57,992 bases of DNA from an uncultured bacterium (GTDB lineage Bacteria > UBP6 > UBA1177), in the NCBI GenBank assembly GCA_905235605.1, contig CAJOMF010000012.1, positions 1 to 57,992 on the forward strand. Reading direction: 5' to 3'. The notes under the pieces were generated by a model. It saw nothing but the letters and a program-made list of their open reading frames with translations. It had not been told where the DNA came from and did not search any database. The translations under genes and the position numbers were made by a program. Shown piece after piece: positions 1-57,992 of the stretch. The first letter of the stretch is position 1. Every line of letters starts with the position of its first letter.

Positions 1-704
1 ACATGCCCCGGGCGCAGGTGGTTGCCAGCGAATATGCCGCCTATGTGTTCACGCGACCAGGTGCCTATAAAACCATGCGTGAGCTCAATACGTGTCGTGC
101 GCAGGAAAAAGGTGAAGGCGACCATTACGTGGATGTCTATGACAATATTCCTGTGCACGTGGTGGTAAAAGACGGCGACACCTTCATGGTGGGCAATATG
201 GAATTCCAGGCTATTTCGGCGGTGGGGCATACGAAGTGCTGCATGGCTTATTGGTGCGCACACGAAGGCTTGCTTGTGTCCACAGAAACGGCAGGGGTGC
301 CCTGCGTAAGCATCCCTCAAAGCGTTGCCGTGCCTGACGACGTGCACTACATGATTGACCTTATCGAACTCATTAGCTTCCGCAGTGCGCTCGAGCATAT
401 TGAACGTCTGCGCGAACTTCCCACGCGCGTGTATGTTTCACCGCATTATGGCGTGCTTGTAGGTGCCGAAATTGACGACATGTGGGTTTCGGAGGGTTTC
501 TGGGCGGATTTCATTCGCGACTTTGTGGTGGGTAGGTACGAACAAGGTCAATCGGTTGAGGAAATTATTGCTGCCTACAAGGATATTTTTTACTGGGGTG
601 GTACGTCACCCTATCAACCCGAAGCGGCCTTCGACATTAATGTGTCCTATGCCATTCCTACCATCATCCGCGACTACTGTGGTGAAGAAAAAAGCAGCTC
701 GTAG
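1..704 (+). CDS. Metallo-beta-lactamase-fold hydrolase, 5' end missing
   Basis: The gene runs off the left edge. The visible 233 residues are the C-terminal part of a metallo-beta-lactamase-fold hydrolase. The third metal-ligand region reads GHTKCC, a later acidic position lies in STETAG, and a C-terminal histidine lies in SPHYG. The first family motif, HxHxDH, is absent and should lie upstream of base 1, so the methionine at base 3 is probably internal. The substrate cannot be told from what is visible. Codon use (mostly CGT/CGC for arginine) matches the next three genes and differs from everything after 3.4 kb. The gene sits 15 bases upstream of the alkyltransferase-like gene on the same strand. 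Confidence 0.6.
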   Translation, partial: MPRAQVVASEYAAYVFTRPGAYKTMRELNTCRAQEKGEGDHYVDVYDNIPVHVVVKDGDTFMVGNMEFQAISAVGHTKCCMAYWCAHEGLLVSTETAGVPCVSIPQSVAVPDDVHYMIDLIELISFRSALEHIERLRELPTRVYVSPHYGVLVGAEIDDMWVSEGFWADFIRDFVVGRYEQGQSVEEIIAAYKDIFYWGGTSPYQPEAAFDINVSYAIPTIIRDYCGEEKSSS

Positions 705-719
705 TGGTTGTAAGAATAT

Positions 720-1109
720 ATGGGGTCTTTTTCTGACAAAGTATTTGATGCGGTGAAGCAGATTCCCCGTGGCTACGTGACCACTTATGGTGACATCGCG
801 CGCGTTATTGGCAGCCCACGTTCAGCGCGCTATGTGGGTTGGGCCCTGCGCAACAATCCCAGCCCTTCTACAACAGCAACGCCCGAAGATGCCATTCCGT
901 GCCACCGCGTAGTGTTTAAGGACGGGCAGATTTGCGACAATTTTGCCTTTGGTGGGGTAGAGGTGCAGCGCCGTATGCTGCAGGACGAAGGCGTGATTTT
1001 TACGGACAACATGCATGTGGATATGAACCGCTGCCACTTTGCCTTCGTCACAGATACCCTTGGTCGTCCGACCGACATCGATTGGATCGTCGAATTTGGC
1101 GAAGACTAG
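720..1109 (+). CDS. Alkylguanine-DNA alkyltransferase-like (MGMT/ATL domain) protein
   Basis: This 129-residue protein consists only of the DNA-binding/active-site domain of O6-alkylguanine-DNA alkyltransferases. It opens with a helix typical of the family (VFDAVKQIPRGYVTTYGDIA) and carries the active-site motif PCHRVV at about residue 60. The cysteine is present, so it could transfer alkyl groups; ATL proteins have another residue there. There is no N-terminal Ada-like domain, and the length is that of the short MGMT/ATL form. It lies directly behind the metallo-hydrolase gene and converges on the zinc-ribbon gene. No strong ribosome binding site is visible before the ATG. Repair of alkylated DNA is inferred from family membership. 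Confidence 0.8.
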   Translation: MGSFSDKVFDAVKQIPRGYVTTYGDIARVIGSPRSARYVGWALRNNPSPSTTATPEDAIPCHRVVFKDGQICDNFAFGGVEVQRRMLQDEGVIFTDNMHVDMNRCHFAFVTDTLGRPTDIDWIVEFGED

Positions 1110-1143
1110 CTTTTAAATAGCTGGCTTCAGTAAGATTGGGCTG

Positions 1144-1488
1144 TTAACCGAGTGCGAGTGGTGAATTCCCTGCAAGCATCATCGGGACAATGTTGAAGAC
1201 GATGCTAAAGACGATGCCAACAACGGCGCCAATAATGGCAAAGCGTGCACGTTGGGGATTCTTTTTCCACCAGATAAGATAAAAGATTAAGCCGATAATG
1301 GGAATGAGAAAACTAATAACGCCGATGATAATAGAACTCATTTGGATGGCCGCATGAGTGCCAGCAACATTCCCAGCTTGGAAGGTCTGACCTTCTTCTG
1401 CCACCTCGTTATTCAGCGCTGCACCGCAGGAGGGGCAGGCTGCTAAACCTTCAGGAATGGGTTCTCCGCATGCTGCGCATTGTGTCAT
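1144..1488 (-). CDS. Zinc-ribbon membrane protein
   Basis: The 114-residue protein starts with a zinc ribbon (CAACGEPIPEGLAACPSCG: two CxxC pairs, residues about 4-22). A short linker and two hydrophobic membrane segments follow (about residues 50-80 and 85-110). This zinc-ribbon plus DUF4190-like membrane architecture is common in Actinobacteria and Firmicutes; its function is unknown. I chose the start at 1488 because AGGAAG lies just upstream on the minus strand. A longer reading from 1521 lacks such a site. It converges with the alkyltransferase-like gene, with 34 bases between the two stops. Confidence 0.65.
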   Translation of the reverse strand: MTQCAACGEPIPEGLAACPSCGAALNNEVAEEGQTFQAGNVAGTHAAIQMSSIIIGVISFLIPIIGLIFYLIWWKKNPQRARFAIIGAVVGIVFSIVFNIVPMMLAGNSPLALG

Positions 1489-1832
1489 GGAGCTTCCTTT
1501 CTCGTATTTATGAACGCGCAAATTGTATCACGACAGGTTTACGCAAACAGCTTTTCAGTCAATAGCTTACTCTTAATGAGCTGACGACAAAGGCTCCTCG
1601 GCAGGGGCACGCGGCAATTCAAGGTGCATCTTCCCCGCTTCAAGCACCCGTCTGAACTGCGGTTTTCCGTTCTCCCTCTTATATGCTCGCTTACCTAATA
1701 AATAACGTGCATTAATTGAAAGTGTGTGTATAATGCAATAGGATTATGGCTTTTCATAATCTGAGCAGTGTTTCAACAAAGTGGTTTGTTGACGGTGAAT
1801 ACAACGGGACTAGGTTCAAAAGGAGGATACCT
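1489..1832 (+). promoter_or_regulatory. 344-bp intergenic region with lactate permease promoter
   Basis: This divergent intergenic region holds a good -10 element, TATAAT at 1729-1734, pointing at the lactate permease gene about 100 bases downstream. No convincing -35 box is seen at the usual spacing. A strong Shine-Dalgarno sequence, AAAGGAGGA, lies at 1818-1826. It decides the start of the permease at 1833 rather than at the upstream in-frame ATG at 1746. The rest contains no ORF, RNA gene or repeat that I recognise. Confidence 0.45.
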
Positions 1833-3260
1833 ATGTATGCACTGATCGCTTTTATCCCGCTTGTTGTAGTTGTCGTGTTGATGATTGCATTCAACTGGCC
1901 AGCTACGCGAGCACTACCCTTGGCGTGGGCGCTGTCGCTCATTATCGCCGGGATTTTTTGGCAGCTGGGTCCTGTCGATATGACGGGTCTCACGCTGAGA
2001 GGCTTCTTGGACGCCTTCACAACCTTGTTTATCATTTTTGGCGCTATCTTAATTATGAACACGCTTTCCGCGTCTGGCGCCATGAGTGCTATCAACGGTT
2101 TGTTTAAGGGCGTGTCCAAGGACGCTCGTATCTTGGCAGTCTTGATCGGCTTCCTGTTTGGTGCCTTTATTGAAGGTGCTGCAGGTTTTGGTACGCCGGC
2201 CGCCCTGGCTGCACCGTTGCTGATTAGCGTTGGCTTCCCGCCGCTAGCTGCTGCGGTTGTCGCACTCATCTGCAATTCAACGCCAGTTTGCTTTGGTGCT
2301 GTGGGTACTCCGACCAACACGGCATTTGCCACAGTTAAGGATGCGGTTGTCGACGGTGGCGCGAGCCCCGATCAGTGGCTGATGGCCCTGACCCAGTGGT
2401 CCGCTTTTAACCTGACCGTTGGTTCGTTCTTTATGCTTATCATTTGCGTTGGTTTGATGTGCAAGGTGTTCGGTCCGAACAAGCGCTTCGGCGACGTTGT
2501 TCCTGTAATTCCGTTTATCATCTTTGTACTCATCGTATTCAATATTATCTATCTGCTTATTGCTACTTTCATTGGTCCCGAACTCGTATCCCTGGTTGCT
2601 GGTGTTATCACCCTGTTTGTTGGTTTGGCTGTAGCTCGTGCTGGATTCCTTCAGCCGAAGGAAATCTGGACCTTTGCAGAGAAGAGCCAGTGGGAAGAAG
2701 CCTGGCTGGCCAAGTCTGAAGTTTCGGAACCTAAGGTTTCCGACATGAACATCATCATGGCCTTCATGCCTTACTTCATCATTATTCTCGTGCTGGTTGG
2801 TACGCGTGTATGCCAGAATGTTGGTATGGAATGGGCAAACGCCATGAGGGCCTTCACCATTGGTACTGGTGAAAGCGGTATCATCCTTGGCCAAAACTGG
2901 AACTGGGCAGTTCTGTGGAGCCCTGGTCTGATCTTCGTCCTTACTGCCCTGCTTGTCATTCCAATGCATGGCATGAACGGTGGCGAAGTTAAGCAGGCCT
3001 GGATTAACTCCCTCAAGCAGGTTAAGGGCGCCGCTATCGCTCTGTTCTTTGGCGTTGCCATGGTTAACATCTTCCGTTACACCGGCATGACCAATCCCGA
3101 CCTCGTTCTTGTTGACGGTCTGGGCGCGGGCGCTTCCATGCTTACGGTTATGGCTAAGGGTCTGGCCGACCTGTTCCAGGGTGCGTACGTTATCGTTGCT
3201 CCGCTCATCGGCGCTGCACTTGCAGCATGCATCTGGAACTTCCTTTCGAAAGAGAACTAA
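1833..3260 (+). CDS. lctP: L-lactate permease family transporter (LctP)
   Basis: A 475-residue polytopic membrane protein of the LctP family, which imports L-lactate (and glycolate) with protons. The family region [19 protein letters not shown] lies at about residue 110, and further conserved glycine/asparagine-rich stretches follow ([20 protein letters not shown]). About 12 hydrophobic segments are visible from the N-terminus to the last residues. Most relatives have about 500-550 residues, so this is a slightly short member. The start at 1833 follows a very good ribosome binding site. The gene stands alone behind its own promoter. Codon use still matches the upstream genes, and the composition changes shortly after its stop. 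Confidence 0.88.
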
Positions 3261-3336
3261 ATTCTTATAAGCAGAATCACTATTTAAATTTTTTCCTTTA
3301 CGCTTGACATAGATTTTCATTATGATATTTTCCAGC

Positions 3337-3376
3337 GCCGTTGACTGTGTCCGGCCGCCGTTGACCTTGTCCGGCC
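3337..3376. repeat. Tandem 20-bp repeat at the composition breakpoint
   Basis: Two adjacent 20-base units, GCCGTTGACTGTGTCCGGCC and a copy with two changes, lie between the lactate permease and the GTPase gene, exactly where codon style changes. Short repeats containing TTGAC...TGTCCGG resemble the multiple terminal repeats of IS21-type elements. That comparison is from memory and no transposase is present. It may be the leftover end of an insertion sequence or an assembly junction. Confidence 0.55.
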
Positions 3377-3410
3377 ATATTTTTAATAACTTAACATTTG
3401 GAGGATTCAA

Positions 3411-4766
3411 ATGACAAAGAAGAAAGTTCTCATCATGGGTGCTGCCGGTAGAGATTTCCACAACTTCAACACCTATTTCAGACACAATCCTGAGTACGAA
3501 GTAGTTGCTTTCACGGCTACGCAGATTCCCGACATTACAGGAAGAAAGTATCCGAAAGAGCTCGCAGGCGAAGACCTTTACCCGAACGGTATTCCGATTT
3601 ATGACGAGACCGAACTTCCGAGACTTGTAAAGGAACTCGGCGTTGAAATCTGTGTATTCGCATACAGCGACATCCACTACCCGATAGTTATGAACAAGAG
3701 CGCGCTCGTCAACTCACTCGGCGCAGACTTTGTTCTTATGGGCTATGACAAGACGAAGATCAAATCATGCAAACCGATCATCTCGATCTGCGCTGTCAGA
3801 ACGGGCTGCGGCAAAAGCCAGACCACAAGATTCATCTATGATATTTTCAAGAAAATGGGCAAAAAGGTCGTTGCTGTTCGTCACCCGATGCCTTACGATC
3901 CAGACCTCAACAAACAGGCTGTTCAGCGCTTCGCGAAGATCGAAGACCTCAAAGCCAACAACTGCACCATCGAAGAAATGGAAGAGTACGAGCCGCACAT
4001 TGCTGCAGGCAACGTAATCTATGCAGGCGTTGACTACGAAGCTATCCTTCGTCAGGCTGAAAAAGATATCGACGGCGAACCCGATGTCATCCTCTGGGAC
4101 GGCGGAAACAACGATTTCCCGTTCTATGATTCAGACCTCAAGATCGTTGTCGTAGATCCTCTCCGTCCGGGTCACGAATGCTCATACTATCCCGGTGAAG
4201 TCAATGTCCTTATGGCTGACGTTATCGTCATCAACAAGATGGACAGCGCAACTCCGGAAGATATCGAAACAGTTAAGGCAAACTGCAAGAGACTTGCTCC
4301 GAACGCAGTCATTATCGAAGCTGACTCCGAACTTACCGTTGACGGCGACATCAAAGGAAAGAGAGTCCTCGTTGTTGAAGACGGCCCGACACTCACCCAC
4401 GGCGGCATGAAGATCGGTGCTGCAAGCGTAGCAGCTAAGAGATTCGGCGTTAAAGAAATGGTCGACCCGAAACCGGCAGCTGTAGGAAAAATCGCTTTCA
4501 CCTACAGAAAGTATCCGAACATCGGCGAAGGTATCCTTCCGGCTATGGGATACGGCGAAGAGCAGATGAAAGACCTTGAGACCACGATCAACGCTATCGA
4601 TGCTGACCTCGTTCTCAGCGGTACCCCGATCGATCTCGGCAGAGTCGTAAAAGTCAACAAACCGATCGTACGCGTCGGCTACGAACTTGCTCCGAGAGGA
4701 AACGGTGCAGAAATGCTCAAAGAAGCTGTTGAAAAACTTTTCAAATGCAAAGGCTGCTGCAAATAG
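3411..4766 (+). CDS. Cyclic 2,3-diphosphoglycerate synthetase-like P-loop GTPase
   Basis: The 451-residue protein resembles the cyclic 2,3-diphosphoglycerate synthetase/GTPase family. An N-terminal Rossmann-like part (MGAAGRDFHNFNTYFR) is followed by a P-loop at about residues 130-140 (RTGCGKSQTTR) and an NKMD GTPase-type guanine motif at about residue 280. The C-terminus ends in KCKGCC. In archaea the enzyme cyclises 2,3-diphosphoglycerate; bacterial homologues often lie next to carbamate kinase, as here, and their true substrate is uncertain. A ribosome binding site (GGAGGA) precedes the ATG. A strong terminator separates it from the carbamate kinase gene, yet the two are close and co-oriented. 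Codon use is AGA-rich, unlike upstream genes. Confidence 0.7.
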   Translation: MTKKKVLIMGAAGRDFHNFNTYFRHNPEYEVVAFTATQIPDITGRKYPKELAGEDLYPNGIPIYDETELPRLVKELGVEICVFAYSDIHYPIVMNKSALVNSLGADFVLMGYDKTKIKSCKPIISICAVRTGCGKSQTTRFIYDIFKKMGKKVVAVRHPMPYDPDLNKQAVQRFAKIEDLKANNCTIEEMEEYEPHIAAGNVIYAGVDYEAILRQAEKDIDGEPDVILWDGGNNDFPFYDSDLKIVVVDPLRPGHECSYYPGEVNVLMADVIVINKMDSATPEDIETVKANCKRLAPNAVIIEADSELTVDGDIKGKRVLVVEDGPTLTHGGMKIGAASVAAKRFGVKEMVDPKPAAVGKIAFTYRKYPNIGEGILPAMGYGEEQMKDLETTINAIDADLVLSGTPIDLGRVVKVNKPIVRVGYELAPRGNGAEMLKEAVEKLFKCKGCCK

Positions 4767-4787
4767 TTTTTTGTAACTGATTTTTTT

Positions 4788-4821
4788 AAAGAGGGGGCGC
4801 TTGTCCCCTCTTTCTTTTTTT
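4788..4821 (+). terminator. Rho-independent terminator after the GTPase gene
   Basis: A perfect 9-bp stem (AAAGAGGGG at 4788-4796 with CCCCTCTTT at 4805-4813) and an 8-base loop are followed by a run of seven T. It lies 21 bases after the GTPase stop and 13 bases before the carbamate kinase start. It should therefore reduce rather than couple expression of the second gene, unless read-through is intended. Confidence 0.85.
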
Positions 4822-4833
4822 GATGGAGTTTTT

Positions 4834-5772
4834 ATGAAAATAGTGATCGCGCTCGGCGGCAATGCCTTGATAAAACCGGGAGACAAAGGAACTGTCGAAG
4901 ATCAGGAAAGGAACATCCGCGCTTCAATGGACGGCATCGTGAAACTTATAAAGGACGGACATCAGGTCGTAATCACCCACGGAAACGGCCCTCAGGCGGG
5001 AGCGAGACTCATCCGCAACGAGATGGCCGAGACCGAAGTTTATCCCGATCCGCTCGTAGTATGCGTCGCAGACACACAGGGCAGCATGGGATATATGATC
5101 GAGCAGGGGCTTATGAACTGCCTCAGCAAAGCGGGATCCCGCGCAAAGGTCGCGACTTTGGTCACTCAGATCGAAGTCAACCCGCTAGATCCGGCATTCA
5201 AAAAACCGACAAAACCGGTCGGTCCTTTCTACAATCAGCAGAAAGCCCTGATGAAGATGAAAAACGGCTGGAAAATGGTCGAAGACAGCGGCCGCGGCTA
5301 CCGCAGGGTCGTTCCATCGCCCATGCCTCTCAGAGTCCTCAATCCGGAAGCCATGAACACCCTTATCGACGCAGGTTTCACCGTCATTACAGGCGGCGGC
5401 GGCGGAATTCCGGTATATCGCAGCAGGGACAAATCGGGTTATCAAGGGATCGACGCTGTTATCGACAAAGACTTGGCAAGCGTAATGATCGCGCAGACGA
5501 TCGATGCCGACATGGTCGTGATCCTCACCGGCGTTGAAAAAGTCGCGGTAAACTTCAAGTCCGACAAACCGACATGGCTGGATACTATGACTTCCGCAGA
5601 AGCCGAAAAGTATCTGGCACAGGGCGAATTTCCGGCAGGAAGCATGGGACCGAAGATAAAAGCGGCGATAGATTTCGTTAAAAACGACCGTGATAAAGTC
5701 GTTATCATCACTTCCGAAGACAAACTTACCGACGCAATGGAAGGCAAAACCGGAACAAGAATAGTCCATTAA
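4834..5772 (+). CDS. arcC: Carbamate kinase
   Basis: A 312-residue amino-acid-kinase-fold enzyme that makes ATP from carbamoyl phosphate in arginine, citrulline or purine fermentation. Family motifs are clear: ALGGNALIKPG at residues 6-16, THGNGPQAG at about 51, and VITGGGGGIPV at about 187. The length is standard. I start it at the ATG at 4834, after GATGGAG, because a longer reading would begin inside the terminator hairpin. No arginine deiminase or ornithine carbamoyltransferase gene is nearby; its partner here is the cPGS-like GTPase upstream. Cytoplasmic. Confidence 0.93.
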   Translation: MKIVIALGGNALIKPGDKGTVEDQERNIRASMDGIVKLIKDGHQVVITHGNGPQAGARLIRNEMAETEVYPDPLVVCVADTQGSMGYMIEQGLMNCLSKAGSRAKVATLVTQIEVNPLDPAFKKPTKPVGPFYNQQKALMKMKNGWKMVEDSGRGYRRVVPSPMPLRVLNPEAMNTLIDAGFTVITGGGGGIPVYRSRDKSGYQGIDAVIDKDLASVMIAQTIDADMVVILTGVEKVAVNFKSDKPTWLDTMTSAEAEKYLAQGEFPAGSMGPKIKAAIDFVKNDRDKVVIITSEDKLTDAMEGKTGTRIVH

Positions 5773-5789
5773 CAGATTTTGGTATTGGT

Positions 5790-6095
5790 ATGAAAAAAAT
5801 TGTCATTATTTCAATAATTATCGCAGCCGCAGTGGCGATTTTTGCGGTCGTTGCCGGGAAGAATGATGCTTTTAATCCGGTAGAAGCTGAAAATCCGGCT
5901 GTTGAAAAGAAAAATGAATCCGAAAATCTGAAAAAGGATATCAAAGTGCCGGTCAGAGCGATAAAAATGCAGAAAATCAAGCTCATTGACAAAGAAAAAT
6001 TCAAGGAAAACCTTAAAAAAATGAAAGAAAAACAGGGCAAAAATCCAGATAATGCCCCGGATTTTCAAAAAAAAGGTGAAAGCTGCGGCGAATAG
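5790..6095 (+). CDS. Small membrane-anchored, lysine-rich protein
   Basis: The 101-residue protein starts with a hydrophobic segment (residues 4-22) that is either a membrane anchor or a signal peptide. A strongly charged, Lys/Glu-rich region follows with heptad-like spacing (about residues 45-95) and a Cys near the end. No family is recognised. It lies 17 bases behind arcC on the same strand and converges with the next gene, with only five bases between the stops. It could be a periplasmic helical protein; the function is unknown. Confidence 0.5.
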   Translation: MKKIVIISIIIAAAVAIFAVVAGKNDAFNPVEAENPAVEKKNESENLKKDIKVPVRAIKMQKIKLIDKEKFKENLKKMKEKQGKNPDNAPDFQKKGESCGE

Positions 6096-6100
6096 CTGCC

Positions 6101-7690
6101 TCACATTCCGCTAACCATCAGAATTGCCTGTGATTTCAAAAATCTCACAGCCTCGTCGGAAATGTCGGCGATGCTTACCCAAAGTTCCCTTTTTCCGCCG
6201 TTTCTGATCATTTTCTTATGTGAAATGAACTCGGAGTAACCGATGTGGTTCTTGAGGAAAATATTTATGTCCGGCCATGCGTAATTGTTTCTGTTTTCCG
6301 ATCTGAAGCGGGATACGAATATCGAAGTCGAAGCCGAAAGATACGACGGAGCTTCTTCGGAATCGCTGTATGCCAGAGGGTGGAGCAGGATCTCCAGTTT
6401 CGGAAAGATTTTTTCGAGAACATCTTTCATTACGGGGTCTGAAACGACGATGCCCTTTAATTTTTCAACAGAGGCGATGTCATCGAAATCCTTTTCCACC
6501 AGATTCCCCGCAATGTAAATATAGTCGGAAAAACCTCTGGGAATATTGCGGTTGTAGATGAAAACGCACCGTTCGACGTTCTTGCTTTTGAAAGCGGCAA
6601 ATTTTTTGATGTCGTCTGAAATCAGGGTGATTTTTGCCCTTTCCGAGTATTTTCTGAAAGTTTTCTTCTTTTCCGGAGCATTCTCTTCTTTTGCCGGAGC
6701 CGGAAGCACTTCCTGAAGCGGCAGAGTGTAGATATGATGACGTGCTTTTTTGAGAAAGTCCTTTTCCTCTTCAGTATATCTGCAGATCATCAGAACTGAT
6801 TTGTAACCGCCTGAAATTTCAGCACAAAGCTTGGTGTTGTCGACTTTTCTCACATTTTTGGCATCGATCCATTTTCCTTTGTAGAAAGCGCCCGAATAGC
6901 CATAAAACCCGAGAAGGTCTTTGTCGAACATGACCGAAGAATTTTTGTCGAGAAGGAAAGAGTATGTCCTGCAGTCCTTTGTTTTCCCCGGTTTAAGTAT
7001 CTCCACTCCGACCGGATAGCGGTAATTCCATGATCTCTCAAGGATTTTGTCTCTGGCACATGCTGTTTTTACTTCCGGGAAAAAGGTCTTTTCCGAAAAA
7101 AGGAGAAACGGTGCATCGTTCGGCGCCTGGAGGTCGGGCTTCATTGAGACCGGGAATTCGAGTCCGGGTTTCGCCGTACTTTTCTCGCGGCAGCGGTTGT
7201 CGCAGTTGAAGCAGTGCTGCGGAACGCTTTTTCTCGAAAGGCAGAGCCCGAATTCTGCGATGCACGCCTTGTCTGAAACAAAATAAACCGGTTCCAGACC
7301 GTTCTCTTTCGCGAGTTTGAAATCAGCTTTTCCGCTGACAACGGGTATGACCGCTGAATCTTTGAAAAAATCAGGAAACGAGATCATCCTGAAATTTGAA
7401 AAAAGTGCGATCTTCCCGGTAAATCCGGCTTCACGCAGAGGTTTTACGATCGATGAATCAGTTAGAAAGACATAATCGAAAACGGCGCAATGCTGTAAAA
7501 AAAGATCAATGGGATAAGAATTTTTCTCGTAAAATACGGCTGTTACCGATTTTTTGCGCTTCAGCGAGGCAATAATGCGGTTAAATGTCTCAAACTCGTC
7601 AAAAAACGGAATTACAGGAATACCGTCGGGAATATTCTGCCGAAGATTGAATATCTGTTCGGGAAACCGGATAAAGTAGAAGTGTTCCAA
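6101..7690 (-). CDS. Hypothetical protein with a central cysteine cluster
   Basis: A 529-residue soluble protein that I cannot assign. The first 170 residues alternate hydrophobic strands and helices as in a TIM-barrel or Rossmann fold. A cysteine cluster follows near residues 166-190 (GLCLSRKSVPQHCFNCDNRC) that could hold a metal or Fe-S centre and is loosely reminiscent of U32-type proteins. A Lys/Glu-rich linker lies at about 335-355, and a second alpha/beta region runs to the C-terminus. It is 11 bases downstream of the small cysteine-containing gene and probably shares its transcript. U32-like is the best guess but weak. Confidence 0.5.
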   Translation of the reverse strand: MEHFYFIRFPEQIFNLRQNIPDGIPVIPFFDEFETFNRIIASLKRKKSVTAVFYEKNSYPIDLFLQHCAVFDYVFLTDSSIVKPLREAGFTGKIALFSNFRMISFPDFFKDSAVIPVVSGKADFKLAKENGLEPVYFVSDKACIAEFGLCLSRKSVPQHCFNCDNRCREKSTAKPGLEFPVSMKPDLQAPNDAPFLLFSEKTFFPEVKTACARDKILERSWNYRYPVGVEILKPGKTKDCRTYSFLLDKNSSVMFDKDLLGFYGYSGAFYKGKWIDAKNVRKVDNTKLCAEISGGYKSVLMICRYTEEEKDFLKKARHHIYTLPLQEVLPAPAKEENAPEKKKTFRKYSERAKITLISDDIKKFAAFKSKNVERCVFIYNRNIPRGFSDYIYIAGNLVEKDFDDIASVEKLKGIVVSDPVMKDVLEKIFPKLEILLHPLAYSDSEEAPSYLSASTSIFVSRFRSENRNNYAWPDINIFLKNHIGYSEFISHKKMIRNGGKRELWVSIADISDEAVRFLKSQAILMVSGM

Positions 7691-7701
7691 AATTCAGAAA
7701 C

Positions 7702-7944
7702 TTATTTCTTTTTGCCGGCTGCTCTTTTCGAAGCCTTAAGAGGATTGAGCTTCTTCGTAACAACTTTGACTTCTCTCTTTACATGGGAAGCGAAAGAGCA
7801 AACCTGATCATTTTCCCAATGAAATGAAGGATCTGCATATTTTTTGCAGAAGCTGCCTGCCTCTGTAGCTTCAACTTTGTCGCAGCCTTCGCAACGTTCG
7901 TCAACCGGAAGTTTTACTATTTTGTCGAAATCTTTGTTAGCCAT
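7702..7944 (-). CDS. Small cysteine-containing hypothetical protein
   Basis: An 80-residue protein with four cysteines (CEGCDK at about residue 18, then two single Cys) in an arrangement that could bind a metal ion, and a Lys/Arg-rich tail (KKLNPLKASKRAAGKKK). The start at 7944 follows GGAGGG on the minus strand; a longer reading from 7974 has no such site. It is the first gene of a minus-strand pair with the 529-residue protein and is divergent from the thioredoxin genes. No family is recognised with certainty. Confidence 0.55.
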   Translation of the reverse strand: MANKDFDKIVKLPVDERCEGCDKVEATEAGSFCKKYADPSFHWENDQVCSFASHVKREVKVVTKKLNPLKASKRAAGKKK

Positions 7945-8023
7945 TTTTATACCCTCCAAAATGGTTAGAACCAAAAAACCGCGACAGCATATTCAAAAAC
8001 TCGGAAATGTCAATATAATTTGG

Positions 8024-8051
8024 TTGTTTTAGATGAAAAACGCTGTATAAT
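8024..8051 (+). promoter_or_regulatory. Promoter of the first thioredoxin-like gene
   Basis: TTGTTT (8024-8029) and TATAAT (8046-8051) are separated by 16 bases and lie 34 bases before the ATG at 8086. The layout is that of a sigma-70-type promoter. Confidence 0.6.
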
Positions 8052-8085
8052 GTCCCGTTTTTTGTAATTTGTTAAGGTGAAAAAC

Positions 8086-8457
8086 ATGAGAAAGATTTTT
8101 ATTTTGCTTGCATGTGCAATGATTTCACTGCTGCTTTCAGCGGAAGATGTGAAGAAAAGCGAACGGTTTTATTTTTTCTATTCAGATTCCTGTCCTCACT
8201 GCCACGAGGCGATGCCGTTTGTGGACGAGTTGGAAAAAGAGTTCCCGAATATTGAATTTAAAAGGCTTGAACTTTCCAAAGCGCCTGAAAATATGGCGAT
8301 TTTCAATAAAAAAGTTGAAAAACTGGGAATCAAGGGCGGCGGAGTTCCGACTTTTGTTTTCAGAGACCAGTATATTGTCGGTTTCAAAAAGGGTGTTTAC
8401 GAGGAAAAAATCCGCGCGATGATCGGAAAAACGGCCCGAAAGCCGGTCAAGGAATAA
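8086..8457 (+). CDS. Exported thioredoxin-like protein (CPHC)
   Basis: A 123-residue exported thioredoxin-fold protein. It has a signal peptide (residues 1-22, MRKIFILLACAMISLLLSAE), a redox motif SCPHCHEA at about residue 38, and the cis-proline loop GGGVPTFVF near residue 86. CPHC is the DsbA-type active site, so it probably handles disulfides in the periplasm. The ATG at 8086 follows AAGGTG; an in-frame GTG at 8077 lies within that site. It is strongly similar to the thioredoxin half of the next gene but lacks its membrane domain, so the two look like tandem paralogues. Confidence 0.85.
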   Translation: MRKIFILLACAMISLLLSAEDVKKSERFYFFYSDSCPHCHEAMPFVDELEKEFPNIEFKRLELSKAPENMAIFNKKVEKLGIKGGGVPTFVFRDQYIVGFKKGVYEEKIRAMIGKTARKPVKE

Positions 8458-8471
8458 ATTCCGCTCTTTTT

Positions 8472-8499
8472 TTGTTAAAAAAATGTTTTTGGCTATGAT
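8472..8499 (+). promoter_or_regulatory. Promoter of the thioredoxin-CcdA fusion gene
   Basis: TTGTTA (8472-8477) and TATGAT (8494-8499) are spaced by 16 bases. They lie between two thioredoxin paralogues, 37 bases before the ATG at 8536, so the second gene can be transcribed separately. Confidence 0.55.
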
Positions 8500-8535
8500 T
8501 GCCGGATTTTTTGTTCCATAACTTTGGGGGTTTTT

Positions 8536-9678
8536 ATGAAAAAATTTTTCCTGCTCGCTCTTCTGGCACTTTTTTCATTCGCTGTTTCGGCTCAGGAAGT
8601 GCAGAAAGACAATGTTTTTTACTTCTTTTATTCGTATAAGTGTCCGCACTGCCACGAGGCGCAGCCTTTTATCGAGGCGATCGAGCATGAGTACACCGAT
8701 ATAACTTTCAAAAAACTTGAAGTGTTGAAAGTGCCTGAAAACATGTCGCTTTTCAGGAAAATGACTCAAGAACTCGGTATTCAGGGCGGCGGAGTTCCGA
8801 CATTCATTTTCAACGGAAAATTCATCGTCGGTTTCCAGGCCGGGCATCACGATGCGCTCATCCGCGAAATGATAGAAATGAACAAGGCAGACGGCGAATC
8901 GTGCGGAGAGCAGTGCCAGGAGTGCAAGGAAAACGTGATCGATGTCCCCGTTCTTGGCAAAATAGATGCGCAGCTCGTCAAACTTCCGAGTTTTACTTTC
9001 ATAATCGGGCTTCTCGACGGCGTGAATCCGTGTGCGATGTGGGTCCTGATGTTCCTTCTCACCCTTCTTGTTGCCGCGAAAAACAGGAAAAAAGTCATCA
9101 TAATAGGCACGGTTTTCGTTCTTTCGTCGGGTGTCGTCTACTTTCTTTTCATGACAGCCTGGCTCAACATTTTCACGTTCATGGGGATGACGACCTACGT
9201 TACGATCGCACTCGGTGTCGTCGCGCTCATCATGGGACTTATCAACATGAAGGAGTTTTTCTTCTTCAAAAAAGGAGTCAGCCTGATGATCCCCGACAAA
9301 GTGAAACCTAAACTTTTCGAGAAAATGAGGCGTGTCATCAACAACAAAAGTATGTTTTTATCGATCCTGGGCACTATTGCGCTTGCGTTTTTCGTAAATC
9401 TTATCGAGCTCGGCTGCACTATCGGACTGCCCGCGATTTACACGAGAGTCCTTTCGATCCAGAATGTTTCGACTTTGAAAAAATATCTCTTTATGGCTCT
9501 TTACAATGTTTACTATGTTGTTCCGCTTGCAATAATCGTTCTGATTTTCGTAGTCACGATGGGCAAGCACAGATTCGAGGAAAAACACGCGAAAAAACTC
9601 AAACTCGTGAGCGGACTTCTGATGCTCACGCTCGGTCTCATTTTGATCATCAAACCTGATCTTTTAGTTTTTTCTTAA
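8536..9678 (+). CDS. Thioredoxin-CcdA/DsbD-like fusion protein
   Basis: A 380-residue membrane protein. It has a signal sequence (1-20), a periplasmic thioredoxin domain with KCPHCHEAQ at about residue 36 and GGGVPTFIF at about 85, a Cys-containing linker (CGEQCQEC, about 120-127), then a CcdA/DsbD-type transmembrane domain with about six segments. The membrane part has LDGVNPCAMW at about 160 and ELGCTIGLPAIY at about 295; these two Cys are the ones that carry electrons through the membrane in CcdA. It probably passes reducing power from the cytoplasm to its own periplasmic thioredoxin domain. The ATG at 8536 follows GGGGG; an in-frame TTG at 8524 lies within that site. Confidence 0.87.
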   Translation: MKKFFLLALLALFSFAVSAQEVQKDNVFYFFYSYKCPHCHEAQPFIEAIEHEYTDITFKKLEVLKVPENMSLFRKMTQELGIQGGGVPTFIFNGKFIVGFQAGHHDALIREMIEMNKADGESCGEQCQECKENVIDVPVLGKIDAQLVKLPSFTFIIGLLDGVNPCAMWVLMFLLTLLVAAKNRKKVIIIGTVFVLSSGVVYFLFMTAWLNIFTFMGMTTYVTIALGVVALIMGLINMKEFFFFKKGVSLMIPDKVKPKLFEKMRRVINNKSMFLSILGTIALAFFVNLIELGCTIGLPAIYTRVLSIQNVSTLKKYLFMALYNVYYVVPLAIIVLIFVVTMGKHRFEEKHAKKLKLVSGLLMLTLGLILIIKPDLLVFS

Positions 9679-9687
9679 TCGGAAATA

Positions 9688-9755
9688 CCGGTAATACCGG
9701 TTGCCGCCTTCGGGATACCGAGATCCCGAGATTCCGGGATTCCGGTAAAATTTTT
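9688..9755. terminator. Inverted repeats between convergent genes
   Basis: The 82 bases between two convergent stops hold several overlapping palindromes: ACCGGTAATACCGG, the stem CGGGAT/ATCCCG at 9711-9728, and GGGATTCCGGGATTCC. A short A/T run follows. It is placed to work as a bidirectional terminator. The repeated CCGG/ATACCG units also look like a small expanded repeat. Confidence 0.55.
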
Positions 9756-9760
9756 GGCGG

Positions 9761-12325
9761 CTAAAGAGTCGTTACTGAACAGCCGCTGGATTTTTTCTTT
9801 GCCGGCTGATCGTCGTCAAGAGTCATGTCGTCGGAATCGTCAACAGTTTCAGTGTCACCGGTATCTGTGTCTTCATCGGATGCAGTATCTGTGTCAGAAT
9901 CGGTTTCATCATGTTCGTTGAGCGGAACGCATCTTGAGTTCGAGCATTTTGCGTTTTCGTCAACGCAGTCAAGGTCTTCTTCGCACGGCATGCCGCAGAT
10001 ATTTTCCTTTTCGTTGTAGAGTTTGTGGCATTTCATACTGTAACCGTAGCCGAAGTTCCTGCACTGGCTGTCGTCTTCGCAGCCTGGCAGGCAGAGATTC
10101 ATCTTGTATCCCTGGAAATTGACTTCTGCGCATTTGTTTGTGCCGTCTTCATCATCGTTGCAATGACCGTCGTCTCTGCACATTACGAGGCAGATACCGT
10201 CAGGTATTTCGGTCAGACACATCATTGCGTTGTATTTGCAGTCTTCGGTGGTTTCGCATGGTCCCATCGGTTCAGACGGAATGTTTTTGCAGATTTTTGA
10301 TTTTTTGTCGCAGTAAGCAGATTCCTGATTGCAGTCGTCGTCGGATTTGCACTCGGGAACGCATATCCCGAGCGTATCGTCGGTGCAGGCGAATCCTTCA
10401 GAACACGGGTGCTCCTTGTTGCATTCAAGGAAGCAGTCGGTCGAAGTCTGGGAATCTTCGTAAGCCTCGGTTCCGTCAGGGCATGCGAAACGGGTGTTTT
10501 TGATTACGCAGTAACCTTCGTTGAAATTGTATTTTTTGTATTCGCCGGTAAGACATTTTACATCTTCTTCAGCATAGTCCGCATTTGCGCAGTCTGCATC
10601 TTTCGAACATTTGCTGCTGACCTTTGAGATATCGTTTTCGAAGCCTTCGTCAACTCTGCCGTCGCAGTTGTCGTCAAGGTTGTTTTTTATCTCTTCGCCG
10701 GTGTTTTCACACATATCGAGACCTACAGCCATACGTACAGCCTTAAGAAGATTGAGTCTGCCGTAGCCGAACTTTATGCTGTGACCGTTTTCATCGTAGA
10801 AACCCGTTTCAGGATTTACTTTGTCGGCGCTTTTGTGAAGGATTTCGACCGCTTCTTCAAGGGTGAGTTCCGGGTTTACCGAAAAAAGTACGCCTAAAGC
10901 ACCGGTGATCACCGGAGTTGCCGAGGAAGTTCCGCTGAACTGGTTCGTGTAGTCCTTGTCAAGGTCGCCGTAGCCGACGAGGTAGCTTGTCGCGATTCCG
11001 ATAAGAGGATTCATCGAAAGTGACGGAGCTACGATATCGATCATTGAGCCGTAGTTCGAATATCTGACCCTGGTGTCCCAAGCCGATGAAGCTCCGACCG
11101 TGATAACGCTTGGCGAAACCTGTTTGCCGTCTCTTTCGAATTCGAACTTATACTTCAGAATACCGGTATAGCTCGCGTCGACGCCGTCGTTTCCGCTTGC
11201 ATAAACGATAGCGCCGCCCTTACCGTTTCTGCCCTCTTTGATGAACTTCATGTGGCTGTCGATCTCGCCCTGTGAAGCGGGGATATCGCCGAAACCGGCC
11301 ATCGGACCGAAAGAGCAGTTGATTGCAACGATCGAGGGATCTTCAACATATTTCGTGTAAGCAGCCATAAGTTTTTTATCGCTGGAACTTTCCTGTGTTC
11401 CTATGCCGCCTTCCATGTAGGTTACAGGGTAGATCCCGCACCACGGGCAGATCCCGACAGTTCCGATCTCGTTGCCTTCAGCTGCAGCAACGCCTGCACA
11501 GTTTGTTCCGTGCGAATATCCCGATGTTCCGTACATTCCGGTGTTTTCGATCTTTCCGGGGTTTCCCGTTTCGCCCTCGTGGACCATGTTGTAACCGTCG
11601 TCGAGTTTGTTTTTGAGATCCGGATGTGCGAAATCGACACCGCTGTCCATGATCGCGACCTTTGCTGCTTCAAAATTTTCAAGCTCGCCGGCATCGATTT
11701 TTTCTGAGATAAGCTCGATCGCGTCGTCAAATTTTACATCGGCGTTCTTGAGTGTGTCGATCTCTTTGTTGTAAACATTGATGCCTTTGCCGGTGTTTTT
11801 GAGAGACCATTGATAATTATCCTTATAATATTTGTCCTCTACCGGGTATTTTACGGCTTTTTCTAGAAACTGCGCACGGCGGATAATGTTCGGGAAAGCA
11901 AATCCGTCGCCGTTTTCAACGATCTGCTGAGCGGTTTTTACGCTGTCGGATGCTCCGTCAAACTCGATGTAATCGTATCCGCTTACCAGCTCGCTGACCT
12001 TCAAATTGTATTTTTTTGCAATAAAATCAGCAGATTTGCTGCCTCTGTAAAAAATGATCGAATCTGCTACGACCATGTGTCCGTTAATAAAGTAAATCGG
12101 CAGATTTCCCTTGGAATCCTTCTGCATAACGATCATCTGGTCGCCGTGAGACCACTGGAAAACATAGTTCTCAGGCGCTTTTACGCTTACTCTGTCAAGT
12201 TTCAGAGCATAAATACCATCATTCTTTTTCACCTCGAAAAACGTTCCGTCGCTTCTGTAGACCTTTTCTGCGAACAAAGTCATGCAGAAAAGCGTCGCGA
12301 GCGTGAAAAGCATAAACTTTTTCAT
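9761..12325 (-). CDS. Secreted subtilisin-like serine protease with Cys-rich C-terminal region
   Basis: An 854-residue exported S8 protease. A signal peptide (1-19) and a propeptide-like region precede the catalytic domain. That domain has Asp in AIMDSGVDFAHPDL (about 227), His in SHGTNCAGVAAAEG (about 272) and Ser in SGTSSATPVITGALG (about 465). Downstream is a MopE-type motif DDNCDGRVDEG (about 555), then many CxxDxDC-like cysteine repeats (about 580-790). The tail is rich in Asp, Thr and Ser and ends in KKKSSGCSVTTL. Such D/T-rich tails with a terminal Cys occur on exported proteins of Myxococcota and relatives. A final Cys could be an anchoring or sorting signal, although no C-terminal membrane helix follows. 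The ATG follows TAGGAGG. Confidence 0.9.
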   Translation of the reverse strand: MKKFMLFTLATLFCMTLFAEKVYRSDGTFFEVKKNDGIYALKLDRVSVKAPENYVFQWSHGDQMIVMQKDSKGNLPIYFINGHMVVADSIIFYRGSKSADFIAKKYNLKVSELVSGYDYIEFDGASDSVKTAQQIVENGDGFAFPNIIRRAQFLEKAVKYPVEDKYYKDNYQWSLKNTGKGINVYNKEIDTLKNADVKFDDAIELISEKIDAGELENFEAAKVAIMDSGVDFAHPDLKNKLDDGYNMVHEGETGNPGKIENTGMYGTSGYSHGTNCAGVAAAEGNEIGTVGICPWCGIYPVTYMEGGIGTQESSSDKKLMAAYTKYVEDPSIVAINCSFGPMAGFGDIPASQGEIDSHMKFIKEGRNGKGGAIVYASGNDGVDASYTGILKYKFEFERDGKQVSPSVITVGASSAWDTRVRYSNYGSMIDIVAPSLSMNPLIGIATSYLVGYGDLDKDYTNQFSGTSSATPVITGALGVLFSVNPELTLEEAVEILHKSADKVNPETGFYDENGHSIKFGYGRLNLLKAVRMAVGLDMCENTGEEIKNNLDDNCDGRVDEGFENDISKVSSKCSKDADCANADYAEEDVKCLTGEYKKYNFNEGYCVIKNTRFACPDGTEAYEDSQTSTDCFLECNKEHPCSEGFACTDDTLGICVPECKSDDDCNQESAYCDKKSKICKNIPSEPMGPCETTEDCKYNAMMCLTEIPDGICLVMCRDDGHCNDDEDGTNKCAEVNFQGYKMNLCLPGCEDDSQCRNFGYGYSMKCHKLYNEKENICGMPCEEDLDCVDENAKCSNSRCVPLNEHDETDSDTDTASDEDTDTGDTETVDDSDDMTLDDDQPAKKKSSGCSVTTL

Positions 12326-12334
12326 GATTCCTCC

Positions 12335-12357
12335 TAAAAAACAGTTAAAAACACTGT
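12335..12357 (-). terminator. Possible weak terminator after the YchJ-like gene
   Basis: Read on the minus strand, ACAGT, a seven-base loop and ACTGT form a short stem followed by six T. It lies between the YchJ-like gene and the protease start. The stem is only 5 bp and AT-rich, so read-through is likely. Confidence 0.35.
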
Positions 12358-12408
12358 ATTTGCAAGCAAAAATTGAGCTGATATTTTTTGTTGAACAAAA
12401 TCAATGGC

Positions 12409-12903
12409 TTATGCGTCTCTCCCACAGCATTTTTTGTATTTTTTGCCGCTTCCGCAAGGGCACGGATCGTTTCTCCCGACTTTCGGAGTTTCGCGTCGTA
12501 CCTGCTCCGGCATGATCTGCGTTCCGTCCTCGAAGAACCACTTTCCGTCGATTTTCTTGAACATCGCATGCTCGTGATGGCACTGCATAACGCCGTCAAG
12601 CAGGGAAAACGCCTTGAAATCGACACTTCCTGTCTCGTCGTCTTTGCCGCCCGCTTCAGTTCCGGTGATTTCGAGTTTTTTCCAGTCGGTCTTTTTCGAC
12701 CATCTTTCGACAGCATCACGTGTCATGTTGCCCGTCTGGTCGGGAACGACGGTATCCATAATGAAATCTATTTCGTGAGCCGCAAAAGCCGAGTACCTTG
12801 CACGCATCAGCTCCTCAGCTGTTTCAGCAACTTTTCTGCCCTTGATCACCGGTTCGCAGCACTCTTCATAATTTTTTCCGCTTCCGCAGTAACATTCAGC
12901 CAT
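12409..12903 (-). CDS. ychJ: YchJ-family protein with two SEC-C zinc motifs
   Basis: The 164-residue protein has a SEC-C zinc motif at each end: [13 protein letters not shown] at residues 4-16 and [15 protein letters not shown] at about 146-160. The middle has the conserved YchJ (UPF0225) region with MRARYSAF at about residue 34. SEC-C motifs bind zinc and often contact the ribosome or SecB; the cellular role of YchJ is not settled. A strong ribosome binding site (TAGGAGG) precedes the ATG. It is 9 bases downstream of the lipoprotein gene and probably in the same transcript. Confidence 0.9.
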
Positions 12904-12912
12904 TTTTTCCTC

Positions 12913-13446
12913 CTACTTCAAAATCCATTTTTTATCTTCCTTTGAAAACTCGAACTCCGATTTTTCAACAGTGCTTTCGGGTTTTATATACTGTTTGTCG
13001 GCGAGCGGCTTGAAAATTTCGTAAAGTTCGCCCCCGCAGACCGTTTTGACCTGATATTCCGCCATCGCGAATTTGCCTTTGTTCACGATCCCGTTGAAAC
13101 GGTCGAAAACCGTCGAGCATACTTCGACTGTGCAGCGGTTTTTCTCGCATTTGAATATTTTTTTACCCTCTTCGGTCGCTTCGAACATCGGCATTTTCTT
13201 TCCTGCCGCTTCGACAAAAACGTCATCTTTGAAAGTGAGATATTTTCCGGTCGCAATCGCTTTGTAGACCGGTTTGTAGCTCGGATCTGTCATCGCACCG
13301 AGATAGAACGAAACGCTGCGGCCCGGCATTTTTGCAAGACGCTCCTTAATCAGCGCTTCCGCCGTTTCCGGTTTGAGCGAGTTGTCTTCGCCGCATGAAA
13401 CGAGCAGAAGTAAAATAATGGAAACAAGGATCAAAACCTTTTTCAT
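12913..13446 (-). CDS. Predicted lipoprotein
   Basis: A 177-residue protein with a lipoprotein signal: MKKVLILVSIILLLLVSC, lipobox LVSC at residue 18, then an acidic Gly-Glu-Asp start. The mature part contains three more cysteines (CEKNRCTVEVC, about 106-116) and no recognised domain. It is likely anchored in a membrane and exposed to the periplasm or outside. The ATG at 13446 follows GAGG on the minus strand; a longer reading from 13512 would spoil the signal peptide. It heads the minus-strand group with ychJ. Confidence 0.7.
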   Translation of the reverse strand: MKKVLILVSIILLLLVSCGEDNSLKPETAEALIKERLAKMPGRSVSFYLGAMTDPSYKPVYKAIATGKYLTFKDDVFVEAAGKKMPMFEATEEGKKIFKCEKNRCTVEVCSTVFDRFNGIVNKGKFAMAEYQVKTVCGGELYEIFKPLADKQYIKPESTVEKSEFEFSKEDKKWILK

Positions 13447-13519
13447 AGTAAACCTCAAAAAATAGAGAACCTCAATTCCGCGAATGGTAGTTGTTTTTCT
13501 AAGAATGTCCATTTTTAGC

Positions 13520-13690
13520 CGTTTGCCGTTATCTTGAGCAACGCGAAAGATCTCTTGTCATGTTGAGACTTGCCGGAATCTCTCTCGTCATCTTGAACGA
13601 ATGTGAAAGATCTCTTAGATTCTTCGCTTCACTCAGAATGACAAACAGATTCTTCGCTTCACTCAGAATGACAAACAGATTCTTCGCTAT
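13520..13690. repeat. Dispersed repeat array with a 30-bp tandem unit
   Basis: The 305 bases before capE contain related pieces of the form TCTTGAGCAACGCGAAAGATC and TCTTGAACGAATGTGAAAGATC. A 30-base unit is present in two perfect copies (13617-13646 and 13647-13676) plus a 12-base partial copy (to 13688). The unit contains TTCGCTTCACTCAGAATGAC, a dispersed intergenic repeat that I know from many unrelated bacterial genomes. No spacers are present, so it is not a CRISPR array. It marks the left edge of the polysaccharide locus. Confidence 0.75.
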
Positions 13691-13705
13691 TTTTTTCTAT
13701 TTGTG

Positions 13706-13711
13706 TATAAT
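13706..13711 (+). promoter_or_regulatory. Promoter -10 element before capE
   Basis: TATAAT, followed by CCCGCG, lies 40 bases before the capE ATG and right after the tandem repeat. A clear -35 box is not seen. The same TATAAT-xxCGG layout occurs before both DegT genes. Confidence 0.5.
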
Positions 13712-13751
13712 CCCGCGTTTTTGGTATTTATTTTTTAGAAAGAGGTTGAAT

Positions 13752-14798
13752 ATGACTGAATTTAACGGCGCAACACTGATGATCACGGGCGGAACGGGCT
13801 CTTTCGGGAACACGGTGCTGAAACATTTCCTCACTTCCGATATCGCGCAGATACGCATTTTTTCGCGTGACGAGAAAAAGCAGGACGATATGCGTCACGA
13901 CTTGCAGGCGAAATATCCCGATCATGCAAAAAAAGTTAAGTTTTATGTCGGAGATGTCAGAGATCCGCGCTCTCTTGCCGATGCGATGCCGGGTGTCGAC
14001 TATATTTTTCATGCAGCTGCACTGAAACAGGTGCCAAGTTGCGAATTTTTCCCGATGCAGGCAGTAAAGACCAATGTCGAAGGAACCGACAACATGCTTC
14101 ATGCAGCAATAAATGCCGGTGTAAAGCGCGTCGTCTGCCTCAGTACCGACAAGGCTGCCTACCCGATCAACGCGATGGGTATCAGCAAGGCGATGATGGA
14201 ACACGTCATCTATGCAAACGCGAGAGTCGCGGCAGAACGCGGCGGAACAGTCATCTGCTGCACCCGTTACGGCAACGTAATGTGTTCGCGCGGCTCGGTA
14301 ATCCCTCTTTTCATCGACCAGATCCACGCCGGAAACCCGATAACGATAACCGATCCCAACATGACGCGTTTCCTGATGAACCTCGACGAGGCGGTAGAAC
14401 TTGTCAGATTTGCTTTCGGTCACGCTAATCCGGGCGATCTTTTCATTCAGAAAGCTGATGCATCGACTATCGGAGATCTGGCAAAAGCTGTGCAAAGACT
14501 TTTCGGTGACACCGGAACGAACATTATCGGAACGCGCCACGGCGAAAAACTTTACGAGACCCTCATGACAAGAGAGGAAAGGCTCCGTTCTGAAGATATG
14601 GGAAAATACTTCCGCGTCGCAGCCGATAACCGCGACCTCAACTACGACAAATTTTTCGTCAAAGGCGAAGTCCACACAATGGCTGACGAGGCTTACACGA
14701 GCCACAACACGAACAGGCTTGACGTTGACGGCACTGTCGAAAAGATAAAGACCGCCGACTATGTCAAAGAGGAACTTCAGGGCATCCGCCACAACTAA
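13752..14798 (+). CDS. capE: UDP-GlcNAc 4,6-dehydratase/5-epimerase (CapE/FlaA1 type)
   Basis: A 348-residue short-chain dehydrogenase/reductase that makes the 4-keto-6-deoxy intermediate from UDP-GlcNAc, the first step to UDP-L-FucNAc. The NAD(P)-binding motif GGTGSFG is at residues 13-19, and the family signature STDKAAYPINAMGISK lies near 131-146. I start at the ATG at 13752, preceded by AAGAGG. A longer reading would begin in the upstream repeat. It is followed by capF and capG in a tight operon, which fixes the pathway: CapE, CapF and CapG together convert UDP-GlcNAc to UDP-N-acetyl-L-fucosamine for a surface polysaccharide. Cytoplasmic. Confidence 0.9.
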   Translation: MTEFNGATLMITGGTGSFGNTVLKHFLTSDIAQIRIFSRDEKKQDDMRHDLQAKYPDHAKKVKFYVGDVRDPRSLADAMPGVDYIFHAAALKQVPSCEFFPMQAVKTNVEGTDNMLHAAINAGVKRVVCLSTDKAAYPINAMGISKAMMEHVIYANARVAAERGGTVICCTRYGNVMCSRGSVIPLFIDQIHAGNPITITDPNMTRFLMNLDEAVELVRFAFGHANPGDLFIQKADASTIGDLAKAVQRLFGDTGTNIIGTRHGEKLYETLMTREERLRSEDMGKYFRVAADNRDLNYDKFFVKGEVHTMADEAYTSHNTNRLDVDGTVEKIKTADYVKEELQGIRHN

Positions 14799-14808
14799 AG
14801 AGGCTTCA

Positions 14809-16050
14809 ATGAACGTGCTTATAACCGGAGCGGCTGGTTTCGTGGGGCGCAATCTTGTTGAAAATCTCAAAAATATACGCGACGGCAAAAATAGAACGAG
14901 ACCGGCTCTTTCAATCGGAGAAATTTTTGAATATGACCTCGGGAACACCTCATCAGAACTAGACGAATGGTGCTCAAAAGCCGATTTCGTCTTCAATCTT
15001 GCCGGTGTCAACAGGCCGAAAGATCCGAAAGAGTTCCGTGAAGGAAATTTCGGATTCGCTTCGACGCTTCTGGATACGCTCAAAAAACATGGAAACCCTG
15101 CTCCGGTAATGCTTTCGAGCTCTCTGCAGGCGACTTTAGCTGGGAGGTTCGGAACTTCGGAATACGGTCTCAGCAAAAAGGCCGGTGAAGAACTTTTTTT
15201 CGATTACGCCAAAGAAACAGGTGCAGAAGTTTTCGTCTACCGCTTCCCAAACCTAGTCGGAAAGTGGGTGAGACCCAACTACAACAGCGCGGTCGGGACA
15301 TTCTGCAACAACATCGCGAACGATCTTCCGATAACGGTGAATGATCCCAATGTCGTGCTTGAAATGCTTTTTATTGACGATTTGATCGACGAGATGCTTG
15401 ACGCGATGGAAGGTCATCCGCACAGATGTGACTATCCCGCTGCTGGCGAAGTCGTTGAGGGCATTGAATTTGACGGACTCACACCGCTTTGGAGCGAAAC
15501 TGGCAGATACTGCGGAGCGAAAGTCACTCACAAAGCGACTCTGGGCTATATCGTTGAGTGCCTGAACAAGTTCCACGACCAGCCGCAAACGCTTGTTATG
15601 CCCGAAATTGCGCCTGCTAGTTTCGAAAAAAAACTCTATTCGATGTACCTCAGTTATCTTCCGAAAGAAAAAGTTGCGTTTGACCTCAAAATGAACTGCG
15701 ACGAAAGAGGTTCTTTTACCGAAATAATGAAGACATTCGACCACGGACAGTTTTCGGTGAATATCAGTAAACCCGGCATAACAAAAGGGGAGCACTGGCA
15801 TAACACGAAGTGGGAGTTCTTCATCGTTGTCAGCGGTCACGGACTCATTCAGGAACGCAGGATCGGAAGCGGCGAAGTGATCGAATTCGAGGTGAGCGGC
15901 GAAAAGATCCAGGCAGTTCACATGCTTCCGGGTTACACTCACAACATCATAAATCTTTCCAAAACCGAGAATTTAGTCACGCTGATGTGGGCGAACGAGA
16001 CTTTCGACCCTGCTCATCCAGATACATTTTTTGAAAAAGTCGTGAAATAG
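14809..16050 (+). CDS. capF: CapF-type reductase with SDR and cupin domains
   Basis: A 413-residue bifunctional enzyme. The N-terminal SDR domain has GAAGFVG at residues 7-13 and YGLSKKAGEE at about 119, in the YxxxK position. The C-terminal cupin domain (about 275-413) has GEHWHNTKWEF near 328 and a second cupin strand HMLPGYTHNI near 370. CapF epimerises and reduces the CapE product to UDP-6-deoxy-L-talose-NAc. The start at 14809 follows AAAGAGG; the longer frame overlaps capE without a good site. It is 10 bases after capE and 8 before capG. Confidence 0.9.
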   Translation: MNVLITGAAGFVGRNLVENLKNIRDGKNRTRPALSIGEIFEYDLGNTSSELDEWCSKADFVFNLAGVNRPKDPKEFREGNFGFASTLLDTLKKHGNPAPVMLSSSLQATLAGRFGTSEYGLSKKAGEELFFDYAKETGAEVFVYRFPNLVGKWVRPNYNSAVGTFCNNIANDLPITVNDPNVVLEMLFIDDLIDEMLDAMEGHPHRCDYPAAGEVVEGIEFDGLTPLWSETGRYCGAKVTHKATLGYIVECLNKFHDQPQTLVMPEIAPASFEKKLYSMYLSYLPKEKVAFDLKMNCDERGSFTEIMKTFDHGQFSVNISKPGITKGEHWHNTKWEFFIVVSGHGLIQERRIGSGEVIEFEVSGEKIQAVHMLPGYTHNIINLSKTENLVTLMWANETFDPAHPDTFFEKVVK

Positions 16051-16058
16051 GAGGAAAA

Positions 16059-17222
16059 ATGGCAAACTGGAAAAACAACGGAAAACTGAAACTTCTGATA
16101 ATCGTAGGCACGAGGCCCGAGATCATCCGCCTTGCCGCGGTGATCAAAAAGTGCAGGAAGTATTTTGACACGATCCTCGCCCACACCGGTCAGAACTACG
16201 ATTACAATTTGAACGGTGTCTTTTTTCACGACCTCGAACTTGAAAATCCGGAAGTCTACATGGATGCAGTCGGCGAAAATTTAGGTCAGACAATGGGAAA
16301 CATCATCGCGAAAAGCTACGAGCTCATGGTCGAGCTTATGCCGGACGCGGTTTTGGTGCTCGGCGACACAAACAGCTGTCTTTCAGTCATCGGCGCAAAA
16401 CGGCTGCACATCCCGATTTTCCACATGGAAGCCGGCAACCGCTGCAAGGACGAATGCCTTCCCGAAGAAACGAACCGCCGCATCGTGGACATCATTTCCG
16501 ACGTGAACATGGCTTATTCTGAACATGCCCGCAGATACCTTGCCGACTGCGGTCTGCCGAAGGAACGCACTTATGTCACAGGTTCCCCGATGGCTGAAGT
16601 GCTTCACTCAAATCTTGCAAAGATCGAAGCCTCGGACATTCACGAGAAACTCGGCCTCAAAAAAGGAAAATACATCCTTCTTTCGGCTCACAGAGAGGAG
16701 AATATCGATACCGAAAAGAATTTCACGAGCCTATTTAGTGCGATAAACGCGATGGCTGAAAAATACGACATGCCGATCCTTTACAGCTGCCACCCGAGAA
16801 GCCGCAAAAGGCTTGGAGCAAGCGGATTTAAGCTTGACAAGCGCGTCATCCAGCATGCTCCGCTCGGCTTCCACGACTACAACTGTCTGCAGATGAACGC
16901 TTTCTGCGTCGTTTCCGATTCGGGAACTCTTCCCGAAGAAAGCAGCTTTTTCACATCAGTCGGACATCCGTTCCCTGCAGTCTGCATCAGGACTTCGACC
17001 GAACGCCCTGAAGCGCTTGACAAAGCGTGTTTCATCCTCTCAGGAATCGATACTCTCGGACTTTTGCAGGCAGTCGATACCGCAGTCGAAATGGTGAAAA
17101 ACGAGCAAAACGGCGGCGCTATCCCCGTTCCCGACTACACCGATGAAAACGTCTCCGACAAAGTAGTCAAAATCATCCAGAGCTACACCGGCATCGTCAA
17201 CAGAATGGTGTGGAGAAAGTAG
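16059..17222 (+). CDS. capG: Non-hydrolysing UDP-HexNAc 2-epimerase (CapG/WecB type)
   Basis: A 387-residue GT-B-fold epimerase, the last step to UDP-L-FucNAc. It carries the family motifs GTRPEIIRLA (residues 16-25), HMEAGNRC (near 127), LPEETNRRIVD (near 135) and SAHREENID (near 210). CapG/WbjD enzymes share this with WecB; the capE-capF context supports FucNAc. A good ribosome binding site (AGGAGG) precedes the ATG. It ends the capEFG operon; 118 bases follow before the AbiE promoter and genes. Confidence 0.9.
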   Translation: MANWKNNGKLKLLIIVGTRPEIIRLAAVIKKCRKYFDTILAHTGQNYDYNLNGVFFHDLELENPEVYMDAVGENLGQTMGNIIAKSYELMVELMPDAVLVLGDTNSCLSVIGAKRLHIPIFHMEAGNRCKDECLPEETNRRIVDIISDVNMAYSEHARRYLADCGLPKERTYVTGSPMAEVLHSNLAKIEASDIHEKLGLKKGKYILLSAHREENIDTEKNFTSLFSAINAMAEKYDMPILYSCHPRSRKRLGASGFKLDKRVIQHAPLGFHDYNCLQMNAFCVVSDSGTLPEESSFFTSVGHPFPAVCIRTSTERPEALDKACFILSGIDTLGLLQAVDTAVEMVKNEQNGGAIPVPDYTDENVSDKVVKIIQSYTGIVNRMVWRK

Positions 17223-17287
17223 TTTCCCCAAAAAACAACTTTCTCTCATAACACTTGTTATTTTTTTTGCCGCTTTTTATATTTTTA

Positions 17288-17316
17288 TTGACTTTATAGG
17301 TATGATATGATATAAA
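17288..17316 (+). promoter_or_regulatory. Promoter of the AbiE operon
   Basis: TTGACT (17288-17293) and TATAAA (17311-17316) are separated by 17 bases. They lie 23 bases before the abiEi start. An overlapping TATGATATGATATAA stretch could also act as an operator, since AbiEi antitoxins repress their own promoter. Confidence 0.55.
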
Positions 17317-17339
17317 ACGGTGTAAGTGGAGGTTTTTAA

Positions 17340-17957
17340 ATGAGATTTTATGACTGGCTTTTAGAAAAATACGGCTACAACGAGCCGATTTTCACGAGCG
17401 AAATAGAGTTCGAGGATTATTCGCGTCCGTGGATATTCAAAGAGTTGAACCAACTTTGCAGAAAAGGGCTGCTTGCCCGTTACGACAAAGGCGTCTGCTA
17501 TATTCCGAAAACGACTTTTTTAGGAAAGACGCTTCTTGATCCGAGAAAAGTCATTACTAAAAAATATATTTCCGCTAACGGTGATGTTGTCGGATATTAT
17601 TCAGGAAACACCTTGCTCAACCTGATGGATCTCTCCACTCAGATGTCGAACAGCATTGAAATTTACACGAATAATGAAAAAACAAAAATAAGGGAGATAA
17701 AAATCGGTTCCCAAAAGGTGATACTGCGGCGCTCCAGAGCGAAAGTCACCAGGGAAAACTCAGCTGTCATGCAGCTTTTAGAACTGATGAATTTTTCTTC
17801 CGCTGAATTTTTTGACAAAGAGCGTAAAGACATTGTCTGCAATTTTATAAAAGAGAAAAACATAACGCGCAAAATGATAAGCGAATATGCGCCGTTTTTT
17901 CCTGACAAGGCGATCCGAAACCTGATAACGAGCGAGGTGATATACAGTGTTGCATAA
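17340..17957 (+). CDS. abiEi: AbiEi-type antitoxin (DUF6088-like)
   Basis: A 205-residue protein with an N-terminal winged-helix region (about 1-65: FTSEIEFEDYSRPWIFKELN, then a short wing). It continues into the AbiEi antitoxin-type core with GYYSGNTLLNLMDLSTQ at about 83-99. AbiEi proteins bind their own promoter and neutralise AbiEii. It overlaps the toxin gene by 11 bases, the usual coupling for this pair. A good ribosome binding site (GTGGAGG) precedes the ATG. It stands between two polysaccharide gene groups and has its own promoter. Confidence 0.8.
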   Translation: MRFYDWLLEKYGYNEPIFTSEIEFEDYSRPWIFKELNQLCRKGLLARYDKGVCYIPKTTFLGKTLLDPRKVITKKYISANGDVVGYYSGNTLLNLMDLSTQMSNSIEIYTNNEKTKIREIKIGSQKVILRRSRAKVTRENSAVMQLLELMNFSSAEFFDKERKDIVCNFIKEKNITRKMISEYAPFFPDKAIRNLITSEVIYSVA

Positions 17958-18849
17958 AGACCGCGAGATTTTTGAAGATATTCTGCTGAGAGTTTCGGGC
18001 GAATACGGCATAGATGCCGCCATAATAGAAAAAGATTATTATGTTACTCTGCTGCTGAAAAACATAGCCGAGCTTGTTCCAGAGATCATTTTCAAAGGCG
18101 GGACATCTTTGTCGAAATGCTACCGGCTGATAGAAAGATTTTCCGAAGACATCGACCTTTCCATATTTGAAGAAGTGAAGCCGCCTGAAAGCAGGAGACG
18201 CAAGCTGAAGGAAGGTATTGTCAAAGCAGTAGAACTTTCGGAACTGACGCTTGAAAACAAGGATGACATCAGAAGCCGCCGCGATTTTAACCGCTATATC
18301 ATAGCCTATCCGTCAGTTTTTTCTTCGTCAGCAGTAAAACCTAAACTTATCGTTGAAACTGCTGTTTTTACAGGGATATATCCGACAGAAATACAAACCG
18401 TCGGAAATTATATTTTTGATTATCTCAGCAAAAACAACGCGCTTAATTTCGTCGATACAACTACCTTAAGACCGTTTCCGATAAAAGTTCAGAAGCCTGA
18501 AAGGACCTTCATCGACAAGGTTTTTGCTCTGTGCGACTATCATCTTGCAGGCAGTCACGAGCAGCATTCACGACACATATACGATATTTACCGACTTTTC
18601 GGAATCATAAAAATCGACGAATCTTTGAAAGAACTCATCGAAAAAGTCAGAAAAGAACGGAAATCGCTGCAGATGTGCCCTTCAGCGCAGGACGGTGTCG
18701 ATATAAACGCGCTACTTGAAGAAATAATCGGCAAAGATGCCTACAAAGCTGATTATAACAACACAACATATAGGCTGCTTTTCAAAAAAGTGCCGTATGA
18801 AGAAGCGGTAGAAGTTTTAAGAAAGATCACAAAATCGAGGCTTTTTTAA
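17947..18849 (+). CDS. abiEii: AbiEii-type nucleotidyltransferase toxin
   Basis: A 300-residue nucleotidyltransferase-fold toxin. The diagnostic motif is FKGGTSLSKCYRL at about 49-61 followed by FSEDIDLSIF at about 65-74; the two Asp in EDID bind metal. A lysine-containing motif, RTFIDKVFAL, lies near 186. AbiEii-type toxins transfer nucleotides to tRNA or other targets and cause bacteriostasis or abortive infection. Translation starts at GTG 17947, or TTG 17950, behind GAGGTG inside abiEi. The pair may protect against phage or simply keep the polysaccharide locus from being lost. Confidence 0.88.
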   Translation: MLHKDREIFEDILLRVSGEYGIDAAIIEKDYYVTLLLKNIAELVPEIIFKGGTSLSKCYRLIERFSEDIDLSIFEEVKPPESRRRKLKEGIVKAVELSELTLENKDDIRSRRDFNRYIIAYPSVFSSSAVKPKLIVETAVFTGIYPTEIQTVGNYIFDYLSKNNALNFVDTTTLRPFPIKVQKPERTFIDKVFALCDYHLAGSHEQHSRHIYDIYRLFGIIKIDESLKELIEKVRKERKSLQMCPSAQDGVDINALLEEIIGKDAYKADYNNTTYRLLFKKVPYEEAVEVLRKITKSRLF

Positions 18850-18942
18850 TGTTTTTTTTCACAGTATTCCCGAGAATCTCGAAATTGAAAAAAATTTCAA
18901 TATGATGCACTGTTTTTTTTGCTTGACTGAATGAGGTTGATT

Positions 18943-20025
18943 ATGAAAATCACTATTCTCGGGGGCTCGGGATTCCTCGGAACGCGCCTTGTTAAAAGGC
19001 TTCTCGACGCAGGACACGAAGTAAAAATTGCCGACAAAAGGAAAAGCAGAACTTATCCCGATCTTTGGATAAGGTGCGATATTCGCAACAAAGGCGATGA
19101 AACGAACGAATTTCCAGAATCTCTGACTGATGCAGCAGCCGCTCCAGGCCAGGCTGAAGAGGCAGCAAAGGCAATGCCGATGAAATCCTTGATCGAAGTT
19201 CTCGAAGACAGCGATGTCGTCATAAATCTTGCGGCTGAACACCGCGACGACGTAACGCCGAAATCGCTTTACGACGAAGTCAACGTCCAGGGCAGCGAAA
19301 ACATCTGCAATGCATGCACAAAGCTCGGGATCCGCAAGATAATCTTCACAAGTTCTGTCGCAGTCTACGGCTTCGCTCCTGCAGGAACTGACGAAAACGG
19401 TGAGATAAACTACTTCAACGACTACGGCCGCACGAAATATTTAGCCGAAGGAAAATACCGTGAATGGTTGCAAAACGACCCCGCAAACAATGCCGTTATT
19501 ATCCGTCCGACCGTTATTTTCGGCGAGCAGAACAGAGGCAACGTCTACAACCTTCTGCGGCAGATCGCAAACGGAAAATTCCCGATGGTCGGCAAAGGAA
19601 CGAACAGAAAAAGCATGAACTATGTCGAAAACGTAGCTGCTTTCATCGAGTACGAGATCACGCATGACACGGATTCCGGAGAGCACCTTTACAACTACTG
19701 CGACGAGCCGGCTTACGATATGAACAGTCTCGTTCTTGACTGCTACAAAGCGCTCGGCAAGAACAAAACGACGCTTTTCCACTGGCCTTACTCGTTGGCT
19801 TATTTCGGCGGTATATGCTTCGATCTTCTGGCGAAGATCCTGCACAAAAAACTGGTCATAAGTTCGATCCGGGTCAGAAAATTCACGCAGGATACCTATT
19901 TTGTCGGGAAAAACATCAAAAAAACCGATTTCGTTCCGCCGGTAACTCTGGCTGAAGGACTCAGAAGGACGATCGAATACGAATTCGTGAACAAAGTCGA
20001 AGGTCATACTTTCAGTTGTGAATAG
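18943..20025 (+). CDS. NAD-dependent sugar epimerase/dehydratase (extended SDR)
   Basis: A 360-residue extended SDR enzyme. GGSGFLG is at residues 6-12 and YGRTKYLAEG at about 161-170 (catalytic Tyr and Lys). Residues 60-90 form an unusual insert rich in Ala and Glu between the second and third strands. The likely substrate is a UDP- or polyprenyl-linked sugar. It sits directly before the UDP-sugar 6-dehydrogenase, so a step in uronic-acid or amino-sugar synthesis is plausible. The ATG at 18943 (after GAGG) is preferred over an upstream one at 18931. The exact reaction is not known. Confidence 0.75.
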   Translation: MKITILGGSGFLGTRLVKRLLDAGHEVKIADKRKSRTYPDLWIRCDIRNKGDETNEFPESLTDAAAAPGQAEEAAKAMPMKSLIEVLEDSDVVINLAAEHRDDVTPKSLYDEVNVQGSENICNACTKLGIRKIIFTSSVAVYGFAPAGTDENGEINYFNDYGRTKYLAEGKYREWLQNDPANNAVIIRPTVIFGEQNRGNVYNLLRQIANGKFPMVGKGTNRKSMNYVENVAAFIEYEITHDTDSGEHLYNYCDEPAYDMNSLVLDCYKALGKNKTTLFHWPYSLAYFGGICFDLLAKILHKKLVISSIRVRKFTQDTYFVGKNIKKTDFVPPVTLAEGLRRTIEYEFVNKVEGHTFSCE

Positions 20026-20034
20026 TCTTATTTA

Positions 20035-20062
20035 TTGACATTTTTCTTAAATTTGATATGTT
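20035..20062 (+). promoter_or_regulatory. Promoter of the UDP-sugar dehydrogenase gene
   Basis: A consensus -35 box, TTGACA (20035-20040), and TATGTT (20057-20062) with 16 bases between them lie 40 bases before the ATG. The dehydrogenase can therefore be transcribed apart from the SDR gene. Confidence 0.6.
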
Positions 20063-20101
20063 TCCAGCTTGAATTTGTTTTTTGTTCTGGGAGAATAGAT
20101 A

Positions 20102-21418
20102 ATGTTTTCAAAATTGTATGACAAAATAGTAGCAGGAAAGGAAAAAATATCTTTAGTTGGTCTCGGTTATGTCGGAATGCCGATAGCTGTAGCTTTTGCG
20201 AGAAAAGTAAAAGTCGTCGGATTTGATCTGAATGCCGGTAAGATAGCTCTCTACAAGAAAGGAATCGATCCGACACATGAAGTCGGCGATGAAACAATAG
20301 CAAACACTACGGTCGAATTTACGTCTGACGAAACCAAACTGCGCGAGGCGAAGTTCCACATTGTTGCGGTTCCGACGCCGGTAAACGATGACCACACTCC
20401 AGATCTTTCACCGGTCGAAAGTGCAAGCACCATTCTTGGCCGCAACCTTGTCAAAGGCTCGGTCGTCGTGTTCGAATCAACGGTCCATCCAGGTGTGACG
20501 GAAGATGTCTGTGTTCCGATCCTTGAGCGCGAATCAGGACTCAAATGCGGGCGTGATTTCAAGATCGGATACTCGCCGGAACGGATCAATCCCGGTGATA
20601 AAGTGCATCGTTTGGAGACGATCACAAAAATCGTTTCGGGTATGGATGAAGAGACCTTGGACTGCGTCGCAAAAGTTTACGAACTTGTAGTCGAAGCGGG
20701 CGTCCACCGTGCGGAAAGCATAAAAGTCGCGGAAGCGGCAAAAGTAATAGAAAACAGCCAGCGCGACATCAACATCGCCTTTATGAACGAGCTTTCCATC
20801 ATATTCAACAAAATGGGGATCGACACCCAGTCTGTTCTTAGAGCTGCCGGAACGAAGTGGAATTTTCTCAAGTTTTATCCCGGTCTTGTCGGCGGTCACT
20901 GCATCGGAGTGGATCCTTATTACCTGACATACAAAGCCGAGAAGATCGGTTATCACAGCCAGATCATCCTCTCGGGCCGCAGGATCAACGATGATATGGG
21001 AAAATATGTTGCAGAAAGCTGCGTCAAAAATCTGATCGCCTCGGATAAAGCTGTCAGAAAGGCAAAAGTCGCAATCCTCGGCTTCACATTCAAAGAGAAC
21101 TGCCCGGATACGAGAAATACAAAAGTTATGGACATCGTTCACGAGCTGCGAGAATACGGCATAAATCCCGTTATAGCCGATCCTGAAGCCGACGCTGCCG
21201 AGGCAAAAGCTCTTTACGGAGTTGAATTCGCCGATATCAAGGACGTTAAAGGAATGGATGCCGTCATTATTGCTGTCGCTCACAAAGAGTTCAGCAATCT
21301 GAAAATGAAAACTGTTGATAAATTTTTCGGAAAAGGCAAAAAAGTTCTTCTTGATTTAAAAGGGCTTTTGAACCGCAAGGAATACGAGGAGGCCGGATAC
21401 AACTACTGGAGACTGTGA
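20102..21418 (+). CDS. UDP-N-acetylhexosamine 6-dehydrogenase (WbpA/TviB type)
   Basis: A 438-residue dehydrogenase that oxidises C6 of a UDP-HexNAc to the uronic acid. The NAD-binding motif GLGYVGMPIA is at about 20-29, and the active-site region GGHCIGVDPYYLTY, with catalytic Cys, is near 263. The C-terminal domain has LGFTFKENCPDTRNTKV at about 327. The length and the NCPDxRN motif are typical of the WbpA/TviB branch rather than plain UDP-glucose dehydrogenase. It supplies an acidic sugar nucleotide for the surface polysaccharide. The next gene, an accessory nuclease, starts 99 bases later. Confidence 0.9.
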   Translation: MFSKLYDKIVAGKEKISLVGLGYVGMPIAVAFARKVKVVGFDLNAGKIALYKKGIDPTHEVGDETIANTTVEFTSDETKLREAKFHIVAVPTPVNDDHTPDLSPVESASTILGRNLVKGSVVVFESTVHPGVTEDVCVPILERESGLKCGRDFKIGYSPERINPGDKVHRLETITKIVSGMDEETLDCVAKVYELVVEAGVHRAESIKVAEAAKVIENSQRDINIAFMNELSIIFNKMGIDTQSVLRAAGTKWNFLKFYPGLVGGHCIGVDPYYLTYKAEKIGYHSQIILSGRRINDDMGKYVAESCVKNLIASDKAVRKAKVAILGFTFKENCPDTRNTKVMDIVHELREYGINPVIADPEADAAEAKALYGVEFADIKDVKGMDAVIIAVAHKEFSNLKMKTVDKFFGKGKKVLLDLKGLLNRKEYEEAGYNYWRL

Positions 21419-21517
21419 TGGTAGCCCCCTCAGTCTGCTGTGTCTTGAGAATGCATGGATTTTTTAATAATTGAGTGTAATATTTTTAGGTGAGCGGTTG
21501 CAAAAATCGGAGGAAGC

Positions 21518-23092
21518 ATGGGAATTTATATCAATGCGGGTAACGAGAATTTAAGAATGGCTTTAAATTCGGAGATTTTTGTTGACAAGTCTTTGGTACT
21601 GCAAAAACTTTGCTCTCTATTGAATTCCACCCAGAGATTTATCTGTGTTTCGCGTCCGCGCCGATTCGGTAAGACAATGGTCCGTGATTTAATGGTTGCC
21701 TATTTTTCAAAAGGGTGTGATTCGAGAGAAATGTTCTCGGGTCTTAAAATTGCACAGGCTCCGTGCTTCGAAGATAATCTCAATAAATTCAATGTAATAG
21801 CGGTTGACTTGGGTGCGATTTACAATGCTGCGGCAAACAGAAACGATACAATTAAAACTCTTGAAAATTGGCTTAGAAAAGATTTCCGGGAAGAATACTC
21901 TGAAATTGAATTTTTGGATGAAGATCCGGTTGCAAGAATGATTCAAAAAGTTTACGATTCACGCAAAACACAATTCATTATAATCATTGACGAATACGAC
22001 ACTTTTATCCGTGAACGCCAAAGTGAAGCACTTGTTGAGGAATACCGCTCTTTCTTAAATTCCATCTTTAAAAACAATGAACTTTCACCAGCGATTGCGC
22101 TCGCATATTTGACCGGAATCCTGCCGATAGAGCGCGACAAAGTGCAATCAAAACTTAATAATTTCAATGAGTCCACCATTCTCAGCCCTATTGGTTTGGA
22201 AGAGTTTTTCGGTTTTACGAAAGCTGAAGTGAAAGCTCTTTGCAAAGAATACAAAATGAAATTCAAGGATTGTGAAAACTGGTATGACGGCTACAAAATC
22301 AATAAAATCAGCATCTACAACCCGAATTCTGTTGTTAAAGCGATGCAGGAGCACGAATATGCAAATTATTGGGCAAAAACAGGGTCTTACGAGGCTGTTT
22401 CGGACTATATCAAGCTCGACTACGACGGCACAAAAACGGCTGTGGTTGAAATGCTGTCAGGCAGGGAAGTTCCTGTAAATGTTGTCGATTTTAAAAATAA
22501 ACTGGATGAAATAAAGACTAAAGACCACGTTTTAACATATCTAATACACCTAGGCTACTTGAATTACGACAAAAAGACGGGGCTTTGCCGCATTCCGAAC
22601 AAAGAAATCAAGCAGGAGTGGGAATCGGCAATAAAAGACGCAGACAATTTTTCCAAAATAGCTGAAATGATAAGAAATTCAGATAATCTTCTGTATCTTA
22701 CTCAAAACGGGGTCGCGGAAGAAGTTGCCGCTGCTCTTGACAAAGCTCACACCGAAGTTTCAAGCGTTTTGAACTATAACTTTGAATCATCTCTTCAGGC
22801 TGCGATAATCCTTGCTTATTACACAGCCAAAACAAAATACACGATCATTCAGGAACTTCCTGCAGGATACGGTTTTGCCGACATAGGTTTTATCCCGCTT
22901 GACAAAAAAGATCCTGCAATGATCATCGAACTCAAATATGATAAAAATGCGAAAGCTGCAATTTCACAGATAAAAGATAAAAAATATCCGAAAGCCTTTG
23001 AAAACTACATCGACAATCTTCTTCTTGTTGCTGTAAATTATGACAAAACTACAAAGGTACACGAATGTGTGATTGAAAAATACGGGGAATAG
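21518..23092 (+). CDS. AAA-ATPase-like protein with PD-(D/E)XK nuclease domain (DUF1703 type)
   Basis: A 524-residue protein of the large AAA-ATPase-like/DUF1703 family. It opens with the family's N-terminal FVDKSLVLQKL. A P-loop variant, SRPRRFGKTM, lies at about 45-54, and the Walker-B-like IIIIDEYD is near 151. The C-terminal nuclease-like domain has FADIGF near 452 and MIIELKY near 467, the D...ExK spacing of PD-(D/E)XK enzymes. The role of the family is unknown; members are scattered in gut bacteria and multiply like selfish or defence genes. It lies among polysaccharide genes, and the bases right after its stop are a remnant of a glycosyltransferase start. Confidence 0.82.
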   Translation: MGIYINAGNENLRMALNSEIFVDKSLVLQKLCSLLNSTQRFICVSRPRRFGKTMVRDLMVAYFSKGCDSREMFSGLKIAQAPCFEDNLNKFNVIAVDLGAIYNAAANRNDTIKTLENWLRKDFREEYSEIEFLDEDPVARMIQKVYDSRKTQFIIIIDEYDTFIRERQSEALVEEYRSFLNSIFKNNELSPAIALAYLTGILPIERDKVQSKLNNFNESTILSPIGLEEFFGFTKAEVKALCKEYKMKFKDCENWYDGYKINKISIYNPNSVVKAMQEHEYANYWAKTGSYEAVSDYIKLDYDGTKTAVVEMLSGREVPVNVVDFKNKLDEIKTKDHVLTYLIHLGYLNYDKKTGLCRIPNKEIKQEWESAIKDADNFSKIAEMIRNSDNLLYLTQNGVAEEVAAALDKAHTEVSSVLNYNFESSLQAAIILAYYTAKTKYTIIQELPAGYGFADIGFIPLDKKDPAMIIELKYDKNAKAAISQIKDKKYPKAFENYIDNLLLVAVNYDKTTKVHECVIEKYGE

Positions 23093-23096
23093 AAAA

Positions 23097-23122
23097 ATGA
23101 ACATCCTCTTCATAAATTCAGT
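23097..23122 (+). pseudogene. Remnant of a glycosyltransferase 5' end
   Basis: Twenty-six bases starting with ATG match the first codons of the intact glycosyltransferase at 27326, with two changes near the start (ATGAACATC against ATGAAACTC). The match stops abruptly where a palindromic repeat begins. A second, longer copy of the same gene start is at 26036. The spacing to the upstream stop (four bases) resembles that of the intact gene, so this is a cut-off gene rather than chance. Confidence 0.7.
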
Positions 23123-23131
23123 GTTGGTGCG

Positions 23132-23230
23132 GACCTCTCAGGCGCTTTGCGCCAGCTCCCCTACCTCAGGGGAGTCGAAAATCGGTTTTGTAGAGACGTA
23201 ACCTGATGCGTCTCAGAAGGAGATAAATAA
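23132..23230. repeat. Palindromic interspersed repeat (copy 1)
   Basis: The stretch contains successive hairpins: GGCGCTTTGCGCC (23141-23153), CTCCCCTACCTCAGGGGAG (23156-23174), and GAGACG/CGTCTC (about 23193-23214). The outer words GACCTCTC and GTAGAGACGT recur in inverted order at 37982-38043. It is a dispersed palindromic element of a kind frequent between genes in many bacteria. It separates the cut-off glycosyltransferase start from the AlbA-type gene. Confidence 0.75.
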
Positions 23231-24688
23231 ATGACACCGAACCTTAACATAATTGACACTGTTACGAACCTGATTTCGCTTCCGCACGAATACGAATGGC
23301 TCGATTTCAAGGAAAACTGGTTTTCAAAGGATGAAATCGGCGAATATATTTCCGCAATTTCCAACGGCGCGGCTTTGAGCGGACGGGAATACGGCTATAT
23401 TGTCTGGGGAGTGAGCGACAAATCGCATGAAATCACCGGAACAACGGTTAATTTCGACAAGGATATCAAGCACGAGCCTTACAAACATTATCTTGCACGC
23501 AACTTAAAGCCGAGTCTTGCGTTTGAAGTCGATGAGGCTGAAAATTCCGGCAAAAGAGTTGTTTTGCTGACTGTTCCTGCCGCGAAATCCGTTCCGACGA
23601 AATTCATGGATCAGACATTTATCCGTATTGGTTCAAGCAAAGAGAAACTTTCGAAATTTCCGGAATGGGAAATACGCCTGCTGAACGTGCTTTCAAACGG
23701 AATTCCTACTATCGTGAATACTGCCGCGCCTGATTACGCGCAGGATCTGACTTTTGAGAAACTTTTTTTGTATTACGGTGCAAAAGGGATCGAACTCAGG
23801 CGGGACACTTTTAAGAAAACGCTCAAACTGCTGACTGCGGACGGCCGCTACAACATAATGGCACTCCTGCTTGCCGATTCAAATGATATTCCGATCCGCG
23901 TTTCTGTTTTCAGCGGAAAAACCAAGGCTGACACTCTTTTTTCCGTGAAAGAATACGGAAATTCCTGCATTTTGTATTCAATGGATAAAATACTGGAATA
24001 CGGCGACGCGATAAACATCATTCAAGCTGACGAGCGCGGGCGGATTTCTGAACGCAAAGATGTTCCTCTTTTTGATTACGAGGCTTTTCACGAAGCACTT
24101 TTGAATGCTTTTATCCACAACAAATGGCTTGCAATGAATGCACCGATGATAAGCGTGTTCACCGACAGAATAGAAATCGTCTCCCACGGCGGGCTTGGAA
24201 TCGAACAAGATCTAGAAGGTTTTTATAATGGAGTCAGCATTCCCGTAAACGAAGCACTTGCCTCGATTTTCCTTCAGCTTAGGCTGAGCGAGCGTTCAGG
24301 ACGCGGTGTTCCGACAATCGTCAAGGCATACGGACGCGATTCAATCACTGTCAAAAAGAATTTTATCGTAGTCACAATTCCCTTCAACAAGATAGATGCC
24401 GCACCTTTTGAACTGAATGCCGGTGAGGAAGGGAATATAGAGGGAAATGAAAAAAGTAACGATAAAGTAGAAAATGTCATGGTAAATGACAGGGTAAATG
24501 TCATGGTAAATGACGCGGTAATAAAAATTATCCAAGAAAACCCAAATATAAATGTCATGGAAATTGCAAGAATTATTCAAAAATCAGAACGACAGGCAAG
24601 AAGAATTATTTCTGATTTAAAAAATGCCGGAATTATAAAACGAGTCGGAGCAGACAAAAACGGTCATTGGGAGGTTGTTGAAAAATGA
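23231..24688 (+). CDS. AlbA-domain (Schlafen-type) ATP-binding protein, putative regulator
   Basis: A 485-residue protein. The N-terminal Schlafen AlbA_2 domain has the characteristic EYEWLDFKENW at about 17-27 and GREYGYIVWGVSD near 51. A GHKL-like ATPase domain (HATPase_c_4) follows with FHEALLNAFIHNKW near 285 and SHGGLGIEQDL near 317. A Lys/Asn/Val-rich repeated linker (about 405-435, with VMVNDRVNVMVNDAV) precedes a C-terminal winged helix (RIIQKSERQARRIISDLKNA, 450-470). Members are annotated as transcriptional regulators, with little direct evidence. It begins right behind a palindromic repeat, with GAAGGAG as ribosome binding site. Confidence 0.8.
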   Translation: MTPNLNIIDTVTNLISLPHEYEWLDFKENWFSKDEIGEYISAISNGAALSGREYGYIVWGVSDKSHEITGTTVNFDKDIKHEPYKHYLARNLKPSLAFEVDEAENSGKRVVLLTVPAAKSVPTKFMDQTFIRIGSSKEKLSKFPEWEIRLLNVLSNGIPTIVNTAAPDYAQDLTFEKLFLYYGAKGIELRRDTFKKTLKLLTADGRYNIMALLLADSNDIPIRVSVFSGKTKADTLFSVKEYGNSCILYSMDKILEYGDAINIIQADERGRISERKDVPLFDYEAFHEALLNAFIHNKWLAMNAPMISVFTDRIEIVSHGGLGIEQDLEGFYNGVSIPVNEALASIFLQLRLSERSGRGVPTIVKAYGRDSITVKKNFIVVTIPFNKIDAAPFELNAGEEGNIEGNEKSNDKVENVMVNDRVNVMVNDAVIKIIQENPNINVMEIARIIQKSERQARRIISDLKNAGIIKRVGADKNGHWEVVEK

Positions 24689-24713
24689 TTGCCAACTTCC
24701 TCATAAGAAAAAA

Positions 24714-24730
24714 ATGTAATATTATTACAT
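24714..24730. promoter_or_regulatory. 17-bp perfect palindrome, candidate operator
   Basis: ATGTAATATTATTACAT reads the same on both strands around its central base. A further half-site, ATGTAAT, occurs about 40 bases downstream, before the glycosyltransferase gene. The position between the AlbA-type gene and the next operon fits an operator for a dimeric regulator. No T-run follows, so it is not a typical terminator. Confidence 0.5.
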
Positions 24731-24824
24731 CTTTTTCTGATATAAATCACCAAATTTTAAAAAATCATGTAATTTCAATGTGTTTCACGCGCGAGATGTC
24801 TCAAATGGAGATAAGGAGTTAGGA

Positions 24825-26039
24825 TTGAAAGATATTCTGTTTTTGTGTCAGTTTTTCTATCCGGAATACAATTCTTCGGCAACATTGCCTTTTGATACTG
24901 CTAAATATCTGGCTTCCCACGGTTTTACGGTGGATGCGCTTGTGGGTTATCCGAAAGAGTACAGTGCAGATAAAAACACCAAGGTTAAAGAAACTGTTGA
25001 AGGTGTCGGCATCAGAAGATTGAAGTATCTTCAACTGAAACGCACAGGCACGATCGGTCGTTTGATCAATTATTTTTCATTTACGTTCATTGCTTTTTTA
25101 AACATTTTCCGTTTGAAAGGTTATAAGACAGTGATTGTCTATTCAAATCCGCCGGTTCTTCCGCTTGTTCCGATTATTGCAAAAAAACTGTTTGGCACGA
25201 AATTCGTATTTGTTGCTTACGATGTATATCCGGAAGTGGCCTATGCTTCTCAATCGCTTACTCCGACGAGCTTGATTAGCCGGGTTATGAATCTGATTAA
25301 CGGTATGCTTTACAAAAATGTTGATTGTGTCGTGACTCTCACTGATGAAATGAAGGATTTCCTTCTTAAAAACAGACCGGGATTAACTGCAGACCGCGTA
25401 ACTCCTATTGCAAACTGGGCGCATGAGAAGGAAAGTGCTCCTGACCATGAGGCTTACAAGCGTTTCGGATATAAGGATGATGATCAGTTTATAGTCTCAT
25501 ATTTCGGCAATATGGGAACCTGTCAGGATGTCGAAACTATGTTGGAAGCGGCTGAACTTTTGAAAGACGATGACAGAATCCGTTTTCTGTTTGTTGGACA
25601 CGGCAATAAAAAGGATGCAGTTGCTCTCAGAATGAAGGAACGCGGATTGAAAAACGTCCAACTCCTTAATTTCCTTACCGGAAAGGATTTCCAGCAGGCT
25701 GTTGCAATCAGTTCCTGCGCTATCGTCAGCCTTGAAAAAGGTCTCATCGGCACCTGTGCTCCAAGCAAATATTACAGTTATCTTCAAGGCGGTATGCCTG
25801 TTTTGACGGTAGTCGAAAAGGAAAGCTATTTGGCTAAGGAAGTCAGAGAAGAGAAGATCGGTCTCACTGTCGAGATTGGAGACGGAAAGGCCATGGCTGA
25901 TGCGATTGTTGATATGTTGGAACATCCGCAGGAATGTTCTGAAATGGGAAAACGCGCAAAGAAACTTTATTCTGAGAAATATTCGTATGAAATCGCTATG
26001 CAGAAGTATGGCGAAGTGATTGAAGGTTTGGTTAAATGA
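24825..26039 (+). CDS. Glycosyltransferase family 4 (WbuB-like)
   Basis: A 404-residue GT-B glycosyltransferase of the WbuB-like GT4 type. The N-terminal acceptor domain opens with ILFLCQFFYPEYNSSA. The C-terminal nucleotide-sugar domain contains VSYFGNMGTCQDVETMLEAA near 220 and the ExE-type region PSKYYSYLQGGMP near 318. It probably adds the first or second sugar, often FucNAc or a related sugar, to the lipid carrier, consistent with upstream capEFG. I prefer the TTG at 24825 behind AAGGAG; the longer reading has no such site. Its stop overlaps the start of a truncated glycosyltransferase (ATGA). Confidence 0.85.
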   Translation: MKDILFLCQFFYPEYNSSATLPFDTAKYLASHGFTVDALVGYPKEYSADKNTKVKETVEGVGIRRLKYLQLKRTGTIGRLINYFSFTFIAFLNIFRLKGYKTVIVYSNPPVLPLVPIIAKKLFGTKFVFVAYDVYPEVAYASQSLTPTSLISRVMNLINGMLYKNVDCVVTLTDEMKDFLLKNRPGLTADRVTPIANWAHEKESAPDHEAYKRFGYKDDDQFIVSYFGNMGTCQDVETMLEAAELLKDDDRIRFLFVGHGNKKDAVALRMKERGLKNVQLLNFLTGKDFQQAVAISSCAIVSLEKGLIGTCAPSKYYSYLQGGMPVLTVVEKESYLAKEVREEKIGLTVEIGDGKAMADAIVDMLEHPQECSEMGKRAKKLYSEKYSYEIAMQKYGEVIEGLVK

Positions 26040-26236
26040 AACTCCTCTTCATAAATTCAGTCTGCGGCATCGGCAGCACCGGTAGTATCTGCACCGATCT
26101 GGCGCAGGAATATGAAGCACAGGGGCATGAAGTGAAAATCGCTTACGGGCGTAACGCATTCGTTCCTGAAAAGTTCAGGAAATATGCGGAGATTATAGGG
26201 GAAAATAATGAGCAAAGAAATAATGAATTACGATGA
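26036..26236 (+). pseudogene. Truncated glycosyltransferase (first ~51 codons)
   Basis: Bases 26036-26187 are a copy of the first 152 bases of the intact glycosyltransferase at 27326, with 11 mismatches counted by eye. After codon 51 the similarity stops, and the frame runs 15 more codons into the start of the DUF1016 gene. The peptide (MKLLFINSVCGIGSTGSICT...) lacks any nucleotide-sugar domain and cannot be active. Together with 27326-27477 it forms a direct repeat around the DUF1016 gene. Confidence 0.9.
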
Positions 26237-27329
26237 AGATGTTAAAATCATAAAATCTGCGATTCTCGAATGCCAGCACAAAGTTGTAAGGCAGGCAAAC
26301 GGAGACCAGCTTTCCTTGTATTACGGAATAGGGCGCTATATTTCGTTCAAAACACGTAAAAACGCATGGGGAACAAATGCGATTGATACAATAAGCGACA
26401 AACTCAGGAAACAATTGCCCGGACTGCGAGGTTTTTCTGCGACAAATATGAAGTATATGCGTATTTTTTATGAGACTTGGTGCGAAACTGTAAATCGTCA
26501 GCCGTCGGCTGACGATTTGGAAAACGGAACTTCAGGCGATCTCATCCCGATAAATCTTTTGAATCAAAATTTTATTATTAATCTTGAGGAATTTACAGGC
26601 ATAAGCTTCACCCACCATGTCGAAATTTTTACAAAAGCCAAAACCTTGGAAGAACGTTTGTTCTATATTCATCAGGCATTTTTGCTGCGTTGGGATAAAT
26701 ACACGCTCAGAGATAATTTAAAAGCCGACGTTTTCCATAAACAAAGCAACCTGCCGAGCAATTTTTCTGCAACAATATCAGATTCAAGGCAAAGATTAAA
26801 GGCGATAGAGATGTTTCGCGATGAATATCTTTTGGATTTTGTAAATGTTGAAGAACTTGGTGAGCGTGACAAAGAAGATCTTGACGAAAGAATTGTTGAA
26901 AATTCAATAGTGCATAATTTAAAAAATTTCTTTATGACGTTTGGGCAGGATTTCACATTTATCGGCAATCAATACCGGATAGAATCATTAGGAAAGGAAC
27001 ATTTTATAGATTTGCTTTTTTACAACCGCGAACTCAGCTCTCTTGTAGCAGTCGAGCTGAAAAAAGGTGAATTTAAACCGTCCTATCTTGGTCAAATGAA
27101 TATTTATTTGCAACTGCTTGACGATTTCGTGAAAAAGCCGAATGAAAATCCGTCAATCGGAATAATTTTATGCCGCAGTGCGGACAAAACTTATGTCGAG
27201 TATGCAGTGCGTGATTATTCAAAGCCAATGGGTGTTGCAACATATAAGACTTTCTCTGATATGCCGGAAAAATTGCGAAAAGCTCTACCGAGTATTAAAG
27301 AAATTGAAAAAGAACTGGAGGCGAAATGA
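26208..27329 (+). CDS. DUF1016 (YhcG-type) PD-(D/E)XK nuclease-domain protein
   Basis: A 373-residue DUF1016/YhcG protein. The N-terminal domain contains LSLYYGIGRYISFKTRKNAWG (about 36-56) and LPGLRGFSATNMKYMRIFY (about 69-87). The C-terminal nuclease domain has FIDLLFY near 266 and VAVELKKGEF near 278, the D...ExK signature. The family is thought to be restriction-like or recombination-associated; its target is not established. The gene sits exactly between two copies of a glycosyltransferase start, and its stop overlaps the intact copy (ATGA). This layout suggests it arrived together with a second copy of the target gene's 5' end. Confidence 0.88.
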   Translation: MSKEIMNYDEDVKIIKSAILECQHKVVRQANGDQLSLYYGIGRYISFKTRKNAWGTNAIDTISDKLRKQLPGLRGFSATNMKYMRIFYETWCETVNRQPSADDLENGTSGDLIPINLLNQNFIINLEEFTGISFTHHVEIFTKAKTLEERLFYIHQAFLLRWDKYTLRDNLKADVFHKQSNLPSNFSATISDSRQRLKAIEMFRDEYLLDFVNVEELGERDKEDLDERIVENSIVHNLKNFFMTFGQDFTFIGNQYRIESLGKEHFIDLLFYNRELSSLVAVELKKGEFKPSYLGQMNIYLQLLDDFVKKPNENPSIGIILCRSADKTYVEYAVRDYSKPMGVATYKTFSDMPEKLRKALPSIKEIEKELEAK

Positions 27330-28444
27330 AACTCCTCTTCATAAATTCAGTCTGCGGCATCGGCAGCACCGGTCGCATCTGCACTGACTTGGCGCAGGAA
27401 TATGAAGCACAGGGGCATGAAGTGAAAATCGCTTACGGCCGCAACGGTTATGTTCCTGAAAAGTTCAGGAAATATGCTGTCCGCATAGGCACTGATTTTG
27501 ATGTTAAGGTTCACGGAGTTATCTCTCGTCTTTTCGATGCGCACGGTCTCGGCTCGAAATCGGCGACAAAAAAATTCCTCGAATGGGCTGAAGAATACAA
27601 ACCTGATCTGCTTTGGCTGCACAACATTCACGGATATTATATCAACTATGAACTTCTGTTTGAGTGGATAAAAAAACATCCTGAAATGGAAGTAAAATGG
27701 ACGCTCCATGACTGCTGGACATTCACCGGTCACTGCTCCCACTTCACTTTTGCAGGATGCGGCAAATGGAAAACCCGGTGTGAAAACTGTCCGCAGGAAA
27801 AGTCTTATCCAACAAGTTTCTTTCTTGACCGCTCGAAAGAGAATTTTGACAGAAAAAAACAGGCATTCACCGGTGCCAAAAACATGACTTTGATAACTCC
27901 GTCAAAGTGGCTTGCGGACTTGGTGAAGCAGAGCTTTTTGAAGGAATATCCCGTTGAAGTGCGCTACAACACAATCGACACAAATATTTTTAAGCCGACT
28001 CCAAGTGATTTCCGTGAAAGATACGGATTGCAGAACAAAAAAATCGTGCTCGGTGTCGCTGGTGTGTGGAATGATAGAAAGGGTTTGAACGATTTTCTGT
28101 GGCTCTCTGAAAAACTGGATGATTCTTACCAGATCGTTCTTGTCGGTTTGTCTCAGAAACAACTTGATACTCTGCCGAAAAACATAATCGGCATAAGACG
28201 GACAAATAGCCCCAAAGAACTTGCTGAAATTTACACTGCCGCAGATGTTTTTGCGAACCCGACTTATGAAGATAATTATCCCACAACAAATCTTGAGGCA
28301 CAGGCTTGCGGAACACCGACAATAACTTATAGAACAGGCGGCAGCCCTGAAAGTGTGCCGACAGAAAATGTTGCGGAATATGGAAACAAAGAGCATGTGC
28401 TTGAGAAAATTAAGGTGGTCTTAGAAAAAAATAATGGAAAATAA
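27326..28444 (+). CDS. Glycosyltransferase family 4
   Basis: A 372-residue GT4 enzyme. The N-terminal domain has INSVCGIGSTGRICTDLAQE, typical of transferases that act on lipid-linked glycans. The family signature WTLHDCWTFTGHCSHF lies near 131, with a Cys-rich segment behind it (CGKWKTRCENC). The C-terminal domain has VGLSQKQLD near 271 and FANPTYEDNYPTTNLEAQACG near 306-326. The start overlaps the DUF1016 stop by four bases, and the end overlaps wzy by 11. Donor and acceptor sugar cannot be told. Two broken copies of its 5' end lie upstream. Confidence 0.88.
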   Translation: MKLLFINSVCGIGSTGRICTDLAQEYEAQGHEVKIAYGRNGYVPEKFRKYAVRIGTDFDVKVHGVISRLFDAHGLGSKSATKKFLEWAEEYKPDLLWLHNIHGYYINYELLFEWIKKHPEMEVKWTLHDCWTFTGHCSHFTFAGCGKWKTRCENCPQEKSYPTSFFLDRSKENFDRKKQAFTGAKNMTLITPSKWLADLVKQSFLKEYPVEVRYNTIDTNIFKPTPSDFRERYGLQNKKIVLGVAGVWNDRKGLNDFLWLSEKLDDSYQIVLVGLSQKQLDTLPKNIIGIRRTNSPKELAEIYTAADVFANPTYEDNYPTTNLEAQACGTPTITYRTGGSPESVPTENVAEYGNKEHVLEKIKVVLEKNNGK

Positions 28445-29834
28445 AGGCATCCTCTCATCCAAAAAACTCATTGTTTTTATCGCAATTATTGTTCTGTTGA
28501 TTGCCATCCTGCCTGGTCAGATCACTAATACAGTTCCCTTGGAAATATCGCTTCTCTTTTTTGTTATCGCGATGTTCAGTGTTATCGGAATAATTCGTGA
28601 ACTTGATTATGCTGCAGTAACTTTGAACATGATTCACTGGATTTTTATGCTGATTTTCTTTTTTATTGCACCGCTTATACAGACTTCTTTCGGATTCTCA
28701 GCATGGGGATTTAACTCCATGGATAACGATAATGTTACCAAAAGTTGTCTGGCAATTATTTTATGGATTGTTGTCTACTCTTTAAGCGGCATTCTTATTG
28801 GAAAAAAAATTCATCTGACAGGGGGCGAGCAGAGAGAAAAAATATCATCCGGCTGGCTTTATATTTTCACATTTCTCAGCCTTGTTTGCGGAATCACGAT
28901 TGTTGCAAGATATGGTTTTTTTAATCTGTTTTCGCGTGCTGATTTGAAAGCTGGAGAGGATGCTTTTGAGATGTCAAAAGCTGTCGGATTGATTTGGGCA
29001 AAGTGTTCAAGAGCAACGATAGTTTTCACTGAAGTGTTGCTGGTTATGACACTTATAAAAAAAGAAATTAATGTGAGCAAGCTTTTGACTATTAATACTA
29101 TTGTTTTAATACTTTCGTGTTTTCCTTTTGCTTTATCTAGAAACGAAGCCGGTATTATTTATCTTGGACTTTTTGTGGTATTTTTCTATCGTGATTTAGA
29201 AAAATTCAGACAGAAACCTTGGTATATTTTCTGCTTTTTGGGAGCGACACTTGTAGTTTTCCCCGTTTTGAATGTTTTTAGAAAAATGAGTCTGTATGAT
29301 AAAAATCTTTTTTCTATAATTTATAGTATGTTTACTAATTTGCCAATGGAATATCTGTCAGCAAATTATGACGCTTTTTCAATGATTGAGGGTGTTAGAA
29401 ATTATACCGAAATTGCTGATTTTACGTATGGTTATCAGCTTTTGGGTGCAATCTTTTTCTTTGTTCCAAGAAGCATCTGGGGAAGCAAACCAATTGGTTC
29501 CGGAGCTATGATATCACAATTTCAAGGTCAGCAGTTTTCAAATATTTCATGTCCGCTTATTGGAGAAGGTTATATCAATTTTGGGATTTTCGGAGTAGTT
29601 TTGTTTGCATTTGTTTTCGGTGTTCTGAATACTGTTTTTGACAGAAAATATTGGGAGAATGCTACAAGTCAGAATTTTAGTTTTATAAAAATTATTTATC
29701 CTTTTCTTCCCCCCTGTTTTTTCTTCATGCTGCGAGGAGATTTGATGTCGAGTTTGGCATATACATTGGCGTATGTGTTTATATTTTGGTTTTTGTTTAA
29801 AATAAGCAAATGGCATGTTAGGTTAAAACAATAA
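28434..29834 (+). CDS. wzy: Polysaccharide repeat-unit polymerase (Wzy-like)
   Basis: A 466-residue protein with about 12 hydrophobic segments and a large external loop (about 320-365, with FVPRSIWGSKPIGSGAMISQ), typical of Wzy/O-antigen polymerases. It would join lipid-linked repeat units on the outer side of the inner membrane. It follows the glycosyltransferase with an 11-base overlap and precedes licD. Low GC content compared with capEFG suggests a different origin. The last ~55 codons occur a second time in a chimeric ORF at 32485-32721. Confidence 0.8.
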   Translation: MENKGILSSKKLIVFIAIIVLLIAILPGQITNTVPLEISLLFFVIAMFSVIGIIRELDYAAVTLNMIHWIFMLIFFFIAPLIQTSFGFSAWGFNSMDNDNVTKSCLAIILWIVVYSLSGILIGKKIHLTGGEQREKISSGWLYIFTFLSLVCGITIVARYGFFNLFSRADLKAGEDAFEMSKAVGLIWAKCSRATIVFTEVLLVMTLIKKEINVSKLLTINTIVLILSCFPFALSRNEAGIIYLGLFVVFFYRDLEKFRQKPWYIFCFLGATLVVFPVLNVFRKMSLYDKNLFSIIYSMFTNLPMEYLSANYDAFSMIEGVRNYTEIADFTYGYQLLGAIFFFVPRSIWGSKPIGSGAMISQFQGQQFSNISCPLIGEGYINFGIFGVVLFAFVFGVLNTVFDRKYWENATSQNFSFIKIIYPFLPPCFFFMLRGDLMSSLAYTLAYVFIFWFLFKISKWHVRLKQ

Positions 29835-29856
29835 AAGCTGGTGAGGTGGACGACTT

Positions 29857-30696
29857 ATGGATAATCTTAAACAGATTCAGCAATGTTTGTTAACCATGTT
29901 AAAAGCGTTTCACAGTTATTGTGTTGAGCATAATATCAGATATTACGCTTTAGGCGGGACATTGCTTGGAGCATTGAGACACAAGGGATTTATCCCTTGG
30001 GATGACGATATTGATCTCGGAATTCCACGTGAAGATTATAACTCGTTGATAACATTATTGAATAATCAAAAAATTGATGACAGATATATTTTGGAAACTC
30101 CACTTTCGAATGATCCGAATTACTGCTCTCCTTATTGCAAACTCTATGACACGCAGACAACCTTGATAGAAAATGTAAAAAACAAATTGGTTCGCGGAGT
30201 TTATCTGGACATCTTTCCCCTTGATGGACTGGGAAATTCCAAAGAAGAAGCGAGGAGTAATTACAAGGTAATTCAGCACAAATTAAATCTTTTGGCTTTA
30301 AGGCAAATCAAGCTTAAAAAGGGGAGAAGTTTTTATAAAAATGCATTGCTGTTTTTTGCTCAGGCAATTCCCAATTTTATAATTTCTGAAAAAAAGTTGT
30401 CACAAGAAATCGATGAAATTTGTCAAAAAGTGCCATATAAAACAGCTGCTTGGGGTGGTAATTTGGTGGGAGCTTGGGGACTCAAAGAAATTGTGCCTCT
30501 TTCTGAATTTTCTGAACCAACTTTATATGATTTTGAAGATACGAAGATATTTGGACTGGAACAGGCAGAAGATTATCTGAAAAATATATATGGCGACTGG
30601 AGAAAGTTGCCGCCAGAGGAAAAAAGGGTTTCTCACCATGGTTATTATCTGGATTTAACAACTCCGTATGCGAAATATTCAGACAAGGAGGGATAA
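29857..30696 (+). CDS. LicD-family phosphotransferase
   Basis: A 279-residue LicD protein. The diagnostic stretch LGALRHKGFIPWDDDID lies near 36-52, with IPREDY following, and YLDIFPLDGLG near 115. LicD enzymes transfer phosphocholine, phosphoglycerol or phosphoribitol from CDP donors onto glycans. The next two genes encode an IspD-type cytidylyltransferase and an SDR enzyme, which would make the CDP-alcohol donor. GAGGTGG provides the ribosome binding site. It is most likely inner-membrane-associated. Confidence 0.88.
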   Translation: MDNLKQIQQCLLTMLKAFHSYCVEHNIRYYALGGTLLGALRHKGFIPWDDDIDLGIPREDYNSLITLLNNQKIDDRYILETPLSNDPNYCSPYCKLYDTQTTLIENVKNKLVRGVYLDIFPLDGLGNSKEEARSNYKVIQHKLNLLALRQIKLKKGRSFYKNALLFFAQAIPNFIISEKKLSQEIDEICQKVPYKTAAWGGNLVGAWGLKEIVPLSEFSEPTLYDFEDTKIFGLEQAEDYLKNIYGDWRKLPPEEKRVSHHGYYLDLTTPYAKYSDKEG

Positions 30697-31413
30697 ATGA
30701 ACATTGCTGTAATTATTGCCGGAGGTTCCGGCTCCAGAATGGGACAAGACATTCCTAAACAGTTTATCAATGTCTATGACAAACCTGTTCTTATCTACAC
30801 TTTGGAAGGTTTCCAGAAACATCCGCAGATAGATGCGATAGAAGTTGTCTGCATTGACGGCTGGCACGATGTTCTCTGGGCATATGCGAAACAGTTTAAT
30901 ATCTCCAAGCTCAAATGGGTGGTCTCAGGCGGAGCAACAGGACAGGAATCTATCCGCAACGGTGTGTACAATCTTGAAGGCAAATGCGCTGATGATGATA
31001 TCGTTGTTATTCATGACGGAATAAGACCTCTTGTTGATGAAACCGTTCTCACGGATGTTATTTTAAAAGCTCAGCAATATGGGAATGCTGTCACTTCACT
31101 GCCTTATAATGAGCAGATTTTTGTGGTTGATGATGAAATCAGTACGGTGAAATATATTCCGCGTGAAACATTGCGCAGAGTCTCAACTCCACAGGCATAC
31201 AGGTTCGAAAAACTGCTTTGGGGTTACAAAAAAGCATTCGCTGAAAAAATCGGCATTTACGGTTCATCTTACACCAACACAATGATGGTTGAATTGGGCG
31301 AGCGTCTCTATTTCGCGGCAGGGTCTGACAAAAACATAAAGCTGACTACAAAAGATGATTTGGAAATGTTCAAAGCATATCTTAAGTCGGATAAGGATAA
31401 TTGGTTGAAATAA
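30697..31413 (+). CDS. IspD/TarI-like cytidylyltransferase
   Basis: A 238-residue cytidylyltransferase of the IspD/TarI fold. IIAGGSGSRMG is at 6-16, with PKQF and VIHDGIRPLVDE (near 107) as CTP- and metal-binding motifs. In polysaccharide loci such genes make CDP-ribitol or a related CDP-polyol (TarI, Bcs1) rather than the isoprenoid precursor. Neighbours licD and an SDR reductase support a CDP-alcohol role. It begins right after the licD stop and 10 bases before the SDR gene, so the three form one operon. The exact alcohol is not known. Confidence 0.85.
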   Translation: MNIAVIIAGGSGSRMGQDIPKQFINVYDKPVLIYTLEGFQKHPQIDAIEVVCIDGWHDVLWAYAKQFNISKLKWVVSGGATGQESIRNGVYNLEGKCADDDIVVIHDGIRPLVDETVLTDVILKAQQYGNAVTSLPYNEQIFVVDDEISTVKYIPRETLRRVSTPQAYRFEKLLWGYKKAFAEKIGIYGSSYTNTMMVELGERLYFAAGSDKNIKLTTKDDLEMFKAYLKSDKDNWLK

Positions 31414-31423
31414 AGAGGTTCTG

Positions 31424-32497
31424 ATGTCTCTCTATACAAATAAGTTCTATCTTGATGATGTTAAAAATGTTGCAAACTTACTTTTACCATGGGAAAAACT
31501 TCAGAACAAATCTGTTCTCTTGTCCGGTGCTACCGGTCTTCTCGGCAGTTTTTTTGTTGATGTTGTCATGCAGAAAAATACTGAAGGACTCAACTGCACT
31601 GTTTATGCTTTAGGTCGCACACATGAAAAGGCAAAAGAGCGTTTTTCCAAATGGTGGGGAGACAAAAATCTGGTTTTTATTCCGTACGACATCAACAAAC
31701 CTTTTGTCATGGATGATCTCGGAACTATTGATTATGTCCTGCATCTTGCTTCGAACACGCATCCTGTGCAGTATGCGACAGATCCTATAGGAACCATAAC
31801 CACAAATATCATCGGACTTCAGAATATGCTTGATTTTGCGGTTGCTCACAATGCCGTCAGGTTTGTTTTTGCATCTTCCAATGAAGTTTACGGTGAAAAC
31901 CGCGGTGATGTAGAAATGTTTGACGAGCACTACTGCGGATATATCGATTCCAACACCCTCAGGGCAGGTTATCCTGAAAGCAAACGCTGCGGCGAAGCTC
32001 TTTGCCAAGCATATAAATCACAGAAATGTCTTGATGTCGTGATTGCGCGCTTCACACGTTCTTACGGACCTACAATACTTATGAGCGATACAAAAGCAAT
32101 AAGCCAGTTCATAAAAAAAGGTGTGTCAGGGGAAGATATCGTTTTGAAGTCGCCAGGTACTCAAAATTATTCCTACACATACATGGCTGATGCGATATCC
32201 GGATTTCTGTTCCTGCTTTTGAAGGGTGAAAACGGAGAGGCATACAACATTGCCGATGAAGCATCAAACATTATGCTTAAGGATCTTGCCGGGATAATTG
32301 CGGAACATGCAGGAAAAAAGGTCGTGTTCGAGATCCCTGATGCAGTCGAAGCGGCCGGATACAGCAAGGCGACAAAAGCTCTTCTTGACGGCAGCAAACT
32401 GAAAAAGCTGGGATGGAAACCGCGTTACGCGATTAAAGAAGGGATTGAAAGAACGATGGATGTTCTTAGGAAGGAGGGTTTTTCATGGAACAAATAA
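31424..32497 (+). CDS. NAD-dependent epimerase/reductase (SDR)
   Basis: A 357-residue extended SDR enzyme with a longer N-terminus. The glycine motif LSGATGLLG is near 30-38, and the catalytic YPESKRCGEA near 185. It lies directly behind the CTP transferase gene, so it may act on a CDP-linked or phosphorylated sugar alcohol rather than a UDP-sugar. The true substrate cannot be read from the sequence. It overlaps a chimeric pseudogene at its 3' end by 13 bases, suggesting that a glycosyltransferase gene originally followed it. Confidence 0.8.
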   Translation: MSLYTNKFYLDDVKNVANLLLPWEKLQNKSVLLSGATGLLGSFFVDVVMQKNTEGLNCTVYALGRTHEKAKERFSKWWGDKNLVFIPYDINKPFVMDDLGTIDYVLHLASNTHPVQYATDPIGTITTNIIGLQNMLDFAVAHNAVRFVFASSNEVYGENRGDVEMFDEHYCGYIDSNTLRAGYPESKRCGEALCQAYKSQKCLDVVIARFTRSYGPTILMSDTKAISQFIKKGVSGEDIVLKSPGTQNYSYTYMADAISGFLFLLLKGENGEAYNIADEASNIMLKDLAGIIAEHAGKKVVFEIPDAVEAAGYSKATKALLDGSKLKKLGWKPRYAIKEGIERTMDVLRKEGFSWNK

Positions 32498-32721
32498 TGG
32501 TGAGTATATCCTGCAACACATACAACCACGAAAAATATATTGCGGATCCTCTGGAAAATCAGAATTTTAGTTCCATAAAAGTGATCTATCCTTTTCTTCC
32601 GCCGTGTTTTTTCTTTATGCTATGTGGAGATTTGATGTCAAGCTTGGCATATACATTGGCGTATGTGCTTATGTTTTGGTTTAAAATCAGCAGATGGCAT
32701 GTCAAGGTAAATCAAAGTTAA
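32485..32721 (+). pseudogene. Chimeric remnant: GT2 start fused to Wzy tail
   Basis: The first ~24 codons (MVSISCNTYNHEKYIAD region) are the start of a family-2 glycosyltransferase. From codon 25 on, the frame encodes a second copy of the end of the Wzy protein at 29670-29834 (IYPFLPPCFFFML and SLAYTLAYV). The DNA matches closely with a small deletion and scattered base changes. Neither part is functional. It records a recombination between a Wzy gene and a glycosyltransferase gene, with loss of the bodies of both. Confidence 0.9.
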
Positions 32722-32735
32722 AATGGGAGCTTGAT

Positions 32736-33770
32736 ATGACTGAAAATCTTAAACCTTTTCTCGTTGATGTTCCTGTGAAAATAAACATTTGGATTCGTCC
32801 TGAATGTCAAAAAAGGCAGTTTGAAGTTATCAGACAGGCGAGACCCAGCATCCTCTTCATTCAATCTGACGGCGGAAGAAATGAAAAAGAATGGGAGGCC
32901 ATCAGACAAAACCGTGAAATGATTGATAACGGCATTGATTGGGATTGCAAAGTATACAGGCTCTATGAGGATAAAAATAACGGTTTGTATGCCATGGGGC
33001 GAAAAACGCAAGCTCTTATTTGGGATACTGTTGATCACTGCATTTTTACAGAAGATGACCAGATTCCGTCTGTAAGTTTTTTCCGTTTTTGTGCGGAATT
33101 ATTAGAAAAATATAAAGATGATCAGCGAATAGAATGTATTTGTGGCATGAATCATCTTGGCATATACGATGAACCGCAGAGTGATTATTTTTTTTCACGG
33201 GAAGGTTCTATTTGGGGAACGGCAACTTGGAAGAGGGTTTTTCAAGAGCGCGGTGATTTCACTTATATAGATGATCCGTATGTAATGAAACTTCTTAAAC
33301 AAAGAACCGGAAGAGATAAGATAGTTTGGGAAAGAATCCTCAATTACCCCAAAAATAAGTTTTTTCAAGGTCATGTTGCCGGAGGTGAATTCTGGCGTAA
33401 ATTTAGCGTGTATGCGCAAAACAGATTGCAGATCATCCCGACTAAAAATATGATTCGCAATATTGGATGCACAGCAGATTCAGAACATTCAACGGAGTTC
33501 GAGTGTCTGCCACGCAGCACGCGTAGAGTTTTCAATATGCAAACTTATGAATATGAGTTCCCTCTGAAACACCCCAAATATGTGATTCCGGATGTTTTTT
33601 ATGAGGAAAAACGAAATAAAATTATGGCGCACAACAAGCCTTTTTTGCGGTTCATCAGAGATATAGAAAAGACAATTTTGATGATAAAACATGGGAATAT
33701 TCAAGTTTTGTTAAATAAAATAGTCAAAAGAAAACAGAGAAATAAATCTGATAAAATAGTGGAAAAATAA
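32736..33770 (+). CDS. Glycosyltransferase (GT-A, hemolysin-activation-protein-like)
   Basis: A 344-residue GT-A-type transferase. IWIRPECQKRQFEVIRQARP is near 13-32, and the metal-binding acidic stretch FTEDDQIPSVSFF near 107. SIWGTATWKRVF near 158 is typical of a family often labelled hemolysin activation protein or sugar transferase. I start at ATG 32736 behind GGGAG; an upstream in-frame ATG overlaps the pseudogene. It adds an unknown sugar to the repeat unit. The flippase gene follows after seven bases. Confidence 0.75.
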   Translation: MTENLKPFLVDVPVKINIWIRPECQKRQFEVIRQARPSILFIQSDGGRNEKEWEAIRQNREMIDNGIDWDCKVYRLYEDKNNGLYAMGRKTQALIWDTVDHCIFTEDDQIPSVSFFRFCAELLEKYKDDQRIECICGMNHLGIYDEPQSDYFFSREGSIWGTATWKRVFQERGDFTYIDDPYVMKLLKQRTGRDKIVWERILNYPKNKFFQGHVAGGEFWRKFSVYAQNRLQIIPTKNMIRNIGCTADSEHSTEFECLPRSTRRVFNMQTYEYEFPLKHPKYVIPDVFYEEKRNKIMAHNKPFLRFIRDIEKTILMIKHGNIQVLLNKIVKRKQRNKSDKIVEK

Positions 33771-33777
33771 TAGATAA

Positions 33778-35313
33778 ATGCGTAGCAGAACCAAATCTTC
33801 AGTTGTAAATATCTTAACAGGTGTCGGTGGAAAATTTCTGACATTTATCCTCGCTTTTTCTCTTAGAACAGTCTTTATTCGTTTGCTTGGCGCGGAATAT
33901 AACGGCGTAAGCGGGCTTTTTATCAATATATTGTCTTTTTTCTCTCTTGCGGAATTAGGTGTTACCAATGTCCTGAATTATAGTCTGTACAAAGTCTTAA
34001 AAGATAACGATATTGACACTATTAATCTTTACATGGTGAAATTCAAGCGAATTTATCATGTAATAGCTTTTTCAATATTGGGAATGGGTTTGTTGTTTAT
34101 TCCGTTCCTGCACTTGTTTGTAAAGAGTTCTTTACCCTTCAACATGATAATAATTTATTATCTTCTTTATCTTTTTGATTCAGTCGTCTCATATTTTGTC
34201 GCATATAAAACATCTTTGATAGTTGCAGATCAAAAAAGATATATTGTGAATATATGTGTATCGTGCGGAACCTTTGCAACTTATCTTATTCAGATTGCAT
34301 ATTTGTTTTTCCGCAGAGATTTCTTGGGATATTTAATAATTCAAGTGATTTGCACCATAGGCAGAAATGTTGTTCTTAATTTCATTGCCAACAGGCATTA
34401 TCCTTATATTAAAAATCCAAAAAATATTGGCTCACGAAGTTTGAATCTTAATGAATTAAAACAAAACATTAAAGCCACTTTCGTATATAAAGTAAGCACA
34501 AAATTGCTGAATAATATTACCAATATTGTTATCTCGGCTATTCTTGGAACAGTGACCGTCGGCTATTATTTTAATTATTATCTGATAATCCAATACATCG
34601 ATGCATATATATATGCAATAACAACAGGTCTGTTAGCAAGTATAGGAAATTTTAATGTTAGTAAAAGCGAGAGTGAGTCTTATGATTTATTTAAGACTTC
34701 CATATTTATATTTTCAGTAATCACCAATGTTTGTATTTGTGCATTGCTTAATTGTTATCAGGAATTTATTCCTATTTGGATCGGAAAGGAGTTTTTGTTG
34801 GGTTGGGATGTTGTGGCAGCAATACTGCTTTTGTTTTATATACATGCGATGTCAAATCCATCATATTTGTTTCGAGAAGCAATGGGTTTGTTTAAAGAAG
34901 TCAAATACACAATGGTTTTTGCCGCTGTTTTTAACATAATTTTCTCTATTATCGGTGGTTATACCATAGGATTGGCCGGCATTATTTTTGCATCCTCTCT
35001 TGCCCGTTTGCTGACAAATGTATGGTATGAACCATTGGTGATTTACCGAAAGAAATTTAAGAATGAGAAAATTCGGGAATATGTGTGGCTTCAGATCAAA
35101 TATCTTGTCATAACAATCGTCTCTTTGATTTTGACAGTCGCAATATGCTGCCAGATTCCTTTCGATGGCATATTCGGTGTGTTGCTTCGAGGCACAGTGT
35201 CTGTTTTGACGGCATTACTTGTCAGCATAATTGTTAGTTGTAAAACTCAGGAATATCTTGCGATAAAAAATAAAATTCTTTCGTTTTTGAAGATTAAAAG
35301 AAAGGCGCCATGA
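33778..35313 (+). CDS. wzx: Polysaccharide repeat-unit flippase (Wzx-like)
   Basis: A 511-residue membrane protein with about 12-14 hydrophobic segments and the N-terminal arginine/glycine pattern of MATE/MOP-type flippases (LRTVFIRLLGAEYNGVSGLF, about 28-47). It would move lipid-linked repeat units across the inner membrane. It is not closely similar to the second flippase at 46638. The low GC content and A-rich codon use resemble wzy. A short remnant of the other flippase type follows directly, overlapping its stop. Confidence 0.87.
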   Translation: MRSRTKSSVVNILTGVGGKFLTFILAFSLRTVFIRLLGAEYNGVSGLFINILSFFSLAELGVTNVLNYSLYKVLKDNDIDTINLYMVKFKRIYHVIAFSILGMGLLFIPFLHLFVKSSLPFNMIIIYYLLYLFDSVVSYFVAYKTSLIVADQKRYIVNICVSCGTFATYLIQIAYLFFRRDFLGYLIIQVICTIGRNVVLNFIANRHYPYIKNPKNIGSRSLNLNELKQNIKATFVYKVSTKLLNNITNIVISAILGTVTVGYYFNYYLIIQYIDAYIYAITTGLLASIGNFNVSKSESESYDLFKTSIFIFSVITNVCICALLNCYQEFIPIWIGKEFLLGWDVVAAILLLFYIHAMSNPSYLFREAMGLFKEVKYTMVFAAVFNIIFSIIGGYTIGLAGIIFASSLARLLTNVWYEPLVIYRKKFKNEKIREYVWLQIKYLVITIVSLILTVAICCQIPFDGIFGVLLRGTVSVLTALLVSIIVSCKTQEYLAIKNKILSFLKIKRKAP

Positions 35314-35402
35314 TGGTAGTTAAACTGCTTTTCAAAATTGACAGTTTTAAATATTTATTGAGTATATTGAACGGTTTTTTGAGAAAGAGAAAAAAAATAT
35401 GA
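35310..35402 (+). pseudogene. Remnant of a second flippase C-terminus
   Basis: A 30-codon reading frame overlaps the wzx stop. It encodes KLLFKIDSFKYLLSILNGFL, nearly the same as the C-terminus of the other flippase at 46638 (KLFKIDSFEYLFSMIKGFL). Its stop overlaps the ATP-grasp start (ATGA). In the second locus that flippase is followed by an ATP-grasp gene too, so the remnant marks a crossover just before the ATP-grasp gene. Confidence 0.85.
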
Positions 35403-36646
35403 AGAAAAAAATTTTAATATTGGGTGGTGCAAGTGTTCACTGCAAGTTGGTCGAAGTTGCCCAAAAATTGGGATGTTATACAATAGTTACTGATTACCTT
35501 AATAATTCTCCGGCAAAGCAAATTGCTGATGAAAGTTGGAATTTGAACATTATGGATGTCGACCTGATTGTCGAAAAATGCAAAGAGGAGAAAGTCGATG
35601 CAGTTATTTCTGGATGGCTTGATCCCTGTCAAAGACCGTATTGCGAAATATGTGAAAAATTAGGACTGCCGTGCTACGGAACAAAGGAGCAGTTCTATCA
35701 AATGACGGATAAACATGCTTTCAAGAAGATGTGTATCGATAACGGCGTAGATGTTATACCCGAGTATGATGAAAGAGATATAGATAAAGTCGAATACCCT
35801 GTATTTGTAAAGCCTGTGGACAACAGGGGATCAAGAGGGCAGACTGTATGTTATGATAAGGAATCCCTTGTCAAAGCTATTGAATATGCCAAATCGGAAT
35901 CGTCAAACGGAGATATTCTGATTGAAAAATATATGAAAGATGCTGAGGAATTGCAGGTTACATATTTTTTTGTTAATGGTGAACCGTTTCTTCTTAGAAC
36001 GACAGATAGTTATTGTGGCTCAGAGGATAACCACCTCGAAAAAGTGGTGGCTTGCGCGATTTCGCCTTCCAAACATACCGAACAATATTTGAAAACCAGC
36101 CATAACCAAGTCATAAAAATGTTCAAACGGCTCGGTTTTATGAATGGGCCGATATTTATGCAGGGATTTGTCGATAAAGGTGTTTTCCGCTTTTTTGATC
36201 CTGGTCTCAGATTCCCAGGTGTTGATTATGAACGCATCTATGAAAAAGTTTTCGGTATCAGTCTCATGGAACTTATGGTTCAAATTGCAGTCAACGGAAA
36301 ATGCGATCAAGGAGTCGTTCTTCCCAAAGACGGTGTCAATTTAAACGGGAAGCGTGCGGCTGTTCTGTTCCCGACGGTAAAAGCTGGAAAAGTTGGAAAA
36401 ATATGCGGCTTGGAAGAATTGATTTCCGATGATCATGTCGTCTCTGTATGGCGGAGATGTGATGTCGGTGATGAAGTGAAGTGGTGCTATAACGTTAATC
36501 AGCGATCATTGGAGGCCGATATTCTGTGCGATGGAACGGAGCAATTAAAAAAGTATCTGAAGAAGTTTTTATCAAAATATAAGGTCTACGATATCAATGG
36601 AAACGATATGGTTTTCGAAATTTTTGATGCAGAAAGGGTGATCTGA
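35399..36646 (+). CDS. ATP-grasp ligase
   Basis: A 415-residue ATP-grasp protein. The N-terminal Rossmann-like domain has ILGGASVHCKLVEVAQKLG, the ATP-binding part VFVKPVDNRGSRGQT lies near 137-151, and metal-site acidic residues lie near 265-290. ATP-grasp enzymes form an amide or ester bond between an acid and an amine. Here it may attach an amino acid or acid to a sugar, together with the ornithine-cyclodeaminase-like gene that follows. The second locus has a related but distinct ATP-grasp gene at 48098. Confidence 0.82.
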   Translation: MKKKILILGGASVHCKLVEVAQKLGCYTIVTDYLNNSPAKQIADESWNLNIMDVDLIVEKCKEEKVDAVISGWLDPCQRPYCEICEKLGLPCYGTKEQFYQMTDKHAFKKMCIDNGVDVIPEYDERDIDKVEYPVFVKPVDNRGSRGQTVCYDKESLVKAIEYAKSESSNGDILIEKYMKDAEELQVTYFFVNGEPFLLRTTDSYCGSEDNHLEKVVACAISPSKHTEQYLKTSHNQVIKMFKRLGFMNGPIFMQGFVDKGVFRFFDPGLRFPGVDYERIYEKVFGISLMELMVQIAVNGKCDQGVVLPKDGVNLNGKRAAVLFPTVKAGKVGKICGLEELISDDHVVSVWRRCDVGDEVKWCYNVNQRSLEADILCDGTEQLKKYLKKFLSKYKVYDINGNDMVFEIFDAERVI

Positions 36647-36679
36647 TTTTAGGTTAAAAAATAGAAAAGGAGAAATGCT

Positions 36680-37705
36680 ATGAATTTTAAGCGCGACATT
36701 CTTGTTTTAACACAACGTGATTTGATGGATTCCGGCTGTTTTGATTTTAAAGCCGCAATTGAAGTGATCGAAAAAACATTGGTCGATTTTTCTAAAGGCA
36801 GAATAATTTTCCCCGATAAAGTTTCTGTCGTTTTTAATGAGTCCACTCAGGATAGAATAAATTGTCTGCCTGGTGGTCTCATAGATGAAAAAATCTACGG
36901 AATGAAATGGGTGTCGGTTTTTCCGGAAAATCCTTATTTGAAAAATCTGCCTAATTTAAGTGCTGTTATTTTGCTTTCGGAATTAGAAAACGGATTTCCT
37001 GTTGCTTTTATGGAAGGAACTCTCTGTTCAAATATGAGAACTGCTTCAATGAGTGCTATAGGTGCCAAATATCTGGCTAATCCGAATCCGCAGACTATAG
37101 GTTTTATCGGCACTGGCGAACAAGCTAAATCACACTTTCTTGCAATGAAAAATGTGTTTCCGTCGATTCGTATATGTAAAATATCGGCTAACAGCGAAGC
37201 AAGTGAAGAATTGTTTATTGCACAAATGAAAAAGTTCCATCCAGATGTGGAATTTACAGCTTATCACGAGAATTATAAAGATGCTGCAACGGATGCAGAT
37301 ATCATTGTCACTGCGATCAGCGGACAAGAACCTATTTTGAAGGCGGCATGGATCAAAAAAGGAGCTTTTTACTGTCATGTTGCCGGTTATGAAGATGAGT
37401 TCAAGGTCGCACAAAAAGCAGATAAAATCGTTTGCGATGACTGGAATGTAGTAAAACACAGAACTCAAACAATCAGCAGAATGTATAAACAAGGATTGCT
37501 GAAAGACGAAGATATTCACGCCAATTTATACGAGATTGTAACCGGACATAAGCCTGGACGCGAAAATGCAGATGAATTTATATATTATAACGGTGTCGGA
37601 TTGTCCTACATCGATGTTGCGCTTGCGACCTGGATGTACAAAAAAGCCAAAGCAAAAGGTTGTGGTCAGGTAATTACAATGCAGGACAAATCAATGTTCG
37701 ATTGA
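36680..37705 (+). CDS. Ornithine cyclodeaminase/mu-crystallin family protein
   Basis: A 341-residue enzyme of the ornithine cyclodeaminase/mu-crystallin family. NAD is bound by IGFIGTGEQAKSHF near 138-151, the conserved GMKWVSVFPENP is near 74-85, and the substrate-side motif TASMSAIGAKYLA lies near 120. Family members reduce or cyclise amino acids: ornithine cyclodeaminase, ketimine reductase, SbnB. Behind an ATP-grasp ligase it may prepare a non-standard amino acid for attachment to the glycan. It is the last intact gene of the first locus; a deletion scar of an acyltransferase follows. Confidence 0.85.
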   Translation: MNFKRDILVLTQRDLMDSGCFDFKAAIEVIEKTLVDFSKGRIIFPDKVSVVFNESTQDRINCLPGGLIDEKIYGMKWVSVFPENPYLKNLPNLSAVILLSELENGFPVAFMEGTLCSNMRTASMSAIGAKYLANPNPQTIGFIGTGEQAKSHFLAMKNVFPSIRICKISANSEASEELFIAQMKKFHPDVEFTAYHENYKDAATDADIIVTAISGQEPILKAAWIKKGAFYCHVAGYEDEFKVAQKADKIVCDDWNVVKHRTQTISRMYKQGLLKDEDIHANLYEIVTGHKPGRENADEFIYYNGVGLSYIDVALATWMYKKAKAKGCGQVITMQDKSMFD

Positions 37706-37748
37706 TGCCTCAAATCATTTTCTTATATTCCCCCAAACTATCCACCCA

Positions 37749-37933
37749 ATCTCCAACACACCGAATCTAAACGAGGTTCCAGCACCAGATTCTTGCCGCT
37801 TTATGCGATAGGTTGCGTTATCGCGATATTTACGGTCTGCACTTTAATCGACATTCTGAGAATAAACTGTCTGGAAAAGCCTTTCTTCAGGTTGCTTCGA
37901 CAGGCTCAGCAACCGGTGCCGCCGCAGGATTAG
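37749..37933 (+). pseudogene. Acyltransferase deletion scar
   Basis: Bases 37749-37793 match the first ~15 codons of the acyltransferase at 55151, but its start is ATC instead of ATG. Bases 37794-37933 match that gene's last 46 codons and stop (56106-56245) without any insertion or deletion. The ~900 bases in between are missing, and the two pieces are out of frame by one. This is an internal deletion of a gene that once ended the first locus in the same way as the intact one ends the second. A TAGGG-rich tail follows in both copies. Confidence 0.92.
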
Positions 37934-37981
37934 GGTGTATAGGGTGTTTAGGGAGCGGCGGAGGGAATGATTCTACCGATT

Positions 37982-38043
37982 CAAGCCTCCCCTGAAGTAG
38001 GGGAGGTGCCGTAAAACGGCGGAGAGGTCTGAAACGTCTCTAC
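37982..38043. repeat. Palindromic interspersed repeat (copy 2)
   Basis: CCTCCCCTGAAGTAGGGGAGG (hairpin), GCCGTAAAACGGC (hairpin), AGAGGTC and ACGTCTCTAC form an element related, in inverted order, to the one at 23132-23230. It lies in the 459-base gap between the ornithine-cyclodeaminase-like gene and the DNA-binding-protein gene, beside the acyltransferase scar. Confidence 0.75.
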
Positions 38044-38097
38044 GAATCAATGAATGAAAAATTTAAAATTCGGTTAAAATAAAAATCTAAAAATAAT

Positions 38098-38126
38098 TTG
38101 ACTTTCATTTATTCTTTGGATATGTT
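38098..38126 (+). promoter_or_regulatory. Promoter of the DNA-binding-protein gene
   Basis: TTGACT (38098-38103) and TATGTT (38121-38126) with exactly 17 bases between them lie 39 bases before the ATG at 38165. The gene thus has its own promoter and is not simply the end of the upstream operon. Confidence 0.65.
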
Positions 38127-38164
38127 TCTTTTTCAGTGATCATTTTGAGGAATGGGGGCGGCAT

Positions 38165-38941
38165 ATGAATAAAGACCTGACTGCTTCAAGGATAGATCGG
38201 CAGAATATTTTGAATAATGAAATGGCTATTGAAGAAATTCAAGATAAGTCCGGTATCGTTGGAATTGAGTGGGACGGCAAGACTTATCTGACAAAGGAAG
38301 CTGTTGCATCGTTTTTTGAGGTGGATATCAGAACGATTAGCCGATATATTGAACAGAATAATAATGAGTTGACAGAAAACGGATACGTTGTTCTTCGAGG
38401 AAAGCAATTGAAGAGTTTTCTTGCTACAGCTTCAGAATACTATGCTAAGGACATTAATGTCCCTAGCAAAATTAGTCAGCTGGGTCTTTTTGATTTCAAA
38501 GTATTTCTAAATATGGCGATGCTTTTGTCTGAAAGTGAAAAAGCCAGGGCTTTACGGCAACTTATGCTGGATATTGTTATTGATTTGATAAATCGGCGGA
38601 CTGGCGGAGGTACAAAATATATTAATCAGCGCGATAAAGATTTTATCGGGTCGTATTTGCAGGAAGAAAACTATAGAAGAGAATTTACGGATGCTCTTAA
38701 ACAATGCGTCGCAGAAGATCGTTACAAATACGCACATTTTACAGATATGATTTATGTGAGTATTTTTAAAGAAAAAGCACGTGAATATAAAAAGATACTT
38801 GATCTCAAAGCAAGTGAGAAGGTGAGAGATACTTTCTATAGTGAAATCCTTGATATTATTGCTGCGTATGAAAGCGGATTGGCAGATGCTATAAAGTCAG
38901 ATGAAGAATTGAAATTGGCAATTATTAAAGCAATTCAATAA
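38165..38941 (+). CDS. DNA-binding protein, RhuM-like
   Basis: A 258-residue protein. The region 38-80 (LTKEAVASFFEVDIRTISRY, then VVLRGKQLK) is a helix-turn-helix of the kind found in RhuM-type and phage-related DNA-binding proteins. The middle (about 95-145) forms helices and the C-terminal 110 residues are charged and helical. Function is unknown: it could be a regulator or an antitoxin-like partner of a lost toxin. A 27-base piece of its coding sequence (38444-38470, holding the palindrome GGACATTAATGTCC) occurs again between genes at 57290. It lies between an acyltransferase scar and the DegT promoter. Confidence 0.6.
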   Translation: MNKDLTASRIDRQNILNNEMAIEEIQDKSGIVGIEWDGKTYLTKEAVASFFEVDIRTISRYIEQNNNELTENGYVVLRGKQLKSFLATASEYYAKDINVPSKISQLGLFDFKVFLNMAMLLSESEKARALRQLMLDIVIDLINRRTGGGTKYINQRDKDFIGSYLQEENYRREFTDALKQCVAEDRYKYAHFTDMIYVSIFKEKAREYKKILDLKASEKVRDTFYSEILDIIAAYESGLADAIKSDEELKLAIIKAIQ

Positions 38942-38959
38942 ATAACGTTTTTAACCTTT

Positions 38960-39014
38960 TTCGCATTTCCTAAAAAAATCAGTATAATGGGGCGGTTTTT
39001 TGAAGGAGAGCACC
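38960..39014 (+). promoter_or_regulatory. DegT promoter region, copy 1
   Basis: TATAAT at 38983-38988 with GGGGCGG behind it lies 27 bases before the DegT start. The preceding sequence TCGCATTTCCTAAAAAAATC is shared with copy 2 at 57325-57377, so the promoter was duplicated along with the gene. GAAGGAGAG provides the ribosome binding site. Confidence 0.7.
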
Positions 39015-40124
39015 ATGACCATAAACGTTACCCGTTCCTCGATGCCGGGTTTTGAAGAGTATTGCGAGGAGATAAAAGAGCTTTGGGAGAGCCGCTGGCT
39101 TACGAATTCAGGGGCAAAGCACCAGAAATTTCAGGCTGAGCTTGAAAAAATGCTGGGAGTGCCGCATGTTGTGCTTTTTACGAACGGGCATCTGGCGCTT
39201 GAAAACATAATTGCGGCGTTCGGATTTCCGAAAGGGGCTGAAGTCATTACGACTCCTTTCACTTTCGCTTCGACGACTCATGCTATCGTGCGGAACGACC
39301 TTACTCCTGTTTTCTGCGATGTGAATCCTGAAAATTACACGATCGATGCTGATAAGATCGAGGCTCTGATAACCGAAAAAACGGTTGCGATAGTGCCTGT
39401 TCATGTTTACGGGAACATGTGCGATGTCGAAAAAATCGCCGGTATCGCGAAAAAGCACAACTTGAAGGTGATTTACGATGCGGCTCACGCTTTCGCGGTG
39501 AAATACAAAGGCATTAGTTCGGCTTGTTTCGGTGATGCTTCGATGTTCAGTTTCCATGCGACCAAGGTTTTCAACACGATCGAAGGGGGCGCGGTCTGTT
39601 TTTCGGACGATCCGCTTGTGGACAAACTTAACAGCATGAAAAATTTCGGCATAACGAGCCCTGAAAGTGTCGGATTTGTCGGCGGGAATGCGAAAATGAG
39701 CGAGTTTCAGGCGGCGATGGGGATTTGCAACCTGCGTCATCTTGAAGGGGAAATCGCAAAACGGAAAGCTGTAGTAGAACGCTACTTTAGTCATCTTGAC
39801 GGAGTGAAAGGGATAAAACTTTGCAAAACTGATAAGGACGTCACGCCGAATTATGCTTATTTCCCGGTCGTTTTCGACGGTTTCGGAGCAACGAGAGACG
39901 AAATCTTCGCAAAACTCGGGGAAAACGGCATTATGGCGAGGAAATATTTCTATCCGCTGACGAATTCGTTCGAGTGTTACCGTGATTTTCCGACTGCCGG
40001 CAGCGAAAAAACGCCGGTCGCCGCATACTTTGCCGACAGGGTGCTGACACTTCCGCTTTATGCAGATCTTGCGTTGGAAGATGTCGATAAAATTTGTGAG
40101 ATAATTTTGAACTGCAGGAGATAA
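39015..40124 (+). CDS. DegT/DnrJ/EryC1/StrS-type sugar aminotransferase
   Basis: A 369-residue PLP-dependent aminotransferase that acts on keto sugars linked to a nucleotide. The PLP lysine lies in FSFHATKVFNTIEGGAV at about residue 186. VIYDAAHAFAVKYKG, near 153, has the aspartate that contacts the pyridine nitrogen. FTNGHLALENIIAAFG near 54 is the usual N-terminal phosphate-binding region. It heads the second polysaccharide locus behind a conserved promoter. A second, closely related copy starts at 57378 and is cut off by the window end. Confidence 0.93.
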   Translation: MTINVTRSSMPGFEEYCEEIKELWESRWLTNSGAKHQKFQAELEKMLGVPHVVLFTNGHLALENIIAAFGFPKGAEVITTPFTFASTTHAIVRNDLTPVFCDVNPENYTIDADKIEALITEKTVAIVPVHVYGNMCDVEKIAGIAKKHNLKVIYDAAHAFAVKYKGISSACFGDASMFSFHATKVFNTIEGGAVCFSDDPLVDKLNSMKNFGITSPESVGFVGGNAKMSEFQAAMGICNLRHLEGEIAKRKAVVERYFSHLDGVKGIKLCKTDKDVTPNYAYFPVVFDGFGATRDEIFAKLGENGIMARKYFYPLTNSFECYRDFPTAGSEKTPVAAYFADRVLTLPLYADLALEDVDKICEIILNCRR

Positions 40125-40126
40125 AA

Positions 40127-40327
40127 ATGAAAGGAATAATTCTTGCCGGCGGCAAAGGAACAAGGCTTTACCCGATTGTTCAAAAGGATGACGACGGTTA
40201 TTCCTCTTTGTCTGCACTTTCTGATTTTAAAGTGCGTTCAGATGCTTCGTTCGAAAAAGATTACCTTTCCGGAGTCTACGGCGGAATACCCATGCTGAAA
40301 GAATTTTCAATGAAAGCAGGGGAGTGA
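40127..40327 (+). pseudogene. Chimeric remnant: RmlA start fused to RloA C-terminus
   Basis: Codons 1-17 (MKGIILAGGKGTRLYPI) are the start of a glucose-1-phosphate thymidylyltransferase (RmlA). From about base 40178 the frame changes to a peptide with LSALSDFKVRSDASFEKDYL and GVYGGIPML. As I recall the family, this is how RloA-type AAA ATPases end. The rloB gene follows at once, as RloB normally follows RloA. Both parent genes are thus truncated here, rmlA at its 5' end and rloA at its 3' end. The fusion is probably not functional. Confidence 0.8.
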
Positions 40328-40328
40328 A

Positions 40329-40997
40329 TTGAAGAAAGAAGATCTGTTTAAAAAGCGTCGCGAACCTCGCAAAAATAGAAGGTATGGCTTTAAAACTCCA
40401 AAGGCGAACTCTTACCTTATCGTGACGGAAGGAAAATGCACAGAACCGAATTATTTCAACGGATTAAAAAAAAGGATTCTAGATAATGTCGGCGGAAATG
40501 TAGAAGTTATAGATATTTCTGGAGAGGGTGCATCGACCCAAAAACTTATAGAGATCACAGATCAGCGTGTTAACCGAGCCAAAATTCCATATCAGAATAT
40601 TTGGGTAGTTTTTGACAAGGATGATTTTAAGGATTTTGATCAGGCGATCAGAGAAGGCGAAGACAGGGGATATAATGTCGCTTGGAGCAATCAGAGCTTT
40701 GAATATTGGATCTATCTGCATTTTGGATACAGCGATGCAGATCTGCATAGAGACCAATGGAATGCCAAGCTTGATGAGCTGTTTAAATCTAAAGGGCTTT
40801 CAAAATCAGGATATAAGAAAAATATCAATGACCTTTATGAGCTGCTGGATTCCTTCGGCGGTGTTCAGAAAGCAATAAACAATGCAAAAAATAGAATGAA
40901 GGAATTTAAATCTAAAAAATCTAAACCATCGGAATATGCTCCAGGAACAACCGTGCATATTCTTGTGGAAGAGTTGCGGGGTTATTTAGAGTATTAG
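40329..40997 (+). CDS. rloB: RloB-like protein (TOPRIM/OLD-type, AbiLii-related)
   Basis: A 222-residue RloB-family protein. TOPRIM-like residues are visible: the Glu of LIVTEGKCTEPNYF near 28-41 and the Asp pair in WVVFDKDDF near 91. FEYWIYLHFGY near 120 is a typical RloB stretch. RloB and the related AbiLii pair with an AAA ATPase (RloA/AbiLi) in restriction-linked or abortive-infection defence. Here the partner has been reduced to its C-terminal end in the preceding chimeric ORF. It starts at TTG (40329) behind AGGGGAG. Whether it still works, possibly with the next ATPase, is unknown. Confidence 0.83.
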   Translation: MKKEDLFKKRREPRKNRRYGFKTPKANSYLIVTEGKCTEPNYFNGLKKRILDNVGGNVEVIDISGEGASTQKLIEITDQRVNRAKIPYQNIWVVFDKDDFKDFDQAIREGEDRGYNVAWSNQSFEYWIYLHFGYSDADLHRDQWNAKLDELFKSKGLSKSGYKKNINDLYELLDSFGGVQKAINNAKNRMKEFKSKKSKPSEYAPGTTVHILVEELRGYLEY

Positions 40998-41031
40998 GAG
41001 CGGTGGAAAGAAAACTGGATGAGTGAGGGGG

Positions 41032-43287
41032 ATGAAACTCGTATTTTCTTCGATAAAAAATGGGACAATATTTGAACCTGATTTTCAGAATTTGACTCCT
41101 GATGTGGGAACCATTGAGTTTAAGCATATGAACACGCCAGGCGGTATCGCTGTTGTGTATGCCCCTAATGGTACCGGGAAGAGCAGTTTTGCAAAAGTGT
41201 TAGAAAAAGAAACAGCGAATGATTTGTCATTCGTAGCAACAGACGATATTGGAGCAACTATCACATTTAATGCATTCCACATTATCCAAGACCAGATAAA
41301 TCGAAATGTTATTCCAGGAAAAGAAACTGATTACTTGATTGGGCAACAAATCAGAAGAGAATATGAACTGCGAAACAGAATAAATTCCGCTTTTGATACC
41401 GTCTATAAAAAGTTGCCTGGGAAATACAAGAGTGATTTTAAAGTTTCCAAGGTCGAAGACTATCTTCTTACACAGATAGGGACACTTCAAAATCTACCTT
41501 ATCCTACAGCGTTTAAATACATGAGGTGCATCATCAATATTCATTCACACGGAACAAATATCGATCAGGCAGAGTTTCTCTCTTTTATTCGAAATGACAA
41601 TAACAGGCCAAACTTGACTGAGCTGGACACAGACAAGAAAACATGGGTTATTGCTGATTGCAGTGGAAAATCCAAAATAGTAAAGCGAATTATCGGGCTT
41701 GATTGTAACAAGATTGTAGCAAATCAGGGGACAGCACAGATTGAAAGGCATGATGATGCAATTGGTATTTTAGAAAAATATCACTCTTTGGACTCCTGCA
41801 TAGTTTGTGATAATCATGATTTTAATGGAGACGACCTGTTAACCAGAAAGAAAGAAAATCGCAAACGTATTTACGATGGTTTGGATCAAAACACAAAAGA
41901 ATTGCTGGATAAGGTCATAAAGGACAGTAGCCTTGTTTCTTCTGACCCATTTGATATTAAACGTATTGTGAGCGAGTTTGTCTCTGGCGGAGAGGCAATA
42001 GAACTGCATGAGCTTCAAAGTAATCTGAAGATGTATGTTCATGCCATAGGCGATGAAATGATAAATGTTCTATTTCATTGCTTTGACGACACTTCTCTTT
42101 TCCAGGATTATGATGAGTATACAAAGCTTGTGTCTACACAGCCACAATTGGATTCAGAGGAACTTCTTTTCATAGAGGATGTTATCAACGAGAATATCGG
42201 TAAAGACATTACCATTGAGCGGGATCCTGACAGCAAAAACTATAAGCTGAAACTGGGCGATAAGGATCTGTTGGGAATTGACCGCAGCTCTATGGAGCTT
42301 AGCTCTGGAGAACAGAACTTCATATCACTAGCTTTCGAACTGTTGCTGGCACGGCACTCTAATAAGGAATATGTTGTACTAGATGATCCGATCTCAAGCT
42401 TTGATTCAGTGTATAAGAACAAGATAGCTTTTTGCATCATCAAATTCCTTGATAAAAAGAAGCAAATCGTACTTACTCACAATACCGATTTGATTCGACT
42501 CTTAAATGTGCAGCTTAGCAATTGTTTCAACCTATACATTCTCAACAATGTAGAAAATGGACGTAATGGTTTTATTCCTGTCAATGCGCAAGAAAAAGCC
42601 ATGCTGATAAACTTACATGAATTGGTGAAGTTCTTCCAGAATAAATGCAAACAACTTGCTCCGGCTATTAGAAATCGTAGACAATTCCTTATGGCTATGA
42701 TTCCCTTCATGCGTGGATATGCTCATGTGAGCTTGGATCTAGATGATGATTATGGAACGCTTTCAGATATCATGCATGGATATGGAAGCGGAAAAGTAGA
42801 TGTTGTTCCTATCTATAAGAAACTTTTCGGGTATGACTTCGGTGGAACAGAAAAAATCTCTGTTGATGATATATTGAATATAGATTGCACTGCGCTTGAT
42901 ATTCTTGATGGGACTAAATTCCCTTTGCTATCTGATACGCTCAAGCAGACTCTTATTTATTATCATCTTCGGATGAAAGTGGAAAAAGTGCTAGTTGATG
43001 CATTTAGAATCGATGCTCATGATATGGATACGCTTAATCAGATTATTCAGAGAGCGTTTCGAAGAGAACTTGACAATGATGAGCGGAACAGAAATCTGCG
43101 TGTGTTTTTTACAAGTCGGAAAACTCTTCTGAATGAGTTTAATCACTTTGAAGGCAACATGAATATCTTTCAGCCGGCTATAGATATTACTCAGGCTGCA
43201 CTTCAAAAGGAAATTGGTGATATAAAAAATAAGCTCGTCGAAGTTCAAACATTTGCTAATGGTACACAATGGCAGATCGCAAAATAA
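41032..43287 (+). CDS. AAA_13-type ATPase (PrrC/RloC-like)
   Basis: A 751-residue ABC-type ATPase split by a long middle part. Walker A is APNGTGKSS (about 43), the ABC signature LSSGEQNF is near 423, Walker B VVLDDPISSFDS near 447, and the H-loop LTHN near 481. A CxxC pair in SCIVCDNHDF (about 256-259) lies in the helical insert, where Rad50/RloC proteins have a zinc hook. The C-terminal region (about 530-750) could hold an effector. It has FMRGYAH with R561 and H565, loosely like the RxxxH of HEPN or anticodon nucleases. The ATG at 41032 follows GAGGGGG. It sits 34 bases behind rloB. Confidence 0.75.
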   Translation: MKLVFSSIKNGTIFEPDFQNLTPDVGTIEFKHMNTPGGIAVVYAPNGTGKSSFAKVLEKETANDLSFVATDDIGATITFNAFHIIQDQINRNVIPGKETDYLIGQQIRREYELRNRINSAFDTVYKKLPGKYKSDFKVSKVEDYLLTQIGTLQNLPYPTAFKYMRCIINIHSHGTNIDQAEFLSFIRNDNNRPNLTELDTDKKTWVIADCSGKSKIVKRIIGLDCNKIVANQGTAQIERHDDAIGILEKYHSLDSCIVCDNHDFNGDDLLTRKKENRKRIYDGLDQNTKELLDKVIKDSSLVSSDPFDIKRIVSEFVSGGEAIELHELQSNLKMYVHAIGDEMINVLFHCFDDTSLFQDYDEYTKLVSTQPQLDSEELLFIEDVINENIGKDITIERDPDSKNYKLKLGDKDLLGIDRSSMELSSGEQNFISLAFELLLARHSNKEYVVLDDPISSFDSVYKNKIAFCIIKFLDKKKQIVLTHNTDLIRLLNVQLSNCFNLYILNNVENGRNGFIPVNAQEKAMLINLHELVKFFQNKCKQLAPAIRNRRQFLMAMIPFMRGYAHVSLDLDDDYGTLSDIMHGYGSGKVDVVPIYKKLFGYDFGGTEKISVDDILNIDCTALDILDGTKFPLLSDTLKQTLIYYHLRMKVEKVLVDAFRIDAHDMDTLNQIIQRAFRRELDNDERNRNLRVFFTSRKTLLNEFNHFEGNMNIFQPAIDITQAALQKEIGDIKNKLVEVQTFANGTQWQIAK

Positions 43288-43331
43288 AAAATGTAACGTG
43301 GAAGGAAGTGTAGGGGATTGTGAGGTAGATA

Positions 43332-43385
43332 ATGAAAAAGTATGGATTCCTTTTTGGAGCAGGAGCAAAGGTCTCTGAAATATAG
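43332..43385 (+). pseudogene. Remnant of a SIR2-like gene start
   Basis: A 17-codon frame reads MKKYGFLFGAGAKVSEI and stops. MxKYGFLFGAGAE is, from memory, how a group of SIR2-like defence proteins begins. GGTAG lies before the ATG as a weak ribosome binding site. The rest of the gene is gone. It sits in the 126-base gap behind the AAA ATPase, so that ATPase may once have had a SIR2-like partner. Confidence 0.55.
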
Positions 43386-43413
43386 CTAACTTATATAATT
43401 TACGGGGGTAAAA

Positions 43414-43749
43414 ATGGGAAAACAGAAAATTGTGAAGGAAGAGAAAAATACGCCTGTATACACTACCGTCGCAACAATTACCAAAATTGAAAAAGACGGT
43501 GTCCGCATCAAGGGCTTTGGCAAATACCTTTATGAGGATTCCAACAAACAACAGTGGAATATTTTGGAAGGTAATGGAGATCCTAAATTGCTGCCAACGG
43601 ATAAACCTCAAATAATTGCTGATGCTTTGATTAAAGATTCTGTTGCTGTGCAGTTGCTTGCCTTGTCAATGTTCCACAAGAAACCACTGAAATTGACGAT
43701 CGAAGAAGAAGACAAAAAATATTCTATTACTGCTGTAGAGGTCGAGTAA
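43414..43749 (+). CDS. Hypothetical protein coupled to the FRG gene
   Basis: A 111-residue protein without a recognised domain. Its first part (about 15-70) alternates short beta-strand-like stretches (TTVATITKIEKDGVRIKGFG, then EDSNKQQWNIL), the middle is helical and the end is a strand pair. It looks small and soluble. A good ribosome binding site is lacking, but GGGGG lies six bases before the ATG. Its stop overlaps the FRG start (TAATG), so the two are translated together and it is likely a partner, perhaps an antitoxin or adaptor. Confidence 0.6.
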   Translation: MGKQKIVKEEKNTPVYTTVATITKIEKDGVRIKGFGKYLYEDSNKQQWNILEGNGDPKLLPTDKPQIIADALIKDSVAVQLLALSMFHKKPLKLTIEEEDKKYSITAVEVE

Positions 43750-44687
43750 TGGCGGAATACCACGATATTTACTCTGTTGTCGATTACATCGAAGCGATAA
43801 AAAATTTTAAGCGTTACGGTGTTAATGGTTCACGCAGAGAAGATACCCGCCTGTATTATCGTGGTGAGCCGGCTGATTATGGAGAAACAGCTGGAACTCC
43901 TTCAATTGCTCGAGGCGAATGGTTGGAAGGCAACAACGAATCGACTTTGTTCCGGGAATGCGAGCGCCGATTGCCGCGTGAATTTGCCAACTGCAAGACG
44001 ACTTTCGAAAAATTGGTGCTTATGCAGCATTATCAAATCCGCACACGCTTGCTGGATGTGTCATTTGGACCTTTGCAGGCTCTGTTTTTCGCGCTTTATA
44101 TCGATCCAAAGAGCAAACAGGACGATTTTTGCGATAGTATAGTTCTGGTGTATGAAATCCCGGATGAAGCCATTTGTTCGTGGCATTCCGACAAGGTGAG
44201 CGTCATTTCAAACATCGCCGTTTACGCATACGATGATTTGGACATCTGGGATTTACCGTATAATGAAGAATCAACAAAGTTGTTCGATAAAAAGGATTCT
44301 TTTAATGAAAATGAAAAAATACAGCAATTAGTTCATGAAATCAGGGCCGAAAAACCCTATTTCATAAACAGGATCATAAAAAGTCACATGGAATCTATTT
44401 ACTGTGTGCATCCGTTACTGGATAACCCTCGTATCAGGGCGCAACAAGGGGCGCTCCTTCTGTTTGGAATGGATGGCGACAAGCATCACTTGGCGACGCT
44501 GGAATCAAACAAAGGTCCGAAAATCAGCATGGCTAAAATCCGCATTCCGCAAGGAGCCAAAACCCGCATCCGTGAAGAATTGGAACTGCTCAGCCAAACA
44601 GTAGACACTATCTATCCTGACTGGCAGGGCGTTTCCGATTATTTTGAACGTTTCTCCGGTAAAAAAGCAGAAGATTTTTATAAGTGA
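43749..44687 (+). CDS. FRG-domain protein
   Basis: A 312-residue protein with an FRG domain. The name-giving motif YYRGEPADYGE is near 34-44, followed by PSIARGEW, and LMQHYQIRTRLLDVSFGPLQ near 94-113. The His-Tyr and Arg-Leu-Leu-Asp stretches are the conserved core. The function of the FRG domain is not established; it often occurs in mobile and defence regions, which fits the neighbours. It is translationally coupled to the 111-residue protein before it. A 122-base gap separates it from the next ATPase gene. Confidence 0.83.
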   Translation: MAEYHDIYSVVDYIEAIKNFKRYGVNGSRREDTRLYYRGEPADYGETAGTPSIARGEWLEGNNESTLFRECERRLPREFANCKTTFEKLVLMQHYQIRTRLLDVSFGPLQALFFALYIDPKSKQDDFCDSIVLVYEIPDEAICSWHSDKVSVISNIAVYAYDDLDIWDLPYNEESTKLFDKKDSFNENEKIQQLVHEIRAEKPYFINRIIKSHMESIYCVHPLLDNPRIRAQQGALLLFGMDGDKHHLATLESNKGPKISMAKIRIPQGAKTRIREELELLSQTVDTIYPDWQGVSDYFERFSGKKAEDFYK

Positions 44688-44809
44688 AAAAGAAACGAAC
44701 AGGTGGGTATTGGAAAACTTTTTGGAATTTTAGAATGCCTTGAAAAAATCGAATAATTCAATAAAATCCATATTCGCCTTATCGGCTCTTGTTACATGGA
44801 GGTGTTGAT

Positions 44810-45892
44810 ATGTTGGAAAATATTAAATTCCAAAATTTCAGAGGATTTAAAAGCCTGGATTTGTCCGGTCTTTCGCAAATTACATTGTTGGCCGGAAAGA
44901 ACAGTGCCGGAAAGAGTTCCGTTCTCGAAGGAATTTTTCTTATTATGGCATCTTCTTTACCGGATATTTTTGAAAAATTAAGAAAAATTCGTGGTTTGCC
45001 TGTTCCGCCTGATATAACGAAACTGTGGGAACCACTATTTTATCATTGCGATACATCAAAGCCAATCGAAATATCTGTGAACTATCAGGAAAAACATATA
45101 AATCTCAAATACGAGAGGGATGATGCTTTTTCAACTTTGGACACGAATCAAAATATTCTGAATACTTTTATTACATTTGGTAGTCCTGCAGCATCAGATT
45201 ACACCCTCCGTTATACTTTTTCTGTCGATGAAGTTACTCAAAACGGGCATATATTTCAGAATCCTGCGATAGGTCCTTACGGGGTGCTCGCGATGAATAA
45301 AAATAATAAAGTAAATCTTGCGGCTATTCCAAATACGCAAATTGTTAAATTTGTATCTGTTGAGAGAATGGATGATCTAGAACTTGCTGAATGGTTGGGA
45401 AAGCTTGAATTAAATAGAGAACGCAAACTGATAATTGAGGCTCTCCAAATAATTGATCCTGATATTATTGACATCAAGGCCATAGTTCAACAGAGATATA
45501 CTCAACTTTACCTTATGACAAAAAGCTCATCTCTTCCTTTAAAACTGGCCGGAGACGGTATGTGCAAGCTTCTATATTTTGTGTTAAGTGTTTTAAGCAA
45601 CCCGAATTCGATCGTCTTGATAGATGAGATAGAAAATGGTTTCCATTATTCCATACAAGAGTCCCTGTGGGAAAAACTCGCAGAAGCTGCAAAAAGGAGC
45701 AATACACAAATTATTGCTACAACTCATAGTTATGAATGTATACAAAACGCGGTGGCAGGGATTGCCAAAGCTGGAATGTCTGAAAACTTTAGTCTTCACC
45801 GGATTGACAAAATAGGTGAAGAGAGCCGTGCAACCCGCTATTCAGGAGAACTTGTAAAATATGCAGTAGATTCCTTGATGGAGGTGCGGTAA
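44810..45892 (+). CDS. AAA_21-type ATPase (OLD/AriA-like)
   Basis: A 360-residue ATPase of the OLD/AAA_21 type. LENIKFQNFRGFKSLDL at the start is the typical N-terminal strand pair, Walker A is GKNSAGKSS near 29-37, and Walker B IVLIDEIENGFH near 267. IIATTHSYECIQ near 303 is the H-loop. It lacks its own nuclease domain. The next gene, overlapping by one base, supplies a TOPRIM-like protein. Such two-gene ATPase/TOPRIM pairs (AriA/AriB of PARIS, class 2 OLD, Gabija-like) act in phage defence. The ATG at 44810 follows GGAGGTG. Confidence 0.85.
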   Translation: MLENIKFQNFRGFKSLDLSGLSQITLLAGKNSAGKSSVLEGIFLIMASSLPDIFEKLRKIRGLPVPPDITKLWEPLFYHCDTSKPIEISVNYQEKHINLKYERDDAFSTLDTNQNILNTFITFGSPAASDYTLRYTFSVDEVTQNGHIFQNPAIGPYGVLAMNKNNKVNLAAIPNTQIVKFVSVERMDDLELAEWLGKLELNRERKLIIEALQIIDPDIIDIKAIVQQRYTQLYLMTKSSSLPLKLAGDGMCKLLYFVLSVLSNPNSIVLIDEIENGFHYSIQESLWEKLAEAAKRSNTQIIATTHSYECIQNAVAGIAKAGMSENFSLHRIDKIGEESRATRYSGELVKYAVDSLMEVR

Positions 45893-46557
45893 TGTCAGGC
45901 ACAGAAAACCGGTCTATTAAAAAAGGGATGCAGCACTTAATACTGTGTGAAGGAAAAGACGAGTGTTTGTTTATGATTTACTATCTAAACAGCCAAGCTT
46001 TGTCTTATAATAAGCAATACTCTGAAACTGTTCAGGTCGAAGATTTCGGTGGGAACGAAGATCTTTGCAATGCCCTGAAATCGTGGTCAAATGATCCTAA
46101 CTTCCTTGAACTGAAGTCGCTTGTTGTTGTTCGTGATGCAGAAAAGAATGCTCAGGCTGCTGTTGACAGTATCATAAATGCTTTTAAAAATGCCGATTTG
46201 CCGGTTCCTCCACGTTCTAATGAATTTAAAACGGGAAATGGCTTGAAGACAGGTTTTTTCCTGTTTCCAAAATGTTCTTCCGAACCTGTCAATGGAACTC
46301 TTGAAGATTTATGTTTTTCTATTTTAATGGAAAAAGAAGCTCCTATAAGTGAAATTGAAACTTTTCTTTCAGACTTGCAAACGCATAAAAACAGAACTTT
46401 TCCCCGTCCTTTTAAGACAAAACTGCACACATATTTTTCTATTACTGATAAATTCGTGTCGTTAAAGATCGGAGAAGCTGCTAAAGCAGGTGCCTTTGAT
46501 TGGAGTAGTCCTGAACTTGAGCCGATAAGGATTTTCTTGGACGAAATGTTGCAGTAG
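45892..46557 (+). CDS. DUF3226-type TOPRIM-like protein
   Basis: A 221-residue protein with TOPRIM-like motifs. LILCEGKDECLFMIYYL near 13-29 carries the conserved Glu, and LVVVRDAEKN near 77-86 the acidic pair. It resembles DUF3226 proteins, which accompany AAA_21 ATPases. It overlaps the ATPase gene by one base (TAATG), which fits co-translation of one complex. It would be the nuclease or effector part; a missing second Asp in RDAE (usual DxD) is a point to check. The flippase gene begins 80 bases later. Confidence 0.8.
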   Translation: MSGTENRSIKKGMQHLILCEGKDECLFMIYYLNSQALSYNKQYSETVQVEDFGGNEDLCNALKSWSNDPNFLELKSLVVVRDAEKNAQAAVDSIINAFKNADLPVPPRSNEFKTGNGLKTGFFLFPKCSSEPVNGTLEDLCFSILMEKEAPISEIETFLSDLQTHKNRTFPRPFKTKLHTYFSITDKFVSLKIGEAAKAGAFDWSSPELEPIRIFLDEMLQ

Positions 46558-46637
46558 GAAAAACTTATATGCTTTGGTCTAAAACTTTGATTTTCTTAAG
46601 TGATGGAAACAGTGCCAAACAGACTAAGGATTGTTGA

Positions 46638-48083
46638 ATGTCAGCCAGCATTAAAAATAAAGCATTTTCCAATATGCTCTGGCGTTTCATGGAACGCTCA
46701 GGAGCTCAAGCAGTGGCCTTTATTGTGCAGATCGTTCTTGCCCGCCTGCTTGCGCCGGAAGCATTCGGAATAATTGCGATAGTCACTGTTTTCATCAATA
46801 TTCTTCAGGTTTTTATCGACAGCGGCATGGGAAATGCCCTGATCCAGAAGAAGAATGCCGACGACCTCGATTTTTCGAGTGTTTTCTACTTCAACATGAC
46901 GGTGTGCATCGTGCTTTATGGGCTCATGTTCGCTGCGGCACCTTTCATTGCTGATTTTTATAGTATGCCGGACCTGACCCCGGTTGTCAGGGTTCTCAGC
47001 CTTATGCTCATAATTTCCGGTGTCAGAAACATCCAGCAGGCTTATGTCTCGCGCAACCTGATGTTTAAGAGGTTTTTCTATTCGACTTTGATCGGAACTG
47101 TTCTTGCAGCGGTTGTCGGAATCACGATGGCATACAAAGGTTTCGGTGTTTGGGCGGTTGTGGGGCAGCAGCTCACCCACTCGGCTTCGGCGGCTCTTAT
47201 TCTCTGGATTACTGTCAAGTGGCGGCCGAAACTCATGTTCTCTCTTGAGCGGCTGAAAGGGCTTTTTTCATTCGGCTGGAAGCTGCTTGTTTCTGCCTTG
47301 ATAGATACTGTTTATACCAATCTGCGGAAAATGATTATCGGTAAACTTTATACTGCTTCTGATTTGGCTTTTTATGACAGAGCGGCGCATTTCCCCAGGT
47401 TTATTGTTTTTAATATAAATACTTCGATTGACAGTGTTCTTCTTCCCACGATGTCAGCTGAGCAGGATGACAAGTCACGTGTCCGAGCCATGACAAGACG
47501 TGCAATAAAATCGAGCACTTATCTTATGATGCCGTGCATGGTTGGTCTTGCAGTGTGTGCGGAGCCGGTAGTTCGCCTGATACTTACCGAAAAATGGCTG
47601 CCGTGCGTGCCGTTTTTGAGGATTTTCTGCTTTACTTATGCATTTTATCCGATCCATACGGCAAACCTTAATGCTATCAAGGCGATAGGAAGAAGCGACC
47701 TTTTTTTGAAGCTTGAAATTTTGAAGAAAATTGTCGGATTGATCGCTATTGTTTCGACAATGTGGATAAGTGTTCTGGCTATGGCTTACAGTGCGCTTGC
47801 GGTATCCGTGCTCAGCCAGCTTATCAACTCTTGGCCAAACAAAAAATTGCTGAAATATAGTTATCTTGATCAGTTCAAGGATATGCTTCCGCAGATAACG
47901 CTTTCACTCGGCATGGGTGCGGTTGTTTACTGCGTAAGTTTTATCGGGTTTGGTGATATCCCGACACTCCTGATTCAGATTCCGCTCGGCGGAGTGCTTT
48001 ATATCGCCGGATCAAAGCTCTTTAAAATTGATAGTTTCGAGTATTTGTTTAGTATGATCAAAGGTTTTTTGAGACGTAAATAA
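46638..48083 (+). CDS. wzx: Polysaccharide flippase (Wzx, MOP-type)
   Basis: A 481-residue flippase with about 14 hydrophobic segments, of the WzxC-type. AVAFIVQIVLARLLAPEAFG lies at the N-terminus, and FIDSGMGNALIQKKN near 55-69 is a hallmark of the family. It would export lipid-linked repeat units. It differs clearly from the flippase at 33778. The last ~25 residues (KLFKIDSFEYLFSMIKGF) have a diverged copy at 35310-35402. No glycosyltransferase or polymerase gene of the second locus is present in the window, so the locus is incomplete or depends on others. Confidence 0.9.
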   Translation: MSASIKNKAFSNMLWRFMERSGAQAVAFIVQIVLARLLAPEAFGIIAIVTVFINILQVFIDSGMGNALIQKKNADDLDFSSVFYFNMTVCIVLYGLMFAAAPFIADFYSMPDLTPVVRVLSLMLIISGVRNIQQAYVSRNLMFKRFFYSTLIGTVLAAVVGITMAYKGFGVWAVVGQQLTHSASAALILWITVKWRPKLMFSLERLKGLFSFGWKLLVSALIDTVYTNLRKMIIGKLYTASDLAFYDRAAHFPRFIVFNINTSIDSVLLPTMSAEQDDKSRVRAMTRRAIKSSTYLMMPCMVGLAVCAEPVVRLILTEKWLPCVPFLRIFCFTYAFYPIHTANLNAIKAIGRSDLFLKLEILKKIVGLIAIVSTMWISVLAMAYSALAVSVLSQLINSWPNKKLLKYSYLDQFKDMLPQITLSLGMGAVVYCVSFIGFGDIPTLLIQIPLGGVLYIAGSKLFKIDSFEYLFSMIKGFLRRK

Positions 48084-48097
48084 TTGGAGATAAACAA

Positions 48098-49339
48098 ATG
48101 AAAGCACTGGTTCTTGCAGCGGGATTTCCGCAGATAGCACTGATACAAGAGTTAAAAAAACGGAATATTGAAGTTGTTCTTGCTGACTACAATGCAGAAC
48201 CTGTGGCAAAACCTTATGCCGACAAATATTATCAGGAATCCACGCTGGATATTCCGAAAATTAAGGAGATAGCAGTCTCCGAAGCGGTCGATTTTCTGAT
48301 TACGGTGTGCACTGATCAGGCTTTGCTGACTGTCGCAAAAGTGTCGGAAGAGCTCGGGCTCCCGTGCTATATTGATTATAAAACTGCTTTGAATGTCACC
48401 AACAAGCAGTATATGAAAGATGTGTTCATGCATCACGGGATTCCGACATCGAAATATGTCATTCTCAAGGAATTTGACGAAGAAAAAATCAAAGGTTTCC
48501 GTTATCCGCTGATTGTCAAACCAGTGGACTGCAACTCCTCCAAAGGGGTGAGACGGTGCGACAACCTTGAAGAATTGAAGGAATTTTTCTCGGCGGCTGC
48601 AAAAATGAGCAGAACCGATACCGCAATTATTGAAGAGTTTATTGAAGGAAAGGAACTTTCGGCTGATTTTTATATCAGTGACGGAAAGGCCAATCTGCTT
48701 TCTCTTAGCCAGAGCAATAAAATTGCTGAAAAAGATAAATTCGTGATTTTCAGGGCTGTATTTCCTCCGGCATGCAGCAAAGGGCTTGAGTCAAAAGTTC
48801 AGAAAATCGGACAGCAGATCGCGGATGCGTTCGGGATTAAAAATGCTCCGATGCTGGTTCAGATGCTGACAGACGGCAGAAATCTTGATGTAATTGAATT
48901 CAGCGCCCGCACCGGCGGCGGTATCAAATATCTCCTTATCAAACATATTTCTGGTTTTGATGTGATAAATGCGGTTGTCGATTTGACTTTGGGCAATCAT
49001 CCTGAATGTGACGTAAAAGCTCCTGCGACAAAATACCTTGTCAATGATTTTATTTATTGCAAACCCGGAACATTCGACCGCCTTGAGAACTTTGAAGAGA
49101 TGAAAGAACAAGGCTATTTGAAAGATTATTATATTTTCAAATGGAAAGGCGCGAAGTTTGACAGCATAAACAATAGTGGAGACAGGGTTGCAGGATATAC
49201 AGTGACTGCAGATTCACTCGATGAGCTGATAAACAAACATAACATAGTACGAGCGAATATACGGGTAGAAGATTCTAACGGCACGGATATCGCGCGGCAT
49301 GATTTACTGACTGATTTGGATAGAGCAGAGTTCCAGTGA
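48098..49339 (+). CDS. ATP-grasp ligase
   Basis: A 413-residue ATP-grasp protein. The N-terminal domain has LAAGFPQIALIQELKKRNIE, the ATP-binding loop PLIVKPVDCNSSKGVRR lies near 130-146, and the metal region (VIEFSARTGGGIKYL) near 265-280. It follows the flippase as the ATP-grasp gene of the first locus also once followed such a flippase. It heads the set of organic-acid genes, so its product may couple one of their acids to an amino sugar, perhaps one made by DegT. It overlaps the next gene by a few bases if the GTG at 49336 is used. Confidence 0.82.
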   Translation: MKALVLAAGFPQIALIQELKKRNIEVVLADYNAEPVAKPYADKYYQESTLDIPKIKEIAVSEAVDFLITVCTDQALLTVAKVSEELGLPCYIDYKTALNVTNKQYMKDVFMHHGIPTSKYVILKEFDEEKIKGFRYPLIVKPVDCNSSKGVRRCDNLEELKEFFSAAAKMSRTDTAIIEEFIEGKELSADFYISDGKANLLSLSQSNKIAEKDKFVIFRAVFPPACSKGLESKVQKIGQQIADAFGIKNAPMLVQMLTDGRNLDVIEFSARTGGGIKYLLIKHISGFDVINAVVDLTLGNHPECDVKAPATKYLVNDFIYCKPGTFDRLENFEEMKEQGYLKDYYIFKWKGAKFDSINNSGDRVAGYTVTADSLDELINKHNIVRANIRVEDSNGTDIARHDLLTDLDRAEFQ

Positions 49340-49341
49340 GA

Positions 49342-50685
49342 ATGTTGAATAAATCATCCGAATATTTTGATATGCTTCATGGTGTCTGGCAAAAAGAGAC
49401 ACCGCCGAGCGTAATAAAAAGAGCGAAACAAAGTCTCCTTGACTATTTGTCTGTAACCTGTGCGGGTGCAAGATTCCAGAAAGCGAAGTTGGAAAAATAT
49501 TTTTCTTTTGCAGAACCCGAAAACGGCAGCTTCAAGGCTATCGGAACAGGAAAATCCCTCGCTCTGAAGGAAGCAGTTTTCCTGAACGGTTTAAACGGTC
49601 ATGCCCTTGATTATGATGACGGGACAAATTCAGGCATTATTCATCTCGGTTCACCGATATTCTCGCTGCTTCTGCCGCTTGCACAAAAGTATGATCTCTC
49701 CATCGAAAAGATGCTGAAAGCGGCAATTATCGGATATGAAGCGTCATATACAATGGCTGTGTCGATTCAGCCGATGCACAAAGCGCTCGGATATCATGCA
49801 ACCGGCACTTGCGGAGTGCTCGGTGCGACTCTGGCAGCCGCATATATGATCGGATTCACGGATGAAGAAAGATTTCAGGCTTTTGCGACAGCATGCGTTT
49901 CTGCATCAGGCATGCTAATGGTGCTTGATGACGGAAGTGAACTGAAGCCTTACAATGTCGCAAAAAGTGCTATGCTCGCTCTTACTTCAATACAGCTTGC
50001 AAAAGCCGGGTTCAAAGGGCATCCTGATCCTCTCGGGCATTCCAGAGGTTTCTTGAAAATGATGGCAGGCAAGGAAAACATTGAATTGAAACCTGTCCTG
50101 TTGAACAGTACCTATGCCATTGAAAAAACATACACAAAACCTTATGCATCCTGCCGTTACACACATCCTTCGGTTGAAGCCGCAATACGTATGCGCTCTG
50201 TTGTGAAACTTGAAGAAGTTAAAGAAATAGTTGTAAAGACTTATGATTTGGCTGTGTCAGGTCACGATCATACTGATATTCACGGCAGCTACAGCGCTAA
50301 AATGAGCATCCCTTATTCAACAGCAGCGGGATTTGTGTTTGGCAAGGCAGGTTTACAGGAATTCGGTGAGGAAATTATCAAAAATCCCGAAGTTCTTTCC
50401 CTTGCAAAAAAAGTAAAAGTTTTGGCTGATGAGAACCTGAGCGCTTCTTTCCCGAAAGAACAGACTGCCATAGTCGAAATCAGAACAACAGACGGCAGAA
50501 AGTTCACCGAAAGAGTCGATTATCCCAAAGGAGAGCCGGAAAATCCCATGACTGATAAGGAATTCAAGGAAAAATACGACGGATTATTTGTTTATGCAGG
50601 ATATGAAAAAACTGTTTCGGATAGAATTTATGACTATGTCACAAGCGGTGGAAACAGCGTCCGTGAACTTCTTGAAATGCTTTGA
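49342..50685 (+). CDS. MmgE/PrpD family protein
   Basis: A 447-residue MmgE/PrpD family member. The family includes 2-methylcitrate dehydratase, cis-aconitate decarboxylase and iminodisuccinate epimerase. Clear markers are FLNGLNGHALDYDDG near 89-103, which holds catalytic-site residues, and GYHATGTCGVLGATLAAAY near 150-168. The length is standard. An upstream GTG at 49336 overlaps the previous stop and is an alternative start. It is followed 9 bases later by an aldo/keto reductase. Its substrate here is unknown; the fumarase pair in the same operon points to a C4-C6 di- or tricarboxylic acid. Confidence 0.87.
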   Translation: MLNKSSEYFDMLHGVWQKETPPSVIKRAKQSLLDYLSVTCAGARFQKAKLEKYFSFAEPENGSFKAIGTGKSLALKEAVFLNGLNGHALDYDDGTNSGIIHLGSPIFSLLLPLAQKYDLSIEKMLKAAIIGYEASYTMAVSIQPMHKALGYHATGTCGVLGATLAAAYMIGFTDEERFQAFATACVSASGMLMVLDDGSELKPYNVAKSAMLALTSIQLAKAGFKGHPDPLGHSRGFLKMMAGKENIELKPVLLNSTYAIEKTYTKPYASCRYTHPSVEAAIRMRSVVKLEEVKEIVVKTYDLAVSGHDHTDIHGSYSAKMSIPYSTAAGFVFGKAGLQEFGEEIIKNPEVLSLAKKVKVLADENLSASFPKEQTAIVEIRTTDGRKFTERVDYPKGEPENPMTDKEFKEKYDGLFVYAGYEKTVSDRIYDYVTSGGNSVRELLEML

Positions 50686-50694
50686 GGTAAAAAT

Positions 50695-51654
50695 ATGAAA
50701 CATCCAAAACTGGTACTCGGCACAATGACATTCGGAGAAAGCGTTTTTTCACCTGATGTCGCTTCTTTTATAAACACTTTCTTGGATTCGGGATATAACG
50801 AGCTTGACACAGCCTATGTTTACAATGAAGGGAATTGTGAAAGACTTATTGGCGAGGTACTTCCGACTTTAAATAAGTCCTATAAAATCGCCACCAAAGT
50901 AAATCCGAGAATCAGTGGAAAACTGGACGGAGAGGCGGCATACAAACAGGTGAATGAATCTTTGGATCGCCTCAGACTTTCAAGTGTTGACACGGTCTAT
51001 CTTCATTTTCCGGATCCTGCGACACCCGTTTCATCGGTGCTTTCGGCAATGGATGAGCTCAACAGGCAGGGTAAATTTAAAGAACTCGGTCTTTCAAATT
51101 TTCCTGCATGGATGGTGGCGGATTCCTGGCATATCTGTGACAAGAACAGATGGGTGAAACCTACGATATTTGAAGGCATCTACAATCCTCTTACCAGAAA
51201 GGCGGAAACTGAGCTCAATGCGTGCCTGAACAATTTCGGAATGCGTTTCTATGCATATAATCCGATGGCCGGAGGACTCTTGACCGGGCGTTATGAAAAA
51301 TTCGAGGATGCCCCGACTGACGGACGTTTCACACATCGTCCGAATTATCAGAACCGCTACTGGAAAAGGAGTTTCTTTGAGGCGGTAAATTTGCTGAAAG
51401 CCGCATGTGAAAAGTGTGGAATCACTATCATTGAGGCGACTTACCGCTGGCTTGCATATCACTCGATGCTTAATGCGGAACGCGGAGATGCGATTATAAT
51501 CGGTGTGTCGAAACTGAGTCATTTGCAGCAGAATATGGATGCACTGAATGCTGGTCCGCTGCCTGAAGAACTGATAAAAGTGTTCGAAGAGGCGTGGAAT
51601 ATAACAAAAGCTGACAGTCCGGAATATTTTACATTATTCAAGGCTAAGAAATAG
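50695..51654 (+). CDS. Aldo/keto reductase
   Basis: A 319-residue aldo/keto reductase. The catalytic tetrad is visible: Asp and Tyr in NELDTAYVYNEG (about 36-47), Lys in KIATKVNP (about 67) and His in YLHFPDP (about 103). It reduces an aldehyde or ketone with NADPH. Directly downstream is a phosphonopyruvate-decarboxylase-like gene, whose product would be an aldehyde, so it may reduce that aldehyde to an alcohol. It follows the PrpD gene by 9 bases and precedes the decarboxylase by 8. Confidence 0.9.
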   Translation: MKHPKLVLGTMTFGESVFSPDVASFINTFLDSGYNELDTAYVYNEGNCERLIGEVLPTLNKSYKIATKVNPRISGKLDGEAAYKQVNESLDRLRLSSVDTVYLHFPDPATPVSSVLSAMDELNRQGKFKELGLSNFPAWMVADSWHICDKNRWVKPTIFEGIYNPLTRKAETELNACLNNFGMRFYAYNPMAGGLLTGRYEKFEDAPTDGRFTHRPNYQNRYWKRSFFEAVNLLKAACEKCGITIIEATYRWLAYHSMLNAERGDAIIIGVSKLSHLQQNMDALNAGPLPEELIKVFEEAWNITKADSPEYFTLFKAKK

Positions 51655-51662
51655 GAGGATTC

Positions 51663-52808
51663 ATGTTAGATCAGAAAATAGTTTTTGAAACACTTTCCCG
51701 GCATGGTGTCAGTTGTTTTGTCGGAGTCCCGGATTCATATCTGAACGGTTTCTGCAACTATGCACTGGCGAATTTCCCGGAGCGGACAATTATTGCAGCA
51801 AACGAGGGAAACGCTGTCGGTATTGCCGCCGGTCACTATTTCGCGACAAAAGAAATTCCTCTTGTTTATATGCAGAATAGCGGCATGGGAAACACAATAA
51901 ATCCTCTTGCATCGCTTGCCGACAAGGATGTTTATGCGGTTCCTATGCTTCTTTTGATAGGATGGCGCGGTCAGGGAAATACTGAACCCAATCATCCGCA
52001 GCATAAACTTCAAGGCGAAATAACTCCTAAGTTACTGGATGTTATGCATATTCCTTACAGCATTCTGACAGACGACAACGATGATTTTAAGGCCGTTATC
52101 GAAAAAGCAGCTGCTTACTGTTTGGCAAACCGTCAGCCTTACGGTCTTATCTCTCCGAAAGGCGTGATGGCCGCTTCGGAAAAGGCCAACAATGTCGATG
52201 ATGTCTATCCGATGAGCAGAGAGGAAGCAATAGAAGTCGTTCTTGACAATATGCCCGCAGATACAATTTATTCCGCAACGACCGGCAGGGCTACACGCGA
52301 ACTTTTCTTTTTGCGTGAGAAACGCAATGAATCAAAATCCCGTGATTACCTGAATGTCGGTTCAATGGGACACGCTTCATCTGTAGCGCTGGGAGTGGCA
52401 CTTGCAAGACCTGAACGGAAAGTAGTATGCCTTGACGGTGATTCCGCCTGCATTATGCACATGGGTGCAATGACGATGGCAAGCAAACTGAATGCTCCCA
52501 ACTTCATGCATATCGTTCTTAACAACGGAGCGCACGAATCGGTCGGCGGACAGCCGTCAGCGGGACACAAGCTCGATTTTACCAGTATTGCGGAATCCTG
52601 CGGCTATGCAACAGTAGGAAAAGCTGTAGAAAATAAAATGGAATTTATAGAAGCTATAAATAAACTTAAAGACTGCGGAAAGGCTTCTTTTATCGACTGC
52701 CGTATCCACAAAGGGCTTAACAGCAAGCTGCCTCCGATTGTTTTTGATCACGTAGCGGCTATTGATGAATTTATTGCTGATTTAAATAAAAAGGAGAAAA
52801 TGCAATGA
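51663..52808 (+). CDS. Thiamine-diphosphate decarboxylase, phosphonopyruvate decarboxylase-like
   Basis: A 381-residue ThDP enzyme. The pyrimidine-binding domain has the catalytic Glu in AANEGNAVGIAAGH (about 45), then VYMQNSGMGNTINPL. The pyrophosphate domain has LDGDSAC near 258 and LNNGAHESVGGQPS near 286. LNNGAHxSVGGQPS and LLLIGWRG are hallmarks of phosphonopyruvate decarboxylases (AepY/Ppd) and close to sulfopyruvate decarboxylases. Phosphonopyruvate decarboxylase yields phosphonoacetaldehyde. PEP mutase, which supplies its substrate, is not in the window. A strong ribosome binding site (AGGAGG) precedes it, and the next gene overlaps it by four bases. Confidence 0.88.
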   Translation: MLDQKIVFETLSRHGVSCFVGVPDSYLNGFCNYALANFPERTIIAANEGNAVGIAAGHYFATKEIPLVYMQNSGMGNTINPLASLADKDVYAVPMLLLIGWRGQGNTEPNHPQHKLQGEITPKLLDVMHIPYSILTDDNDDFKAVIEKAAAYCLANRQPYGLISPKGVMAASEKANNVDDVYPMSREEAIEVVLDNMPADTIYSATTGRATRELFFLREKRNESKSRDYLNVGSMGHASSVALGVALARPERKVVCLDGDSACIMHMGAMTMASKLNAPNFMHIVLNNGAHESVGGQPSAGHKLDFTSIAESCGYATVGKAVENKMEFIEAINKLKDCGKASFIDCRIHKGLNSKLPPIVFDHVAAIDEFIADLNKKEKMQ

Positions 52809-53707
52809 ACAGTATGGAAAAAACAAGAGAATTTTTGAAATCTATTGGTCTGCCGGGCGGTGATGCATATAATCTTCCGACTTCTCAGAAAAGATTCGCT
52901 GACGGTGGACAGTATCGTTTTGAAGTCCCCGGTATTCAGGGACCAAAAGTAATGAAGGCTCTGCTTGAAGCAATGGACAGCTATGGTGTATATCTGCACA
53001 GAGTCACCCAGACTCAGGGAATCATGCGTCTGACTGATAACGAAATCGCTAAAATGGTGGAACTTGCGCATCAGTGGCAGACAGATTTGATTCTTGCCAT
53101 CGGTCCGCGTGCAACGACAGACGCATCGGCTTCAGTCAATACCGAAGAGGGTGTCAGGATGGGTTACAGGCTTCGCGGTCAGGAACAGATTGTCCGCGCT
53201 ATCGAGGATGTAAAGCGCGCGGTAAAACTCGGCTGCAGAGGTTTCCTTGTTTATGACGAAGGATGTCTTTGGGTTCTTAATGAAATGCGCAAAGCCGGTG
53301 AAATTCCCGCTGAATGCCATTTCAAAGTATCTGCTCATGCAGGTCACGGTAATCCCTGTTCGGCTAAAGTTCTTGAAATGCTCGGCGCAAACTCGATCAA
53401 CCCGGTTCGTGATATTCAGCTTCAGATGCTTTCGGCTATGAGACAGGCTGTTGACTGCGTTATCGATATTCACACCGAGAACCCCAAATCGACAGGCGGT
53501 TTCATCCGTCATTACGAGGTTCCGGAAATGATTCGTATTGCAGCTCCGATTTATTTGAAAACAGGCGGCTCGGTAGCGGCGACACACAGCTGGGACAGCA
53601 CCGAGGACGATGCAAGAAAACGCGCAAAACAGTGCAGTCTCGTAAAGAGAGTCATTGACGAATATTATCCTGAAGCAGTCTGGTCGCCGAAAGGCAGTCT
53701 TGTATAA
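52805..53707 (+). CDS. U32-peptidase-like protein
   Basis: A 300-residue protein that looks like a single TIM-barrel domain, alternating strands and helices throughout. It resembles proteins labelled U32 family peptidase: GGDAYNLPTSQKRFADGGQY near 18-37, VYLHRVTQTQGIMRLTD near 62-78, LVYDEGCLWVLNEM near 148, KVSAHAGHGNPCSAKVLE near 175. The true activity of this branch is unknown. It overlaps the decarboxylase gene (ATGA) and precedes the two fumarase genes, so it is part of the same pathway, either as enzyme or as maturation factor. Confidence 0.6.
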   Translation: MNSMEKTREFLKSIGLPGGDAYNLPTSQKRFADGGQYRFEVPGIQGPKVMKALLEAMDSYGVYLHRVTQTQGIMRLTDNEIAKMVELAHQWQTDLILAIGPRATTDASASVNTEEGVRMGYRLRGQEQIVRAIEDVKRAVKLGCRGFLVYDEGCLWVLNEMRKAGEIPAECHFKVSAHAGHGNPCSAKVLEMLGANSINPVRDIQLQMLSAMRQAVDCVIDIHTENPKSTGGFIRHYEVPEMIRIAAPIYLKTGGSVAATHSWDSTEDDARKRAKQCSLVKRVIDEYYPEAVWSPKGSLV

Positions 53708-53723
53708 ATGCGGGAGTAATAAA

Positions 53724-54233
53724 ATGAATGAAATTACAACGCCTATCTCCGATGAAGTTATAAAAAAACTCAATGTCGGTGATGTAATCTATATCTCCGG
53801 ATATATTATTTGCGGCAGGGACGCAGTTCTTCCGAAGGTGCTGAAAATGATTGAAGACGGCACTGTCGGTCAGCTTGGTGTCGATCTGAAAGGTCAGGTG
53901 ATTTTTCACACGGCTTTCAGCACTGCCGGTCTTGGCCCCACATCAAGCAACAAAGTTGAAATCGAGGGCAGTATAGAACCTCTTTCAGCTGCAGGAGTGA
54001 AGATCCATATGGGTAAAGGAGCCCTTCATGCCGAAACAATAAAGGCTCTTGACAAGTATAACGCTATATACGCCGTCATAGCGCCTGTCACGGCTCTTCT
54101 TGTGGACAAAACCTCAGAGCATCGTGTGCTTGCTTTCCCTGAGCTCGGTATAGAAGCTTTGCATTTAATCAAAATCGACAAGTATCCTGCGATTGTAGCA
54201 GCAGCACACGGGAGGAGCATATATGATAAGTAA
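53724..54233 (+). CDS. Class I fumarase/L-tartrate dehydratase, beta subunit
   Basis: The 169-residue small subunit of a two-part hydro-lyase (fumarase or L(+)-tartrate dehydratase). AFSTAGLGPTSSNKVE near 68-83 and AGVKIHMGKGAL near 90-101 are family features. I use the ATG at 53724 behind GGGAG; a longer reading overlaps the U32-like gene and has no such site. It overlaps the alpha subunit gene by 11 bases. The order, beta first, differs from the usual alpha-beta order. The substrate could be fumarate, mesaconate or tartrate. Confidence 0.88.
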   Translation: MNEITTPISDEVIKKLNVGDVIYISGYIICGRDAVLPKVLKMIEDGTVGQLGVDLKGQVIFHTAFSTAGLGPTSSNKVEIEGSIEPLSAAGVKIHMGKGALHAETIKALDKYNAIYAVIAPVTALLVDKTSEHRVLAFPELGIEALHLIKIDKYPAIVAAAHGRSIYDK

Positions 54234-55083
54234 AAGTTATGACGAAATTATAGAGCGTGTCAGAGATACGCTTGTTCTGGCTGGTTCCACTTTCAGACCT
54301 GATAAAACGGAAGCATTCAAGAGAGCGATTGAAACCGAAAGCAATCCTCAGGCTAAATGGATCCTTGAAACAATGCTGGAAAATGCCGAAGTCGCCGGAA
54401 AAAACCGCAGACCTATCTGTGATGATACGGGAATACCGCATTTCCTTCTTGAAATCGGTGAAGATACACCGATTACCGGAAAAACGCTTGATGCTATAAA
54501 AGAAGGTGTAAAAGCTGGTTTGCGCACACTTCCCGGAAGACCTATGGGTATTATGGGTGACGACAGCCACAGAATAGATCAGTCAGGCGGTTTGAATCCT
54601 GACAGTGCCGGAGTAGAACCTGCTCCTATACTGATAAGAAAATGCAAAGACAATGTTTTGAGACTGCATATTCTGATGTTCGGCGGAGGTCCCGCGATCC
54701 GCGGTAAAACATACCGAATCTTCCATAAACACAACACACAGGTCGTTATGGACGAGATAGTAGGATGGGCAAAAGAATCCGTGTCACAGCTCGGTTGTTC
54801 CCCGTGTACTCTTGCAATCGGTGTAGGCAGAAGTCATTTCGAAGCGTCATCATTGATGCTTCAGGCTCAGGTCGACGGCAATTACGGTGTACAGTCTGAA
54901 ATGGAACAGGAAATCACCAGACGTGTAAACGAAACAAATGTCGGAGCTTTAGGACTCCACGGTGATGTCAGCGTATTGGCGACATTCATGAAAGTAGGAC
55001 CCCAGAGAGCAAGCGGTGTGCGTATAGTATGCCTGAGACCATGCTGCTGTTTCGAACCGAGAATCGCAACGGTTGAATTGTAA
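54223..55083 (+). CDS. Class I fumarase/L-tartrate dehydratase, alpha subunit ([4Fe-4S])
   Basis: The 286-residue alpha subunit. Cysteines for an oxygen-sensitive [4Fe-4S] cluster are present: RPICDDTG near 63-70, LGCSPCTLAIGVGRSHFEA near 190-208, and a Cys-rich C-terminus (VCLRPCCC near 269). The LRPCCC run has more cysteines than relatives usually show. It completes the dehydratase with the upstream beta subunit, overlapping it by 11 bases with GGAGGAG as ribosome binding site. It is the last gene of the acid cassette; the acyltransferase follows after 67 bases. Confidence 0.9.
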   Translation: MISKSYDEIIERVRDTLVLAGSTFRPDKTEAFKRAIETESNPQAKWILETMLENAEVAGKNRRPICDDTGIPHFLLEIGEDTPITGKTLDAIKEGVKAGLRTLPGRPMGIMGDDSHRIDQSGGLNPDSAGVEPAPILIRKCKDNVLRLHILMFGGGPAIRGKTYRIFHKHNTQVVMDEIVGWAKESVSQLGCSPCTLAIGVGRSHFEASSLMLQAQVDGNYGVQSEMEQEITRRVNETNVGALGLHGDVSVLATFMKVGPQRASGVRIVCLRPCCCFEPRIATVEL

Positions 55084-55150
55084 GTTTTCTGCGTCTTTGA
55101 GACATGTCCGATTGCATATCCGCCGATAAGGTTTTTTTAGGAGACCCTCA

Positions 55151-56245
55151 ATGTCAAATACACCAAGTTTAAACGAAGTCACCCCGAAACAACGTGACTC
55201 TAATCTTGAGTTGATGCGCATAATCGCAATGCTTCTCATAGTCGCTCACCATTATGTTGTCAATTCAGGTCTGACTCTTCCAGAAGGGCCGATTTTTGCC
55301 GATCCGATGTCAAAACGCTCGCTGTTCCTGCTTGTTTTCGGCGCATGGGGAAAAATCGGGATAAACTGCTTTATGATGATAACCGGATATTTCATGTGCA
55401 AATCGAATATAACAGTGAAGAAATTCGCGAAGCTGTTCTTGGAAATCTTATTTTATAATATTGTGATATATCTCATTTTTCTGCTTAGCGGATACGCACC
55501 TTTTGCTTGGACTTCTTGCATAAAAGCATTGATTCCTATTACAAGTATCAACCAGAATTTTACCTCATGCTTTATTGTGTTTTTCCTCTTTATCCCTTTT
55601 CTCAACAAACTTGTGCAGAACCTGAATGAAAAACAGCATTTGGCATTGATCGGGCTCTGTTCTTTCACTTACATTCTTTTCGGGACACTGCATCGTGTCT
55701 CGATGAACTATGTTTCGTGGTTCATAGTGCTTTATTTTATATCTTCATACATCAGGCTTTATCCGAAAAAATGGTTCTCAAACAATAAAATCTGCGGTAC
55801 CTTGCTGTTTCTGTCGCTTGCAGCTGGTATTGCAAGCATAGTCGGCTGTGCATGGGTCGGAACAAAGATAAACAGATTCTCTCCTTTCTTTTTTGTCAGC
55901 GATTCCAATACTTTTCTTGCTGTGGCAATAGGAGTCAGCGCGTTCATGTTTTTTAAAAACCTCCGTATTCCTTACAGCAGATTCATCAACACTGTCGCCG
56001 CTTCGACATTCGGGGTGCTTTTGATACATGCATCCGGTGATACGATGAGACAGTGGCTTTGGAAGGATGTCGTCGATTGCGTTGGTCATTATGGCGACAA
56101 ATATCTGCCGCTTTATGCGATAGGTTGCGTTCTCGCGATATTTACGGTCTGCACTTTAATCGACATTCTGAGAATAAACTGTCTGGAAAAGCCCTTCTTC
56201 AGGTTGCTTCGACAGGCTCAGCAACCTGCGCCGCAGCAGAATTAG
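55151..56245 (+). CDS. Acyltransferase family 3 (OafA/WecH-type)
   Basis: A 364-residue membrane acyltransferase. It opens with RDSNLELMRIIAMLLIVAHHYV (residues 15-36, with the His-His of the family) and continues with about ten hydrophobic segments. Such enzymes acetylate or otherwise acylate surface sugars from the cytoplasmic face. It closes the second polysaccharide locus. A deleted copy of the same gene is at 37749-37933. The last 46 codons contain an RLLRQAQQPAPQQ tail that both copies share. Confidence 0.9.
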   Translation: MSNTPSLNEVTPKQRDSNLELMRIIAMLLIVAHHYVVNSGLTLPEGPIFADPMSKRSLFLLVFGAWGKIGINCFMMITGYFMCKSNITVKKFAKLFLEILFYNIVIYLIFLLSGYAPFAWTSCIKALIPITSINQNFTSCFIVFFLFIPFLNKLVQNLNEKQHLALIGLCSFTYILFGTLHRVSMNYVSWFIVLYFISSYIRLYPKKWFSNNKICGTLLFLSLAAGIASIVGCAWVGTKINRFSPFFFVSDSNTFLAVAIGVSAFMFFKNLRIPYSRFINTVAASTFGVLLIHASGDTMRQWLWKDVVDCVGHYGDKYLPLYAIGCVLAIFTVCTLIDILRINCLEKPFFRLLRQAQQPAPQQN

Positions 56246-56269
56246 GGAGTTTAGGGATTTTAGGGAAAA

Positions 56270-57184
56270 TCACAGATTCCGCATGATTTCGGGAATCCAG
56301 GATGGATCCAAGATTTCGAAAGCGAAGCACTGTTTGGCGAGATCTTTGAGCGACGCTCCGATGTGGTAAAGAATTTTGTTGTCGATAATCAAAAAGCGGT
56401 CGTGGATTTTTTCCGTGTGTTTTAGCTCAAGTATCGGATATTGTTCGTTAAATTTTTGAACGTCGAGAGGTGTTATTTTTGTTTTTGGATAGGTGTAGAT
56501 TATGACTTTTACACCGCTTTTCTTCTTGGCGAAGCGCTCCAGAACCGTAAGATCGACATAATTGTCGATTAGAACAATTTCTTTTTCAGCCTCGGCGATA
56601 AATGACTCGAATTTTGCGTAGGCATCGAAAATCTGCCCTTGGAAAAAGAGCCCCTGTTTGTCTTCGATTTTGTATCTGTCCATTTTGTCGAAAAGTTCAT
56701 CGATTTTTTTGCCGTGTTCCAATAAGTGAATCTCGCTGGTTGTCTGCCGTTTTTCCATAAAGTCGAGTCTTTGAAAAATTTGGGAGTTTGTCTGAACAAA
56801 CCGGCGCAAAGCGACAAAGGCTTCTATAATCATTATACTTGTCAGCACTGCTGTATCGCTTTTAAGAACGGAAGCCAGCATTGCCACTCCCTGTTCCGTA
56901 AAGGCGTAAGGCAGATATTGGCGGCCGCCCCTGGTTTCTGTTTTTGAGGTCGCAATTTGCGACCTCAAAAATTCAAATTCACTTTCATTGAGTTGAAACA
57001 TGAAATTTGAGGGGAATCTTTCAATATTTCTACGCACTTGTTCATTCAACCTTTTTGTCTCCACCCCGTAAAGTTTTGCCAAGTCTCGGTCGAGCATCAC
57101 CTGCTGCCCTCGAATAACCAAGATTTTACTTTCAATATCTGCTTTTATTTGATTGTCGCTACTTATTACAATTTTATTTGTCAT
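56270..57184 (-). CDS. ORF6N-domain DNA-binding protein with PLD-like C-terminal domain
   Basis: A 304-residue protein. The N-terminal ORF6N domain (residues 1-125) carries the usual VMLDRDLAKLYGVETKRLNE and the FTEQGVAMLASVLKSDTAV stretch. A charged middle follows (about 130-175), then a C-terminal domain (about 180-304) resembling one half of a phospholipase D-type nuclease. The motif HDRFLIID near 275 is an HxK-like motif with Arg for Lys. I start at 57184 behind GAGAGAAG; a longer frame from 57214 is possible. It points opposite to the neighbouring loci and converges with the acyltransferase. It occupies the place that the RhuM-like gene has in the first boundary. Confidence 0.85.
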   Translation of the reverse strand: MTNKIVISSDNQIKADIESKILVIRGQQVMLDRDLAKLYGVETKRLNEQVRRNIERFPSNFMFQLNESEFEFLRSQIATSKTETRGGRQYLPYAFTEQGVAMLASVLKSDTAVLTSIMIIEAFVALRRFVQTNSQIFQRLDFMEKRQTTSEIHLLEHGKKIDELFDKMDRYKIEDKQGLFFQGQIFDAYAKFESFIAEAEKEIVLIDNYVDLTVLERFAKKKSGVKVIIYTYPKTKITPLDVQKFNEQYPILELKHTEKIHDRFLIIDNKILYHIGASLKDLAKQCFAFEILDPSWIPEIMRNL

Positions 57185-57289
57185 GTTCTTCTCTCGATAA
57201 ACAGATAAGTGCAATGCTTGAATAATAATATCAAAATATTTGTCAATAAAAATTTTATTTAAAATATAAGTTTTAGATTATTGATTTCT

Positions 57290-57316
57290 GCTAAGGACAT
57301 TAATGTCCCTAACAAA
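57290..57316. pseudogene. Short remnant of the RhuM-like gene
   Basis: Twenty-seven bases match bases 38444-38470 of the RhuM-like gene at 26 positions, including the 14-base palindrome GGACATTAATGTCC. They lie just upstream of the DegT promoter, where the RhuM-like gene stands in copy 1. The plain reading is a deletion remnant. An alternative is a conserved protein-binding site that also occurs inside that gene. Confidence 0.6.
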
Positions 57317-57324
57317 AAACATCT

Positions 57325-57377
57325 CGCATTTCCTAAAAAAATCAGTATAATGCGGCGGTTTTTTTAGGAGAGACGCC
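57325..57377 (+). promoter_or_regulatory. DegT promoter region, copy 2
   Basis: TCGCATTTCCTAAAAAAATC and TATAAT (57346-57351), then GCGGCGG, nearly identical to 38960-39014. TAGGAGAG is the ribosome binding site before the ATG at 57378. Confidence 0.7.
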
Positions 57378-57992
57378 ATGACAATAAACGTTACCCGTTC
57401 CTCAATGCCCGGTTTTGAGGAATATTGCTCAGAAATAAAGGAGTTGTGGGAGAGCCGCTGGCTTACCAATTCGGGTGCGAAGCATCAGCAGTTTCAGGCG
57501 GAGCTTGAAAAGTTTCTCGGCGTGCCGCATGTAGCGCTCTACACGAACGGACATCTGGCGCTCGAAAATGTCATCGCGGCTATGCAATTTGAAAAAGGCT
57601 CGGAAGTTATTACGACACCGTTTACCTTTGCTTCGACGACTCATGCGATAGTCAGAAACGGCCTGGTTCCGGTTTTCTGCGATGTGAATCCTGACAATTA
57701 CACGATCGATGCTGATAAGATCGAGGCTCTGATCACAGACAAAACTGTTGCGATAGTTCCGGTGCATGTTTACGGAAATATGTGCGATGTCGAGCATATC
57801 GCGGATATTGCTAAAAAACACGGTCTGAAAGTCATTTACGATGCGGCGCATGCTTTCGCGGTGAAATACAAAGGCGTTAGCTCGGCTTGTTTTGGTGATG
57901 CTTCGATGTTCAGTTTCCATGCGACCAAGGTTTTCAACACGATCGAAGGGGGCGCGGTCTGTTTTTCGGACGATCCGCTTGTGGACAAACTT
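57378..57992 (+). CDS. DegT-type sugar aminotransferase, 3' end cut by window
   Basis: The first 205 codons of a second DegT/DnrJ/EryC1/StrS aminotransferase. The reading frame is open to the last base. It is a close paralogue of the gene at 39015. It includes the PLP lysine region (FSFHATKVFN) and the conserved YDAAHAFAVKYKG. Differences are scattered, for instance MQFEKGSE instead of FGFPKGAE near residue 70, but the last 99 bases are identical. It should head a third locus to the right of the window. Confidence 0.92.
   Translation, partial: MTINVTRSSMPGFEEYCSEIKELWESRWLTNSGAKHQQFQAELEKFLGVPHVALYTNGHLALENVIAAMQFEKGSEVITTPFTFASTTHAIVRNGLVPVFCDVNPDNYTIDADKIEALITDKTVAIVPVHVYGNMCDVEHIADIAKKHGLKVIYDAAHAFAVKYKGVSSACFGDASMFSFHATKVFNTIEGGAVCFSDDPLVDKL
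57894..57992. repeat. 99-bp exact repeat at window end
   Basis: The last 99 bases are identical to 39531-39629 inside the first DegT gene, whereas the sequence just before shows frequent differences. The window ends exactly at the end of a stretch identical to an internal sequence. This is how short-read assemblies stop at repeats, so the edge may be an assembly break. Confidence 0.85.

What the first reader, a model, noticed from the sequence alone, without database searches (positions are those of the whole stretch)
26036..27477. DUF1016 nuclease gene between direct repeats of a glycosyltransferase start
152 bases at 26036-26187 and 27326-27477 are direct repeats with 11 mismatches by eye. 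The DUF1016 gene fills the space, and its stop overlaps the intact gene's ATG in the same way as the upstream glycosyltransferase stop overlaps the broken copy. The arrangement keeps the interrupted gene working, as if the nuclease gene travelled together with a replacement 5' end. It may point to homing-like or recombination-driven spread of DUF1016 genes.
Basis: partly seen in the sequence, partly recalled or inferred. Interest (0 to 1): 0.65.

Follow-up and report, generated by a model that had tools for sequence, protein, structure and literature searches.

The report
Nuclease gene spreading with duplicated gene ends
A predicted DNA-cutting gene sits between a broken and an intact copy of the start of a sugar-transferase gene, and the same kind of scar recurs around many other genes of this nuclease family, which indicates that they arrive on foreign DNA carrying a spare end of the neighbouring gene.

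Summary
In detail: 154 bases at 26034-26187 recur at 27324-27477 (93% identical) around an intact DUF1016/YhcG nuclease gene. The broken copy is also fused, at a 12-base near-match, to the 3' tail of a third glycosyltransferase ('GT-X'), which in relative G012 stands directly upstream of the same gene. The two copies are different alleles: 7 of 11 differences segregate among relatives. I read the repeat as a scar of one-sided homologous recombination: a donor fragment GT-X/DUF1016/GT-Y paired within GT-Y and joined illegitimately on the other side. This is general. In the genus 31 of 67 DUF1016 genes lie between direct repeats, against 16 of 563 other ORFs; 7 of 25 in other genera of the phylum; 2 of 21 in another phylum. 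Repeated pieces include starts of rpe and a GIY-YIG gene and ends of a Fic-like gene, hsdS and a tRNA-nucleotidyltransferase-like gene. One locus has relatives with a single-copy empty site. Differences between copies fall mostly at third codon positions (31 of 47). Recombination-driven spread with a replacement gene end is well supported; homing (self-driven spread) is not shown. Nearest precedents: restriction-modification genes inserted 'with long target duplication' and homology-facilitated illegitimate recombination.

The parts
24780..26039 (+). upstream glycosyltransferase; its TGA stop overlaps the ATG of the broken copy
26034..26187 (+). left copy of the repeat: broken start of glycosyltransferase GT-Y (G003-like allele)
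26176..26187 (+). joint: CAGGAAATATGC in GT-Y against CAGAAAATATGC in GT-X (12 bases, one mismatch)
26188..26207 (+). scrap of the 3' tail of a different glycosyltransferase, GT-X (reads ..KYAEIIGE), directly before the DUF1016 ATG
26036..26236 (+). 66-codon fused remnant ORF (GT-Y start + GT-X tail)
26208..27329 (+). DUF1016/YhcG-family PD-(D/E)XK nuclease gene, 373 aa, intact, VELKKG motif present; PADLOC candidate PDC-S02
27324..27477 (+). right copy of the repeat: start of intact GT-Y (shares G012/G001 bases where the left copy shares G003 bases)
27326..28444 (+). intact GT-Y; 85-88% identical relatives without DUF1016 in front in G001, G003, G012
23097..23122 (+). second, shorter remnant of a GT-Y-type start, 4 bases after the stop of the AAA-ATPase/PDDEXK_9 ORF 21518-23092

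Best explanation
The repeat is the scar of a one-sided homologous recombination that brought the DUF1016 gene in. Shown: a broken and an intact GT-Y start that are different alleles; a scrap of GT-X between the broken copy and DUF1016; GT-X directly upstream of GT-Y in relative G012; a 12-base near-match at the left joint. Inferred: a donor fragment GT-X tail / DUF1016 / GT-Y start entered a cell whose locus read upstream-GT / GT-Y; it paired and crossed over inside GT-Y on the right, and on the left was joined illegitimately at the short match inside the resident GT-Y. The stretch between the two joints is therefore present twice, the resident end is broken, and the donor end with the DUF1016 stop/ATG overlap keeps GT-Y translated. 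The same process explains the repeats around many other DUF1016 genes, mirrored when the shared gene is upstream (its 3' end is then duplicated). It is tolerated because the neighbour keeps one complete end.
For: Alleles: 7 of 11 window differences, 4 of 6 in L162 and 5 of 9 in L161 have both bases among relatives, none has neither. Pooled over 8 coding repeats, 31 of 47 differences are third-codon-position (P 5e-6), so the copies evolved as working genes before they were joined. Foreign scraps at joints: GT-X tail here, a GT-Y scrap in L130, what reads as an hsdR start between DUF1016 and the duplicated hsdS end in L316 (hsdR named by eye). Empty site with one copy for L162 in G001, G002 and G008. 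Frequency: DUF1016 31/67 against 13/345 and 3/218 (Fisher 4e-18, 2e-19), 16/24 protein clusters against 15/502, cross-locus pairs 6/201; other genera 7/25 against 1/94; other phylum 2/21 against 0/84 cross pairs. DUF1016 unit of G003 98% identical to one in G012 in other surroundings.
Against: The exact donor (GT-X/DUF1016/GT-Y) and the exact empty recipient (upstream GT/GT-Y) of the window were not found. Ten of the 31 in-genus cases use dispersed intergenic repeats, which may act by ordinary recombination between repeats. No clear donor/recipient switch is visible along GT-Y. About half of the DUF1016 genes have no detectable flanking repeat. Most genomes are fragmented assemblies. The DNA entry route was not examined.
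Confidence: 0.72

Rival explanations
1. True long target duplication: the gene inserts at a staggered or replicated break and copies the resident sequence in place, so both copies start identical.
For: Same look as the restriction-modification insertions of Helicobacter pylori; L162 has clean single-copy empty sites; two repeats are 100% identical (L164, L169).
Against: Copies are different alleles with shared polymorphisms and third-position differences, and donor neighbour scraps lie at the joints.
Confidence: 0.13
2. Homing: the DUF1016 nuclease cuts the empty locus and the repair copies the gene and its flank in; the duplication comes from sloppy repair.
For: It is a predicted PD-(D/E)XK nuclease with the E-x-K motif; it is enriched at such scars; flanks are co-transferred.
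Against: Sites differ from gene to gene; ORF6N (6/9), RhuM (4/7), KilA-N and Bro-N genes show the same flanks; no cleavage site known.
Confidence: 0.1
3. A repeat-bounded gene cassette system (integron-like): genes move as units between homologous linkers.
For: Arrays such as repeat/DUF1016/repeat/ORF6N/repeat in L144 and L133; 10 of 31 repeats belong to dispersed families.
Against: No integron integrase over cut-off, only XerC/D-type matches; the window and several other repeats are coding gene ends, not a common linker.
Confidence: 0.05

Closest known systems
Insertion of restriction-modification genes with long and variable target duplication (Nobusato 2000, Furuta 2010; cited in PMC1643837, PMC3031569)
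   Same: A short accessory nuclease-type gene between long direct repeats of resident sequence of variable length; empty allele with one copy.
   Different: Solitary DUF1016 gene, no methyltransferase needed; here the copies are shown to be different alleles and foreign scraps are found at joints.
Homology-facilitated illegitimate recombination (natural transformation; E. coli conjugation, PMC3240628)
   Same: One end by homology, the other by a short match; leaves insertions with duplicated or lost resident sequence.
   Different: Known from experiments with marker DNA; here inferred from scars around one gene family.
Orphan immunity gene arrays of Vibrio cholerae T6SS loci (PMC5361080)
   Same: One conserved arm anchors, the other end joins illegitimately, old gene remnants stay beside the newcomer.
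   Different: There effector/immunity modules displace genes at fixed loci; here single nuclease genes enter many unrelated loci and the neighbour stays whole.
YhcG/DUF1016 family (PF17761+PF06250; COG4804; PADLOC PDC-S02)
   Same: Domain architecture and nuclease motif; known on plasmids, ICEs and next to type I restriction genes (PMC1189080, PMC4316617).
   Different: Duplicated neighbour-gene ends around its members were not mentioned in the papers read (full-text search for DUF1016 gave 10 papers; passages of three papers on the family read).

Membership tests
DUF1016/YhcG nucleases | DUF1016_N followed by YhcG_C over full length | tested here: met
   E 1.8e-26 and 1.2e-50
DUF1016/YhcG nucleases | E-x-K nuclease motif in the YhcG_C domain | tested here: met
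   VAVELKKG at residue 280; activity not testable
Insertion with long target duplication | long direct repeats of resident sequence around the insert | tested here: met
Insertion with long target duplication | related genome with the empty site and one copy | tested here: inconclusive
   met for L162; for the window only GT-Y without DUF1016 in other surroundings
Homology-facilitated illegitimate recombination | one joint at a short near-match between unrelated sequences | tested here: met
   CAGRAAATATGC joint of GT-Y and GT-X
Homology-facilitated illegitimate recombination | other side by homology with a donor allele | tested here: inconclusive
   two different alleles present; no switch point seen in GT-Y
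Homing endonuclease gene | precise insertion into a fixed site, no duplication | tested here: not met
   duplication present; sites vary
Homing endonuclease gene | cleaves the empty allele | not testable with these tools
   needs an assay
Integron cassette | integron integrase in the genome | tested here: not met
   TIGR02249: no match over cut-off in 15 genomes
Transposon/IS | fixed short target duplication | tested here: not met
   direct repeats of 29 to 215 bases; terminal inverted repeats not systematically sought

The most novel reading that the evidence does not exclude
DUF1016 proteins, and perhaps the ORF6N/RhuM/KilA-N/Bro-N genes that show the same flanks, actively promote capture of the DNA that encodes them, by cutting recipient DNA or handling recombination joints: a loose form of homing that uses any shared gene end as anchor and leaves the neighbour intact.
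Probability: 0.18. Interest if true: 0.88.

Novelty: new variant of a known kind. Interest (0 to 1): 0.6.

Why it matters
It extends 'insertion with long target duplication', described mainly for restriction-modification genes, to a widespread nuclease family of unknown role (a candidate phage-defence gene), and gives sequence evidence on how such duplications arise: the second copy is a donor allele, not a copy of the resident site. That makes an old question (transposition-like event or one-sided recombination) testable in any genus rich in these genes, and offers a simple signature for finding recently captured defence-type genes.

Tried and rejected
Integron: no integrase. Solved structure of a relative by sequence: none. 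Donor/recipient switch inside GT-Y: no clear mosaic. Close relatives of this DUF1016 in named genomes: only 32-45% identical, so no strain pair with and without the gene. A third phylum gave too few DUF1016 genes to test (one intact gene, no repeat). Ten plasmid DUF1016 genes and E. coli yhcG: no repeat. Dispersed repeats as the sole cause: rejected, cross-locus pairs match in 6 of 201 against 31 of 67 at the same locus. Generic accessory genes as the cause: capsule-locus genes show 2 of 113, but this control is imperfect.

Full report
What is there. The window holds a polysaccharide locus. Between an upstream glycosyltransferase (24780-26039) and glycosyltransferase 'GT-Y' (27326-28444) lies a DUF1016/YhcG nuclease gene (26208-27329). 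The first 152 bases of GT-Y are also present before the nuclease gene, with 11 mismatches. The broken copy continues for 20 bases into the tail of a different glycosyltransferase, 'GT-X', before the nuclease ATG. GT-X was recognised in relative G012, where it lies directly upstream of GT-Y (L046 6978-8156 and 8157-9275). GT-Y and GT-X meet at CAG(G/A)AAATATGC.

Relatives. Three members of the genus have GT-Y at 85-88% identity and no DUF1016 in front of it. Against them the two copies are different alleles: the broken one follows G003 at 9 of 11 differing sites; the intact one often follows G012 or G001; at 7 sites both bases occur among the relatives. A single duplication that decayed in place would not give this. 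Seven of 11 differences are at third codon positions.

Is it general? The genus carries many DUF1016 genes (12 in this genome). I took about 70 loci without regard to repeats, plus 20 arbitrary control regions, and asked for a direct repeat (blastn E at most 1e-5) between the 500 bases upstream and downstream of each ORF. DUF1016: 31 of 67. Other ORFs: 13 of 345 in the same regions, 3 of 218 in control regions (Fisher 4e-18 and 2e-19). At E 1e-20 it is 17 of 67 against 3 of 563. Orthologous loci inflate counts, but by protein clusters it is 16 of 24 against 15 of 502. Cross-locus pairing gives 6 of 201, and 21 of the 31 repeats are local rather than dispersed. ORF6N (6/9), RhuM (4/7) and AlbA_2 (4/15) genes behave alike, and several of the 'other' positives are Bro-N, KilA-N and DUF3800 genes.

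Other genera of the phylum: 7 of 25 against 1 of 94, the one being an ORF6N-like gene in a Lachnospiraceae record by its sequence. Another phylum: 2 of 21 tested, cross-pair null 0 of 84. Plasmids 0 of 10, E. coli yhcG none.

Anatomy of the coding cases. Start duplicated, as in the window: rpe with its upstream region (L290) and a T5orf172/GIY-YIG gene (L319). End duplicated: a Fic-like gene (L162, judged by sequence), a peptidase-like gene (L161, by eye), a tRNA-nucleotidyltransferase-like gene (L297), an outer-membrane-like gene (L300), hsdS (L316), and GT-X around an AlbA_2 gene (L130). In L162 relatives G001, G002 and G008 have one copy and no insert. Pooled differences between coding copies: 31 third, 11 first, 5 second position (P 5e-6). 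In L316 what reads as the start of hsdR lies between DUF1016 and the duplicated hsdS end, and in L130 a scrap of GT-Y lies before the AlbA_2 gene: fragments of a previous neighbourhood, as GT-X is in the window.

Mechanism. These three facts (different alleles, selection history in both copies, foreign neighbour scraps at one joint) fit integration with homology on one side and an illegitimate joint on the other. If the illegitimate joint falls inside the shared gene, the stretch between it and the insertion point is duplicated. A target duplication made in place predicts identical sister copies and no scraps. Precedents are homology-facilitated illegitimate recombination (PMC3240628, PMC2884548) and the model for immunity gene arrays in Vibrio cholerae (PMC5361080); the closest pattern is the long target duplication around restriction-modification genes (PMC1643837, PMC3031569). 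Not shown: the donor and recipient strains of this event, the DNA entry route, and any active role of the nuclease. Enrichment around DUF1016 could reflect only that such genes are gained often; capsule genes as accessory controls show 2 of 113, so frequent exchange alone does not give these scars, but a dedicated control with other solitary accessory genes is missing.

Verdict. Recombination-driven spread with a replacement gene end is well supported; homing is open.

Noticed in passing
window 23097-23122; L131 5642-5668 (G006:C33): A 26-base remnant of a GT-Y-type start directly after the stop of the AAA-ATPase/PDDEXK_9 ORF, then a dispersed intergenic sequence; a like remnant follows an unrelated small gene in G006.
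   Followed up: partly
L144 3800-6610; L133 5430-9100: Arrays of DUF1016, ORF6N and RhuM-type genes separated by homologous 70-215-base intergenic segments (terminator-plus-promoter-like), which could recombine like cassettes; family A occurs at many places in several genomes of the genus.
   Followed up: partly
L138 280-3345 (G005:C20): Three copies of a broken AlbA_2-type gene start separate an AlbA_2 gene and a DUF1016 gene.
   Followed up: partly
L169 3867-5256 and G012:C25 11831-13223: DUF1016 unit 98% identical between two species in different surroundings: a recent transfer with definable ends.
   Followed up: no
L152 5653-6742 (G002:C5): Regular 66-base tandem spacing next to genes that look like cas1/cas2: a CRISPR array beside a DUF1016 gene.
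   Followed up: no
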